This document shows positions 1 through 64,000 of a stretch of 64,000 nucleotides of DNA, one piece after another. How positions within the stretch are numbered: position 1 is the first letter of the stretch; each line of letters opens with the position of its first letter. Origin of the DNA: a virus. The notes beneath the pieces are model-generated. The model had not been told where the DNA came from, did not search any database, and saw only the letters and a program-made list of their open reading frames with translations. The stretch covers positions 97,030-161,029 of IMG/VR virus record IMGVR_UViG_3300023184_000034, one strand, 5' to 3'. A program made the position numbers and the translations under genes.

Positions 1-198
1 TAACCTGTTAAGGTTAGGCATACCAAATGTGCCTTCAAAGTCCTCTACTGGTGCTTTGGCTTTTGCTGTTAAGATAACGCTACGGTCTTCAGCCATTGAT
101 TCGATCACCGCTTCTTTTTCTGTTGCACTAATTTTAACCAACGGCAAAAAGCCCAAGTTATGTGTATGTGCCACTAGGTCTTGTAAAAAGTCTTTCAT
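1..198 (-). CDS. 45: Probable DNA polymerase sliding clamp (gp45-like), N-terminal part
   Basis: The first 66 codons of a gene that runs off the left edge of the window. ATG at 198 follows a GGAG ribosome site. The fragment has an acidic, beta-rich look (LGFLPLVKIS, MAEDRSVIL) and ends with GTFGMPNLNRL; a GTFGMPNL-type motif is what I recall from phage sliding clamps. A clamp encircles DNA and gives processivity to the polymerase, and also links replication to late transcription in T4. The replication genes next to it (polymerase at 1018-3687) and its own strong early promoter support the call. Only the N-terminus is visible, so the identification rests on recall and context. Confidence 0.6.
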   Translation of the reverse strand, partial: MKDFLQDLVAHTHNLGFLPLVKISATEKEAVIESMAEDRSVILTAKAKAPVEDFEGTFGMPNLNRL

Positions 199-216
199 AT
201 TATTCTCCATCTTTGT

Positions 217-245
217 AGTATATAGGTTTTGTGTGACTATGTCAA
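217..245 (-). promoter_or_regulatory. Early sigma-70-type promoter of the clamp gene
   Basis: On the minus strand TTGACA (245-240), a 17-base spacer and TATACT (222-217): a perfect -35 and near-perfect -10 at ideal spacing. Its -35 directly abuts the stop codon of the dehydrogenase gene (246-248). The start of transcription would lie just before the GGAG/ATG of the clamp gene. Confidence 0.75.
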
Positions 246-1016
246 TTATTTTCTAACTCTTTTATTATATTTTATTGCCGATTCTAAAATACTTACTGAT
301 GTACTCAGTCGGTCGGAATACCATACAAACGCATTTGTGTCTTTGGAAAAACAAGATCCTCCAAAACCACGAAGCCCATCTGGACCAGGCACTTGCATGT
401 GACTTGATCCAATCCTGTTGTCAAGTTTAAGTAAACTGATCACAGTATCAAAATCAACGTTATTAGCAATACACATATCATGCAATTGATTAAAAAATGC
501 CACTTTGACACTTAGAAAACAATTGGTTGCATATTTGACCATGCTGGCTTCTGCAACAGTACAGTGGAAAGATGATTTGAGTTTTGGCAATGACTCAAAA
601 AAGAGATCTCGCCACATAACTGTATCAATATTTTCTCCACCCAGTATCATGTATGTTTGATTTTTAAAGTCTTCATCTGCAGTAGAGGCTCTTAAAAATT
701 CTGGACTATAGCAAATACCATGTTTGGGATAAGATGCCATTAGCTTATTTAGGTAATCTGGTACAATTGTGCATTTAATCAACACTGGCATTGTTTCAGG
801 AATAGTATCCATCACACTGTGTACTTGACTAACATCGCAATCACCCAGTATAGTTGCAGGAGTTCCCACGCAAATAATTACGCCATCTGCATTTTTATAA
901 TCGGACACTATACTATTGTTGATCTGTGGATCAACGATGTGTATAAAATTTTTATCTTTAATAGCGTTGGTAACAGCCTTGCCAACAAATCCATACCCTG
1001 CAATTATAATTTTCAT
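246..1016 (-). CDS. Truncated UDP-glucose/GDP-mannose dehydrogenase-family protein
   Basis: 256 residues. The family oxidises the C6 of a UDP- or GDP-sugar to a uronic acid in two NAD-dependent steps. An N-terminal Rossmann motif (GYGFVGKAV) binds NAD, a CVGTP segment follows, then the central helical domain (EASMVKYATNCFLSVKVAF), and near the end GFGGSCFSKDT, which carries the catalytic cysteine and its lysine/aspartate partners. The chain stops about 35 residues after that cysteine, so the C-terminal nucleotide-sugar-binding domain of ordinary 390-450-residue enzymes is missing. It may work as a dimer with altered substrate binding or have another role. It sits between polymerase and clamp genes and ends one base before the polymerase stop, suggesting cotranscription. 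A sugar-modification role with the GT25 and epimerase genes elsewhere in the window is inference. Confidence 0.85.
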   Translation of the reverse strand: MKIIIAGYGFVGKAVTNAIKDKNFIHIVDPQINNSIVSDYKNADGVIICVGTPATILGDCDVSQVHSVMDTIPETMPVLIKCTIVPDYLNKLMASYPKHGICYSPEFLRASTADEDFKNQTYMILGGENIDTVMWRDLFFESLPKLKSSFHCTVAEASMVKYATNCFLSVKVAFFNQLHDMCIANNVDFDTVISLLKLDNRIGSSHMQVPGPDGLRGFGGSCFSKDTNAFVWYSDRLSTSVSILESAIKYNKRVRK

Positions 1017-1017
1017 A

Positions 1018-3687
1018 TTAAAACTCGAATAAACTGTTAAATGTATTTTTTTCTTCTGTGCTGTTGATATCCCAATTCAACACACCGATCAAGTTGTCTA
1101 ATTTGTTATCAATAATTGTTTGTTCCATTTCCGCATGGTCAAACGGAAGATCTTTAAACCATTGTGGCAATCTCAGTTCATCAACTGGATATGCAACTGA
1201 CGTGAACTCTAACGGATTGGGTTTGAGTTTACACACAATAACCTTGGCACCGTCGGTTATGTTCATTGAGTATTTGTCGTTGTACATGCGTTTGAGCGTG
1301 TTCCAATTAATACTGGCTCTAACATGACCGGGCATATTGGCCTTGCCAGCTTTCTTTTCCTTTGCTTGATAGTCTGTGATGTTGTTGGCACGTTTGGGGC
1401 TTCCTTTTTCCCAACCAGGTCTAGCTTTGAATCGAATACGAAATTCGCTGATATGATCCAACACTTGTTGTTCTGGTTTACCCATGAGAACCATTTCAAG
1501 AACATCACTTAAAAAGTTTTGAATAAATTCTGGAGTATCACTGCGTTTGAGATCCAATCCCATGGCCTTGATCTTGCCAGCTTTGCCATCTGTGTCCGTG
1601 CGTTTGCCTTCTTTGTCATAGTACAACACTGCGTAACGCTTCTTGGTAATAAACAAACTTTTACTACCAACAATCTCACGACCTGCTTTGATAACTTCGC
1701 CGCGAGATTTGGGACAATGGAATGTGTCCAACATAAACTGTGGAAATGTGGTATTGACTTCTTCTGCTATTTGGTCGTATAAACCAATCACAGTTTCTCT
1801 AGTCCAAGGAATAGCACCTTTATCAATGTCCTTTTGCAATGTTTTGTAAGCACTGAAATAACACGAGTCTGTATCACCGTAAATAATGGCCTTGCCTCTG
1901 TGGTCATACTCACCTGTGATAATCTCATTTACCTTTGATGCCATGTGTTTGACAATTTGTCGACCACTCAATGTGGTTGATTGCCCGATACGCTTGTCAA
2001 AAAACCTACAACCGTTGTTGAGAATAGCACCATACAGACTGTTAAGATTAATCTTCTTGACCAGTTGACGCTTGTCCCAGTATTCTTCTTCAACTTTGTT
2101 ACCACTTTTAATACATTCTTTCAGTTTGGCCTGCATCTCTTTACGTTCACTGTACCAACGTTTTAACAAGCCTGGAATGATACCTTCTTTTTCGTAAGTG
2201 AAGATTGTGCCGTTGGCACTGAGCATCCACGGCTGATTACTTTCAAATATTAATCTGTATACTTCTGCAGCACTTAACACATCGCTGGACTTGTCTTCCC
2301 AGTCGATGGTGATGTCAGTACCTATTTCTTGTGACATAACAGCTTCAAACTCGTCACAACCAAACTTGCCTTCCCAAGCAGCCGCAAACGATTTGCCTTT
2401 GGCCAGCTGTAATTCAATGAATTCTTCTGTGCGTGTTTGACGCAGTTGTCCAATGATGGTTTCCGGACCCATATTGAGTGCTCTAATTGCACTGGGATAT
2501 AGGCTGTTGATGTCCAATGACCCAACCCAGTCCTGTATACCTTCTTTGGGCACAGCAACATACGCACCTGCGGCCGCAGTATTTTCTTCACGGTCGTCTT
2601 TCTTAACGCGATTAGGCACTTGAAACCCACGACGATGTGCTTCGTTAATGATGGCCTGTTCAGTAACAGCCACAGCACCCATTGTGGTCTGTAGCAACAC
2701 TGTGTTTTCATGTGCCAGTGTGTTGGCTAGATCCAAAAACTTCAGTTTCTTGTCTAGTCTGTCCAACAGTGATGTATCTTGTCTGTTGTATTCAATAAAC
2801 GTTTTAAAATCATTGTTGTACAACTGATCCAGTGTGCCTTCGTACTGTGTTTTACGTTCGCCCAGTTCGTATTCAGCAATGGCATCCAGTCTGTATGTGT
2901 GACGTTCTTCATACGTGTATTTGCGATACAGTTCAAGACTGTCCAAGTGTACACGACCAATAAAGTCATATGTAACTGATTGACGTCCAAACTTTTCGTA
3001 TTCTCTGCGTTTGGGAAACTGATCAAACAAACAAAAGCGACGAGTGTCATCTTTGCTCAACACCTTGGTCACACGGTTAACAGTGTATGGAATATCATAA
3101 CCTTCACTGTTCCAACCAGTCAGTATGTCAGCATCTTGAATTAGATCTAAAAATGCATCCAACATTTCACCTTCTGTTTTAAACAGCACAGTGTTGGGGA
3201 ATTCCTTAATTTCTTCTTGTGCTTGTTCCCAAGTCAATGTCTTGGGAGGCACAGCAAAACAAATTAATGTTTCCAACCATTGTAGGTGAACAGCAATTGA
3301 GGTAATGGGCATGAACGCATCATCTGGTGTGCTGTAGCCACGTTCTGGATCAAAGTCCACTTCGATGTCAAAAAACGCCACATTGAGTTTTGGAGGATCT
3401 TGATTTAAATAATGTTCACTAAGTGTAACAAAGATTGGATTAATGTCGCTTTCAAACAGTTCTTTACTGCTGTTGATAGCTTGTTCTTTGCGTAGTTCTT
3501 TGGTGTTCTTACAGACAATGCGTGTTAATGCATCTCCGTAGATTGATTGATGTTTGCCCTTGGGGTCTTTTACATAAAAAGTATGTTTGACAGGAATGTC
3601 TCGGAACTCACGTTCACCTTTCTTGTTGCGTTCAACCACTCGAATAACATCATTCTCGCGATCAAACCATGCATCCACATAGCTCAT
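1018..3687 (-). CDS. 43: Family B DNA polymerase (gp43-like)
   Basis: Replicative polymerase with proofreading exonuclease, 889 residues from the ATG at 3687, which follows a perfect AAGGAG; the frame is open to a TTG at 3717 but that start lacks a ribosome site. Exonuclease motifs: DIEVDF (Exo I), NSEGYDIPY (Exo II), EYNRQDTSLL (Exo III). Polymerase motifs: DINSLYPSA (A), KINLNSLYG (B) and YGDTDSCYF (C) with the two catalytic aspartates. Size and motif order match T4 gp43 (898 residues). It lies downstream of the DsbA-like gene and is probably driven by the early promoter at 4048-4076. No intein or intron interrupts it, unlike in some relatives. Confidence 0.97.
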   Translation of the reverse strand: MSYVDAWFDRENDVIRVVERNKKGEREFRDIPVKHTFYVKDPKGKHQSIYGDALTRIVCKNTKELRKEQAINSSKELFESDINPIFVTLSEHYLNQDPPKLNVAFFDIEVDFDPERGYSTPDDAFMPITSIAVHLQWLETLICFAVPPKTLTWEQAQEEIKEFPNTVLFKTEGEMLDAFLDLIQDADILTGWNSEGYDIPYTVNRVTKVLSKDDTRRFCLFDQFPKRREYEKFGRQSVTYDFIGRVHLDSLELYRKYTYEERHTYRLDAIAEYELGERKTQYEGTLDQLYNNDFKTFIEYNRQDTSLLDRLDKKLKFLDLANTLAHENTVLLQTTMGAVAVTEQAIINEAHRRGFQVPNRVKKDDREENTAAAGAYVAVPKEGIQDWVGSLDINSLYPSAIRALNMGPETIIGQLRQTRTEEFIELQLAKGKSFAAAWEGKFGCDEFEAVMSQEIGTDITIDWEDKSSDVLSAAEVYRLIFESNQPWMLSANGTIFTYEKEGIIPGLLKRWYSERKEMQAKLKECIKSGNKVEEEYWDKRQLVKKINLNSLYGAILNNGCRFFDKRIGQSTTLSGRQIVKHMASKVNEIITGEYDHRGKAIIYGDTDSCYFSAYKTLQKDIDKGAIPWTRETVIGLYDQIAEEVNTTFPQFMLDTFHCPKSRGEVIKAGREIVGSKSLFITKKRYAVLYYDKEGKRTDTDGKAGKIKAMGLDLKRSDTPEFIQNFLSDVLEMVLMGKPEQQVLDHISEFRIRFKARPGWEKGSPKRANNITDYQAKEKKAGKANMPGHVRASINWNTLKRMYNDKYSMNITDGAKVIVCKLKPNPLEFTSVAYPVDELRLPQWFKDLPFDHAEMEQTIIDNKLDNLIGVLNWDINSTEEKNTFNSLFEF

Positions 3688-3766
3688 AATTCTCCTTATG
3701 TCATTTAGGGCTGACAAACACCTTACATGCGGTTTATGGCCCGCTGACCCTTGCTAGCAATACTTA

Positions 3767-4024
3767 TTAGATACGCTTGGTGATATCCAAAATTGCTTCA
3801 ATCTCTTCCCAATCTGCATTATGCGCACTCCAATCACCCTTGTGAGCAATTTTGATAGCTTTGTTAATGACACTGGGTTTTACTTGTAATTCTTCAGCAA
3901 CTGCTTTGACTGTTTCTTTCAAACCTTCTGATAGATCTTCAATTTCACGCAGCACTGTGCTGCCTTCTGAAATCAAACGCTCTAATTTTGCCTTTTCTTC
4001 TGGACCATATGAACGACCTGACAT
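3767..4024 (-). CDS. dsbA: DsbA-like double-stranded DNA-binding protein
   Basis: 85 residues, start ATG at 4024 after TTAGGAG. Small, charged and helical; the segment AEELQVKPSVINKAIKIAH resembles the C-terminal helix-turn-helix half of T4 DsbA (89 residues), a dsDNA-binding protein linked to late-promoter transcription in T4. The resemblance was judged by eye (KDELGVDGKMFNRLLALYH in T4). It heads the unit that reads into the DNA polymerase gene and has its own early promoter just upstream. Between it and the polymerase lie about 80 bases with a weak GCGG/CCGC hairpin. An anti-sigma or other small DNA-binding protein cannot be excluded. Confidence 0.65.
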   Translation of the reverse strand: MSGRSYGPEEKAKLERLISEGSTVLREIEDLSEGLKETVKAVAEELQVKPSVINKAIKIAHKGDWSAHNADWEEIEAILDITKRI

Positions 4025-4047
4025 GCTGTCTCCTAATGTATATGCCT

Positions 4048-4076
4048 ATTATACTTTACTTATCCAGCTAATGCAA
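4048..4076 (-). promoter_or_regulatory. Early promoter of the dsbA-polymerase unit
   Basis: On the minus strand TTGCAT (4076-4071), 17-base spacer, TATAAT (4053-4048). The -10 is perfect, the -35 matches only its TTG. It follows the terminator at 4099-4125, so it plausibly restarts transcription for dsbA and polymerase. Confidence 0.6.
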
Positions 4077-4098
4077 GCGGTTAGATATTTTAGAGGTG

Positions 4099-4125
4099 AA
4101 AATGGCAGAATAAATCTGCCATTTT
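4099..4125. terminator. Rho-independent terminator hairpin
   Basis: Perfect 11-bp inverted repeat (AAAATGGCAGA / TCTGCCATTTT) with a 5-base ATAAA loop; the A-rich and T-rich arm ends give a U-tract in both directions. It lies just after the stop codon of the 985-residue gene (4131) and separates the late 4-7 kb unit from the early dsbA-polymerase unit. Confidence 0.8.
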
Positions 4126-4130
4126 ATTGA

Positions 4131-7088
4131 TTAACCGCGGGCTATTCTCAACCAGCGAGCCAATTCGTTATCGCTTTCTGTAACAGGTTCGAATTGTTTT
4201 GTTGCTGGATTTTGTTTATACTCTTTACCAGACACATCTCGATTTACACCCTTGCTGTCTTTATATAGATCTCCGGGTTTAACACTTGCGGACTTGGGCT
4301 GCGCGGCAATACCACCTGCCTTCTTCTCGCTTGCCGTTGCAATAGCTGCAGCTTCCGCTTGTTTTCTTTTTTCAGCTTTATCTAAAACAGCTTGTGCAGC
4401 CATTGTTGAGTTGAGCCAATCTTTATCGTCGCCCCAATCGTTACGCATCAGCTCGCGGATTTTTTTGATTAAGTCTTTTTGTTCTGGAGTTAATTCGCTT
4501 GTGGTGGTATTAGTCGGTGATGCCGCAACATCTGAACCCGTTGTTGTTGGCTCGTGTGCTGGATCAGTTGCTGGCCCGTTTGCTGTATCAGGTTTTCTCT
4601 CATCGTCAAAACCTCCCAATGCTGCCACTGTTCCTGCACCAATTGCTGCAGCTCCGGCCAAGCCCAATGCAGCAGCCAGCTTGGGATTAGCCTTTATCCA
4701 ACCTGTTAATCTACCGGATCGTTTGGCGGCCCGGGCTTCTGCAGATGCAGCAGCTCTTTCGGCAGCACTGAGTTCCTTACCAGCAACACCTGCAACATCG
4801 TCTGCAGATTTGGATAAGGCCGCACCAGCGCCTCGCACAGCATCGTCTGCAGCATTGGCACCTGCCTTGGCACCTGCACCTACAACATCGTCTGCAGATT
4901 TGGATAAGGCCGCACCAGCGCCTCGCACAGCATCGTCTGCAGCATTGGCAACATTATCGCTGCCTCTGACCACGGCGTTCATTGTGCCACCTAATTCTTT
5001 ACTTGCGGCCCTGCCCGCATTCACCGCGTCATTTGCAGCGGCCTGCGCTCTAGCAGCCGCAATGCTGCCACCACCTAATTCTCCAGGCTTTGTGATTGCA
5101 TTGCCGGCGAGGTCTTTGGTTACAGCAGGTGCCTTTGGTAATTCAGCTCTTGCTGCATTGGCGTTGTTGGCGGTGCGTGTATAAACGGTACCAGCAGGAG
5201 TACTAGCTGGTGGCTTTGTAGCAACTTGCGCTGCTTTCTTTTCACCTGCGCCAAACAGTTTTCCAGCTGCACCTTTAATGGCGTCATATCCTTTGCCTAG
5301 ATATTTTGCACCGTAATCAAATTCTGCTAAAAATTTTGGATCCCATTGAATATTTTCAAGCAATTCGTCATCTGTAATCAACACGCCGTTGTCATCGATA
5401 ACAGTATTGTCAGGTCTTAACCACACACGATACACTGTATCTTCTTCCAAACTCCATTGACCACTTTCAATCATGGCCAATTTTTGTTGCATTGATCTGA
5501 TATCTTCTGCCACTGTGTGTACACGATTTTCTGCAATGCCTGCTTTGGACATTGTGGCTGGATCTGCTTTGCCTGTAACAGGTAGTCCTTGAGCTTTCTG
5601 ATAAGCCATTAGAGCTTTTGCAGTGTTTGGACCCATCTTTCCATCAATTTGAGCACCAACTAAACCAATTGCTTGTTGCAATGCTCCAATACGTTTGTCT
5701 CCGCCTGGCCCAACAAATGTATTAATATCGGATTTTTGAGCAGCAAGGTTGGCACCCACTATTCCTGCTACTTTTGCACCACCTTGCGCAAGTTTACCCG
5801 TTGCCCCAATAGTTTTTGCTGCACCCATTGCAGCTCGACCAGCAAGCGCACCAGGAACTGGCACAGCCAATGAACCTGCCACATTGCCAGCACCATACAA
5901 CCATGGACTACGTGTTTCTGCTTCTTTGCTTGCTGCGGCCTGTTGCGCCAATTCGTCTTTGTATGTGCCAGGACCAAATGCACTCTTGACACCAGCAGCA
6001 ATGTTGTCTCCTGCGCCCAGTGTCACACCATTCCACATACCACGACCAAAATCGCCTGCATCTTTACCAAACTGGCTCATGCTGTATTCATCCAATTGGT
6101 CATCTTGAAATTCGTAACCAAGACTTTCAGTCAGTGATCGAGCAATACTTGAATTGTATTGGATGCCTTCTTGTAAAGCATTCACTCCCATTGCGCCAGC
6201 GGCGCCGCCTGTGAGTCCAGCAAGGCCTTGACCTACCACACCAGCTCCCGCTCTTCTAGCCAATTTCCACGCAGCCAATGCACCAGCAGCTCCGCCAGCG
6301 CCAATACCAACTTTCTGTGCTGTGGTTTTTTCTGGGCTTTGTAGTGGTTTAACGAAAGGACCAGTATTTGGACTTGGCGCAGGAATTGGTTGTGGAGCAA
6401 CATCTCCACCCAGTGATGCATCCAATCGTGCAACCAATGCATTTAATTGTGCAACATCTTGTCCGGAACCTGTGTCTTGTCCAGGCAATCGTGGTCGAGT
6501 TGTTGTTCCTGGTGGAATTCTTGTTGATGGGTTTACTACTTCTCCAGCATTAGGGTCAACAGTTCCAATAGGTAGTGGTGAGTTTACCGGACCGGTAACC
6601 GGACCGGGTGGTTTAACAGCAGGCTCAGTAGTAACAGCAGATGGAAGTTTACCCTGTTGTAATAATTTTACTTGATCTAATGGAACTGAAGCATTTCCAG
6701 CACCGTAACTTGTAAATTTATTCCAGCCGCTGCCTGTTGCTGCCGCTGACGGAACAATACTTACGCCTGCACTGTCTAATAACTGTTTAATATCTTTGTG
6801 TAAATTGGTTATCTGATCCATTCGCACAGGCTCGGGTCTAGGCGTCTCACCACCATATGGAGTTGACCAAAATATAATACCATTTTTTGGATCAATGGTG
6901 TGCCCTGCACCTCTGGCACTTGGATCTTCTTGACCTTTAATCATTGCTTGAATTTTTTGAGCCAATGCTGATTTGGCTTTTACATCTTCTTGTTTTTTTA
7001 TATACGCAGCAAATCTAGCTTCTTCATCACCACTTGCGTCTGCTTCTGCAATAGTGTCCAGCTTGTTCATTAGGTCTCTTAAGTTCAT
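4131..7088 (-). CDS. Large Ala/Gly-rich protein with peptidoglycan-binding domain; candidate internal virion protein
   Basis: 985 residues, ATG at 7088 after GGGGAAC, late promoter 22 bases upstream. N-terminus MNLRDLMNKLDTIAE followed by A, resembling a T4 capsid-targeting peptide and its IxE cleavage site. Around residues 470-515 a PG_binding_1-type segment is visible (IGALQQAIGLVGAQIDGKMG, TAKALMAYQKAQGL). Several Ala/Gly-rich hydrophobic stretches (about residues 265-300, 400-450 and 800-825, the last AALGLAGAAAIGAGTVAALGG) could span membranes. Residues about 715-765 contain a duplicated block. The C-terminus is TESDNELARWLRIARG, a motif echoed in neighbours. A protein that binds or crosses the cell envelope during DNA entry is plausible but unproven; no lytic catalytic domain was recognised. 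Confidence 0.7.
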   Translation of the reverse strand: MNLRDLMNKLDTIAEADASGDEEARFAAYIKKQEDVKAKSALAQKIQAMIKGQEDPSARGAGHTIDPKNGIIFWSTPYGGETPRPEPVRMDQITNLHKDIKQLLDSAGVSIVPSAAATGSGWNKFTSYGAGNASVPLDQVKLLQQGKLPSAVTTEPAVKPPGPVTGPVNSPLPIGTVDPNAGEVVNPSTRIPPGTTTRPRLPGQDTGSGQDVAQLNALVARLDASLGGDVAPQPIPAPSPNTGPFVKPLQSPEKTTAQKVGIGAGGAAGALAAWKLARRAGAGVVGQGLAGLTGGAAGAMGVNALQEGIQYNSSIARSLTESLGYEFQDDQLDEYSMSQFGKDAGDFGRGMWNGVTLGAGDNIAAGVKSAFGPGTYKDELAQQAAASKEAETRSPWLYGAGNVAGSLAVPVPGALAGRAAMGAAKTIGATGKLAQGGAKVAGIVGANLAAQKSDINTFVGPGGDKRIGALQQAIGLVGAQIDGKMGPNTAKALMAYQKAQGLPVTGKADPATMSKAGIAENRVHTVAEDIRSMQQKLAMIESGQWSLEEDTVYRVWLRPDNTVIDDNGVLITDDELLENIQWDPKFLAEFDYGAKYLGKGYDAIKGAAGKLFGAGEKKAAQVATKPPASTPAGTVYTRTANNANAARAELPKAPAVTKDLAGNAITKPGELGGGSIAAARAQAAANDAVNAGRAASKELGGTMNAVVRGSDNVANAADDAVRGAGAALSKSADDVVGAGAKAGANAADDAVRGAGAALSKSADDVAGVAGKELSAAERAAASAEARAAKRSGRLTGWIKANPKLAAALGLAGAAAIGAGTVAALGGFDDERKPDTANGPATDPAHEPTTTGSDVAASPTNTTTSELTPEQKDLIKKIRELMRNDWGDDKDWLNSTMAAQAVLDKAEKRKQAEAAAIATASEKKAGGIAAQPKSASVKPGDLYKDSKGVNRDVSGKEYKQNPATKQFEPVTESDNELARWLRIARG
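4793..4950 (-). repeat. Two identical 68-bp direct repeats inside the 985-residue gene
   Basis: Positions 4793-4860 and 4883-4950 are identical by eye and spaced 90 bases apart. They encode repeated blocks with ADDAVRGAGAALSKSADDV. Identity at DNA level suggests recent duplication. Confidence 0.85.
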
Positions 7089-7109
7089 TGTGTTCCCCGA
7101 ATTAATATG

Positions 7110-7117
7110 TATTTATT
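7110..7117 (-). promoter_or_regulatory. Late promoter motif AATAAATA
   Basis: Minus-strand AATAAATA followed by CAT, close to the T4 late consensus TATAAATA, placed 22 bases before the ATG at 7088. The TAA stop of the upstream gene (7115-7113) is part of the motif. Confidence 0.6.
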
Positions 7118-8873
7118 TCACAGAGCATTTGGGAACAGACATTCCGTTCTTGGTTTGCATACCTGTTTGTGTTTGCCCAGTTCGACAAACACTTGTTTTT
7201 GTTCTGGGTTTGATTGTTTTGGGCCTGGTTGATTTAACCGGCTGCAACATCTCTTCTTTTGTTAGTCTGGCCAGTTTGTTGGCTTCTTTGATTGGATTTT
7301 TTTCTTGAGATTGTTTCTCTTGTTTTTCTTTCCATTCTTTTTCAAATTCTGCTTTGGCTTGTCTAGCACGTTCAGCACTGGCTGTTGATTTGGCCTGCTC
7401 ACGATCCCACGCACGGCTCAGTTTCACCTGTGCAGACATGCCTTCGTTGGGCATGATACCAGGCGCACCTGCTCCTGGTTTGAATCCCATGCTGTGTCCG
7501 GGAATTTCATTCTCTGCTACACTTTTCTTTTTCTTCTTGGCAATAGCAATGGCAGCTTGTTGTGCAGGATTGGCCGCTTCTTTCATCATCACACGTTCAG
7601 CAATCACAGTGGCATATTGATTGATCAAGTTGCGTTTTTGTACATGTTGTTCTGCAATCTCAGATTCCACTTGGTGAAAGTACTTGCCCAAGATGTTTTC
7701 ACGTTCAATTGGTTCAAATACATGTGGTGTTTCTTCTTGGGGTGTTTGATAGTGTTGCATGGCCATTTGTACTGGCAGTGTGACTTTGTGTGGACTTTTG
7801 CCTTCTTTTAAAATACCAACATTATTCTTATTTACAATAGATAAAAACTTATTTAGATTGTTTTCCTGTACAGGAACAGTCTGTTGTGCTTTTTGTTTTT
7901 GTAATTCTGCTTGTGCTGGAGTCATTCTTAGTTTTTGATCATATTTCCAACCAGGAGTAAATATTCCGTCAGGTTGTTGCATGAATCTAGCGTTAGCTTG
8001 TTTTTCAAATTCTTTATGTTGAGCACGATTAAATTCCGCGTCTGGGGATTTGTCATCGATGTTTGATAGACCAATTGATTGATCAATTGCATATTCTTTA
8101 CCTTCTGGGGTTCCTAACATACGTTGAATTAGTTCCCAGTCATCTTTAACAAATGCAGGTTGTTTAAAATTAGGATCAGCTTGTCTTGCTTGATAGTAAG
8201 AACCACTTAATGCCATCATCAAATCAGCAAAGTCACTACCACCTTTCCATGCACCGATGCGTGTTGGGTCTGACGTAGAAGGATGTGCCCCATCAATAAT
8301 GTCTGCAGGATGTTTGTAATTCTTTTTAAAGAAATCAATACTTGGTACTTGATATTTTGCTGGATCAACTTGTGGCGTAGTAGGTGCTGCTGTAGCAGGC
8401 GCTGCAGGTTGATTTATTTCAGCTTCTTTAACAATTTGAAGTAAATTTCTCATCCCAACATCTTCTAAATATTTTTTAGCAAGCTCTGCGTGTGGCGTTC
8501 CGCCTGCTACTAAATCGGCATGCTCTTTTTGTCTTGCCTGTTCCCACGCTTGTAAGTTAGGTCCTGCTAGTTTTTCAGCAGCCGCTTTTAGCTTATCAAT
8601 CTCGGTCCTAGCGTCTGCACTAACACCGACCTCGACTGGAACAAGATTGCCGGAGCCCGTTGCTTCTTTTTCTAGGAAATCATACTTCCCCATTAGTTCT
8701 TGATACCTTTCCCAGTTAGGATTCGAGTAGTTAGGACCAGTTGGATCTGCTTGGGGTGGTTGATTTAACTCAGCTTCTTGAACCACTTGAAGAAATTTCC
8801 TCATACTGTTGGCATCAACTGCTGGGTTAGCAGCCACACTGTCCAACTTCTGAAGTAATTTCGCCATGTCCAT
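7113..8873 (-). CDS. Candidate internal virion protein with repeated KFLQ-VVQEAE modules
   Basis: 586 residues, no enzyme domain recognised. ATG at 8873 (AAAGG eight bases upstream); a second in-frame ATG at 8867. The protein repeats one short module: MRKFLQVVQEAELNQP near residue 24, MRNLLQIVKEAEINQP near 140 and LNKFLSIVNKNNVGILKEG near 340. Each contains or ends in a (V/L)xE site followed by A or G, the pattern cleaved by T4 prohead protease. A Lys-rich segment (AIAKKKKKSVAENEIPG) and IKEANKLARLTKEE follow. It ends in a short SVPKCSVK tail. Packed head-to-tail with the next genes. Structural/internal protein role is inference from these motifs and from neighbours. Confidence 0.6.
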   Translation of the reverse strand: MDMAKLLQKLDSVAANPAVDANSMRKFLQVVQEAELNQPPQADPTGPNYSNPNWERYQELMGKYDFLEKEATGSGNLVPVEVGVSADARTEIDKLKAAAEKLAGPNLQAWEQARQKEHADLVAGGTPHAELAKKYLEDVGMRNLLQIVKEAEINQPAAPATAAPTTPQVDPAKYQVPSIDFFKKNYKHPADIIDGAHPSTSDPTRIGAWKGGSDFADLMMALSGSYYQARQADPNFKQPAFVKDDWELIQRMLGTPEGKEYAIDQSIGLSNIDDKSPDAEFNRAQHKEFEKQANARFMQQPDGIFTPGWKYDQKLRMTPAQAELQKQKAQQTVPVQENNLNKFLSIVNKNNVGILKEGKSPHKVTLPVQMAMQHYQTPQEETPHVFEPIERENILGKYFHQVESEIAEQHVQKRNLINQYATVIAERVMMKEAANPAQQAAIAIAKKKKKSVAENEIPGHSMGFKPGAGAPGIMPNEGMSAQVKLSRAWDREQAKSTASAERARQAKAEFEKEWKEKQEKQSQEKNPIKEANKLARLTKEEMLQPVKSTRPKTIKPRTKTSVCRTGQTQTGMQTKNGMSVPKCSVK

Positions 8874-8877
8874 GTTG

Positions 8878-10905
8878 TTAGCCTTTTACCGGTGTAAGTG
8901 ATCCGGATATACTCTGTAGAATTTGAGGGCCGATATTACCAGCACCTGTACTGGTATTTACAACCACTACCAAGATCATGTCATTGACATTGAAACTTTG
9001 ATTGGCCGAAAAAACTGTACCGTTTTTTGATGGTATACGTTCGTTGCTGGTCTTTATTCCAGGATGATTCCAAGTTCTGTAGTGTCTGCCTGTACTGAGT
9101 TTTGTGTTGTAGTACAACTGGGGGGCAATCAAAATAAAATCCTTACTGAGCATGCCTTGTTTGCGATAAGCATAGACCCAATCCATATTTACATTTACTG
9201 CGCCTTCGTCTCCATTTTTACTGAATTGACTAGCATCTACTTGTTTGTATCCTGGTATTGTAGGAGCCCCATCAGGCAGTTTTATAGATTTTTGTTGTTC
9301 AACAGCACAACCACCGTTACTAATAAATTTACTCTCTATCTTTTGTAACTTTATCAGCATTGGCCTTGTTAACTGCTGACGGAGTTGCGCTGGAATTATC
9401 CAATTGCCAACTCCATTTCTTACGTGAAACGGTGTGGGAATCCACATACCGTTGGGATCTAGATAGCCAAAGTCCGGTGCAGGTTTGACACCCGCCGGCC
9501 ATGTTTTAGGATCTTCAGGGTCAGAATTAGGACCAGCGGTTGATCCAGTTTGACCACCGGCGGCGCCAGCGGCGCCAGCGGCACCTACAGCACCCACGAT
9601 TGCTGGCAATTGACCAGACATGGCCTTGTCTTTAAGATCTTCTATACCGTCTATTGTTGCTTTTATATCTAATTTTAAATCGGCACTGGTGGTAGTTAGT
9701 CCGAAATAACGCACAAGTACGGGCAGTTGTTTTTTGATTGTATCAACATCTTCTTTTGATAAAACTCCAGACTGTATGGCTTGAGCAACGCCGCCGCCAT
9801 CTGCACCTGCACCTGCACCTGCCTCGGCGCCACCGTCGAATCCCGCCACGCCTCCGGTGGGTTTATCTTCTGGTTTTTCTTCTGTGTTATTCCACCAGTC
9901 CCATAATGCTTTACCACCTTCATATGCTCCCCATCCGGTCAATGCTGCACCGCCAATCTTGGGCAAGGCAGCACGAATTGGATTACGGGCTTTAAACGCA
10001 AGTGATCGTCTAGCCAGTGACTGGGCTGTTGTTCTGGCTGCTGTTCTAGCGCCTGCTGTGGCACCCGGACCCATTCTGAACATTCTACCAAGTCCCTTTA
10101 TTAACGGAGCAATAAATTCATTCAGTTGTTCTGGCTTGTTTTCAACTAAAATAGTAAAAATTCTAATTTGTTCAGCAGGTGAAAATTCATGTAGGTTCTC
10201 AGATATCATCCTACGTTTGAGATTATTTCTACTTTCTGTTGTTACATTATATTTTTTAAGAATATTTTTTAATTGAGTTAATGCCGTGGCTAATTCAGCT
10301 GGTGGACCAATATCTTTTTCTGGATCTCCTGTTTTTCCTCGAAGCTTGGCATCTGCAGCACCAATATCTTTTTCTGGATCTCCTGATTTACCCCAAGGTT
10401 TGACACCTGCAGCACCAATATCTTTTTCTGGATCTCCTGATTTACCCCAAGGTTTGACATCTGCAGCACCAATATCTTTTTCTGGATCTCCTGATTTACC
10501 CCAAGGTTTGTCGCCCATGTTTGATGGCTTGTTAGTACTGGTGGGAAGTTCTTCTGCCATAGGGTGTTGTGGTGGGATACCAAATCCCACTTCACCGTCT
10601 GTGGCACCTGCATCACTGGTTTTAGTTGCGGATAATTTTTGAAAATCTTTAGGACTTACAATTATTTTACCACCGCCTTCTAAACCAGCAATAATACTAC
10701 CAGCTGATGAGATGCTTATTTTTCTAAATCCTTGAGATAGAGCCTTTGTTTCAACATCTGGGGTAAGTTCAAACCATAGTTTACTTGGTTCAACTGGAGT
10801 TAAGCCGTTGCCACTTTTGACCATGGGCTTGCCGCCCTGCATGGTTATGTAGTAAGGAGCCTCTCCTTCAGCTATGAATTTAGAAACAATATCTTTTACA
10901 CGCAT
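8878..10905 (-). CDS. Candidate internal virion protein with 18-residue tandem repeats
   Basis: 675 residues, ATG at 10905 after AGGAT. N-terminus MRVKDIVSKFIAEGE is the clearest look-alike of a T4 capsid-targeting peptide (FIAE then a small residue). Residues about 133-203 hold four copies of an 18-residue repeat centred on GKSGDPEKDIG. Residues about 265-320 are hydrophobic and Gly/Ala rich, followed by a Gly-rich linker. The C-terminal 200 residues (DPNGMWIPTPFHVRNGVG onward) look like a folded domain with a LIKLQKIESKF helix; I do not recognise its family. Context places it in the late internal-protein cluster. Confidence 0.6.
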   Translation of the reverse strand: MRVKDIVSKFIAEGEAPYYITMQGGKPMVKSGNGLTPVEPSKLWFELTPDVETKALSQGFRKISISSAGSIIAGLEGGGKIIVSPKDFQKLSATKTSDAGATDGEVGFGIPPQHPMAEELPTSTNKPSNMGDKPWGKSGDPEKDIGAADVKPWGKSGDPEKDIGAAGVKPWGKSGDPEKDIGAADAKLRGKTGDPEKDIGPPAELATALTQLKNILKKYNVTTESRNNLKRRMISENLHEFSPAEQIRIFTILVENKPEQLNEFIAPLIKGLGRMFRMGPGATAGARTAARTTAQSLARRSLAFKARNPIRAALPKIGGAALTGWGAYEGGKALWDWWNNTEEKPEDKPTGGVAGFDGGAEAGAGAGADGGGVAQAIQSGVLSKEDVDTIKKQLPVLVRYFGLTTTSADLKLDIKATIDGIEDLKDKAMSGQLPAIVGAVGAAGAAGAAGGQTGSTAGPNSDPEDPKTWPAGVKPAPDFGYLDPNGMWIPTPFHVRNGVGNWIIPAQLRQQLTRPMLIKLQKIESKFISNGGCAVEQQKSIKLPDGAPTIPGYKQVDASQFSKNGDEGAVNVNMDWVYAYRKQGMLSKDFILIAPQLYYNTKLSTGRHYRTWNHPGIKTSNERIPSKNGTVFSANQSFNVNDMILVVVVNTSTGAGNIGPQILQSISGSLTPVKG
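10301..10510 (-). repeat. Four imperfect 54-bp tandem repeats
   Basis: About 3.9 copies of a 54-bp unit (18 codons, KPWGKSGDPEKDIGAAD-type). The middle copies are almost identical and the copy nearest 10301 is the most diverged. The array is in frame, so copy-number change would lengthen or shorten the protein by 18 residues. Confidence 0.85.
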
Positions 10906-10909
10906 AATA

Positions 10910-12523
10910 TTATCCTAATAAACGTTTTGTCAATGCACGAATTTGATCAACTTCACGATTCTCAACCAGTGCTGGCTGTTCAGTACGATTCAAACGACCA
11001 GTAAGTTCACGCATGCGAGCCAAATCATTTCCTTCGCTGATAGGATCTTTTTTGCCTGCTGGTGCTGGCATCATTGCACCTAATTTTTTAGCTTCTTCTG
11101 CATCTTTGGCACCCGATGGATTTGGCACAACAACTAAATTCTCATCAGTTACTTTTTCTTTCTTCTTTCTTTCTGCCATGTAAGCAGTAGTTTCTTTCAT
11201 GTTCCGCCAAATGGCTGCTGCTACCATCTTGTCATCTGTTTCCTTAACAGTTTGCTTTTTATGACCCTTGGCCGCACGACTCATAGTTTGTTTGGCAGCT
11301 TCTTTAACACCCACTGCCTTCATAGCTCCATACGTCATTGCGGCATTCTTTAAACCTGGCACCATTGCTGATCCCAGAGACTTTGTTTTTTCCCAAGCAC
11401 TCATTGGTGCTGGAGCACCCGCAGCGGTAGGAGTATCTTCTTTAACTTTCTTGCCGCCTTTTTCATCTTTGCCAATGCGCCCGGCGATAACATCACCGCG
11501 TGTTACTTTGTCATAAGGTTTGGCATTGTTGGCCAAGTTACCGTCGCCTTTCTTTTTGGCTTCGTACATGCCACATTCTTTTAAACCGTGTACTGGACAC
11601 TTTTTATCTTTTGGTGTGTGATTGCATTTGCCTTCACCCATTGCTGCACTTGCTCCAGCTTTCTTTAGATCAGCACCAGTGGCTCTCATGCCTGGCACTG
11701 TGGTTGTTGCGGTTGTGGGAATTCCAGATTTTTGTGGTGCACCACTTATTGCGGTTTCTTTAACACCACCGCGCAACTTCTTAAAATCATCTCCGTCTAA
11801 TTTGCCGTTATGATTCTTGTCCAGTTTCTTCTTACCACCTTTGAGTGCTTCGTCAACTTTCTTGCCGTCTTTCACACGAGTCACTGAATCTTTACCAAAA
11901 CGTTTTTCCCAGTTTTTGCCTTCTTTCTCTTCAGCTTTGTCAGCAGCTTTGTTGCCTTCCTTGTCTGCAGCTGATTGTGATTTGGCATTTGATTTGGGCT
12001 CAGTATGCTCTTCATCACTGAATCTGTTGGGATTCTCTTTGTGTTTAGTTACACCTTTGGTTGAACGGTCAATTTCGCCACCTGTGGATGATTTTTCTTC
12101 AGAAACTTTTTCAGCTTGAGCTTTCTTGAGTTCTTTCACTTTTGATTTTGCTTCTGATAATAATTCTTTGATTCTCATTTTTTGTCCTTCGCTCAGTGTA
12201 TCACTGTTGTCCAAGTGGTGACCGTATTCGCTGAATTTCATTTCATATTCTAAATAGTGATATACTGATGCAATATAGTCAGCAGCCTTGGTAATTTTGG
12301 CCTGTACCCATGATTCCAATTGGTCATTGTCTTCCAACTGTTGATACAGCTTGTGTGCGTAGTTGGCTATTTTGAACAAATCAGCTTTGGCCATGGCACC
12401 TTCGCGGTCAGTCTCGCCACCGTGTAAGCCTATGGTGCCGCCCACTGGTTCTGAATCCATTTCTGGCTGATCCATCTCAGGTTGGTCCATTTCTGAGTCA
12501 ATGTTATCTAATTCTGCTGGCAT
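10910..12523 (-). CDS. Charged structural-type protein with EF-hand-like loop and Cys/His cluster
   Basis: 537 residues, Lys/Glu rich, largely disordered in appearance. ATG at 12523 with GGAG and a late promoter upstream. Acidic repeats (EMDQPEMDQPEMD) open the chain. Residues about 235-245 read DKNHNGKLDGDDF, the spacing of a calcium-binding EF-hand or dockerin loop. Residues about 305-322 hold CNHTPKDKKCPVHGLKEC, a possible zinc knuckle. An ISE site precedes GNDLARMRELTGRL near the C-terminus, and the chain ends QIRALTKRLLG. The segment NLANNAKPYDKVTRGDV is one I recall from other aquatic T4-like phages, but without a known function. Probable virion or prohead core component. Confidence 0.55.
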   Translation of the reverse strand: MPAELDNIDSEMDQPEMDQPEMDSEPVGGTIGLHGGETDREGAMAKADLFKIANYAHKLYQQLEDNDQLESWVQAKITKAADYIASVYHYLEYEMKFSEYGHHLDNSDTLSEGQKMRIKELLSEAKSKVKELKKAQAEKVSEEKSSTGGEIDRSTKGVTKHKENPNRFSDEEHTEPKSNAKSQSAADKEGNKAADKAEEKEGKNWEKRFGKDSVTRVKDGKKVDEALKGGKKKLDKNHNGKLDGDDFKKLRGGVKETAISGAPQKSGIPTTATTTVPGMRATGADLKKAGASAAMGEGKCNHTPKDKKCPVHGLKECGMYEAKKKGDGNLANNAKPYDKVTRGDVIAGRIGKDEKGGKKVKEDTPTAAGAPAPMSAWEKTKSLGSAMVPGLKNAAMTYGAMKAVGVKEAAKQTMSRAAKGHKKQTVKETDDKMVAAAIWRNMKETTAYMAERKKKEKVTDENLVVVPNPSGAKDAEEAKKLGAMMPAPAGKKDPISEGNDLARMRELTGRLNRTEQPALVENREVDQIRALTKRLLG

Positions 12524-12545
12524 GAGTATACTCCGTTGTCTTTAT

Positions 12546-12553
12546 GTATTTAG
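12546..12553 (-). promoter_or_regulatory. Late promoter motif CTAAATAC
   Basis: Minus-strand GCTAAATACAT, 23 bases before the ATG at 12523. The stop codon of the 338-residue gene (12552-12550) supplies the TAA of the motif. Confidence 0.5.
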
Positions 12554-13566
12554 CGTCGTTTGATAGGCGGCCCACCAAATAAGCTAGCGCCTTTGATGTC
12601 CAAGCCGTTCTTGGCTGTGCCGTCTTTGTTTTTGGGTTGATTAACTTTGGGTTGCGGTGGTGCCTTGCTGCCTGATTTGCCAGGACTACCAATATAACTC
12701 TTTTTACCACGTGCTTTGCCAGGGCTCAAATGCGGTGCATCTACCGTGCCAATGTTAGCAGCACTGGTTGCACCCACGGTGGCTGACTCACCCATTGGTT
12801 TGCCTTCCGCCACACCTTGCTCTTTACTTTTCTTCAGTATATCAGGATGTGCGAAACCTTTTTTGACTTGTTCTGCCGGACTCATCTTATCAACTAACTT
12901 ACCAAGTTTAGGATCAACATCATGCCAAGTCTTTGGATAGGGCTTTTTATCACCTCCCGCCACACCTTTGTTTCCTTTTGCCATTTTCAATGAGGTTTTT
13001 AGTGCTGCCGTTTTTCCTCTAGGAGTTTTAGCATCATTTGCGGTATCTGCTCTGCGTTGAAGTGGATCGTACCCAAACTTTGGGCTATTAGGATTGCGCG
13101 GTGTTTTGTTGCCTTCGTCATCTACATCATACGCATCTGGATCGCTACGCCATTTAGCAGCCTCCGCCACACCTTGCTCACCATGCTTTTTAGCACGACG
13201 AATTCTATTTGCTAAATGATGTAATCCAGACTCCATACTACGTGCTTTACGCTCTCCAGCAGATAAATTTTGCTCACGATCCGCATATTGCCAATCTGAT
13301 CCACCTAATGCTTCGTATTCTTTTTTCATTTTTGCATATTCAGCTTCGAGGTGCGGAAGATCTGCGTGGTCCTGTGCTTGGTCATCTTGAGATTTTTGAT
13401 GTGCTACTGCTCTATCTGTTTCACGTTTTTCAGAATCTTGTCTGCGTAACTCATCGTGCTCTGGATCACCGTGGATACGTAGATTTTTAAATTTAGGATT
13501 ATTTTTTTGTAAATCTTTAAGAAACGAAGACATATCGTTTTCTTGTACTAACTCATTTATTTTCAT
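12550..13566 (-). CDS. Charged hypothetical protein with EQGVAE motifs
   Basis: 338 residues, no known domain recognised. ATG at 13566 overlaps the TGA of the upstream gene (ATGA, 4 bases). N-terminus MKINELVQEND resembles the tag-plus-VxE pattern of the cluster. Two copies of EQGVAE followed by A or G are visible (about residues 132 and 249), again like prohead-protease sites. Otherwise rich in Lys, Asp, Gln, Gly and Pro and likely disordered (NPNSPKFGYDPLQRRAD). Translationally coupled to the 76-residue gene and the dps gene, so likely made late. Confidence 0.55.
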   Translation of the reverse strand: MKINELVQENDMSSFLKDLQKNNPKFKNLRIHGDPEHDELRRQDSEKRETDRAVAHQKSQDDQAQDHADLPHLEAEYAKMKKEYEALGGSDWQYADREQNLSAGERKARSMESGLHHLANRIRRAKKHGEQGVAEAAKWRSDPDAYDVDDEGNKTPRNPNSPKFGYDPLQRRADTANDAKTPRGKTAALKTSLKMAKGNKGVAGGDKKPYPKTWHDVDPKLGKLVDKMSPAEQVKKGFAHPDILKKSKEQGVAEGKPMGESATVGATSAANIGTVDAPHLSPGKARGKKSYIGSPGKSGSKAPPQPKVNQPKNKDGTAKNGLDIKGASLFGGPPIKRR

Positions 13567-13793
13567 TTTTTAATTCCTCTAAATCCTGTGCCTACAGCAA
13601 CTTCACCACCCATGAACTTGGGCAAACTAAACCATAACTTAAACCATTCTTCGGTTCCGGGTTTGATATTCTGCTCACGCATTATAACTGCTTTTTCAGT
13701 ACCAGTTACACTGATGTTGCTTCCGTCATAAGGTTGCAGGCCTTTAAATTCCTTAATGCCTGCTAACTTTTTAAGACGTGCTAATTCATCCAT
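13563..13793 (-). CDS. Small hypothetical protein with ELARLKKLAG motif
   Basis: 76 residues. The ATG at 13793 overlaps the stop of dps by one base (TAATG). The N-terminus MDELARLKKLAGIKE contains both the LAR motif seen at or near the C-termini of neighbours and an IKE site. The remainder (TEEWFKLWFSLPKFMGGEVA) looks like a small folded domain of unknown function. Confidence 0.65.
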   Translation of the reverse strand: MDELARLKKLAGIKEFKGLQPYDGSNISVTGTEKAVIMREQNIKPGTEEWFKLWFSLPKFMGGEVAVGTGFRGIKK

Positions 13794-14230
13794 TATTTCA
13801 AACTGGACCTTAACATCCAGCTGTGCTTTTTATGTGCATCTTGGCGATCTGCTAAAAAGTTACTCAACCCATGATCTCCAGCTTGTTCAGCCATGTCAAA
13901 TGTGATGCGGAATATATTAGCCATACGCTCGCTATCTTCTAACAACTCACTCAGCATGCCACTCCAATCAGGCACAGCGTTTTCATCTTCAACTTTGGTA
14001 AGCATACTGAACTTGGCTAGGCTTGCTGGTGTGTAAATCTGTAATGCACGTAGGTGTTCCGCAAATGGATCCACAGCACCATATACTTCTTCATATATGG
14101 TTTGAAATAAGTTGTGCAGTTGAGCAAACAACGGACCCTCCACATTCCAATGGAAATTATGTGCTTTTAAATAAAAACTAAATTCGCTGGCAAACGCTGT
14201 TTTCAATGCCAAGTGATATTTCTCGTCCAT
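13793..14230 (-). CDS. dps: Dps-family ferritin-like DNA-binding protein
   Basis: 145 residues. Dps proteins assemble into 12-subunit cages that oxidise and store iron using peroxide and protect DNA. The ferroxidase residues expected at the subunit interface are all present: His27 and His39 (HNFHWNVEGPLFAQLH) and Asp54/Glu58 (VDPFAEHLRALQ). The length is close to that of bacterial Dps. The N-terminus is short and lacks the Lys-rich DNA-binding tail of E. coli Dps. It is locked into an operon of candidate internal proteins by overlapping stop/start codons (TAATG to the next gene, 2-base gap from the previous one), so late expression is likely. Whether it goes into the virion is unknown. Confidence 0.92.
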   Translation of the reverse strand: MDEKYHLALKTAFASEFSFYLKAHNFHWNVEGPLFAQLHNLFQTIYEEVYGAVDPFAEHLRALQIYTPASLAKFSMLTKVEDENAVPDWSGMLSELLEDSERMANIFRITFDMAEQAGDHGLSNFLADRQDAHKKHSWMLRSSLK

Positions 14231-14232
14231 GA

Positions 14233-15303
14233 TTAAATTCCGTATTTGTTCTTTTTAATTTTTGCCACTGCACTGGTTTTATTAACATCAGCAGTTTCTA
14301 AACTTCGATTGTTACTCCATGTCTGTCGCTTACCGCCACCTACTTGTTTAGCGGCAGCATTGATCATATCGTTTTCTTCTTCAGTGTAGGGTGCTAGTAA
14401 TGGATCTCCACCGATCCAATTGTCTGCTTCAATTTTTGTGGGATAATCAGGAGCACCTGCCAATGCAATACCCATCCTGTACCCCATATATGCACTACCA
14501 GTACTTTGATTCATTGAAGGAAATGTTGTTGCATTTTTAATTGCGGCCTTATGATGTCCGTGCATCTTTTGTGTGCCACCGTGACCTTCTCTTAATGATC
14601 TTGCCAACGCATTGGCTTCCTTCAAAGATACATCTGGTTCGGCTTTTTCTTTTTTTGCTCGCACCTTGGGCTTGCTGAAATCTTGCATGCGTGTTTGTGC
14701 TTTTTGCATCAAATCTCTTACTTCGTCATCATCCAGTTCGGGGTTCATTGCATCACGCCAAACAGCAAACTTTTCGTCATCACTCTTGCTTGGATCCATT
14801 AACACATCTCGCATGGGCGTGGCACGTGGCCCTTCTTGTTCACGACTTGGATCGTTGGTTTCTTGACGAGCAATCACATTTAAACTGTTAAAACTAAACG
14901 GAATTCTGCCAGCTTTGTCTGGAACTCCGTTATACTGCTTGACATAACTTAAACCTTTGACTTGATCTTCTCCCACTACCACAGTTACATCAGTATAACC
15001 GTGATGGTCGAGTTTTGTTAACACACGAGTTAAATCAGGCATATCATCTGTGGCAGTGTGAAAAATATGTCCGTGAGCTGGAAATACTTTTTTATAAATC
15101 TGCATTTTTTCTTCTGGCTTGATTGGATCGTCTTTGCCCACTGTGCGGCTAACAACAAAGTAAGGATCAGCACCTTGTTCGTCTGCTTGTGTGATAACAC
15201 TGCTGGCCAGATACATGTGACCTTTGTGACCCATGCCACGCCCCCAGCCCACCACAGCAGCTTTGCCTTCCCCAGTGCGATTAAGAAATTCACGTAACAA
15301 CAT
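14233..15303 (-). CDS. HxGH-family nucleotidyltransferase (cytidylyltransferase/NMNAT-like)
   Basis: 356 residues; ATG at 15303 overlaps the upstream stop (TAATG). The N-terminal domain has the adenylyl/cytidylyl-transferase signature GHKGH (HxGH) within GRGMGHKGHMYLA, then a Rossmann-like core (TDVTVVVGEDQV) and GPRATPMRDVL, matching the second STxxR-type motif. Such enzymes transfer AMP or CMP to nicotinamide mononucleotide, pantetheine phosphate or sugar phosphates; the substrate here is not evident. The domain ends near residue 200. The rest is charged and includes LKEANALARSLREG, a motif shared with neighbours, and a C-terminal segment (PDYPTKIEADNWIGGDPLLA) of unknown role. N-terminus MLLREFL matches the tag-like starts of two adjacent genes. 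Confidence 0.8.
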   Translation of the reverse strand: MLLREFLNRTGEGKAAVVGWGRGMGHKGHMYLASSVITQADEQGADPYFVVSRTVGKDDPIKPEEKMQIYKKVFPAHGHIFHTATDDMPDLTRVLTKLDHHGYTDVTVVVGEDQVKGLSYVKQYNGVPDKAGRIPFSFNSLNVIARQETNDPSREQEGPRATPMRDVLMDPSKSDDEKFAVWRDAMNPELDDDEVRDLMQKAQTRMQDFSKPKVRAKKEKAEPDVSLKEANALARSLREGHGGTQKMHGHHKAAIKNATTFPSMNQSTGSAYMGYRMGIALAGAPDYPTKIEADNWIGGDPLLAPYTEEENDMINAAAKQVGGGKRQTWSNNRSLETADVNKTSAVAKIKKNKYGI

Positions 15304-17201
15304 TAGTCTTTCCTCGGAGCCCAGTTGGCCTGGTCAATGGTTTTTACAAACTGTCCAGGCAAATCATTTTTAAATTTACCACCCGGATGTGCTTGTACAT
15401 ATCCTTCTGGTTTTGTTTGACGAATACCGCCGTGTGTGCCTGAACTCAATGTGTTGATAACTTTCATCTTTTCGTGTGTTAGTAATTCAACAGCACTCAA
15501 CACAGCATCTAATCCAGGATGACTCAACACTTTTTGTGCTTGTGTATTGCTTAGTTTTGCAGTGGCCCATTCTCTAAATTTCTGTTTAACACCAGCCACA
15601 CGTAAATTTTGATTAAAGAAACTGTACAACACATCGCCAGGTTTGCTTAGTCCAGGCTGACCCGCAATAAAGCTATCTATAGCAGCCTTGTTTTGTTTGA
15701 TGTATGACTCGGCGTGTTTTAATCCAGTGTTGTCAACTTTGGGTGCATTTTCAACATATGTTGTGCCTTGTACAATAACATCACCGTTGGATAATTTTTC
15801 AGCATTGGGATAACGTGTTTCATCTGCACCAATGTGTGTGTAGTAACCAGTTGCAGCCACCATAACTTTTGATCTAGAAATTTTCTTACCCAGTGCGCTG
15901 CCTACTGGAATATGGAAACTTGTTATGTTGGGAGTGAAATCATATTCATTGGTACTGGGATTTAACACAGCTGGCTTTAAAGGACTAAACAGTATCCCAC
16001 CTTCGATATATCCTGATTTGGGACTGATGCTTTCAAAGTAAGGCCATAGGTCTGCAAGTCCTTGAGCAAATGCTTTGCGTTGATCTTCTTGTCCGGGTTG
16101 TGCTGTGCCTGTGCCCAACACAAACATGGCCACATCGTCCGGGTCGTTCATCATGGTGGTAACACCACTCTTGGTATGAGTGGTGCCGCGCTTCATGTAG
16201 TCCCATGCGTTCTTTGGAAACATGTGAAATTTGCCATGCTCGTCTCGACCCCAGTATACCACAGGACTTCCGTCCCATTTTAATTCTATACCTTTGCCTT
16301 TGGCAGTCATGTCACGCAGTCGTTCAACTGCATGTAAACCACCCACACTGCCATCAGTGAAAACCAAATCTTCAATGTGTTGATACTTGCGGCCCACAGC
16401 TGCTTCCAACAATGATGTGGCTGGACCACGTAACGGAGCAGCTGACCAACTGGACCCAGATGTTGCAGCATCATGTACTTGTTGTTTTAATGCAGGATCT
16501 TTAATTGCTGACATGATACTTTCTGCACTGCCAAGATCATTACCAGTGTGTCCAGGCCCTAATAATAGTGTGGCTATTTCATCCCAACTATCGGACAACA
16601 AGTCTGCTTTCTTTCTAGCAGCATCTCTTGCGTACAGTCCTTCGTCTGGGCTCCACAGCATGTTCTTAGCACTGGCCAACGCACTCATCACCACTTGCTT
16701 GTGTACACCCTTGTATGGACTACCCTTGGGTATCTGATGTTGATGGAACTTGGATACTTTCTCAGCTTTACGAACAACTTTGATATCACACTGATAAAAT
16801 TGTCCGTTGTATGGAAATTTAATGTGTACAGTTACCCCAGCTTTATAAGTTGCTGGAACACCATTGTCTAATAAAAATTGTTCCAGAGCGTTTCTAGCGG
16901 CCTTGTCATCGTCAGCCAACTTCTTGCTCTGAGGAATTTTAAAATATTGTTTAACTTGATCCATGTCGCAGCTAACATCCAAGTCACCTGTTGGATGTTC
17001 TGGTGTAGGGTCTGTGTTGGCACCACTGCCTTGTACATACAACGGAAAACCTGCTTTGCGAAGATACTTCTTAACTTGCGATAACAGTGCTTGTACTATA
17101 TCCGGAGTAGGATAAAACTCCACAGTTTCAGGCCAGATGTTGCCACCACCTTCTTTGAGAATAGGCTTTCTAACATTAGAAAATAATTCACGTAGTAACA
17201 T
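15303..17201 (-). CDS. Nucleotidyltransferase plus RNA/DNA-ligase-like fusion protein
   Basis: 632 residues from ATG 17201, whose A is shared with the upstream stop (TAATG). The frame is open upstream to 17276 but that extension overlaps the previous gene. N-terminus MLLRELFSNVRKPILKEGGG: tag-like start plus an LKE site. Residues about 30-170 look like a polymerase-beta-type nucleotidyltransferase: GSG, then DLDVSCDM carrying the metal-binding D-x-D, with a later aspartate in QCDIKVV. Residues about 320-480 carry ligase motif I (ELKWDGSPVVYWG, lysine nucleotidylated) and a motif IV-like YIEGGILF. This resembles a family I recall from T4-like phages of aquatic bacteria as a predicted ligase of unknown substrate. 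It may repair RNA or DNA ends on infection; this is inference. Confidence 0.75.
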   Translation of the reverse strand: MLLRELFSNVRKPILKEGGGNIWPETVEFYPTPDIVQALLSQVKKYLRKAGFPLYVQGSGANTDPTPEHPTGDLDVSCDMDQVKQYFKIPQSKKLADDDKAARNALEQFLLDNGVPATYKAGVTVHIKFPYNGQFYQCDIKVVRKAEKVSKFHQHQIPKGSPYKGVHKQVVMSALASAKNMLWSPDEGLYARDAARKKADLLSDSWDEIATLLLGPGHTGNDLGSAESIMSAIKDPALKQQVHDAATSGSSWSAAPLRGPATSLLEAAVGRKYQHIEDLVFTDGSVGGLHAVERLRDMTAKGKGIELKWDGSPVVYWGRDEHGKFHMFPKNAWDYMKRGTTHTKSGVTTMMNDPDDVAMFVLGTGTAQPGQEDQRKAFAQGLADLWPYFESISPKSGYIEGGILFSPLKPAVLNPSTNEYDFTPNITSFHIPVGSALGKKISRSKVMVAATGYYTHIGADETRYPNAEKLSNGDVIVQGTTYVENAPKVDNTGLKHAESYIKQNKAAIDSFIAGQPGLSKPGDVLYSFFNQNLRVAGVKQKFREWATAKLSNTQAQKVLSHPGLDAVLSAVELLTHEKMKVINTLSSGTHGGIRQTKPEGYVQAHPGGKFKNDLPGQFVKTIDQANWAPRKD

Positions 17202-17575
17202 TATATACCCTTGTACTTGCCAGCTTGTATGTGTTCTTGTATATCGTCGTGCATTTTGGAACAAGCTTCTTTGCACATCTTTTCTTCTAATTCATCGGGC
17301 AATTCACGTATGGGGAATTTTTCTTTGTACTGTTTATAGCATTCTTTTATGGCTTCGGCAAACATGGTGGCTTGTACCGGCTTCTTGGCATTGACCAAAT
17401 CTAAACATTTAACTAAAACTGGAAAAACGTGACGACGGTATATATGGTCGTCGTTGTGCATGAAATGCAACAAGTCTTCTATTAGATCGTAGTCTAACTC
17501 ACGTTTATCGCCATGTTGTTTAACATATGCTAATTCTTTAAAATTAGCGTTTTCTAATAACTCTTTTATAAGCAT
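17201..17575 (-). CDS. Small helical hypothetical protein with tag-like N-terminus
   Basis: 124 residues from the ATG at 17575, which has GGGA eight bases upstream; an ATG at 17587 would add four residues but lacks a ribosome site. N-terminus MLIKELLENANFKE matches the MLLREL pattern of the two following genes. The remainder is helical and charged with Cys-containing EEKMCKEACSKMHDD. First gene of the late unit that runs to 12550. Function unknown. Confidence 0.65.
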   Translation of the reverse strand: MLIKELLENANFKELAYVKQHGDKRELDYDLIEDLLHFMHNDDHIYRRHVFPVLVKCLDLVNAKKPVQATMFAEAIKECYKQYKEKFPIRELPDELEEKMCKEACSKMHDDIQEHIQAGKYKGI

Positions 17576-17591
17576 TTTTATTCCCAACAGA

Positions 17592-17616
17592 ATACTCTGG
17601 ATTTAGAGTATTTATC
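17592..17616 (-). promoter_or_regulatory. Late promoter GATAAATACTC with overlapping leader hairpin
   Basis: Minus-strand GATAAATA at 17616-17609, a near-perfect T4 late motif. It runs into an inverted repeat ATACTCT / AGAGTAT (17611-17605 and 17598-17592) with a 6-base loop, so the late transcript would begin in or next to a hairpin. The unit served is 17575 to 12550. Confidence 0.7.
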
Positions 17617-17634
17617 GCTTTTACGATCATTAGG

Positions 17635-18258
17635 CTATGCTTTGATAATGCGAGAAACCTTGGATATACTACCGCCAAGGTGCATTTTTGACATGAGTAA
17701 GTTGTTATCACCTGTTACATAGAAGTGTGTACCGCCCCAACTGCGATTCCTTGTCAAGGCTGCTATACAACTCTTTGTTAGTTTGAGTTTTTTATTACAT
17801 GATGCCCATGATATAAATGCACTGTGTTCCTGTGTAGTTTTACCCAGCGTCACTCGGAAATCGTAGTTCATCTTGGGCATAATCACAGTATCAGAACTCA
17901 GTGACACATTGGCCGGCGGCGCACAAACATACTTGACCCTGTTGCTGTCCAACTTTGCTAAATCATCTATATGACTTTTATTATTTGTGTACACAGTAAT
18001 CCATGGGTTTTCTATCCTGATATTTAAATCAACCGATATAGACAACACTTTATACAGAGACAACGCATAGTCCTTGTCTTCAAAACTTTTAAAACTTAGA
18101 GATCCAGGCCGAGAACTTGGAGAAATGCTACTTTTTTGCAACATGTTCAAACAGTGTTGCCAATCACCGTTGCGAAAGAAGTGTGCATTGGAACACACCA
18201 ACACTATCTTGTATTGGTATATCCCCATGAACAACTTGCTAGTGGTTTTAACTAACAT
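17635..18258 (-). CDS. Hypothetical protein downstream of clpA
   Basis: 207 residues. ATG at 18258 overlaps the end of clpA by 11 bases, so it is probably translated by coupling; the next methionine (18228) has no ribosome site. The chain mixes beta-like segments (KIVLVCSNAHFFRNGDW, WITVYTNN, VKYVCAPP) and ends with GTHFYVTGDNNLLMSKMHLG. I recall similar proteins in other marine T4-like phages, without function. Last gene of the dnaJ-def-clpA operon. Confidence 0.6.
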   Translation of the reverse strand: MLVKTTSKLFMGIYQYKIVLVCSNAHFFRNGDWQHCLNMLQKSSISPSSRPGSLSFKSFEDKDYALSLYKVLSISVDLNIRIENPWITVYTNNKSHIDDLAKLDSNRVKYVCAPPANVSLSSDTVIMPKMNYDFRVTLGKTTQEHSAFISWASCNKKLKLTKSCIAALTRNRSWGGTHFYVTGDNNLLMSKMHLGGSISKVSRIIKA

Positions 18259-20527
18259 TCATCTCAACCAACGAAGTAGTGGAATCCACTGTTAGCAACG
18301 GCGTTTTTGATTCCTTGGGAGTTGACAACAACACCAACTTGTCGTCTTGAACTGTGATGTTTAGTACTCCGCCGTTCTTTAAATTACCAAACAACATGAG
18401 CTTTGCCATCGGACGTTTGATTTCCTTGTCAATCACACGTTGTAACGGACGTGCGCCCATCTTGGGATCAAAACCTTTGGTAATAAGCCAGTTAGTACTT
18501 TCCTTATCTAACTTGATACGAATGCCTTTTTCTTTAACTTGAGCACGTAACTCATCCATAAATTTAACAATAACCTTGGTCATAGACTCTTTGCCCAACT
18601 TGTTAAAAGTCATAATACCATCCAATCGATTACGGAACTCTGGTGTAAAGAATTTCTTCAAATCTGCATCACTGTAATCTTTTTCCTGTGCGCCAAAACC
18701 AATGGCATTCTTTTCCGCAGATTGTGCGCCAGCATTGGTAGTGAGGATAAGAATCAAATTACGGCAATCTGCTTGTTTGCCATTTGACCCTGTGACAAAA
18801 CCGTTATCCATCATTTGCAACAACACAGTTGTGACATCTGGATGCGATTTTTCAACTTCATCAAACAACAACACTGCATTTGGATTCTCTTGAATCTGTG
18901 TGATTAGCAATCCAGCGTTCTCCTCAAACCCCACATAGCCAGGAGGACTACCGATCAGTTTGGAAATGCTGTGCTTTTCTTGGTATTCTGACATGTCAAA
19001 TCTCAACAACTTGACACTCAAGTGCTTGGCCAGTGATTTGGCAGTTTCGGTCTTGCCGCAACCCGTGGGCCCCATGAACACAAATGATCCAATGGGTTTA
19101 TTTTCTGATTTTAATCCAGCCTGCGCCACCATGATCTTATCCACAACTTCTGTAAGAGCAAGATCTTGCCCGTAAACTTCACGTTGCAAGTTTTCTTGTA
19201 GCATGGAAAGATTGCTGGATTCTGTTTCCATGATCTTTTCTTCAGGCATTTGAATCATCTTGGCCAGTTCAAACTGAATTTCACGCTCGCCAATGATTCG
19301 ATCATCTGCAAGTTTGAGATTAAAACGACTACATGCCAAATCGATCAAGTCAATTGCTTTGTCTGGCAACTTCTTGTCTGTTTGATATTTGACTGACAAT
19401 TTAATAGCAGCATCCAGTGCATCATCACGTATTTTAACCTTGTGGAAACCTTCGTAGTATTTCTTAATACCTTTGAGGATTTGTTTGGTAACTTCCACGG
19501 TGGGCTCGTCAACTGTGATGCGTTGAAACCTGCGCATCAGCGCACGATCCTTTTCAAAGTGCTTGCGATATTCTTCCCATGTGGTTGATGCAATGACTTT
19601 GATGTTGCCTTTGCTCAGTGCAGGTTTCATCATGTTGGCAAGGTCGTTTGAACTGTTGCCACCTGCGCCAGCACCACTAATCATGTGAGCTTCGTCGATA
19701 AACAACACAGTTTTGCCTTTCTTCTGCAATGCCTTAATAACATGCTTGAATCTTTCTTCAAAGTCTCCACGATACTTGCTGCCAGCCAGCATAGCACTGA
19801 TATCTAAACTGTAAACTTTGTATTCTTTGAGAAATTCTGGAACAGCACCATTCACAATATTGTGTGCAAGGCCTTCAGCAATAGCAGTCTTGCCCACGCC
19901 AGGATCACCAACTAAAATCACATTATTTTTATTGCGACGACCCAATGCCAGTGCAATATTTTCTAATTCGTCAATACGACCAATAACTGGATCAATCTTT
20001 TGTTTTTCAACCATGTCGTTTAGATTGGTTGTAAACGCACGAAGTGCTCTGTCGCTTTGATTGTCTGTGCCAGATTCTTCTTCAGATTCTTCAGAATTGC
20101 TGTTATTAACAAAGTCATTGAACTTGTCTTTATCGATTTTGGCCTTTTGGATGTAATAATGTGCCCAGCTGCGTTTTTCACCAATCATGCTCATGAACAC
20201 ATCAGTGGGTTCAATACGTTGCCTACCGTTAAACAACACTTGTGTAAATGCACGATTAAGCACACGCTCTACACTTTGAGTTTTCTTTGGTTTAACAACC
20301 ACATCAGTGATGGTGATTTCTTGACACTTGTTGTGCAAATAATCTGTTAGATCATTTTTAAGTTCGTCAAGATTTGCGCCAAATCCTGTGATCACGTTTC
20401 CAAATGGTTCCTCCAACAACATGGCATACAATAAATGTTCTATTGTAAGATACTCGTGATGAAGTTTTTTAGCTGTATCAATTGCTTTTTCAAATACCGC
20501 TTGTAGGTTATCACTTGGTTCAACCAT
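18248..20527 (-). CDS. clpA: ClpA-type AAA+ unfoldase, full length
   Basis: 759 residues, the length of E. coli ClpA (758). ClpA unfolds substrates and feeds them to the ClpP protease. An N-terminal double Clp-N domain (residues 1-145) is followed by D1 with Walker A GDPGVGKT and Walker B LFIDEAH, then D2 with GPTGCGKTET, LLFDEVEKSHPDV and the arginine region FTPEFRNRLD. The IGF motif in KNAIGFGAQE sits where ClpA has its IGL loop that docks on ClpP, so this protein should be able to engage the host peptidase; no clpP is visible in the window. ATG overlaps the deformylase gene by 8 bases. Targets may be host proteins or phage assembly intermediates (inference). Confidence 0.97.
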   Translation of the reverse strand: MVEPSDNLQAVFEKAIDTAKKLHHEYLTIEHLLYAMLLEEPFGNVITGFGANLDELKNDLTDYLHNKCQEITITDVVVKPKKTQSVERVLNRAFTQVLFNGRQRIEPTDVFMSMIGEKRSWAHYYIQKAKIDKDKFNDFVNNSNSEESEEESGTDNQSDRALRAFTTNLNDMVEKQKIDPVIGRIDELENIALALGRRNKNNVILVGDPGVGKTAIAEGLAHNIVNGAVPEFLKEYKVYSLDISAMLAGSKYRGDFEERFKHVIKALQKKGKTVLFIDEAHMISGAGAGGNSSNDLANMMKPALSKGNIKVIASTTWEEYRKHFEKDRALMRRFQRITVDEPTVEVTKQILKGIKKYYEGFHKVKIRDDALDAAIKLSVKYQTDKKLPDKAIDLIDLACSRFNLKLADDRIIGEREIQFELAKMIQMPEEKIMETESSNLSMLQENLQREVYGQDLALTEVVDKIMVAQAGLKSENKPIGSFVFMGPTGCGKTETAKSLAKHLSVKLLRFDMSEYQEKHSISKLIGSPPGYVGFEENAGLLITQIQENPNAVLLFDEVEKSHPDVTTVLLQMMDNGFVTGSNGKQADCRNLILILTTNAGAQSAEKNAIGFGAQEKDYSDADLKKFFTPEFRNRLDGIMTFNKLGKESMTKVIVKFMDELRAQVKEKGIRIKLDKESTNWLITKGFDPKMGARPLQRVIDKEIKRPMAKLMLFGNLKNGGVLNITVQDDKLVLLSTPKESKTPLLTVDSTTSLVEMNVS

Positions 20528-21020
20528 TACGTTTTCCTTTTCTCTTTAATAATTTCTTTTTAGCTAATGACAATTTTAATGGACTAATATTGTCTATAAA
20601 ACAAACACCATCCAAGTGGTCTAGTTCATGTTGAAAACATCTTGAATCTATTCCAGTTAGTTCTATTATACATTCTTTGTTTTGTCTGTCAATGTATCTG
20701 ACTGTAATATTGTTATGTCTGGGTACTTTTAAAATTAGTCCAGGAAAGCTCAAGCATCCTTCTTCTCCAGTGACCATATTGTTATCTCCCCACAATATCG
20801 ATGGATTGAACATACAAAACGGTACTTGATTTGTCAAGTGTATGGCAAAAACTCGTTTAAGTAAACCAACTTGATTGGCCGCTAATCCCCTGCCGTGACT
20901 CACAACCATAAGTTGAACCATGTCAACTTCTAAATTGGCCGGGTTCTGATCTTTTTCAAAATCCCAACGTTCTGCAGTTTGTTTTAGAATAAGATCAGAC
21001 GACTCTATTAATTTCAGCAT
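20520..21020 (-). CDS. def: Peptide deformylase
   Basis: 166 residues. Removes the N-formyl group from nascent proteins. All three motifs are present: GRGLAANQVG (motif I), EEGCLSFPG (motif II with the metal-binding Cys) and QHELDHLDG (motif III, HExxH). Length is typical of the full enzyme; phage versions often lack the C-terminal helix, but here a Lys-rich tail remains (KKKLLKRKGKRNG). The start lies 26 bases inside the end of the DnaJ-like gene and the stop overlaps clpA, so the three are one operon. Confidence 0.95.
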   Translation of the reverse strand: MLKLIESSDLILKQTAERWDFEKDQNPANLEVDMVQLMVVSHGRGLAANQVGLLKRVFAIHLTNQVPFCMFNPSILWGDNNMVTGEEGCLSFPGLILKVPRHNNITVRYIDRQNKECIIELTGIDSRCFQHELDHLDGVCFIDNISPLKLSLAKKKLLKRKGKRNG

Positions 21021-21855
21021 CCAGCGCCCTTAGTTTTGCTATTAAATTTTGGTCAGTAATTATTGGTGTTTTAATTTTGACCACACTGACAAATCTTCCC
21101 TTTCCTCCATTATTTACATTTGTGAAGCCAGTTCCGTGGCTAGCAAACTCAACTCCAGTTTCTACGCCTGCACGTATATCGATCTCCATGCGGTCACCTG
21201 ATATATTACTAACAGTTTTTTTACAACCCAGCATGGCTTCAATGGGAGATATTTCTATGTTGGTATACAAATCATCGCCTCGACGTTCAAACTTGGGATC
21301 TGCTTGCACTAAAATTGTCACGTTAAGGTTACCACGTTGCATTTGAGGAATGGAATCGTCTCCTAGCCCGTTGTATCTAATGGTGTCGCCGTTGGTGATT
21401 CCAGGCGGCACATTGATCTTAACTGACTGATTACGGCCACTGGGTAATTGGAAATTAGCTTCAAGTTGTTTGCCAAGATATGAATCTACCAAGCTAACTT
21501 GACACTGGATGTTTAAATCTCGATTTTTCCTTACTCCTCGCATTTGCCCAAATATATCTCCAAACGGATGGCCAGCCCCGCCAAACATTTGTCCAAAAGG
21601 ATCCTGACCACCTCCAAACGGATTTCCAGTATGAAAGTGGAATTGTGGTTGATCACCGTACATACGTTTTTGGTCGTATTCGGTTTTTTTGTTAGCATCG
21701 CTCAATGTGTCGTATGCCACACTGATATCTTTGAATTTGGCTTGGTCGCCGCCCTTGTCCGGATGGTGCTTGTTGGCCAGGCTTCGATATGCTTTTTTAA
21801 TTTGTTCTGGGTCAGCGTCTGCGCCAACACCTAGTGTTTGGTAATAGTCAGTCAT
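20995..21855 (-). CDS. cbpA: DnaJ/CbpA-like J-domain co-chaperone
   Basis: 286 residues. J-domain at residues 2-68 with the HPDK motif (KHHPDKGGDQ) that activates Hsp70 ATPase, a Gly/Phe linker (PFGGGQDPFGQMFGG) and two C-terminal substrate-binding beta domains (VDSYLGKQLEANF, IEISPIEAMLG). The Cys-rich zinc finger of classical DnaJ is absent, so it is a type II / CbpA-like protein. ATG at 21855; the only ribosome-site-like GGAG (21870-21873 on the minus strand) is 14 bases upstream and lies within one arm of the hairpin described at 21862-21909. Heads the operon with deformylase and clpA. Confidence 0.93.
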   Translation of the reverse strand: MTDYYQTLGVGADADPEQIKKAYRSLANKHHPDKGGDQAKFKDISVAYDTLSDANKKTEYDQKRMYGDQPQFHFHTGNPFGGGQDPFGQMFGGAGHPFGDIFGQMRGVRKNRDLNIQCQVSLVDSYLGKQLEANFQLPSGRNQSVKINVPPGITNGDTIRYNGLGDDSIPQMQRGNLNVTILVQADPKFERRGDDLYTNIEISPIEAMLGCKKTVSNISGDRMEIDIRAGVETGVEFASHGTGFTNVNNGGKGRFVSVVKIKTPIITDQNLIAKLRALDAEINRVV

Positions 21856-21861
21856 AGTCGT

Positions 21862-21909
21862 AAAAAAGGCTCCATTAATAGTATTAATTATACTATCTTA
21901 AATGGAGCC
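21862..21909 (-). terminator. Terminator-like hairpin after the 69-residue gene
   Basis: On the minus strand GGCTCCATT (21909-21901), an inner palindromic loop (ATAGTA / TACTAT), AATGGAGCC (21876-21868) and T6 (21867-21862): stem plus U-tract of an intrinsic terminator. It lies only six bases before the dnaJ start codon and overlaps that gene's promoter. Confidence 0.8.
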
Positions 21910-21915
21910 TGTCAA
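21887..21915 (-). promoter_or_regulatory. Consensus sigma-70 promoter of the dnaJ-def-clpA operon
   Basis: Minus strand TTGACA (21915-21910), 17-base spacer, TATAAT (21892-21887): a perfect consensus. The spacer contains the first arm of the terminator-like hairpin and the -10 lies in its loop, so a transcript begun here carries only the second arm. Confidence 0.85.
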
Positions 21916-21923
21916 TGATTTGA

Positions 21924-22133
21924 TTATTTCTTTTCTGGAACCTTGTCACCTTCTACTTTCTTGTGAACTTTGATTTTTTTACAATCTTCGGCTTGCTTAC
22001 CAGTCTTCTTGTTCATCACAGCTTTGCCTTCTTTGTCAACTCGCGGTGTGCAAACTTCTTTAGTTTCCCCGCCAGCAACTGCTGGGCTAGACAATACCAA
22101 ACATAAACCTGCTACAAATATAACATTTTTCAT
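21924..22133 (-). CDS. Small secreted protein with signal peptide
   Basis: 69 residues. Signal peptide: MKN, hydrophobic core VIFVAGLCLVLSS, cleavage expected after AVA (SSPAVA then GG). The mature part is about 49 residues, very Lys-rich with two cysteines (EVCTPRVDKE, AEDCKKIKVHKK). Probably exported to the periplasm. Lies at the end of the lysis region, followed by a terminator. Function unknown; an envelope- or lysis-related role is inference. Confidence 0.7.
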   Translation of the reverse strand: MKNVIFVAGLCLVLSSPAVAGGETKEVCTPRVDKEGKAVMNKKTGKQAEDCKKIKVHKKVEGDKVPEKK

Positions 22134-22135
22134 TT

Positions 22136-22258
22136 TTATGATCCTCTCTTAGCTATTATAGCTTGAATTTTTTCTTGGATGATCTTTGCCCAAACCGGTT
22201 GTGGCAAATTCCAACCAACAAATGCTCCCACTGCTATCCAAAATAATATATCTAACAT
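22136..22258 (-). CDS. 40-residue single-pass membrane protein
   Basis: Short gene: ATG at 22258 preceded by GGAAACAGCAT, stop TAA at 22138-22136, two bases before the next ATG. It has one clear membrane segment (ILFWIAVGAFVGWNLP) and a basic helical tail (IIQEKIQAIIAKRGS). It sits between the holin gene and the signal-peptide protein. A small lysis accessory or antiholin-like role is possible only by position. Confidence 0.65.
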   Translation of the reverse strand: MLDILFWIAVGAFVGWNLPQPVWAKIIQEKIQAIIAKRGS

Positions 22259-22270
22259 ATGCTGTTTCCT

Positions 22271-22882
22271 TTATAGAACTGGTTGGTCAAAATCTGGAAC
22301 GATTTTTTTACCACTTGCTGTTGTAGTTATTGCGGTTGCCCCACCAAACCCTGCGTTTGGAGATGAGCCTCCAAAGCCGCCTCCGCTAAAGCTACTCGGT
22401 GTTGGTGAACTAAAACCACCGGAGTTGCCGAAGCCTCCTGATTGCGGTTGGCCAAATGTTGATGACACGCCCTGAAATCCTGTTGTTGCTGTGCCTGACC
22501 CGCCATAGTTGTTTCCTCCAAAACTGCCTTGTTGTCCACTACCAAAACCACCAGCAACATTACCGGCCATGTTGTTAGTTACTGTTTGACTCGTAGAAGT
22601 TGGGTTTGCCGCTGTGCCTGCTAGTTTTTCTTGTGTACGGCCAAACGCCGCAATGCCTAAAACTGCGCCCATTGCAATGTGGAACAGGCCAGCACCTTGA
22701 AGTGTTAAAGGATTCCATTGTGTAATTGGCATGTGCATAAATGCTTGTAGTAACGACCAGCAAACTGGGAATATAGCCATGTCTAACAAACATATTAACA
22801 TGTACATCCAGCCCATAGCTGGACGCCACAATTTCTGCATCCAATCACTACTGCTACTGCTATCTTTTTCTTTATCTGCCAT
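22271..22882 (-). CDS. Holin (3-TM, GTA_holin_3TM-like) with Gly/Phe-rich tail
   Basis: 203 residues from ATG 22882 (AAAGGAG upstream; an in-frame GTG precedes it). The N-terminal 100 residues match the three-membrane-segment holin type: KLWRPAMGWMYMLICLL, a second segment around IFPVCWSLLQAFM, and LTLQGAGLFHIAMGAVLGIAAFGRTQEK, the most diagnostic part. Holins form membrane holes that release endolysin. The last 100 residues are a low-complexity Gly/Ser/Phe/Asn tail (GSFGGNN, GFGNSGGFSS) ending in VPDFDQPVL; such a tail is unusual for a holin. Belongs with the endolysin and spanins just upstream. Confidence 0.8.
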   Translation of the reverse strand: MADKEKDSSSSSDWMQKLWRPAMGWMYMLICLLDMAIFPVCWSLLQAFMHMPITQWNPLTLQGAGLFHIAMGAVLGIAAFGRTQEKLAGTAANPTSTSQTVTNNMAGNVAGGFGSGQQGSFGGNNYGGSGTATTGFQGVSSTFGQPQSGGFGNSGGFSSPTPSSFSGGGFGGSSPNAGFGGATAITTTASGKKIVPDFDQPVL

Positions 22883-22893
22883 CACCAGCTCCT

Positions 22894-23172
22894 TTAAAGC
22901 ATGTTATCATTTAGAGGTGTTAATACTTGTTCGTTCATAACCCCCAACGCTAGCTCAGCCCGCGCCGCATGCAACTTGTGTGCTGACTCATGTTGTGCCT
23001 GTTGTTCTGGTGTTAACGCTTGAAATTCCGCTAAGATGCGGGTTGTTTGTGCTGCATCGTGCTCTGCCCGTTGCTCTGTGGTCATTGCCACATATGCTTC
23101 AACAGCTGCTACGCAAGCAGATTTTGCAGCTTCCATTGCTGCTTCATTGTTTAAAATAATATCGTCCGCCAT
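22894..23172 (-). CDS. Small acidic helical protein
   Basis: 92 residues, ATG at 23172 with GGAG and a late promoter motif directly upstream. Composition is Ala/Glu/Gln rich and fully helical in appearance; TTEQRAEH and TPEQQAQHESAH form a loose internal repeat. No membrane segment. Function unknown; it is transcribed with the lysis genes. Confidence 0.6.
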   Translation of the reverse strand: MADDIILNNEAAMEAAKSACVAAVEAYVAMTTEQRAEHDAAQTTRILAEFQALTPEQQAQHESAHKLHAARAELALGVMNEQVLTPLNDNML

Positions 23173-23194
23173 TGCGTACTCCTTTGTAATACAG

Positions 23195-23473
23195 TTATTT
23201 ATCTATCAAACTTGCTTGGTATTTCGCACGTTCTTCTGCTGATTTTACTTCTATCAGCAATTCAGCAGCAACTGTTTGTGCTTTTTGTGCTGCATCCATT
23301 GCTGCTTTATGTGCAAGGTCAGTAGCTTCTGCCGCCCGAATCTTTGCATCAATTAGTGACTTTTCAGCACGTTCCAAATCTTCCACAGCAGAATCTGCAT
23401 AGTTTTTGGCACTCAAAAACAACTTTTTAAGTTTTTTTGCGGCCGATTCTTCCACCCGTCTAATAAAACTCAT
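23195..23473 (-). CDS. Small coiled-coil protein in lysis cassette
   Basis: 92 residues, Ala/Lys/Glu heptad-like helix throughout (SAVEDLERAEKSLIDAKIRA, AEATDLAHKAAMDAAQKA). Starts two bases after the stop of the o-spanin gene. It ends LIDK followed by TAA; this GATAAATAA is itself the late-promoter motif for the next gene. Function unknown. Confidence 0.6.
   Translation of the reverse strand: MSFIRRVEESAAKKLKKLFLSAKNYADSAVEDLERAEKSLIDAKIRAAEATDLAHKAAMDAAQKAQTVAAELLIEVKSAEERAKYQASLIDK
23196..23203 (-). promoter_or_regulatory. Late promoter motif GATAAATA
   Basis: Minus-strand TAGATAAATAAC, 23 bases before the ATG at 23172, overlapping the D-K-stop codons of the preceding gene. Confidence 0.55.
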
Positions 23474-23475
23474 GA

Positions 23476-23745
23476 TTATTTTCCATTGTGTATTTTTTGT
23501 TGACCGTTATACCACACAATCCAGTCGTCTACTTTGGCTTTACAATCATAGTACAGAGCGTAGTTATCGCTCACAACATCTATGATGTCACTTAGTTTGT
23601 TAACCTTGGGATCCATTTGTTTCAAGTCTGGACACGCTTCCAGCAACTCTTTGGGAACAGTGGGCCATGCTTGTTTAATAGGCACAGTATCTTTTAAACA
23701 ACCAGTTAGCAGCAACACAGGAATTAATAAAAACAATCGTTTCAT
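23476..23745 (-). CDS. Outer-membrane lipoprotein, Rz1-like o-spanin
   Basis: 89 residues with a lipoprotein signal: MKRLFLLIPVLLLTGC, lipobox LTGC. The mature chain begins LKDTVPIKQAWPTVP and is anchored in the outer membrane. Its start overlaps the i-spanin stop by 4 bases (ATGA), the classic spanin pair arrangement. Together the pair fuses inner and outer membranes as the last lysis step, implying a Gram-negative host. Confidence 0.75.
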   Translation of the reverse strand: MKRLFLLIPVLLLTGCLKDTVPIKQAWPTVPKELLEACPDLKQMDPKVNKLSDIIDVVSDNYALYYDCKAKVDDWIVWYNGQQKIHNGK

Positions 23746-24200
23746 TTATTTTCTCCTGCTGGGTTTCTTGCAGCTTTATTAAGCAGTTCAGGAACTTTGG
23801 GATCAATTTCGCACTTGCTGTTGATTACTTTTTCTACTTCTTTAATTTCAGTCTTGACTGTGTTGTAGTATTCCACACGAACTTTTTGTTTCTTTTTACG
23901 TTCTTCGTCCAGCTTCTTGCTGAATTCTTCAGATTCTTTTGCTTTGCGATCTGCTTCTGCTTGAGCTATTTGTACCTTTTCTTCCCATATTGCCTGTACA
24001 CCAGCGCCGCCATACATGAATACACAAGCCAATGTAAGTATGCCAGCCACTGGTTTAAGGAATTTAGCATATATGCCAACTGCGGGGAAATGTACCAATA
24101 TGCCACTAAGAAAAAATACTGCAAGAGATGCCCCTGCACCAACTAACCAAAACCAGGATGGAATACTACTTAATACAAAGTCGATCATCCAGATGAACAT
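23742..24200 (-). CDS. Inner-membrane protein with coiled coil, Rz-like i-spanin
   Basis: 152 residues. Hydrophobic segments at about residues 4-30 and 46-66 are followed by a charged coiled coil (AEADRKAKESEEFSKKLDEE) and a C-terminal periplasmic-type tail. Ordinary Rz has one membrane segment; the extra N-terminal segments are unusual. Position between endolysin and the lipoprotein gene supports the spanin call. Confidence 0.65.
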   Translation of the reverse strand: MFIWMIDFVLSSIPSWFWLVGAGASLAVFFLSGILVHFPAVGIYAKFLKPVAGILTLACVFMYGGAGVQAIWEEKVQIAQAEADRKAKESEEFSKKLDEERKKKQKVRVEYYNTVKTEIKEVEKVINSKCEIDPKVPELLNKAARNPAGENK

Positions 24201-24203
24201 GAC

Positions 24204-24830
24204 TTATCCTTCTAGAACGTGAATAGCATGGCCGTAGTGCTTTTGACGGTCAGCTAGTCCCAATGTTCCACCGTTAATCTTTTTGGTTAATGTGAGAATG
24301 TCGCCTGTGTCTGCCCACTGATTCAAGTTGTTGGCTTCCCAGAACCATGCAGCACTTTGTACACAACCTTCAAATGTGGTCAAATGCTCGCTGGCTTCGT
24401 CTAAGCTAATTTCTAAACTCTGTGCATATCGTTCGTAATTGCTTTTGCCAGTCAATTGAATCAGTCCACGACCGCAGAACTTCCAACCATCACCGGATTC
24501 TTCTGGGCCGTTGCCCATGCGATTTGCATAAGCTCTGTTGGCAATGCGCTCTGGTTGCTGTGCATATTGGCGAGCAATATCAATGCTGGGGAAATATCTC
24601 GGCCACACTTTGCATAGACTTTCTGCTCGATAGTTTAGGTTTTCTTTAATAGCACGATAGTTACCAGACTCATGTGCAGTTTGTGCTATAAAAGCAGCAA
24701 CACGGGGCACAGTATGAATATCGTAATCGGGTAGTATTTGCACCAGTGCCTCATACCATTGTTCAGTATACGGGTTCTTACCGATGATTGCTTCTAACTT
24801 ACTTTGTGTAAAATCAAATTCAAAACTCAT
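24204..24830 (-). CDS. Endolysin, GH19 chitinase-like glycosidase
   Basis: 208 residues, no signal peptide, so it needs the holin for release. The glycoside hydrolase 19 fold is shown by AAFIAQTAHESGNY (catalytic glutamate in HES), GWKFCGRGLIQLTGKSNYERY-type segment around residues 110-130, and KKINGGTLGLADRQ near the C-terminus. Phage members cleave peptidoglycan glycan strands. Only the catalytic domain is present; there is no cell-wall-binding domain, common for phages of Gram-negative hosts. Followed within 3 bases by the i-spanin gene. Confidence 0.92.
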   Translation of the reverse strand: MSFEFDFTQSKLEAIIGKNPYTEQWYEALVQILPDYDIHTVPRVAAFIAQTAHESGNYRAIKENLNYRAESLCKVWPRYFPSIDIARQYAQQPERIANRAYANRMGNGPEESGDGWKFCGRGLIQLTGKSNYERYAQSLEISLDEASEHLTTFEGCVQSAAWFWEANNLNQWADTGDILTLTKKINGGTLGLADRQKHYGHAIHVLEG

Positions 24831-24832
24831 TG

Positions 24833-25564
24833 TTATTTCCTTTTCAGTGCAACAGCCCAGTTTTTGTTTTCAAATATAAAAGTGTCACTGATTTTTGTTA
24901 TGTTATAGTTGCCTATAACTTTGGTTAAAAACATGACTTCTGCCATGTCTTTACTTTCCAAAACAATTGGCCCTTTGATATTGTTGTATATATCTTGTTT
25001 GGCGCCGCTTGCAACAATATCAAAAGATACCGGGCCACTGTAAGCACGTTTAAATGTTATGCTTTCATCTACTACATTTAAATTCTCAGCATAGCTGTTA
25101 CTAAAAAAATTACTAAAATTATCTAGACTATTTTTTTCTGTAGCTATGTTGTATGTGTTTTTATCTATGGGGACAATTGTTTCCAACTCTTCCAATGTGG
25201 CAGGGTGACTTTTAAAACTCTTAAAGTATCTAAAACGCATGTTATCCAAACCAGATACTTTTTTAACACCCTCGATTAGTTCAAAAATTTGTTCAGCTGT
25301 GTCACGCCCTCTCTCCAGCTCTACAAAAACTGTGTAATTGCCCTCGTCGGTTTCTCCAGGAGTGCAATCTGCATCAAGAATAAAGTTATAACCCATCTCA
25401 AAGAAATTTTCCAAATCGTGAGCAGGGTCTTCGTGATCAACGGTGAAACTCAACACCACAATATCTTCATCGTCGCCAATTTTACTTTTATAGCTGTCGA
25501 TCTCAAAAACTTTTTGTACCAAGTTACGAAGATCTGCATTGCGTAATGCTTCGTTCAAGCTCAT
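24833..25564 (-). CDS. Conserved T4-like phage protein, function unknown
   Basis: 243 residues; ATG overlaps the upstream stop by 4 bases. N-terminus [20 protein letters not shown] and a segment [20 protein letters not shown] look familiar from aquatic T4-like phages, where function is not assigned. The middle ([20 protein letters not shown]) suggests an alpha/beta fold. Ends [10 protein letters not shown]. Located directly upstream of the endolysin. Confidence 0.55.
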
Positions 25565-26115
25565 ACTGGTGCTCCTGGTGCTCCTGGTGCTCCTGGTGCT
25601 GCTGGTGCAGCTGGTGCAGCTGGTGCTGCTGCACCGCCGGGTGCTGGTGCAGAATCAGTCAATGCACCTTCTTCGGATTTGTAATCTTTCTTCATCTTGT
25701 CCATGTAACCTTTGTATATATCAAATGCTATTTTCTTGGGCATTTGAATTTCAACAATCCATATGGGCTTGCGATCTAACTGACCTTTCTTAGAACCAGG
25801 ACGAATGTCTTCGTGTGTGCGAATTTTTCGAGGTTCAATCAAATGACTCTTTTGATATATAACTTTGCAACCCAGCTCTGTTAAACGTTTTCCTGCTATG
25901 GGATTAGGCATCTTTTTTTCCGGCCACATAAAACCTACTGTGATCCAATGACGATCCACTTTGGGACCATAGGCCAACTCACCGTTCTCCCAGTTTTCAT
26001 ACACATACATGTCAGTTTCTTCTAAAACACGTTCAAAGTCCTTCAATACAGCAAGGCTGCTGTTGTTTTCATATAGTTCTTCTATGTTGCGTATAACGTC
26101 TAATATATCGTGCAT
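25561..26115 (-). CDS. Conserved T4-like phage protein with GAP-repeat tail
   Basis: 184 residues. The body ([55 protein letters not shown]) matches a conserved protein I recall from cyanophages and pelagiphages, function not assigned. The C-terminal 35 residues are Ala/Pro/Gly repeats ([17 protein letters not shown]) encoded by a 9-base tandem repeat; likely a flexible linker. ATG 26115 follows AGGATTAATC. Confidence 0.6.
25564..25635 (-). repeat. 9-bp tandem repeat coding for Gly-Ala-Pro
   Basis: TGGTGCTCC (plus-strand reading) is repeated perfectly three to four times and then degenerates to TGGTGCTGC / TGGTGCAGC. Such a run could change length by slippage in 3-residue steps. Confidence 0.75.
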
Positions 26116-26139
26116 GATTAATCCTAGAATTCACTGTAC

Positions 26140-26147
26140 TTATTTAG
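26140..26147 (-). promoter_or_regulatory. Possible late promoter CTAAATAA
   Basis: Minus-strand GCTAAATAAGTA, 25 bases before ATG 26115. Weaker match to the T4 late motif than others in the window. Confidence 0.35.
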
Positions 26148-26173
26148 CTGGTTCAAAATCATATAGTATCAGT

Positions 26174-26276
26174 TTGTTATTCTGTGTATCTGTTAAATAA
26201 TAGTGTAGGACCTCTGTAGTTATCGAGGCGGTCACTACAAGTCCTGCTTAACCAGTAAAGTAGGAGCACAACTTAG
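26174..26276 (+). promoter_or_regulatory. phoH promoter region and structured leader
   Basis: A weak sigma-70-like pair TTGTTA (26174) and AATAAT (26196) is followed by about 65 bases with pairing potential: GGAC...GTCC enclosing GTAG...CTAC, and CCTC/GAGG as an alternative. A second hairpin TGCT...AGCA encloses the GGAG ribosome site of phoH. It may be a structured leader; no known riboswitch was recognised. Confidence 0.4.
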
Positions 26277-26999
26277 ATGAGAAAAAACACAAGAGTGAAA
26301 AAGCGTTTTACATCAGAAGTTAACATAATTGATTTCCAGCCATATCTTCCGGCAAAAAAGCAACGTGTGATTATAAATGCACGTAATGCTAATCAGAAAT
26401 CTTATCTCAGCAAATTGTATTCAGAAACCACAAGCATTGTGTTTGCTATTGGTCCTGCGGGCACGGGTAAAACCATGCTGGCTGTGCAATATGGGATCAA
26501 GCTGTTTCAGGAAGGTGTAGTTGACAAAATTGTTGTGACAAGACCCGCCGTTAGTGTAGACGAAGATTTGGGATTTTTACCAGGTACATTGAATGAAAAA
26601 ATGGCACCTTGGACCCGTCCTATATTTGATGTGTTTGCAGAGTATTATCAAGCCAAAGACATTGCAAAAATGCTGGAGGATGGAACTATTGAAATAAGCC
26701 CACTTGCCTACATGCGAGGTAGAACCTTTAAAAATGCATATATTATTGCAGATGAGTGTCAAAATACCACTGTTAATCAGATGAAGATGCTGTTGACCCG
26801 TTTGGGGGAAGGATCTAAGATGGTAGTTACAGGGGATCTAGCACAGGCAGACCGATTGAGCGATAATGGTCTGATTGATTTTTGCAACCTACTTGAACAA
26901 AAGGAATATTTGGAACATATCGATATCATACGATTTGACCACAAGGACATCGAACGCCATAATGCCGTGAAGGAGGTGTTAGCGGTTTATGGAGAATAA
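26277..26999 (+). CDS. phoH: PhoH-like ATPase
   Basis: 240 residues, plus strand, ATG after GTAGGAGCACAACTTAG. ATPase core of the PhoH family: Walker A GPAGTGKT (about residue 61), VVTRPAVSVDEDLGFLPG, Walker B AYIIADECQN and the sensor-like VTGDLAQAD. Only the ATPase domain is present, without PIN or KH domains. PhoH is widespread in marine phages; its role is unsettled (phosphate stress, RNA metabolism). It is one of four plus-strand genes and ends in a convergent terminator with the dCMP deaminase gene. Confidence 0.95.
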   Translation: MRKNTRVKKRFTSEVNIIDFQPYLPAKKQRVIINARNANQKSYLSKLYSETTSIVFAIGPAGTGKTMLAVQYGIKLFQEGVVDKIVVTRPAVSVDEDLGFLPGTLNEKMAPWTRPIFDVFAEYYQAKDIAKMLEDGTIEISPLAYMRGRTFKNAYIIADECQNTTVNQMKMLLTRLGEGSKMVVTGDLAQADRLSDNGLIDFCNLLEQKEYLEHIDIIRFDHKDIERHNAVKEVLAVYGE

Positions 27000-27022
27000 C
27001 GCATACTGCGTTAGATAGTCAA

Positions 27023-27047
27023 GAAAAGGGCCTACGGGCCCTTTTTT
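27023..27047. terminator. Bidirectional terminator between phoH and dCMP deaminase
   Basis: Hairpin AAGGGCC-TACG-GGCCCTT with T6 on the plus strand and TTTTCTT on the minus strand. It overlaps the last codons (KKGP-stop) of the dCMP deaminase gene. Confidence 0.85.
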
Positions 27048-27490
27048 ACTTGTGTAACAGTTACGCCCGACTTTTCAAGAAACGCAACACCACTAGTATC
27101 CCTGTAAGCGTCCCGATATAAAACACTGCTAATACCGCTTTGGTATATAAGTTTGGCACAGTCCAAACATGGAGCATGGGTAATAAACATAGTAGCACCC
27201 ATACCAGATTCGTTAGATTTAGCCAACTTAGCGATTGCATTAGTTTCGGCATGAAGTACCTCTGGTTTAGTTTTTAATCTAATTTCAACAACATTTTCAT
27301 CAACGTCTAGCACATGTCCAATCTCATCTTCGCAGTTGTTGTCCCAACCTGCCGGCATACCATTGTAGCCAATTGAAATAATTCTATCATCTTTCACCAC
27401 AATAGCACCCACATGTAATCTGCGAGCATGACTGAGTTCTGCAAATGTCTCTGCAGTAGTCATGTATGCATCGATCAGTCGTTGTTTCAT
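27032..27490 (-). CDS. cd: dCMP deaminase
   Basis: 152 residues. Deaminates dCMP to dUMP for dTMP synthesis. Zinc site: HAETNAIAKLAKS (His and catalytic Glu) and APCLDCAKLI (two Cys). Also LSHARRLHVGAIVVKDDRI and GYNGMPAGWDNNCED, typical of the family, including the GYNG substrate loop. Shorter than T4 Cd (193 residues). ATG overlaps the stop of gene 44 by 4 bases. Confidence 0.95.
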   Translation of the reverse strand: MKQRLIDAYMTTAETFAELSHARRLHVGAIVVKDDRIISIGYNGMPAGWDNNCEDEIGHVLDVDENVVEIRLKTKPEVLHAETNAIAKLAKSNESGMGATMFITHAPCLDCAKLIYQSGISSVLYRDAYRDTSGVAFLEKSGVTVTQVKKGP

Positions 27491-28404
27491 TGCAAATAGC
27501 TTAATCTAATAAGTGTTGCAGCCAAGTTGATCTCAGGATCAATCACCAATGCATGATCCACAAGGCCCTGTTTAATCACAAGAATAGCTTTGTTTTGTTT
27601 TTCTTCCTCGCCAAAGATTTCTATGTTGTCATACAACCAGCGATAGATTTCATCCATTTCTTCTGGACGAGCTTGGCTACACACCAGTTTTCGACCTTCG
27701 TTAATTTTACCAGCCTTGAACAGTTCAACCATCTTGAACTTGTAGTCAGCTTCTCCTGTGTCACCACGCTGAGGAGTTTTCAACACATTTTCGCCACAGT
27801 TCATCTGCACAGTATTGATGCACTTGCGCAAATCCGGATATGTGGCTTTGACAAATGTATCCAGTGTGTCAATATCAAATTCTACACCTTCGCTGATAAG
27901 TATCTCGGCCATGCGAGCTGTGAACTCTGTTTGGTCTGTCTTTTCAATATGAAATCCTTGGCATCGACTGTGTAGCGCAGGAATAATTTTATGTGGATAA
28001 TTACAAGTTAAAATAAATCTAGCGGTTGTGTGATATTCCTCCATAACACCCCGAAGTGCGGCTTGTGCGCTGGGACTCAAGTAGTCTGCTTCGTCCAGCA
28101 ACACAACTTTGAAGTCACCAAACGGAATCATCTGCACAAAGTTGATAATTTTATCTCTAACATCATCAACTGAGTTGGTTCGACTTGCATTGATCTCTAA
28201 CAAATCCAAATCGTTTACTTCTAGTTCGTTGAACAGAATTTTAGCCAAGGTAGTTTTTCCAATACCAGCACTGCCGCTGAACAACAGGTGTGGGATTGAT
28301 TTTTCTTTGATCCAAGTTTTAACTTGTTCTCGTTGATGACTATCTCTAAACACGTATCCTTCGATAGTGCTTGGCCGATACTTTTCTACCCACAATTCTT
28401 TCAT
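27487..28404 (-). CDS. 44: Clamp loader large subunit (gp44-like AAA+ ATPase)
   Basis: 305 residues (T4 gp44 319). Loads the sliding clamp onto primer-template DNA. Walker A GSAGIGKTTLAK, Walker B VVLLDEADYLS, sensor I FILTCNYP, and the SRC arginine-finger motif (HSRCQGF). N-terminus MKELWVEKYRPSTIEGYVF is typical. The gp62 partner is not in the window. It has an early promoter immediately upstream and is followed by dCMP deaminase. Confidence 0.95.
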   Translation of the reverse strand: MKELWVEKYRPSTIEGYVFRDSHQREQVKTWIKEKSIPHLLFSGSAGIGKTTLAKILFNELEVNDLDLLEINASRTNSVDDVRDKIINFVQMIPFGDFKVVLLDEADYLSPSAQAALRGVMEEYHTTARFILTCNYPHKIIPALHSRCQGFHIEKTDQTEFTARMAEILISEGVEFDIDTLDTFVKATYPDLRKCINTVQMNCGENVLKTPQRGDTGEADYKFKMVELFKAGKINEGRKLVCSQARPEEMDEIYRWLYDNIEIFGEEEKQNKAILVIKQGLVDHALVIDPEINLAATLIRLSYLQ

Positions 28405-28431
28405 TGCAGTTCCTTATTGATATATGTGTTT

Positions 28432-28460
28432 ATTATACAGGTGAAAACAGGCCTTGTCTA
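28432..28460 (-). promoter_or_regulatory. Early promoter of gene 44
   Basis: Minus strand TAGACA (28460-28455), 17-base spacer, TATAAT (28437-28432). One mismatch in the -35. The -35 lies in the loop of the terminator hairpin at 28447-28469 and the spacer includes its second arm. Confidence 0.65.
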
Positions 28461-28469
28461 GAGGCCTGT
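28444..28469 (-). terminator. Terminator after the co-chaperonin gene
   Basis: Minus strand ACAGGCC (28469-28463), 9-base loop, GGCCTGT (28453-28447) and TTTT. It follows the stop of the GroES-like gene (28476) by seven bases. Confidence 0.75.
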
Positions 28470-28475
28470 TGTTCT

Positions 28476-28877
28476 TTATTGCTCGAAGCTGGGACGAGAA
28501 AATGTAGCTGGATCGAATTCTGCGTGATTTACTTTGCTGTGTGAACCAAAGGTGTTGTCACCCGGCTCTTCGTCCGTTACTGCCAAAATTGCTTTGGTGT
28601 CAGCCCGGCGAATTGTGATCTCTTCACCGTTGTTGTCTATCACTTTAACACCGCGAGTCCATCTGCCGTGCTCCAACAAAATCCACTCCCCAACACAAAC
28701 ATCAATTTGTTTTGGACCAACTTTCCAAACACGGGCCCAACGATGGCGCACACCTTCGCTTTTGCCGTCATCGCTGGGTAACACAATACCACCCGCAGAT
28801 ACTCGGGCATCAAAATTCATACCAGTAACAAGAATATTATCGTTGAGCGGCTTGAGTGTGCCAGTGATCACAGCCAT
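28476..28877 (-). CDS. GroES-type co-chaperonin (functional counterpart of gp31)
   Basis: 133 residues from ATG 28877, preceded by GGAAGGCAACG; the frame is open to 28949 but that part overlaps the upstream gene. The fold is recognisable from LKPLNDNILVTGM, the mobile loop ARVSAGGIVLPSDD with the GroEL-binding GGIVL, and VGEWILLEHG. E. coli GroES is 97 residues; here a 35-residue acidic tail follows. Phage co-chaperonins cap host GroEL to fold the major capsid protein; that role is inferred. Confidence 0.88.
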   Translation of the reverse strand: MAVITGTLKPLNDNILVTGMNFDARVSAGGIVLPSDDGKSEGVRHRWARVWKVGPKQIDVCVGEWILLEHGRWTRGVKVIDNNGEEITIRRADTKAILAVTDEEPGDNTFGSHSKVNHAEFDPATFSRPSFEQ

Positions 28878-28878
28878 G

Positions 28879-29160
28879 TTATTCGTTGCCTTCCGGATCT
28901 TGATTACCAATGTCTTTTTTGGATAAAGCTGCTGGCGCTGCTCGAACATTGATTTGATTAGGGATAGTAACAGGCTGTGGAGTCATTTCCTCACGACGTT
29001 TAATGATTTTACCACCTTCGCCTAATTTATCGCCTCGTGCGTTAACTTTGGCGTTGCCCACAGCAGGTACCAATTCATTTTGATTAATCAGTTTACCCAA
29101 ATCAATTTCTATACCCTTTGCAGTGCGGTAAACCATACGTTGTTGTTCTTTCATTGGCAT
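28879..29160 (-). CDS. Conserved small T4-like phage protein
   Basis: 93 residues, charged and Gln/Asn rich; contains ELVPAVGNAKVNARGDKLG and a phrase MVYRTAKGIEID that I recall from cyanophage genomes at the same place relative to the co-chaperonin. No function known. ATG 29160 follows AAGGAGG. A TATAAT at 29174-29179 (minus strand) lacks a convincing -35. Confidence 0.65.
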   Translation of the reverse strand: MPMKEQQRMVYRTAKGIEIDLGKLINQNELVPAVGNAKVNARGDKLGEGGKIIKRREEMTPQPVTIPNQINVRAAPAALSKKDIGNQDPEGNE

Positions 29161-29187
29161 ATTAGCCTCCTTGAATTATACTATTAC

Positions 29188-29697
29188 TTATCTCAGGAAC
29201 TCCTGCCAGTCTAAATTATATTTTATCGAATCAATTTGATGCACACCCAACAAATATAACACAAAACTGGCCACACTGGATCCTCGACCCACACCCCAAA
29301 CAATGCCATTCTCGTTGCAAGTATCCACAAAATGTTTGGTCCATTGCAATAACGGAATCATTTTGCGATTGCGATATGCTTCCATTTCATCGTAAACACG
29401 TTCTTTTTGTTGCTTTGTGGTACAACGATTGACACACCATTCTTCTACATCAAATTCTTTGTATTCTTCTGGCATAAACCAGTCGCTTTGCAGTGCTTGG
29501 TCAAAATCTTCTATACTAATAGAATCCAATTGATCATTAAATCTTGAAAATGTAAATCCTGCAACTTGCTCTAACTTTTCAATATCTTCAGTGTAATCAA
29601 CTGTGAGATCTTTGAGGTTGGTCAGCTTTCCTTGGTACAGAAACTTGAATATGTCTTGTGTGTTAAAAATAGGATTTCCAAATTTATCTAGGCGCAT
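29188..29697 (-). CDS. Fragment-like homologue of bacterial DNA polymerase III alpha (DnaE)
   Basis: 169 residues. The C-terminal part reads FVDTCNENGIVWGVGRGSSV, then ASFVLYLLGVHQID; bacterial DnaE has a [20 protein letters not shown]-type segment at the start of its palm domain, just before the catalytic aspartates. Here the chain stops before any catalytic DFD, so it cannot be a polymerase. I recall the same short protein in many cyanophages, so it is a conserved gene rather than fresh debris. It might bind primer ends or interact with host replication; this is a guess. Start ATG 29697 with AGG. Confidence 0.65.
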   Translation of the reverse strand: MRLDKFGNPIFNTQDIFKFLYQGKLTNLKDLTVDYTEDIEKLEQVAGFTFSRFNDQLDSISIEDFDQALQSDWFMPEEYKEFDVEEWCVNRCTTKQQKERVYDEMEAYRNRKMIPLLQWTKHFVDTCNENGIVWGVGRGSSVASFVLYLLGVHQIDSIKYNLDWQEFLR

Positions 29698-29707
29698 AGC
29701 CTATAGT

Positions 29708-29938
29708 TTAGTTGACTTTGATCAGATTGTCAAGGCTTTTTTCACTATTTTTCGCCAATTGTTCCAACGCAGCTTGTCTTCGACTGCCTAATTCCATTTT
29801 ATATGTTTCTAACAACATGCCAATTTGAGTTTTGACATCGGTGTTATGAGTCATAAAGTATTTTCGAGTAAGGTCGCTAATCTTACTTTCTAGCTCGCTG
29901 TCTTTAACGCCAGTAAAATCACCTGCTAATGGATGCAT
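29708..29938 (-). CDS. Conserved small helical T4-like phage protein
   Basis: 76 residues from ATG 29938 (one base after the TAA of the upstream gene); an in-frame extension to 30019 lies inside the upstream fibre gene and is not favoured. N-terminus MHPLAGDFTGVKDSELESKI followed by a helical, charged body. Similar proteins occur in cyanophages without assigned function. Coupled to the 294-residue structural gene. Confidence 0.6.
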   Translation of the reverse strand: MHPLAGDFTGVKDSELESKISDLTRKYFMTHNTDVKTQIGMLLETYKMELGSRRQAALEQLAKNSEKSLDNLIKVN

Positions 29939-29939
29939 A

Positions 29940-30824
29940 TTAACCTGCGGTGTATTGTCCGTCAAGTTTGAAATACACGTTGGTACCGCCATCAATGGTC
30001 CATGCTTCGAGAATTTCAAAATGATTTTCTCGATCCAAGGTTATAAATGCTGTTGTTAAAGATGGCCCACCCACCAGTGCCGATGAAGTGTAAGTTAAAC
30101 CGCTCGGTGTGCCCGCAGTGGTTGTAATTGCTGCACCGCCTCTGGCTGCGCTAAGTGTAAATGTAGTTGAGCCATTGGTTGCAATAACGTAGTATGTAAC
30201 TGGCGCACCGGCTGAACTGGAGTATCCACTGATGCTGCCAGAACCGCTGTTGGTGCCAGTAATACTAATCAATTGACCCACTGATAATGCTGCTGCATTA
30301 CAACTAAATTGTCCACCTGTTCCGGTGATAGCAACAGCAGTCAGGGTGGGCGTGGTTGCTAATTTTAATTTACCAGTGCCACTTGTTAAGGTAACTATAT
30401 ATTTTGAACTTTGATCACCTATCAACATCAATCTCATCACACTGTATTTTCCAGTAGTGGGCCATGATATAAAATTTAATGTTGCATTGGCGGTTAAAAT
30501 TGCAGACTGCATGGGTCCGTTGCTGATATTAATGTCAGCCCCAGAATTGCCTACACTGCTCAGTGGATATACAACGCCATTAAACTGACTGTACAATCCG
30601 TTGCTGATAGTGCTTTCGAGTAAATTGTTTACTACTTTTACTGAACTGGTTGCAACATCCCGTACCAGTACTGAATTTTGTTGCAACGCAGATATTTCTA
30701 TTGCTGCCCTGGCTAATCCAGCTTGTATAGCTGTAAAATTATTTCTGAATCCCTGGCTGTTATTATCAACACCTGCTACTGGGTAAGATACATTAATTGC
30801 AGAAGAGTTTATTGCACTTGTCAT
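29940..30824 (-). CDS. Tail-fibre/adhesin-like structural protein with exchangeable module
   Basis: 294 residues. N-terminus contains YPVAGVDNNSQGFRNNFTAI, the start type of virion structural proteins in T4-like cyanophages. Residues about 168-250 are a Gly/Thr/Ser-rich module (SISGY..., [16 protein letters not shown]) also found three times in the 4710-residue protein. The C-terminal GGTNVYFKLDGQYTAG is a beta end. Start overlaps the previous stop by 4 bases (ATGA); SD AGGATAACC. Confidence 0.7.
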   Translation of the reverse strand: MTSAINSSAINVSYPVAGVDNNSQGFRNNFTAIQAGLARAAIEISALQQNSVLVRDVATSSVKVVNNLLESTISNGLYSQFNGVVYPLSSVGNSGADINISNGPMQSAILTANATLNFISWPTTGKYSVMRLMLIGDQSSKYIVTLTSGTGKLKLATTPTLTAVAITGTGGQFSCNAAALSVGQLISITGTNSGSGSISGYSSSAGAPVTYYVIATNGSTTFTLSAARGGAAITTTAGTPSGLTYTSSALVGGPSLTTAFITLDRENHFEILEAWTIDGGTNVYFKLDGQYTAG

Positions 30825-33478
30825 ACGGTTATCCTATTATTTTTGAATATTAAATATTTATCGTCAGCATAACCACCTGCGGAAGATAATGTGTATCTAT
30901 CTATTGTGTAATCCAACGAATTAAAATCAAAGTTGTTGAATTTGATATTTCTCAATATAGTATCGGCTGTTTCTGGCTTGCAGAAACACAGTGGTATTGC
31001 TAGTATATAGTCCAATTCGGCTTTGTTACCTGGCTGAATACTACGCATCCAAAGTGGCAAATAGTTGCGTTCAGTTGCTCCAACAGCACCCAATCTAGTT
31101 TGCCAATTTGTTATGCTGTTTGGAAAATACACACTGGGTCTTGGATTGCTGGCGCTGTATCCAGTACTGTCAACAGTGACATTGAAATTGGGTCTGTCAT
31201 TGTACAAACTATTGGCATTGAGGGCGGACAACTGAGTACTGTAAAAATCCAAATTACTATCAACACTGATGTCTTGTGATATTGAACTTTTTGTTTTTAT
31301 GCTCAATGCTTTATGTTGACCGTTTGGTTCCGCCGGATCTATCATTTGTATATACACTACTTCGTACATTTGCTCGCCTGTAACAGTGTCCGTGGCCACA
31401 GCCTTTTTGAGACTACTAAACTGAAATCTTTTCTTTTTGTTGTTCAGACCCATTGCGCCTATGTAGGCAGCTGCATTTGTAGTTTGTATTCCCGCATACA
31501 CCAACATGGTCAAACTAGTTTGAACTCCAAAATTTGGATCGTTTGATCTATATATGCTGCCTGGTGAAAAAACAGATGCATTGTTTATGAAATTATTCCA
31601 TGCGGATCGTTGTGCTGGCACCAAGAACGGTCTAGCAACAATGTTGCTGTAAAACATGGTGTTGGGTGTAGTAACTGCAATATTAAAAGTTTGTGCAATT
31701 GCACTATAGCCATATTGATCATATGCTTTAACTGTGAAAAAGTAACTGCGGTCAAACAAACCAGCGGAACGGTCAAAGGTTGTTTGCCCACCATCGAATC
31801 GGATCAACCCTGAAGTTTGAGTAATGTTGTTGTAGAACTGATTAACTGTGCCAATTATTTCGCCATCCCCGTTGAGTTCAAGTCCCGGAGGCAACTGACT
31901 CAGACTACCGTCTGGATTAACATCGTTTAACTCGTATGATACCACAGCACCTGTTACAGAAGTTTCAGCAACAATTTTTAGTGTACACAAAAAATCTGCT
32001 GGAATTGATCCCAGCTTGGTTGGCGTGATCCATGTGATAACACTGTTGATGCTGCCCAAAATAGTTATATTGAATTTACGACTGGCATTGCTGATTTCGT
32101 CTAAATTATCTCCAGGTCTGCTGGCGGTGAGTGTGAACACATACTGTGTTGTGACTGCTGGTTGATATGGAATTATTCCATACAGGTCACCATCCAGCTC
32201 ATCAAACTGAACACCGGGTGGAAGTTTGCTCAGTGTTCCTGTATAAAACACAGTGCTGTTTGGTATGTCCACAATTAGTGGAGATGTCACGGTTAATCGA
32301 TATCTAGTGGGTGTCAATTGCTGTACATTTGATATTGTGTAAATTTTATCAGTTGCGTTATCCAAGTAATAATTTAACGTAAAATATTGACCAATTTGCG
32401 GAACTGTTGTGTTGTTTGCAGTATTTACAGTGACAAACACACTGCCAGCAACATTGTCTGTGGATGACAATTTATAAGCCACCACATACACTTCTTCGTT
32501 GGTGGCTGATATTCTAAAACTCACATCAGTATTATCATACAGTGCAACGGGCACAGTCAAATAATTGTTAGATCTAAACAGTCCTAAATTACCATCAGTG
32601 ATCCAAACTGGTTTTCTAACATATGTTGAGTCTGCTGTGAAACTGCCTGCTGAGTTGCCCAGTGTGGTGCTGTCTGCTCTAAACTCGTCAGACCCAGTTA
32701 CAAATATTTTAAAAATGCGCTGTGCGTAATTGACGCCGTCAGTAACAGTGACTTTGAATTGATAGTTTAAACTTAGAGTTTGTACAACTTTAGTTTTTAT
32801 AGAATAATCAAATATCACATTGTCGTAGTGGTAAGTGTCAAAACCATTGGTTGGACGTAATCCAAAATCAAACACCGCTACATCAAACCCCTGTTCATCA
32901 TAATTACCCACTCCATCGTTGACGGTTATTCTCGGAGCAGGTTTTACATAGCCACTGATAACACCATCTCGGCTTAGTGATAAGCCTGGCGGAAGTGTGC
33001 CGTCACCATCTGCAATGAAAAATTTCAAAGCCTGGCCAATGGCTATGTCTAAGTCAGTGACTTCCAGTGCATAAGATATGTACGTTTGATCAACGGTGTA
33101 ATATTGTTTGTTGTCTCCGACTGGCAATAATCCTGCAGGTGTAACAAACACAGGGGGATTAAATCCACTTATGATTATGCCAAATGTTCTGTCAGCAATG
33201 TCAGTTCTGAGATATTTGGGAGGAACAACACTGGTATTGTAAATATCTTTACTGGCTCGAATACAAAATTTATAGTTGGTGGTGTTGGCCACAATGTAAG
33301 GACTGCCTATGATACTACTGCCAACAATTGACAATCCGCTGGGTAATTCTCCGCTGATAACTTTAAAAGCTACACCTGTGATATCACCAGTCAATGGCAA
33401 TGGTATACTCACTGTTATTTGTTCAGGAAAGGTGCCTAATGAATATCCACTAGGTTGAGTCCAGATGCTTAAGGCCAT
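30821..33478 (-). CDS. Large structural protein with Ig-like (He_PIG/cadherin-type) repeats
   Basis: 885 residues. N-terminus MALSIWTQPSGYSLGTFPEQ is characteristic of a cyanophage virion protein. Several putative-Ig repeats are visible, each with a LPxGLxL...GxIxG turn: SGELPSGLSIVGSSIIGSP, LPPGLSLSRDGVISGY, LPPGVQFDELDGDLYGI and LPPGLELNGDGEIIG. Such domains are found in receptor-binding and baseplate-peripheral proteins. Probably part of the tail-fibre or baseplate decoration; no enzyme motif seen. Confidence 0.75.
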   Translation of the reverse strand: MALSIWTQPSGYSLGTFPEQITVSIPLPLTGDITGVAFKVISGELPSGLSIVGSSIIGSPYIVANTTNYKFCIRASKDIYNTSVVPPKYLRTDIADRTFGIIISGFNPPVFVTPAGLLPVGDNKQYYTVDQTYISYALEVTDLDIAIGQALKFFIADGDGTLPPGLSLSRDGVISGYVKPAPRITVNDGVGNYDEQGFDVAVFDFGLRPTNGFDTYHYDNVIFDYSIKTKVVQTLSLNYQFKVTVTDGVNYAQRIFKIFVTGSDEFRADSTTLGNSAGSFTADSTYVRKPVWITDGNLGLFRSNNYLTVPVALYDNTDVSFRISATNEEVYVVAYKLSSTDNVAGSVFVTVNTANNTTVPQIGQYFTLNYYLDNATDKIYTISNVQQLTPTRYRLTVTSPLIVDIPNSTVFYTGTLSKLPPGVQFDELDGDLYGIIPYQPAVTTQYVFTLTASRPGDNLDEISNASRKFNITILGSINSVITWITPTKLGSIPADFLCTLKIVAETSVTGAVVSYELNDVNPDGSLSQLPPGLELNGDGEIIGTVNQFYNNITQTSGLIRFDGGQTTFDRSAGLFDRSYFFTVKAYDQYGYSAIAQTFNIAVTTPNTMFYSNIVARPFLVPAQRSAWNNFINNASVFSPGSIYRSNDPNFGVQTSLTMLVYAGIQTTNAAAYIGAMGLNNKKKRFQFSSLKKAVATDTVTGEQMYEVVYIQMIDPAEPNGQHKALSIKTKSSISQDISVDSNLDFYSTQLSALNANSLYNDRPNFNVTVDSTGYSASNPRPSVYFPNSITNWQTRLGAVGATERNYLPLWMRSIQPGNKAELDYILAIPLCFCKPETADTILRNIKFNNFDFNSLDYTIDRYTLSSAGGYADDKYLIFKNNRITV
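30855..30862 (-). promoter_or_regulatory. Late promoter motif GATAAATA inside the 3' end of the 885-residue gene
   Basis: Minus-strand CGATAAATATT, 30 bases before ATG 30824, within the last codons of the upstream gene. Would give separate late transcription of the 294-residue gene. Confidence 0.45.
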
Positions 33479-33491
33479 TAATCAGACTCCA

Positions 33492-34808
33492 TTATTGTAT
33501 TCTATACCATGTGGTATTGCTTGTTCTGTATATGTATTGGTATGTTGCATATGGTGCTATTACACCAGCAGCAAGTGCGCCTAACAATGTGGGTCCTGCA
33601 GTTAATGCAAGCGTAACTGTGTTATCATGTATCACAAATCTCACCACCTGCCCGTCTGTGGGTGCGGGCGGAAATGTCAACGTTGCTGTGTAACCAGATG
33701 CAGTCACTAACAAAATATTATTGACAACTGTGGTGCTCAGTGCATACACAGCAGTTGAACTCACAGTGATATAATTTGCCCCCTGTAACCCAATTGATTG
33801 CACAGTGCCAGATACTGTTAAATTGCCAATCACAGACAAATTGTTTTTGACAGTGGTGGTGCCTGTGACAGCGCCAATTGACAGTGTGGTGGCCGAACCA
33901 CCAAACGCAATGGTGGTTGCTGTGGTATTAACTAAATTAAACACTGTTTGTGCAGTTGATATTTGGCTGGCTGTGGCGTTGCCAATATTAGGAGTGACCA
34001 GGGTTGGGCCAGTGGCAAACACCAAAGAACCCGAGCCTGTTTCGTCACTGATAACACTGCGTAATTGTATGCTGCTGGTCAATGCAAATTGATCTAATCT
34101 GCCAGTGGATGTGGCCAACACACCCGAAGTGGGCAATGTTAGATTGGTAATTCCTGTGGACGTCAGTGTGATATTGCCAGCGCCGGTTGCTGTTAAATTT
34201 GTACCCAGGGACAGTATGTTCCCGCTTACTTTTATACCAGGTTCAGCCACGGCACCAAAATCATAATCGTTTGCCAAGGGTGTGGTAAATCCGCTGCCAG
34301 TGCCAGTGCCATTGAGGTCCACAGTAAATCCCTTGGCAAATCGTTGCCACCCAGTTGGTCGGGTTATTGTGCCAAAGTCTGCATTGATGTTTGGAGTTGT
34401 GGACATGGCCACTGAAAACAAGCTGTTGCTGACATTTGGATCAATTCCATAAATTGTGGTTTGTGTGTCCCCGCCGTAGATGTAACGACTGTTTAGGTTT
34501 AAATTTCCAGCCAAGGTTGGAGTTGTGTCACGGGACAATGTGGTTGTGCCTTGTAAATTCACAGTGTTGGCTGTGTTGGTGATAACAACTGAGCTGTCAG
34601 TACTGGTTAATGTTTTAAATTCTAGAAGGGTAGCAGCCTTGGTTTTAAAAACGCCCGTGCCACCGCCCACGTTAGCACCAGTTGAAATGCCAACTTCTAT
34701 GTTTAATGCAGCAAAATTTGCATTTACTTTGATAAATGCTGTGCGTAAATCGTCGCCAGTACCGTCATTTGCGTAGCTACCTAAGAATATTTCTTGTATT
34801 GTTGACAT
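33492..34808 (-). CDS. Tail-fibre/adhesin-like structural protein
   Basis: 438 residues. Shares the N-terminal NDGTGDDLRTAFIKVNANF module with the 813- and 4710-residue proteins. The middle is Thr/Gly/Asn-rich beta sequence (TTLSRDTTPTLAGNLNLNSR, SGNILSLGTNLTATGAGNIT) typical of phage fibres. C-terminus ATYQYIYRTSNTTWYRIQ resembles the end of several fibre tips. SD GGAACAG before ATG 34808. Confidence 0.75.
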   Translation of the reverse strand: MSTIQEIFLGSYANDGTGDDLRTAFIKVNANFAALNIEVGISTGANVGGGTGVFKTKAATLLEFKTLTSTDSSVVITNTANTVNLQGTTTLSRDTTPTLAGNLNLNSRYIYGGDTQTTIYGIDPNVSNSLFSVAMSTTPNINADFGTITRPTGWQRFAKGFTVDLNGTGTGSGFTTPLANDYDFGAVAEPGIKVSGNILSLGTNLTATGAGNITLTSTGITNLTLPTSGVLATSTGRLDQFALTSSIQLRSVISDETGSGSLVFATGPTLVTPNIGNATASQISTAQTVFNLVNTTATTIAFGGSATTLSIGAVTGTTTVKNNLSVIGNLTVSGTVQSIGLQGANYITVSSTAVYALSTTVVNNILLVTASGYTATLTFPPAPTDGQVVRFVIHDNTVTLALTAGPTLLGALAAGVIAPYATYQYIYRTSNTTWYRIQ

Positions 34809-34821
34809 AATCTGTTCCGTT

Positions 34822-35601
34822 TTATATATTTACCGTTTCTAGGAACTCTAAAGTCTTGATGAGTTCAGCATACTTCTTAGGGCTCAAATAGGGCGCCAAT
34901 GCCATGCGATTGTGTCCCGGCACATACTGATTCAAGTTGCTGGTGCTACTGAGCTGTTTGACACCGTTGTCAATGTAAGTTTGATTCATTGTGACCACAG
35001 TCACAGTGGTGGCTTTGATATCCACAAGATTGCGACCAATATGCACATCGGTTGGCGCGGCTCCTATTTTGCGGGCAAACTGCACTAATTCCAATGCGGC
35101 ATTGGGTTTGATAATGTATCCGTAGGCACCCCAGATAAACTCTCCTACACCGTGCCAAGTGCCTTTGGCAGGTTGATGCCAAACTCCCACAGGTTCGTTC
35201 ATATGTTTTTGAACGTTTTCAGTATAGATTTCCGTGGTGTCAAACACATCAAATGGATCCAGTTTCAGTACACCGTCAAACTGATCCAGTATGTCTTCGG
35301 GCAGTGGTCGAACAAACACGCCATCATGTTCCAAGATAATAATGGGTTCATTCAACTTCACACACTTCATCCACAGTTCAAAGTGACTGAGAAAGCAACC
35401 TTGATGTCCTGGATTGTCAATGATGTCTCTAGTTATAAAACGTGTGATGCCATACTTGGCAAACAGTTCAGGCGCATCATATCCCAGTACCGCATTGTGT
35501 ACTTGGGGCTCAATGCCAAACTTGTGCGCAGCCTCAATGGCTTCTGCACCAACCTTACGGCTGTGTTTACTTTGTTGTAGAATAATAACAAATGCTTGCA
35601 T
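34822..35601 (-). CDS. Glycosyltransferase family 25 (LPS-type)
   Basis: 259 residues. GT25 signatures: GCFLSHFELWMKCVKLNEP, then IIILEHDGVF where the ExD-type motif binds the nucleotide-sugar metal, and WGAYGYIIKPNAALELV. GT25 enzymes add galactose or glucose to LPS or to hydroxylysine. It is sandwiched between fibre genes with one-base stop/start overlap (TAATG), so its acceptor may be a fibre protein rather than host LPS; this is inference from context. Confidence 0.85.
   Translation of the reverse strand: MQAFVIILQQSKHSRKVGAEAIEAAHKFGIEPQVHNAVLGYDAPELFAKYGITRFITRDIIDNPGHQGCFLSHFELWMKCVKLNEPIIILEHDGVFVRPLPEDILDQFDGVLKLDPFDVFDTTEIYTENVQKHMNEPVGVWHQPAKGTWHGVGEFIWGAYGYIIKPNAALELVQFARKIGAAPTDVHIGRNLVDIKATTVTVVTMNQTYIDNGVKQLSSTSNLNQYVPGHNRMALAPYLSPKKYAELIKTLEFLETVNI
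34827..34834 (-). promoter_or_regulatory. Late promoter motif GGTAAATA
   Basis: Minus-strand ACGGTAAATATATAA, overlapping the last codons of the GT25 gene, 19 bases before ATG 34808. Confidence 0.4.
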
Positions 35602-38041
35602 TACATTAATTCTTCAATAATGCAATAGACACTACCCAGTTGATATTGTGTTGGCGTATCTCTCATCATAGCAGTTACTCTATACACTTTATGATAACTA
35701 TGATCTGATATAACCATCTCAGCTTTGTCCCCAACATGTTCAAACACTACGGGATTAAATTGTTGCCAGCCAATGGCAGCACCGGTTGTTGAATATCCAA
35801 ATATATTTGTACCGTTGTTGGCAGATATTGTTACGTTTGCACCATTTATTCCAATGTAACGAAATTCTACGTTTATACTGCCCGCGGTGGGCGAGACTGC
35901 TCTAATGGATAAACGATCTCTGTTCACAACATTAGTATTAACGGTTAACATTGTTGTGTTGGTGGTTGACGTGTTGGTTATTCTATTAACATATGCGGTG
36001 GATTGTACGGTAGTATCTGGGAAGGTTAATGAACCGTTAGTGCCAAATGTAAAGTCTTTATTAGAATATGTTCCTATTCCGGGAGGACTTGTTACCACAG
36101 CATATCTAGTACGGATAACTAAATTTTCTTCTGGATCAGTTTGAATGATGTTGGGAACAATCAGTTTACCATTGCTCATCAAGGTCACTGATTCACTGCC
36201 TGATGTGATTTTCACACTGGTCAACAATGCTTGCCAAGTGGCGTAGCTGTCTCGAACAACTATCAATGCACTTCTAAGTTCATTATACGCTGAGGTTGTG
36301 ATAGGAGGCTGAAATATCAGCGGCAGTGGTGGACTGGATGGTGATTGTTGTATTTGATAAGCTGTTAACAGCTGAGCTATCAACCCAGCGGCAGTTGGGC
36401 CAGTTGCCTGCCATGCTATAAATGGCCAATTAGAAGATGTAAGACCAAGATTATTGGCCTGTGCCTGATAACTGGCTCGTACAGCTTCCCAAGCAGTCAA
36501 GCTATCGGTATAGGCTGTGGCAGCGGCAGTAATTTCAACATCACTTGCTTGACCAATAACAGCTGAGTTGGGCAATGATAAATTACCATCTGTGCTAAAG
36601 TTCCAAGCCGCGTGGGCTGAGAAATTTGCAGTGGAGGCTTGTACTTGTACATTGCCACTGTTGACCAATCTAACATATTGAGTATCAGTGCCTAGATATA
36701 GTTCAGTGGTGCCACCGGCTGATGCCAAATGTATGTGATCACCTTCAGCGGCTGTGGGATAAATTAATAATGCTTGATAAGCATTGGCACCGCTTGCGGG
36801 TTTGAGTTTCATAGCAAGCGGATCAAAAGTGCTGCCTTCGGTAATAACGCCACCACTAGGTAATGTTAATGCACCATCTGTGCCAAAACTCCACTCTTTT
36901 CTGCCACCAGAAGTTTGTGTTGCAACTTGTAAAATTTTGTTAAGATCAGCGGTAATGTTAGAATAACTTGAGCTTAATCTATGTAAGGTAAGCCCTGATG
37001 GAAAAGTTGTTGTACCAGTTGTGCCAAATTGCCATAGTCTGCCAGCACTGGCAGTCCCTGTTTCAATCTGAAACTCTTTATCAACACTACAGGTAAAGTT
37101 AACTGTGTTTGGACCTCTTGGTGCCCCCAGTACAAGCCCTGTTGGGAATGTGGTGTTACCAGTTGAGCCAAGACTCAGTGTGTGAACACCGTTGACCAAA
37201 CTACTTACACTGCCAGCGGCCGCGTAGGTAACTTCTTTAGTTGTGGTGTTGTAATATAACACATTGGATGTTGCTGTGGCAGTTCTAATCGGTGCCACAT
37301 AGAAACTATCTGTTTGAGCTGCAACGCCATTGACTGCTGAGCCAGTGGCATTTAGTATGATTGTGTTGGCCGCTTGGCTGGTAGCACCCGCATTGGCGCC
37401 AACTGCTATAGATTGGGCACCTTGATTTTGATTCCCGGCCTGGTAACCAACGGCCACGGCATTTGCGCCTTGTGAGCCATTGGCAGAACCAGCACCAACT
37501 GCCACTGCACCACTACCTTGACCCGTATACCCTGAGAGATAGCCAACGGCCACGCCATAGGTACCTTGTGCGTTATAACCTGCGGCGCTGCCAACAGCAG
37601 TTGCCCAACCGCCTTGATTTTGATTGCCTGCATTCATGCCAATGGCTACAGCAATCTGACCCTGATTGGTTACACCAGCAATATTTCCAATAGCAACTGC
37701 ACCAGCGGCTTGTGAAGTCAGTCCAGCATTAGCGCCAATTGCTATTTTAGTTGGACCACTTGCACCAGCTGTGTTGACCACTGGCCAAACGGCCGGAGCC
37801 GCCCCAGTTAATAATATTTTGTTATTGGCATCGTCATAGGTCACTGTGATGTTGGTGTGACTGGCATGATTGAACAAGGGTGCCGCATAGTCCTGCGCCA
37901 ACTCTCTCAAGTCTGCCGCAGTGCCACCTGTCAAGGTATACAGTTCAGTGAAGTTTGCATTGGCTTTTACAAATGCATTACGTAGTGTATCACCTGTTTT
38001 GTCGTTAGCACTTGCACCAACTAGGATATTTTGTTTAGCCA

Positions 38042-38042
<1 letters not shown>
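35601..38042 (-). CDS. Tail fibre/adhesin with YadA-head-like repeats
   Basis: 813 residues. N-terminus has the NDKTGDTLRNAFVKANANF module. Residues about 95-230 contain nine or so repeats of the AVAxGxxAG type (AVAIGNIAGVTNQGQ, AVAVGYQAGNQNQGA), the pattern of the left-handed beta-roll in YadA/Hep_Hag trimeric adhesins. The rest is fibre-like, with repeated LPSGG/LPNSA phrases and a NFSTDGNLSLPNSA unit. Probably trimeric and receptor-binding. Coupled by TAATG to the 4710-residue gene before it. Confidence 0.8.
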
Positions 38043-52174
<14,132 letters not shown>

Positions 52175-52177
52175 TTA

Positions 52178-52504
52178 TTAAACTCCGAAGCTGGAACCGC
52201 AACCGCATGTTGATTTTGCGTTGGGATTTGTTATACTGAATGTGCTGCCTTGTAGATCTTCTTTGTAATCTATTTCTGCGCCTGTGAGATATTGCATGCT
52301 CATTGCGTCTACCAATACCTTAACATCGCTGGTTAGTGGAATCTCAAAATCATCTTCGTTCATCATTTCATCAAATGTGAATCCGTAACTGAATCCACTA
52401 CACCCGCCGCCTTGAACAAATGTACGTAAAGACAGGTTTGGATTGTTTTCTTCTAGTAGAAGATCTAGTATTTTTAGTTTGGCAGAATTGGAAATAGTGA
52501 TCAT
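52178..52504 (-). CDS. A-type iron-sulfur carrier (IscA/ErpA/HesB-like)
   Basis: 108 residues from ATG 52504 (AAGGAACACT upstream); the frame reaches a TTG at 52531 that lies in the promoter. Three conserved cysteines are present: [11 protein letters not shown] and the C-terminal CGCG ([11 protein letters not shown]). These proteins hand Fe-S clusters to apo-enzymes. Central [18 protein letters not shown] and [13 protein letters not shown]-type segments match the family. It precedes the giant fibre gene in one late operon. A role in supplying clusters to the phage radical SAM enzymes is tempting but unproven. Confidence 0.92.
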
Positions 52505-52521
52505 AGTGTTCCTTGATATAG

Positions 52522-52529
52522 TATTTATC
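52522..52529 (-). promoter_or_regulatory. Late promoter GATAAATAC
   Basis: Minus-strand TTGATAAATACTATATC, 18 bases before ATG 52504. It would drive the Fe-S carrier and the fibre operon down to about 28.9 kb. A palindrome AAGGTT-TTTAT-AACCTT (52531-52547) separates it from the plus-strand gene. Confidence 0.65.
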
Positions 52530-52558
52530 AAAGGTTTTTATAACCTTAATGTAAATAC

Positions 52559-52849
52559 ATGATGTTCATTGGTACAGAATTTCGTCAAACACAATATGTT
52601 CGCAGCAGCAATCGCGGCAAGCACCACACCTATGTTAGAAACAAAACTGTGGTGGTTTTAAAGTGTGATGCGTGTAATACTATTTTTACAAGAGACAAGG
52701 GCAACATGGACCCAAACAGATTATCAAACAATTTCTATCATGTTTGTGAGCACTGTGATGCCAAGAAGTTTGCTCAATTAAAAGGCGTTGAAAGCAGGAA
52801 TGTGTGGAGTATGCCTGCCAGTAGCCTCAAGACACTAGACCAACTCTAG
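52559..52849 (+). CDS. Conserved zinc-ribbon protein
   Basis: 96 residues on the plus strand; tandem ATG at 52559 and 52562. Two CxxC pairs (LKCDACNTIF and HVCEHCDAKKF) form a zinc ribbon. The sequence TQYVRSSNRGKHHTYVRNKT is one I recall as conserved in T4-like aquatic phages. The ribosome site is not visible and a TGTAAATA motif (52550-52557) abuts the start, so a leaderless late mRNA is possible. Could be a DNA- or RNA-binding regulator or HNH-like remnant. Its 3' end overlaps the sod gene by 23 bases, convergently. Confidence 0.7.
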   Translation: MMFIGTEFRQTQYVRSSNRGKHHTYVRNKTVVVLKCDACNTIFTRDKGNMDPNRLSNNFYHVCEHCDAKKFAQLKGVESRNVWSMPASSLKTLDQL

Positions 52850-53393
52850 CACTGATAACGTTCCAGTTCATGATTTTCCATTGATTGGCAAGATAGCTTT
52901 TTTTATCAGCTTGGTAGTCAAGAGCCCAGGCGTGTTCCCAAAAATCCACTAGCAACACAATATCCATCCTGATTTCGTGATTTTTAATAGTTTTGACGGA
53001 ACCATCTCGTGCCAAGTATGCCCATCCCGATCCTTGTATCTTCATGGCTGTTTTTTCAAATTCTTCTTTGAATTTGTCAAATGTTTTGAAATGTTTGGTA
53101 ATAAACTCACCAGCTGATCCACTGGGTTCATTTGATGCAGTGGGTTTTTGAAACTGAGTAAAGTACAAGTCGTGTAAAAATGCTCCTGCTTCATTGAAGT
53201 CAGCATCGCCTTCTCCGTCGTTGAACCTAGTCACATACGCCTTGTATAACTTGCCATAGTGATATTTGATGGTGTCTTCACTTTTACTGGGCTCCAATTC
53301 GTCCTTGGCGTACGGCAGCTTTGTCTGCACCAATGTCTTGGGTGTTTTACCCTCGTTCATGGTGATATGTCGTATAAAATTGTACATAACCAT
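52827..53393 (-). CDS. sod: Iron/manganese superoxide dismutase
   Basis: 188 residues if the ATG at 53393 is used; ATG 53360 (MNEGKTPKTLVQ) is an alternative because a TAAATA motif (53391-53400) abuts the first. Converts superoxide to oxygen and peroxide. Family marks: TKLPYAKDELEP, HYGKLYKAYV (first metal His), AFLHDLYF (second His), GSGWAYLARDG, LLVDFWEHAWALDY (Asp and last His) and LANQWKIMNWNVIS. All four metal ligands are present, so it is probably active. No export signal. Iron or manganese preference cannot be told by eye. Confidence 0.92.
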   Translation of the reverse strand: MVMYNFIRHITMNEGKTPKTLVQTKLPYAKDELEPSKSEDTIKYHYGKLYKAYVTRFNDGEGDADFNEAGAFLHDLYFTQFQKPTASNEPSGSAGEFITKHFKTFDKFKEEFEKTAMKIQGSGWAYLARDGSVKTIKNHEIRMDIVLLVDFWEHAWALDYQADKKSYLANQWKIMNWNVISARVGLVS

Positions 53394-53402
53394 ATTTAGC
53401 GA

Positions 53403-53410
53403 TATAAATA
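53403..53410 (+). promoter_or_regulatory. Perfect T4-type late promoter TATAAATA
   Basis: GATATAAATACTC followed by GGAGG and ATG at 53430. The only exact TATAAATA noted upstream of a gene in the window. Confidence 0.7.
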
Positions 53411-53429
53411 CTCTGGAGGATAATATACC

Positions 53430-53720
53430 ATGTTAAACGCAATTAAAAAATTATTTGGAATCAACCCATCAGATGCTGCTGTACAAGTAGAGCCAGCGGC
53501 TCCTTACAAGATCGATCCATTACCTGCTGGTACTGAAGCAGCCATTATAACTACTCCTAATACTGAAGCAGTGGTAGTTGTAGCAGATGCTGTTGTACCA
53601 GCTGAGGTTGTTAAGGCAACGCCTGCTAAACGCGGTCCAGCTAAGCCAAAAGCAGTTAAACCAGCTGTTGTAAAAGCACCAGCGGCTCCTAAAAAGCCAC
53701 GTGCTCCTAAAGCAGTTTAA
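53430..53720 (+). CDS. Small protein with histone H1-like Lys/Ala/Pro tail
   Basis: 96 residues. N-terminus MLNAIKKLFGINPSD could be an amphipathic helix; then acidic/neutral linker; the last 35 residues are KAxPAK-type repeats (AKRGPAKPKAVKPAVV), as in eukaryotic H1 and bacterial AlgP/HctB tails that bind DNA. Late promoter and strong SD (GGAGG) suggest abundant late expression, perhaps as a DNA-condensing virion protein; inference. Its end overlaps uvsE by 14 bases, convergently. Confidence 0.65.
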   Translation: MLNAIKKLFGINPSDAAVQVEPAAPYKIDPLPAGTEAAIITTPNTEAVVVVADAVVPAEVVKATPAKRGPAKPKAVKPAVVKAPAAPKKPRAPKAV

Positions 53721-54729
53721 GTTCTACAGCCCGGTTGTACACTTGGGCACTGGATAAATTCTTGCCCTTGCTTTCGCACATGATGTCAAAGTGTTCCCAG
53801 AAGCTGAGAGCCCAGTCAGTCACAGGTTGATTCCAATACCAGTCACTGTGTGCCCGCATCTTTTGTTTTTTGTAGCCTGCAGCCAGCAGTGCCGCATGGT
53901 CTGGTAACACATCAACGGGATGATCAATCAGCACATCTTCTCTACTCACACTGTAATGGCACACTGGCCTTACACCGCGCCACGAATCAATAATACGTTT
54001 GACTCTATCGTCTGTGGGGTGAATATATTCCCCAGTGCGAATCCAGTGATGGTGAATATCCAACACTAGCGCACAATGATCCACTAGCTCAATGCTGCTA
54101 TCCACACCCCAACAATTTTCATCATTCTCGATGGTAATACAATTACGAGCTTCTGGACTCAGTTTGGTTAGCGTTTCTTTGATTCCTTCTGGACCACGCT
54201 TGCCTGAGATATGCACATTGATCTTCATGTCTTGGAATGTTTTGCCAAATCCCATCCAACGGGCCATGTCAGCATGATATTCAAATTCTTCAATGCTACG
54301 TTCCACAATGCCGGGATTTTCACTGGCCAACACACAGAACTGTCCAGGATGAAAACTGATACGCACATCATGTTTGCGAGCAGCTTCGCCCACTGGGGCA
54401 AATATCCGTTCGCAATGCCGTTGTTGGTCTGGCTGTTGCCACCATGTAATCCAATCTTTTTCTGTGTATCCACTCAGCATTTCTGATCCAATACGCATCA
54501 TTCTGCGTTCAGCAGGCAACTGTGCCACACGTTCAATCATCTTCACAGCGGCGCTGGTGTTGTGATTCATCAGGTCATATTGACGCTGTTCAGCTTCCAG
54601 CGGATGTTCACGAAGCCACCGCATGGTGGTACTGCGACCATTCAGCACCCTGTTGTCGGCATTTACTTTCATACCTCGTACTTCGGAGGCATCATCTAGC
54701 CATTTACAAGCGTAACCAATTCGTTTCAT
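53707..54729 (-). CDS. uvsE: UV damage endonuclease (UvsE/UVDE family)
   Basis: 340 residues from ATG 54729; a TTG at 54738 is also in frame. Nicks DNA 5' to UV photoproducts in an alternative excision repair path. TIM-barrel signatures: RIGYACKWL, HDVRISFHPGQFCVL, FEYHADMARWMGFG, INVHISGKRG, TIENDENCWG and LVLDIHHHWI with metal-binding His, Glu and Asp residues. Near complete length. No good ribosome site. It has its own early promoter, so repair would start soon after infection. Confidence 0.95.
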   Translation of the reverse strand: MKRIGYACKWLDDASEVRGMKVNADNRVLNGRSTTMRWLREHPLEAEQRQYDLMNHNTSAAVKMIERVAQLPAERRMMRIGSEMLSGYTEKDWITWWQQPDQQRHCERIFAPVGEAARKHDVRISFHPGQFCVLASENPGIVERSIEEFEYHADMARWMGFGKTFQDMKINVHISGKRGPEGIKETLTKLSPEARNCITIENDENCWGVDSSIELVDHCALVLDIHHHWIRTGEYIHPTDDRVKRIIDSWRGVRPVCHYSVSREDVLIDHPVDVLPDHAALLAAGYKKQKMRAHSDWYWNQPVTDWALSFWEHFDIMCESKGKNLSSAQVYNRAVELKLL

Positions 54730-54750
54730 AATACACAATCAATAAAAATA

Positions 54751-54776
54751 GACATGTTATATTATAACACCATGTC
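54751..54776 (-). terminator. Terminator-like hairpin before uvsE
   Basis: Minus strand GACATG (54776-54771), 14-base loop with GTTATA/TATAAC pairing, CATGTC (54756-54751), then TATTTTTATT. It could end transcription from the PTPS/membrane-protein genes. The uvsE -10 element lies in its loop. Confidence 0.55.
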
Positions 54777-54789
54777 CATCCACAGTCAA
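54761..54789 (-). promoter_or_regulatory. Early promoter of uvsE
   Basis: Minus strand TTGACT (54789-54784), 17-base spacer, TATAAT (54766-54761). One mismatch to consensus. Confidence 0.75.
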
Positions 54790-54797
54790 CTTGTTGT

Positions 54798-54989
54798 TCA
54801 CCAATGTCTAATCACGTTTGCAATAATAAAACAACAGGTAACACTGTGAAGTAACACCCAAAAAGTTTTAAGGAATAATGCAATCCTTGCTTCTCTCAAA
54901 GTAAGAATTGGCACGTCTGGTCGATCACTGTCCGAGCTTCCCATCAAATGACCAGTTGCTCTGGCCCAAACTCGTTCTAAACTATTCAA
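54798..54989 (-). CDS. Small membrane protein with TTG start
   Basis: 63 residues. Start is TTG at 54989, overlapping the TGA of the PTPS gene (TTGA), with GAGGA eight bases upstream. Contains SDSDRPDVPILTLREARIAL and one membrane segment (FWVLLHSVTCCFIIANVI). I recall near-identical proteins in aquatic T4-like phages; function unknown. Confidence 0.7.
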   Translation of the reverse strand: MNSLERVWARATGHLMGSSDSDRPDVPILTLREARIALFLKTFWVLLHSVTCCFIIANVIRHW

Positions 54990-55492
54990 CTTAGCAAATC
55001 CTCATTCCACTCTCTGTGTCCTTCACGGAATGCCATATTGGCCTGTGTCTCACGTACTTCTACCTTGTAACACCAAAGACGAGCTGCTTCTCCTGGTCCC
55101 CACATTTCTGGAATGTAAACACCATTCACATACTTGTACAGCATGTCGCTGAGTCCTTCACAACCCAAACGTGGCAGTATTACTACCTTGGCCATTTTCT
55201 TTTCTTGTAGCAGTTTATATGTGGCCATTTCTGGATCATCTTCTGCCACAATAAGTGTGTGGTCAAATTGATCTTCCAGTGTCTTTTTGAGTTCTTTTAG
55301 GCCACCATAATCAGCAGCCCAATTACGAACATCTAAGTCGTTTGTTCCAAAATAGAACTTCATGCTGAAGCTGTAGCCATGAATTAGATTACAGTGGCTA
55401 TCACTACGCCATTGTCTGTAAGCACATGGAAATGCGTCCACGTATTCTTTTGTGCTTTGATACTTGTATACTACTGGTTGTAAATTTGCCAT
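54986..55492 (-). CDS. 6-pyruvoyl-tetrahydropterin synthase / QueD-like protein
   Basis: 168 residues, SD GGAG before ATG. PTPS/QueD enzymes make the pterin precursor of queuosine and 7-deazaguanines. Visible: SDSHCNLIHGYSFSM (catalytic Cys, then HGY where the family has HGH) and DYGGLKELKKTLEDQFDHTLIV (Asp-His pair). In place of the usual AAH near residue 22 there is CAY. So two of the three expected zinc histidines look replaced by tyrosine. Activity is therefore uncertain. Cyanophages carry a similar gene. Transcribed from its own early promoter with a hairpin leader. Confidence 0.8.
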   Translation of the reverse strand: MANLQPVVYKYQSTKEYVDAFPCAYRQWRSDSHCNLIHGYSFSMKFYFGTNDLDVRNWAADYGGLKELKKTLEDQFDHTLIVAEDDPEMATYKLLQEKKMAKVVILPRLGCEGLSDMLYKYVNGVYIPEMWGPGEAARLWCYKVEVRETQANMAFREGHREWNEDLLS

Positions 55493-55534
55493 TGTTATCT
55501 CCTAAGATTAAGCAATGGCATGCAGAGTTTATAT

Positions 55535-55559
55535 TGCGGGATGAATGCCTAAGTCCGCA
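55535..55559 (-). promoter_or_regulatory. Hairpin in the leader of the PTPS gene
   Basis: Minus strand TGCGG (55559-55555), 15-base loop, CCGCA (55539-55535), with no U-tract after it, in a leader of about 70 bases between promoter and gene. A regulatory RNA role is possible; I could not match it to a known riboswitch. Confidence 0.35.
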
Positions 55560-55567
55560 TAAGTTAA

Positions 55568-55596
55568 TTGTATAGATTTATTTAGACAAAGTCAAT
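55568..55596 (-). promoter_or_regulatory. Early promoter of the PTPS gene
   Basis: Minus strand TTGACT (55596-55591), 17-base spacer, TACAAT (55573-55568). The spacer also contains CTAAATAA, a weak late-type motif. Confidence 0.6.
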
Positions 55597-55597
55597 G

Positions 55598-57094
55598 TTA
55601 TTGGCTACCAATCCGACCAAACCCTGCCCATTGTCCGGGTGTGCCTTCTGTCACGCACACCCATCCGATATAACTGTCTGTGCCAGGATTTGTATTCCAG
55701 CAAATGTCACCCTTGTTGAAATAATGATGAGCCTCAGTGGGCGCACTGTGTCCTGAAGTAAATCGTTTACCTCCAATGCTGACATCACCGTTCACACTGA
55801 ATTGTAAACTTGGATCTGGATTATTGATGTTCACACTCAACGGACCAAAAACTTTTACAGGTTTTGATTGCGCCAGTTTTGTTCCTATTGTGATCTGCGT
55901 TGAATCTCCAAATAAGATTGGAACTTCACCAACTCCAACAGTCATCTCTGTTGAGTTGTATAATCCGTTTGGCATCAAACGAGTAGTACCAACTTGAACG
56001 CCAGCCGTAAAAGATCCACGCTCCGCATCAAGCGAATTGGTTATGGTATTACCTGAAACTGTTACATTATCTAATACACCCACTGATGTTAAACTACTAT
56101 GTGTTACAGATGCACCTAGTGTGTTTTCACTCAGCGCAAGAGCATTATTGATATAATAAGATTTACCAGAGCCTAAGTCTAAGTTTTCACTGGACCACAA
56201 TCGAGTTGGCCCGCTCATCATTACAAGTTGTGCAGAAAATGTTGGGTCTGTCCAAGCCAACCCCAAACCAAACGCACTCGTGTCTCTAGTACCTGAGAAC
56301 TGTAGCGGATGTGTTCTATCAATTCTGTTGTCTGTCACAACACTTCCGGCATTGATGACACCATACACATTCAACACGCCGCCGCCGTGTACCGGATCTC
56401 CAACGTTGACTTCCCCACTGTTTTTAATAGTGACACGGGGAATGTTGTCTGTGGTAATGGTTAAGTCATGGCAACTGACAGTTCCAAAACTACCAACGCC
56501 AATGCTAGGACTACCAATGCCAAGTTCAACGTTATTTTCAATAATGGTAATAGCTGAGCTGGGATCTTCTGTACCTATTCCTAACTTATTGAAATTGGTG
56601 TTAAAAAATGCAAATTCACCAATGCTTACATCACCGGAAACATTTAGTTTTGACAGTGTACCCACGCTGGTTAAACGACTGCTGGTGATGCCGCCGCCCA
56701 ATGCTGTTGCACTGATTACTGGAATATTATCAATGCTATAAGTGGAATTTGCAGAAATATCCAGATTGGCATTTGTCCATAGACGGTTTCCTAACCGGTA
56801 CGCCAGTTGTGTTTGTCCAACACCGTGAGTCCAGCTGAAACCCTTTCCGTTTAATTCGCTTTCGGTGTTGTAAATCCAATCACCAACACTGGCTAGATTG
56901 CCGTTATCTGTAACTAAATTCTTAACATTGATAGTTTCAGCTTCAATAGTTCCAGCAACTGATAAGTTCTGGTTTATGCGAACATTGCCTGCAACGTTGA
57001 TTGCGCCGGCATGTTGTACATCTCCGCGGGTGTTTAACAGCGTTAAATCTGCTATTGCAACGGTTGTATCTTGGATATCAAATAGTTTAGACAT
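55598..57094 (-). CDS. Fibre-like structural protein
   Basis: 498 residues from ATG 57094; the frame extends to 57127 but that ATG lies in the late promoter. Beta-rich repeats with LTSVGTLSKLNVSGDVSIG and LTSVGVLDNVTVSGN, and paired YRLGNRLWTNANLDISANS / SGPTRLWSSENLDLGSG blocks show internal duplication. C-terminus DICWNTNPGTDSYIGWVCV and a final GTPGQWAGFG resemble fibre tips from other phages. Distant from the main fibre operon; probably a separate tail or head fibre. Confidence 0.7.
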   Translation of the reverse strand: MSKLFDIQDTTVAIADLTLLNTRGDVQHAGAINVAGNVRINQNLSVAGTIEAETINVKNLVTDNGNLASVGDWIYNTESELNGKGFSWTHGVGQTQLAYRLGNRLWTNANLDISANSTYSIDNIPVISATALGGGITSSRLTSVGTLSKLNVSGDVSIGEFAFFNTNFNKLGIGTEDPSSAITIIENNVELGIGSPSIGVGSFGTVSCHDLTITTDNIPRVTIKNSGEVNVGDPVHGGGVLNVYGVINAGSVVTDNRIDRTHPLQFSGTRDTSAFGLGLAWTDPTFSAQLVMMSGPTRLWSSENLDLGSGKSYYINNALALSENTLGASVTHSSLTSVGVLDNVTVSGNTITNSLDAERGSFTAGVQVGTTRLMPNGLYNSTEMTVGVGEVPILFGDSTQITIGTKLAQSKPVKVFGPLSVNINNPDPSLQFSVNGDVSIGGKRFTSGHSAPTEAHHYFNKGDICWNTNPGTDSYIGWVCVTEGTPGQWAGFGRIGSQ

Positions 57095-57099
57095 GGATA

Positions 57100-57124
57100 A
57101 AGTACTCTCTTTGGAGTATTTATC
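57100..57124 (-). promoter_or_regulatory. Late promoter GGATAAATACTC with dyad symmetry
   Basis: Minus-strand GATAAATA at 57124-57117, 23 bases before ATG 57094. The sequence GGATAAATACTC is followed by GAGTACTTTATCC, making a near-perfect inverted repeat that covers promoter and transcript start. Confidence 0.65.
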
Positions 57125-57138
57125 CATGTTTTGATTGC

Positions 57139-58338
57139 TTACTGTACTTTAAGTAGGATTGTGTCTTCACCAATACGCCCATTCATCTTGGTGTCTGTGG
57201 CATTGATATCCTCTAAGAACTTGCGTAGAGCAATCTTGCCTGCTGACTTGAACTCTTTGAGTTTGTCTTCTGGCTTGCGAATAGTCTTTTGCACACTTTT
57301 AAACTCGTCAAAGTTGGTAATTGTGGTGCCTTTGACATTCAGCGTGTTGAACTCACTGGCCACGTACTTGCCCAACTTGCGGGTTTTGGTGTTGAAAATC
57401 CACAATTCTCCAGCACCAATGATATCAGTAGGGTTAATACTCACAAGTTTTAGAGGCTCGTTGGTTTTCATAAACTTGAGTTTGGCCACAAGTTTTTCCT
57501 TGCTCACAGCTTTGGTCTTACGTGGAGCACGATTAACTTTGGCTTCTTGAGCCAGCATGTCGCAAGCCATTGCAATTTCTTGATAGAACACAATCATATT
57601 TTTAACTTGCTTACGGCTGCGGTGACTGTAGCCTTCTCGCAATTGCTCGTCAGCTTTGCCACTAGCAAGTTCCAACAGCTCATTCAAATCACGCTCGTAA
57701 AAACCTTTGATAATACGTGCATGAGCAGCTTTAACTTCTTTGCCTTTCAGCAAGTTCAGCATCTTAAATGCTTTTGGATCAAAGTTTTCTGGATCAGTTT
57801 GAAAACTTTCAATAGCGTCTTCAATTTCCTCAGTCATACGCATTGCACTTTCGCGCACACGCTCTTGAATAGTTGGCTGAACCGCTGTACTTTTAACTTC
57901 CACAACCGCAGCTTCGTCTATGTCGTCTTTGCCTTGCTCAACAATTTGAACAATTTCATTACGCAACCAAGCAGTGGTATCACGGCCCTTGTTAAAATCT
58001 TCACGCACAGCTGGCATACCACGCAGCAAACAACTTGCAATGGCACCCATGGTGATGTTGGTACGATTATCTTTGGTACGTTTGTAAGCAGCAATGTCTT
58101 CTTTGGTGCAACCAATATTAGTCATCCACTTGACAACTGCTGGCTTCAAATCCTTACCGCTGAACTCCATGCGGTAGTAGCTCATGGCACTGTGAAAGTG
58201 ACGCAAGAATTGGTCAGTGTTCATATCTTCGCAAGTGTCCCATTTTGGACTGTAGTCCTTTTTGGCATTCTCGCGAATAGTCACACTGGTGACTTTTTTT
58301 GCTTTGGGTTTGATCTTTACGCCTGCTACTGTGGCCAT
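57139..58338 (-). CDS. Large hypothetical protein, early transcribed
   Basis: 399 residues, charged and mainly helical. The Lys-rich N-terminus (VKIKPKAKKVTSVTIRE) is basic and may bind nucleic acid. Central helices (ERVRESAMRMTEEIEDAIES) and a Lys/Arg cluster (VNRAPRKTKAVSKEKLVAKL) follow; the C-terminal part (AGELWIFNTKTRKLGKYVAS) looks beta. I do not recognise a family. SD AGGAG before the ATG, strong early promoter 30 bases upstream. Confidence 0.65.
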   Translation of the reverse strand: MATVAGVKIKPKAKKVTSVTIRENAKKDYSPKWDTCEDMNTDQFLRHFHSAMSYYRMEFSGKDLKPAVVKWMTNIGCTKEDIAAYKRTKDNRTNITMGAIASCLLRGMPAVREDFNKGRDTTAWLRNEIVQIVEQGKDDIDEAAVVEVKSTAVQPTIQERVRESAMRMTEEIEDAIESFQTDPENFDPKAFKMLNLLKGKEVKAAHARIIKGFYERDLNELLELASGKADEQLREGYSHRSRKQVKNMIVFYQEIAMACDMLAQEAKVNRAPRKTKAVSKEKLVAKLKFMKTNEPLKLVSINPTDIIGAGELWIFNTKTRKLGKYVASEFNTLNVKGTTITNFDEFKSVQKTIRKPEDKLKEFKSAGKIALRKFLEDINATDTKMNGRIGEDTILLKVQ

Positions 58339-58369
58339 TTTCTGCTCCTAGTTTGTTAAACAATAATGT

Positions 58370-58398
58370 ATTATAGCACCTATTTACATTCAAGTCAA
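58370..58398 (-). promoter_or_regulatory. Early promoter of the 399-residue gene
   Basis: Minus strand TTGACT (58398-58393), 17-base spacer, TATAAT (58375-58370). Same architecture as the uvsE promoter. Confidence 0.75.
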
Positions 58399-58402
58399 AT
58401 AT

Positions 58403-58418
58403 TTTTGGCTAACCAAAA
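58403..58418. repeat. Palindrome between divergent genes
   Basis: Perfect inverted repeat TTTTGG-CTAA-CCAAAA, immediately upstream of the -35 of the minus-strand promoter and before the plus-strand promoter. It has the look of an operator for a dimeric regulator; not tested. Confidence 0.5.
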
Positions 58419-58423
58419 TACTG

Positions 58424-58441
58424 ATTAAATACTGTTATAAT
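58424..58441 (+). promoter_or_regulatory. Possible promoter of the epimerase gene
   Basis: A late-type ATTAAATAC (58424-58432) followed by a TATAAT (58436-58441), without a good -35. It is unclear which is used; the SD AAGGA begins three bases after TATAAT. Confidence 0.4.
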
Positions 58442-58453
58442 TTAAGGAACGTG

Positions 58454-59371
58454 ATGAAGAAAGTTCTCATAACAGGATTGACAGGATTCATTGGCGGTTA
58501 TCTCCAAAATCGTTTAGAAAACCAATATCAAATTTTTGATTTGGCATGTGACTTGTTGGACAAGGAAGCAATTGACAAGCGATTAACTGAAGTTGATCCA
58601 GAGTTCATCATCCATTTGGCTGCACGAACTGAAGTGGAAAAGAGCTTTTATGAGCAAACAACTTTTAGCCAAATCAATTATGTTGGTACTGTGAACATGA
58701 TTGAATCAGCTAGGCATTTGAAAAATCTCAAACTGTTTGTGTTTAGCAGCACAATGGAAACGTATGGTTGGCAACCTGAAAGCAATTTGATTCGTGACGG
58801 TAAACCGTTTACTTTGCCAGTGTTTGATGAGTCAACTAAACAATATCCCAATGCACCCTATGCTGTAGCCAAAGTTGGGTGCGAACTTTATTTAGAATAT
58901 GCTCACCGCTCGTTTGATTTTCCATTCTGTGCGTTTAGACAAACCAACACATATGGTAGACATGACAACGACTTCTTTGTGGTGGAACAAATTATTTCAC
59001 AAATGTTAAAGAACCCCAATGAAATCAATCTAGGCTACGGCAAACCATACCGAAACTTCTTGTGGATTGATGACCTAATTGAATTGTACGCAACTGTACT
59101 AACAAAACCAGAACAAGCCAACGGAGAAATTTTCTGTGTTGGTCCCGACAATGCACTTACTATTGAAAGTTTAGTTGAAAAAATAGCTGACAAGATGAAC
59201 TGGAATGGCACAGTTAACTGGAATACCAAACCCAACCGCGACGGTGAAATTTACGTATTAAATTCCACAGCCGCAAAAGCAGAACGATTGTTGGGTTGGA
59301 AGCCAACTGTGGATTTAGACACTGGACTAGATCGTGTTATTCAGCTTTGGAAAGATAAAATAACACGATGA
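58454..59371 (+). CDS. NAD-dependent nucleotide-sugar epimerase/dehydratase
   Basis: 305 residues from ATG 58454, six bases after AAGGA; the GTG at 58451 is too close to the ribosome site. Extended SDR: Rossmann motif LITGLTGFIGGYL, LAARTEVEKS, catalytic FSSTMETYG (Ser/Thr), YAVAK (Tyr/Lys), RQTNTYG, and sugar-binding C-terminal domain ending LLGWKPTVDLDTGLDR. Converts a UDP- or GDP-sugar. Plus strand, adjacent to the radical SAM/glycosyltransferase genes, which suggests shared work on a glycan (inference). Confidence 0.93.
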   Translation: MKKVLITGLTGFIGGYLQNRLENQYQIFDLACDLLDKEAIDKRLTEVDPEFIIHLAARTEVEKSFYEQTTFSQINYVGTVNMIESARHLKNLKLFVFSSTMETYGWQPESNLIRDGKPFTLPVFDESTKQYPNAPYAVAKVGCELYLEYAHRSFDFPFCAFRQTNTYGRHDNDFFVVEQIISQMLKNPNEINLGYGKPYRNFLWIDDLIELYATVLTKPEQANGEIFCVGPDNALTIESLVEKIADKMNWNGTVNWNTKPNRDGEIYVLNSTAAKAERLLGWKPTVDLDTGLDRVIQLWKDKITR

Positions 59372-59390
59372 TTAATAATAATTAATTAAC

Positions 59391-62093
59391 TCAATTAATT
59401 CTAAATATTTCGCTAGTTTTTGTTGATATGTAACCAGATTCGTCGGAAATTCTAGTTATTGAACCTTTTACCATAAAATAATTTATAGCAAATTTAATCG
59501 GAGGATGTTGAGTATCATCGACAAGCAACATACTTCCGGACTTGGCAAATCTTAATACGTTTGTAAGATCGGACATGATAACTTTAAAGTCATGGCCACC
59601 GTCTATTATATAACCATCAAATGAATTATTATTTTTCAATAGGTGTGGTAACACAGTTACCGAATCTCCAATTTCCATTGTTAATCGATCTCTAAAAATG
59701 CCTTTAAGGTACTCAAAACATCTTATAGTATAAGGATGATGATTAATATCAACAGCAGTGTATTGCAATGTTTGATTTGCAGTTAACCCTAGCAATGTTG
59801 AATGCCCTGCATTAAATCCTATTGCTAATATAGATTGTCGAGTTAATGCAAACATTATTAAGTTTAATCGGTGAGATTGGAACTCCGAACATGGGTAGTT
59901 GTTAGGATATGTATTGTGCATACTAAAACAGTTACCTTCAATTTCTAACTCAGAATACTCAGTTAAAATATTTTTAATCTTATCTGAGTGAGAAATATAT
60001 AAATCAATCAACGGCTCACTTTTATTTTTAAACTTATCAACAATCTCTCGTTGCATAATAACAGGTTTAAAAACTGTATCTTCAATAAACTGAGTTAGTT
60101 CTCGAAATTCCAACAAGTTCTGGTCGGAGAGACCTCTGTGAAAAGCCAACATTAATATTGCGGGATCAGTATGTATTTCTAATATTTCTTCTGTTGTAGG
60201 GAACGCTTTATCAGGCCAAAAAGTTTTATAAAAAGCTGTAACATTTACTGGTTCAGGTGAAAATAAACAATATAAGTTAAATTCACTTATTTTTTCATAA
60301 CCCTTGTTAAATTTAAAAAACATATCAGTAAGGTCACATGTATTAACAATTTCTTTAACTACAGACGTTCTAAATACAAAAGGAGTATGTGCCAGTGAAA
60401 AACTACTAGGAACTGGCTTGTTTAAACTGTCCGACATGTATTTTATAAAATCATACCACTTGTTTTCAGTATTAATTTCATTTGTCATGCCGTTGCCTTC
60501 AATCACAGGCCATTCATTTAGAGAAACATTTTTTATAAAAAAGTTTTTACTATCCAGTATCAAATACTGTTCAGTAGTAATCTTTGATACAATATATAAT
60601 TTTAAAAGTTGTTGTATCACCCAACCGGCAGCAATATTTCTCAGTTCTTCAAAATCTATACCAAAGTCATAGGTTGTTAGTAATATTAATTTGTGTTTTG
60701 TATAAAATGGCTGAAGCGATGATTGCCATGTGTCGATACTGATATCAGAATCTTCGATTACAACATAATGTGTGCATTTTTCTTTTACAAATAAATTGAT
60801 GCTTCGAGACTGCCTTTTCATTTCTTCAAAGTCTCTAGAGCAGGTGATTGTTACAATTTCTTGTTTTTTAGAGTACCACGGAATATAATCTGTTGTTTTT
60901 GTATTTCTATACTGGTCTTGTTTCTCAACAAATGCGTTAAATTTTTCTGTATCAAGTTGATTGTTTAACATAAATGTTATATTGGAATTAAGCTGTGCTA
61001 TTTTTGAGTTTACATTTTCTTGATTTTCATATCTGTCTCTATACTTGATTATAGCGTTTTCTATATTTTTGGCAATTTCTTTTTTATCAGAATATGGTAA
61101 TATTGCAGGACATGCATATTCAGGACCGTCAACATAGATAAAAAATGGAAAGTTAAAAAAATTAGGCTTGTTAAACTTAGAAAAATATTCCAACATATCT
61201 GGAATCGCATGTACATTAAACGAAGAAAATACAGTGTGTATCTCTACTTGAAGATTTTCAAGTCTTGTATCTGCATGCAGTAGATTTAAATTATTTTCAA
61301 TTTTTGACCATTTTCCCGGATATCTGATATACTCGTAGTCTTTACCAACCCCGTCAATGCTTGCATGCAGGTCGATGAATTTAAACTCTTTAAATAGATC
61401 GATCCACTTATCAAGAGATGTATTAAGATTTGTATGAAAACTTAAATGAATATTCTTAGATAGGCCTTTGTCTATGAGATATAAACAGAATCTTTCAAAT
61501 TCTGGATTTATTAAAGGTTCGCCCCCAGTTACTAGAATATTTGTTGTATCGGAAATCATTGATTCTACTACTAACTGTAATTTATCAAATTCCCAACTAT
61601 CATTGATAGAGGTATGTTTTTTTACAGAATCTTTACTTATAAACAACAGTTCAGAAAACTCTTTGATCAGCTGATTACTAAGGCCAGGCCCACACATTTT
61701 GCATTGAAGATTACATTTATTTCCCCAAGCAAAATCTATGTACTTTACATCGGCTTTTAGAAGCTCCCCGGTTTCTGTATTGGTATTTGATAAAAAATCA
61801 ACATTTTTAAATTGCCAAGTAAACGCTGATCGCATGCTGACTCCTCCAGCATCTTCAGTAGCATAACATTTGCTACATATATTTGGTTTTTCTCCCGCTA
61901 TCATTTTTTGACGAATATCTTTGTAAATAGGCAAATTGAAATATTCTAAAGGGTTTGTTATTTCAGATAGATATACTTTATTTCCATCTTTAGTTATACT
62001 TCCTCCATTATCTGTATTACAACATAGTCGCATTGCTGTGTCAGCTTGTGCTGATAAATGTAACCACGGCAACGGGCAAATGGTATTACTCAT
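59391..62093 (-). CDS. Three-part fusion: radical SAM, glycosyltransferase-like, class I methyltransferase
   Basis: 900 residues in one frame. Residues 1-320: radical SAM domain with FAWGNKCNLQCKMCGPG (CxxxCxxC for the 4Fe-4S cluster) and VTGGEPLINPEFERF (GGEP); additional N-terminal cysteines (RLCCNTD, ICSKCYATED) could hold an auxiliary cluster. Residues about 405-690: segment beginning EIVTITCSRDFEEMKRQSR with YVVIEDSD and YLILDSKNFFI, like DUF6492-type glycosyltransferase-fold proteins (moderate confidence). Residues about 740-900: methyltransferase with ILAIGFNAGHSTLL (SAM loop), YTAVDINH, GDSVTVLPHLL and FDGYIIDGGHD. Overlaps the upstream radical SAM gene by 8 bases. Substrate unknown; modification of a sugar or peptide is possible. 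Confidence 0.8.
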   Translation of the reverse strand: MSNTICPLPWLHLSAQADTAMRLCCNTDNGGSITKDGNKVYLSEITNPLEYFNLPIYKDIRQKMIAGEKPNICSKCYATEDAGGVSMRSAFTWQFKNVDFLSNTNTETGELLKADVKYIDFAWGNKCNLQCKMCGPGLSNQLIKEFSELLFISKDSVKKHTSINDSWEFDKLQLVVESMISDTTNILVTGGEPLINPEFERFCLYLIDKGLSKNIHLSFHTNLNTSLDKWIDLFKEFKFIDLHASIDGVGKDYEYIRYPGKWSKIENNLNLLHADTRLENLQVEIHTVFSSFNVHAIPDMLEYFSKFNKPNFFNFPFFIYVDGPEYACPAILPYSDKKEIAKNIENAIIKYRDRYENQENVNSKIAQLNSNITFMLNNQLDTEKFNAFVEKQDQYRNTKTTDYIPWYSKKQEIVTITCSRDFEEMKRQSRSINLFVKEKCTHYVVIEDSDISIDTWQSSLQPFYTKHKLILLTTYDFGIDFEELRNIAAGWVIQQLLKLYIVSKITTEQYLILDSKNFFIKNVSLNEWPVIEGNGMTNEINTENKWYDFIKYMSDSLNKPVPSSFSLAHTPFVFRTSVVKEIVNTCDLTDMFFKFNKGYEKISEFNLYCLFSPEPVNVTAFYKTFWPDKAFPTTEEILEIHTDPAILMLAFHRGLSDQNLLEFRELTQFIEDTVFKPVIMQREIVDKFKNKSEPLIDLYISHSDKIKNILTEYSELEIEGNCFSMHNTYPNNYPCSEFQSHRLNLIMFALTRQSILAIGFNAGHSTLLGLTANQTLQYTAVDINHHPYTIRCFEYLKGIFRDRLTMEIGDSVTVLPHLLKNNNSFDGYIIDGGHDFKVIMSDLTNVLRFAKSGSMLLVDDTQHPPIKFAINYFMVKGSITRISDESGYISTKTSEIFRIN

Positions 62094-63465
62094 AGTAAAC
62101 AGATCCTAATTCTGGAATATACTCATTTACACTTGCTCCTCGATGAGTATCTAATGTTTGCAATATAGATCCAAATCTTTTAATTCCGTGTTCGATATCC
62201 ATGTCATTAATTTCTTTACTTTGTAATTGATTTATTACAACATCTACTATTCCGTGCATTTCTACAAACTCTTTTAAAACTGTACTTGTTTCTTTGTACT
62301 TTCTCAGTCTTTGAATTGCTTCAAGTTTAATATGATCTGGCAGATATTCAATTCGTTGATAGTAAGGAGTCCATAACAGATTTAAATTATATGGCCAGTA
62401 GTTAAAATACGGTGCAGTATTTGCCTGCTCATCAACCCAGTATAAAAGTTTATCTAAATTAAGCACGTTTAGTGCAGTTACTGTGATATTCATTACTATT
62501 TTAACATTCGGATGAATAGTATACTGTTTAGCTCGAATATAGTTTTTCTTAATAGCCTCCCACTTGCTTGGAAATCTAGTATACTCTTGAACTTTTTCAA
62601 AACCGTCAATACTTGCAATGAGTTCAAATCGTTTGTAATGTGGCATTAATTCGAGGAAATTTTTATTGAGATTTGTATAATTGCTTGAGCAAAATACAAC
62701 AATGTTTTTTGCATAATTGTTTTCAACACAATATCGTAATGCCCTTAAAACAAATTCAGACAATGTAGGCTCGCCGCCTGCAAAACTCAATGTTTTTAAT
62801 GTAGGCGCCATTGCAATAAAGCTATCCCAAACACCTGGATTGTCAGAGTAATCAGTTAATGGCACTTCTATATATGCTTCATTTTCTTCAATGATGCCTG
62901 TCTTGTATTTATTAATAGAGTCAAACCTTCCTGCAACCACATTAATTCCTTTGAATTTTTTTGACATGTCTACTAGTTCTTTTCCTATCTGACTACTGTC
63001 ATATGAATTACATATTATACATTTAAGATTGCATAAATTTGAAGGTTTTAGTTCTAGACGAATTGGTAAATGTTTTACTTTAAAATTATTATTAATTGTG
63101 TTATCGACTAGTTGCAATACTTCTCTATCGTTTTTATATTCTTTTACGGACCGAGATCTCATGCTTGCATTACCGTCTCTTTTGCAGATATCGCATTCTT
63201 TGGGCAATTTCCCCTTCCACATGGATCTACGAAGTTCTTGTAAATTTTCAGTTTCCCAGATTTTTTCAAAAGTGGCGCCAGGGTCATGTATTGACAATAC
63301 GTTTTTCAAACTTATTTTATCCGAACCGTCAGGGTACAAGTACCCATCGTAATAACAGCATGGACGAGTATGCCCTGCAGGATTTGTACTTAATTCTAAA
63401 TACGGGTGGAAACAAAATGTTTCGCTTTCAATAATTTGTTTTCGTAAATTGTCTAATTCATCCAT
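62086..63465 (-). CDS. Radical SAM protein (SPASM/twitch type)
   Basis: 459 residues. Radical SAM core: LCNLKCIICNSYD (CxxxCxxC), FAGGEPTLSEF, and ELIASIDGFEKVQEYTRFPS typical of the family. The N-terminal part has CC and CxxC motifs (TRPCCYYDG, ECDICKRDG), as in proteins with an auxiliary cluster. Related genes occur in aquatic T4-like phages, function unknown. Flanked on both sides by radical SAM genes with 8-base overlaps, so all three are one unit. Confidence 0.88.
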   Translation of the reverse strand: MDELDNLRKQIIESETFCFHPYLELSTNPAGHTRPCCYYDGYLYPDGSDKISLKNVLSIHDPGATFEKIWETENLQELRRSMWKGKLPKECDICKRDGNASMRSRSVKEYKNDREVLQLVDNTINNNFKVKHLPIRLELKPSNLCNLKCIICNSYDSSQIGKELVDMSKKFKGINVVAGRFDSINKYKTGIIEENEAYIEVPLTDYSDNPGVWDSFIAMAPTLKTLSFAGGEPTLSEFVLRALRYCVENNYAKNIVVFCSSNYTNLNKNFLELMPHYKRFELIASIDGFEKVQEYTRFPSKWEAIKKNYIRAKQYTIHPNVKIVMNITVTALNVLNLDKLLYWVDEQANTAPYFNYWPYNLNLLWTPYYQRIEYLPDHIKLEAIQRLRKYKETSTVLKEFVEMHGIVDVVINQLQSKEINDMDIEHGIKRFGSILQTLDTHRGASVNEYIPELGSVYYE

Positions 63466-64000
63466 TTAGATTATCTCCTAAAAATAATGCAGATTTTATT
63501 TTATTCATTTCGGGAATGGTAACAAATGTATTTTCATCTCGTATGCGATCCAACTGTCGAGTAATTTCTACAAACTCCTTTGCAGATTCCTTGTCAAAGG
63601 GTGTTGCAAGTTCATGAAGTATGTATGAGAATCTACTTGACACATCAGTGTCATACTTGTTGTTAAATTCAACAACAAAGTTTTCTAATTTTTCAATTAT
63701 CTTTTTCTTAAAATCGTTAGGCAATATACGCACATGATAATGTTTTGGATCCATCAGCATGTTGACAAAAAAGTTATCGTAATTAATTCCAAATTCTTTT
63801 TTAGATTTGATCACGCCAATGTTGATCAACTCGGTGATTATTTCAGGTAATCTGCACACATTCCAGGCACCGACAGTCATGCCAGGACGCACAATGATGT
63901 TGTCTAATTCCATCATGGCTTTGAGGTTTGCTTCTACCTTACTCCACACTGTGCCAGCACGTATTAGTTCAGCACGAGCTCCATTTCGTCAATACTGGGC
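63458..64000 (-). CDS. Third radical SAM protein, C-terminal part, with apparent frameshift, runs off the window
   Basis: The visible frame from 63988 downward reads GARAELIRAGTVWSKVEANL and continues to 63458, the usual sequence following the SIDxxG motif of radical SAM enzymes. Upstream in this frame is a TGA at 63991-63989. In another frame the preceding bases read SIDEMELVLN-stop. Adding one G in the GG at 63982-63981 would join them as SIDEMGARAELIRAG, so a 1-base deletion is likely. Without it, translation could start only at the weak GTG 63949. The cysteine motif lies outside the window. Either a pseudogene or an assembly error. Confidence 0.7.

What the first reader, a model, noticed from the sequence alone, without database searches (positions are those of the whole stretch)
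4131..17575. Nine-gene late cluster whose proteins carry capsid-targeting-like N-termini and prohead-protease-like sites
Seen: most products start with a short hydrophobic/charged peptide followed by (I/L/V)xE and usually a small residue: MNLRDLMNKLDTIAE-A, MRVKDIVSKFIAE-G, MKINELVQE-N, MDELARLKKLAGIKE-F, MLLRELFSNVRKPILKE-G, MLIKELLENANFKE-L, and MRKFLQVVQE-A slightly inside the 586-residue protein. Known: T4 packages internal proteins through a roughly 10-residue N-terminal targeting peptide that gp21 cleaves after (L/I)xE. Inference: this is a general cargo-loading tag attached to unrelated proteins, including a nucleotidyltransferase-ligase fusion and perhaps an HxGH nucleotidyltransferase, so enzymes would be packed in the head and injected with the DNA. 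The products sit in one run of overlapping late genes, which fits.
Basis: partly seen in the sequence, partly recalled or inferred. Interest (0 to 1): 0.85.

Follow-up and report, generated by a model that had tools for sequence, protein, structure and literature searches.

The report
Tagged, self-cleaving phage head cargo
A freshwater T4-like phage carries a run of late genes, several of whose proteins begin (and some also end) with short peptides that look like removable address labels for loading into the virus head, so that enzymes such as a polymerase-like/ligase-like repair protein would travel inside the particle and enter the cell with the viral DNA.

Summary
The tags are real, but not on every gene. 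The interval holds ten genes, not nine. Five begin with an [ILV]xE|small-residue site within 25 residues (14 of 108 other genes do; p=0.0097). Relatives settle the matter: in the 632-aa protein the N-terminal site is kept in 23/23 distinct sequences (3.3 expected), although spacer length varies. The same genome has a gp21-type protease, and gp23's own site is LxE|S. The best outside support is the cyanophage homologue of the HxGH nucleotidyltransferase. It starts with a T4-type targeting peptide (MKKFSAFLNE|A in S-SM1) and was reported in S-SM1 virions.

Best reading: a head-cargo operon using T4-type targeting tags, plus processed polyproteins. Packaging, cleavage and injection in this phage are inferred, not shown.

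The parts
17201..17575 (-). 124-aa protein, first gene of the operon; MLIKELLE|N tag
   Evidence: [ILV]xE|[AGSN] in 19/30 distinct homologue N-termini, 2.4 expected
17609..17616 (-). T4-type late promoter GATAAATA, 33 nt upstream of the 124-aa start
   Evidence: a GATAAATA also 27 nt upstream of the homologue in G001; sense enrichment 15 vs 1 antisense
15303..17201 (-). 632-aa protein: N-terminal tag, PolX-like nucleotidyltransferase domain, cleavable-looking linker, DUF6267 ligase-like domain
17151..17201 (-). tag of the 632-aa protein, MLLRELFSNVRKPILKE|G (residues 1-17); E17 invariant
   Evidence: 23/23 distinct sequences vs 3.3 expected; residues 8-19 have pLDDT<50
16404..16406 (-). codon of invariant E266, LLE|A site in the interdomain linker of the 632-aa protein
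   Evidence: [ILVM]xE|[AGSN] in 19/22 distinct linkers vs 2.1 expected; [ILVM]xE in 22/22 vs 5.0; 266-280 has pLDDT<50
14233..15303 (-). 356-aa HxGH nucleotidyltransferase (phrog_3041) with a fused C-terminal module; internal LRE|G site at E239 (14587-14589)
   Evidence: cyanophage NTase homologues are CTS-tagged
13793..14230 (-). 145-aa Dps/ferritin-like protein, no tag found
   Evidence: PF00210 E=6.6e-22; 0/9 distinct homologues tagged
13563..13793 (-). 76-aa protein; N-terminus MDELARLKKLAGIKE|F resembles the gp22 scaffold C-terminus
   Evidence: second best hit after gp22 with a gp22-tail profile in this genome
12550..13566 (-). 338-aa protein; tag MKINELVQE|N at 13540-13566
   Evidence: xxE site before G/S/N/A in all 16 distinct homologue N-termini with loose P3; longer variants such as MKIKELAGLSPKELLE|N
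10910..12523 (-). 537-aa charged protein; no N-terminal tag; C-terminal ALVE|NREVDQIRALTKRLLG (E521 at 10961-10963)
   Evidence: C-terminal site in 16/16 distinct sequences vs 2.5 expected, 15 of them immediately before the tail
8878..10905 (-). 675-aa protein; tag MRVKDIVSKFIAE|G at 10867-10905
   Evidence: too few homologues to test
7113..8873 (-). 586-aa protein; tag MRKFLQVVQE|A at residues 24-33 (8775-8804), echoed internally
   Evidence: 6/11 distinct homologues tagged vs 0.5 expected
4131..7088 (-). 985-aa protein with PG_binding_1; tag MNLRDLMNKLDTIAE|A (7044-7088); C-terminal VTE|SDNELARWLRIARG
   Evidence: 4/4 N-termini vs 0.4; C-terminal site 6/8 vs 1.25; PF01471 E=3e-11
7110..7117 (-). 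T4-type late promoter AATAAATA, 21 nt upstream of the 985-aa start

Best explanation
The operon at 4131-17575 mostly encodes internal head (cargo) proteins of a T4-like phage related to PA5oct and RaK2/121Q. They carry capsid-targeting propeptides of the T4 internal-protein type: an N-terminal amphipathic peptide of about 8-20 residues ending in (I/L/V)xE|(G/A/S/N). The peptide would dock the protein onto the gp22/gp21 core; the phage's gp21-type protease would then cut after the Glu as it cuts gp23, leaving the mature protein in the head to leave with the DNA. The same signal also occurs between domains, so that fused cargo would be released as separate enzymes (PolX-like NTase | ligase-like domain; HxGH NTase | C-terminal module). 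It also occurs before C-terminal tails that resemble the tail of gp22, in proteins with no N-terminal tag or with both. Shown by sequence: sites, conservation, modular exchange, protease gene, late promoters. Inferred: packaging, cleavage, injection, and the enzymes' purpose (probably nucleic-acid end repair or early counter-defence).
For: S77 prohead protease in the same genome, with gp22/gp23 neighbours; gp23 site LxE|S in 54 of 55 homologues. Sites conserved far above shuffles. Spacer length in the 632-aa tag varies while xxE|G/S just before the folded domain is kept. Both 632-aa sites lie in pLDDT<50 segments flanking a confident domain. Free tagged module vs fused module, with an internal MRAxEF/MRAHQF-type tag remnant in 17 of 20 distinct junctions. 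S-SM1 SSM1_190, an HxGH NTase starting MKKFSAFLNE|A, belongs to T4-GC190, reported among proteins detected in S-SM1 virions (PMC3037559). PA5oct proteins flagged ESI-MS/MS are tagged more often, 13/93 vs 14/224, p=0.025. CTS function in T4 and in P1 DarB is established (PMC9026906, PMC9024508). T4 Alt is cut at both ends by gp21, the C-terminal cut after LTE-619 (PMC5694885).
Against: No virion data for this phage or a near relative. Dps, the 537-aa and (in the window) the 356-aa N-termini lack the tag. Shuffle tests ignore phylogeny. Gene starts come from a simple caller. PA5oct's MS list includes likely contaminants (FtsH, ribonucleotide reductase), and its enrichment is modest. The cyanophage CTS and the ones here resemble each other in form, not by demonstrable homology.
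Confidence: 0.78

Rival explanations
1. The proteins are prohead core or scaffold components: the xxE sites serve to chop them up so they leave the head, as T4 gp22, gp67 and gp68 are chopped, and little is injected.
For: gp22 here is significantly rich in [ILV]xE[AGS] sites (9 vs 2.0 expected, p<0.002) and the 537-aa protein mildly so (5 vs 1.7, p=0.026); the 537-aa and 338-aa proteins are charged and poorly structured in appearance.
Against: The 632-aa and 356-aa proteins keep enzyme motifs and (632-aa) confident folds, and their sites sit at domain borders; the cyanophage NTase is reported in mature virions.
Confidence: 0.13
2. The N-terminal peptides are docking helices for another virion part (neck, baseplate or tail) or for protein-protein assembly and are never cleaved.
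For: Several tags have the regular helix pattern M(K/R/L)(I/L)(R/K)EL; the operon also encodes a peptidoglycan-binding domain.
Against: The xxE|G/A/S/N feature itself, rather than the helix, is conserved, at varying distance from the start, and recurs in interdomain linkers and before C-terminal tails.
Confidence: 0.05
3. Chance: short Glu-containing N-terminal helices are common.
For: 14/108 other genes match; the window alone gives only p=0.0097.
Against: Conservation across 23 distinct 632-aa N-termini, 16 distinct 537-aa C-termini and two independent domain junctions.
Confidence: 0.02
4. The 632-aa protein is cytosolic late RNA/DNA repair and the tag is a relic.
For: Polbeta-fold NTases accompany RNA ligases in jumbo phages as RNA repair (RlaP; PMC7824862); PA5oct's possible ligase-like counterpart gp256 is not flagged as detected.
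Against: A relic would not keep E17 and E266 invariant in 25 sequences.
Confidence: 0.02

Closest known systems
T4 internal proteins IPI-III and Alt with capsid-targeting sequence (CTS), processed by gp21
   Same: Short N-terminal propeptide ending (I/L)xE|small, same protease family, late genes, unrelated cargo sharing only the leader; Alt also has a C-terminal gp21 cut.
   Different: Cargo is larger and more varied and includes nucleotidyltransferase/ligase-like enzymes; sites also lie between domains; some proteins appear to use a C-terminal tail only.
Cyanophage cluster DUF6267 + HxGH 'cytidyltransferase' (T4-GC71, T4-GC190)
   Same: The two genes are adjacent (P-HM1, S-SM1); homologous domains; T4-GC190 carries a T4-type CTS and is reported in S-SM1 virions.
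   Different: In cyanophages DUF6267 is a separate gene; here it is fused behind a PolX-like domain, and the window's NTase lacks a clear N-terminal tag.
PA5oct structural block gp258-gp243
   Same: Homologous gp22 (40% identity); run of ESI-MS/MS proteins, some with MxIxDI(x)xE tags; gp253 (flagged as detected) looks like the 632-aa PolX-like half as a separate protein.
   Different: Similarity of gp253 is weak (hhalign P=0.0074, probability 5%); no fusion; its NTase gp177 is untagged and not flagged.
P1 DarB and SPN3US/phiKZ ejection proteins
   Same: Head-packaged proteins with N-terminal targeting propeptides and, in SPN3US/phiKZ, Glu-directed prohead proteolysis.
   Different: Unrelated sequences; SPN3US propeptides are mostly long (>100 residues); SPN3US site is A-x-E rather than (I/L/V)xE.

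Membership tests
T4-type CTS cargo (internal proteins) | N-terminal propeptide of about 10-19 residues ending (I/L)xE | tested here: met
   for 632, 124, 985, 586, 338 families, some tags being 8 residues; not met for Dps and the 537-aa N-terminus
T4-type CTS cargo (internal proteins) | gp21-family (S77) prohead protease in the genome with matching gp23 site | tested here: met
T4-type CTS cargo (internal proteins) | late expression | tested here: met
   late promoter motifs only, no transcript data
T4-type CTS cargo (internal proteins) | present in virions, cleaved at the site | not testable with these tools
   only indirect: cyanophage homologue reported in virions; cleavage not shown
T4-type CTS cargo (internal proteins) | tag sufficient to package a foreign protein | not testable with these tools
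   natural swapping between cargo modules seen
DNA polymerase X-like nucleotidyltransferase (632-aa N-domain) | Polbeta palm fold | tested here: met
   Foldseek: top hits pol lambda/beta, E 2e-5, prob 1.0, target TM 0.4-0.6
DNA polymerase X-like nucleotidyltransferase (632-aa N-domain) | GS...(S/T)GDxD and third Asp | tested here: met
   GSGA...TGDLD (D73, D75 invariant) and D139 in all but one of 25 sequences; activity and substrate (DNA or RNA) unknown
DUF6267 (PF19782) | profile match over cut-off | tested here: met
   E=6.5e-15, 55.8 bits, cut-off 27, best stretch only 54 residues
Covalent nucleotidyltransferase (ligase) superfamily | motif I KxDG and motif IV EG | tested here: met
   KWDG(S/A)P and EG(Y/F)V kept between window and cyanophage DUF6267
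Covalent nucleotidyltransferase (ligase) superfamily | ligase fold | tested here: inconclusive
   best PDB hits are tRNA/DNA/RNA ligases but E>=0.08

The most novel reading that the evidence does not exclude
Besides the N-terminal CTS, these phages use a second, C-terminal head-loading tag: a copy of the gp22 scaffold's tail ([DEN][LIV]xx[LIMW][RK]x[LI][AT][GR], cf. gp22 IVDIRRLAGLKF, PA5oct gp22 VEELRRLAGIK) placed behind a (I/L/V)xE|(S/N) site. Cargo would join the prohead core by imitating the scaffold and be cut loose by gp21; multi-enzyme polyproteins are opened by the same protease inside the head.
Probability: 0.35. Interest if true: 0.85.

Novelty: new variant of a known kind. Interest (0 to 1): 0.7.

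Why it matters
CTS-tagged internal proteins have been studied almost only in close relatives of T4, where the ones with known function block restriction enzymes. If right, the same address label loads nucleotidyltransferases, ligase-like enzymes and large proteins in freshwater T4-like jumbo phages and marine cyanophages, and the head protease opens polyprotein cargo. That gives a sequence rule for predicting injected proteins in many uncultured phages, explains why a 'cytidyltransferase' is a virion protein in cyanophages, and suggests natural modular tags for protein delivery.

Tried and rejected
Profile searches of PDB sequences with the 632-aa alignment found nothing real. Pfam/PHROG gave nothing for the 586, 675, 537, 338, 76 and 124-aa proteins beyond weak hits. 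PA5oct gp256 as DUF6267 homologue: not supported by hhalign, kept only as a visual lead. Excess of xxE sites per protein by composition shuffle is not significant for most cluster proteins, so 'riddled with sites' is rejected for all but gp22 and perhaps the 537-aa protein. The gp22-tail profile finds no convincing hits in P-SSM2, S-RIM8 or 121Q apart from 121Q gp22 itself, so the scaffold-mimic idea is limited to this clade and perhaps PA5oct. The exact T4 late promoter TATAAATA is not enriched in the window; only the NATAAATA form upstream of genes is. Supplementary tables of the virion proteomics paper could not be read, so whether DUF6267 (T4-GC71) was detected is unknown.

Full report
Setting. 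The window is bases 97,030-161,029 of a 161-kb virus record. The record also holds gp20-, gp21-, gp22- and gp23-like genes; gp21 is a Peptidase_S77 match at E=1.5e-26. gp22 is 40% identical to that of Pseudomonas phage PA5oct and about 30% to RaK2/121Q-type phages. Near relatives are IMG/VR contigs, one of them 345 kb long, so this record is probably incomplete; a freshwater source is my reading of the relatives' abundance, not a tool result.

Observation. Ten genes lie in 4131-17575, all on the minus strand. Five have [ILV]xE|[AGSNT] in residues 4-25 against 14/108 other genes. That alone is modest. Homologues make the case. For the 632-aa protein, 23 of 23 distinct N-termini keep [ILVM]xE|[GASN] against 3.3 in shuffles, although the spacer length changes (MLLRELFSNVRKPILKE|GGGNIW, MLLRELFRTIKTPLLE|GGGNIW, MLLRELFVSLHNKKIINE|GGNIW). 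The 124-, 985-, 586- and 338-aa families behave alike. gp23 of the group has LxE|S in 54 of 55 homologues, the expected protease site by position, so the tag sites agree with the phage's own protease. The operon starts behind a T4-type late promoter.

The 632-aa protein. AlphaFold gives two well-folded parts with low-confidence segments at 8-19 and 266-280, where the two invariant Glu residues, E17 and E266, lie. The linker Glu is preceded by I/L/V/M at P3 in 22 of 22 distinct sequences (5.0 expected). The N-part matches DNA polymerases lambda, beta and mu and a viral PolX (E 2e-5). The C-part is DUF6267 with ligase motifs KWDG and EGYV shared with cyanophages; its fold search is only suggestive. 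Polbeta-fold enzymes accompany RNA ligases in jumbo phages as RNA repair (PMC7824862), so DNA or RNA end repair are both open. In PA5oct a protein resembling the N-part is separate and flagged ESI-MS/MS, but the similarity is weak.

The 356-aa protein. It is an HxGH nucleotidyltransferase. Its C-terminal ~115 residues occur in relatives as a separate gene directly downstream that starts MRAKEF[IL]xE|. In relatives a copy is also fused to the NTase, and 17 of 20 distinct junctions still contain an internal MRAxEF/MRAHQF-type peptide, with its ATG. Fusion therefore seems to have joined tagged cargo end to end and kept the tag. The window's copy has LARSLRE|G there.

C-terminal tags. The 537-aa protein, which has no N-terminal tag, ends in [ILV]xE|[SN] followed by a tail of the type xx[VLI]xxI/MRxLTxRLLG in 15 of 16 distinct sequences; the 985-aa protein has xxE|S/N before ELxRWLxIARG in 6 of 8. 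These tails resemble the end of scaffold gp22 (IVDIRRLAGLKF; PA5oct VEELRRLAGIK; Atu_ph07 INDLKRLAGIKK), as does the start of the 76-aa protein (MDELARLKKLAGIKE|F). A motif for these is found 5 times in this genome and 5 times in G001, against 0.2-0.3 in shuffles, mostly in this operon; the motif was drawn up after seeing examples, so the count is not independent. T4 Alt has a C-terminal gp21 cut (PMC5694885), so a C-terminal propeptide has precedent.

Independent support. The cyanophage homologues of the 356-aa NTase nearly all start with a T4-type CTS (S-SM1 MKKFSAFLNE|A, S-SM2 MKSFFQFLSE|A, S-SRM01 MKNFHQFITE|A and others). Sullivan et al. 2010 report this protein (T4-GC190, putative citidylyltransferase) among those detected in S-SM1 virions (PMC3037559). 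Untagged NTases exist in PA5oct (not flagged as detected), P-HM1 and a Vibrio phage.

Conclusion. The operon is best read as a head-cargo operon using T4-type targeting propeptides, extended to polyproteins and perhaps to a C-terminal tag. The concept of a CTS is known (PMC9026906, PMC12373910); its spread to this cargo and its internal and C-terminal use were not found in the papers searched, which cover open-licence papers only. Packaging, cleavage and injection remain to be shown.

Noticed in passing
window 7113-8873 and 10910-12523: Two short modules are shared with cyanophage proteins of other make-up: residues 313-350 of the 537-aa protein are 70% identical to the N-terminus of S-RIM8 SXDG_00169 (MYEAKKKGDGNLANNA..), and 586-aa homologues end in WxGYxPVGTKKKGGxTVPNCVPKE, like P-HM1 PHM1_163.
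   Followed up: partly
window 10290-10616: The 675-aa protein holds four near-identical tandem copies of KPWGKSGDPEKDIGAAD.
   Followed up: no
L003:7727-8758 (-), G001:C1:99648-100853: A protein near the portal and tape-measure-like genes also starts with a tag-like peptide (MKVYEIITPQPLNE|F; G001 MKVYEIIVEKKVHE|G).
   Followed up: no
G001:C1:30536-32280: A second tagged pair (MNFKDLMTRLQAIEE|N and MKSFKNYLTE|S) looks like PA5oct gp281/gp282, both flagged ESI-MS/MS; gp281 starts MFNINDILRLAGVQAVKE|S.
   Followed up: partly
NC_071039 180349-181020 (PA5oct gp212): Annotated head maturation protease, but the sequence reads like ClpP; the true S77 protease is gp331.
   Followed up: no
window 13793-14230: An untagged Dps-like protein is kept inside the tagged operon in many relatives; how or whether it enters the head is unexplained.
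   Followed up: no
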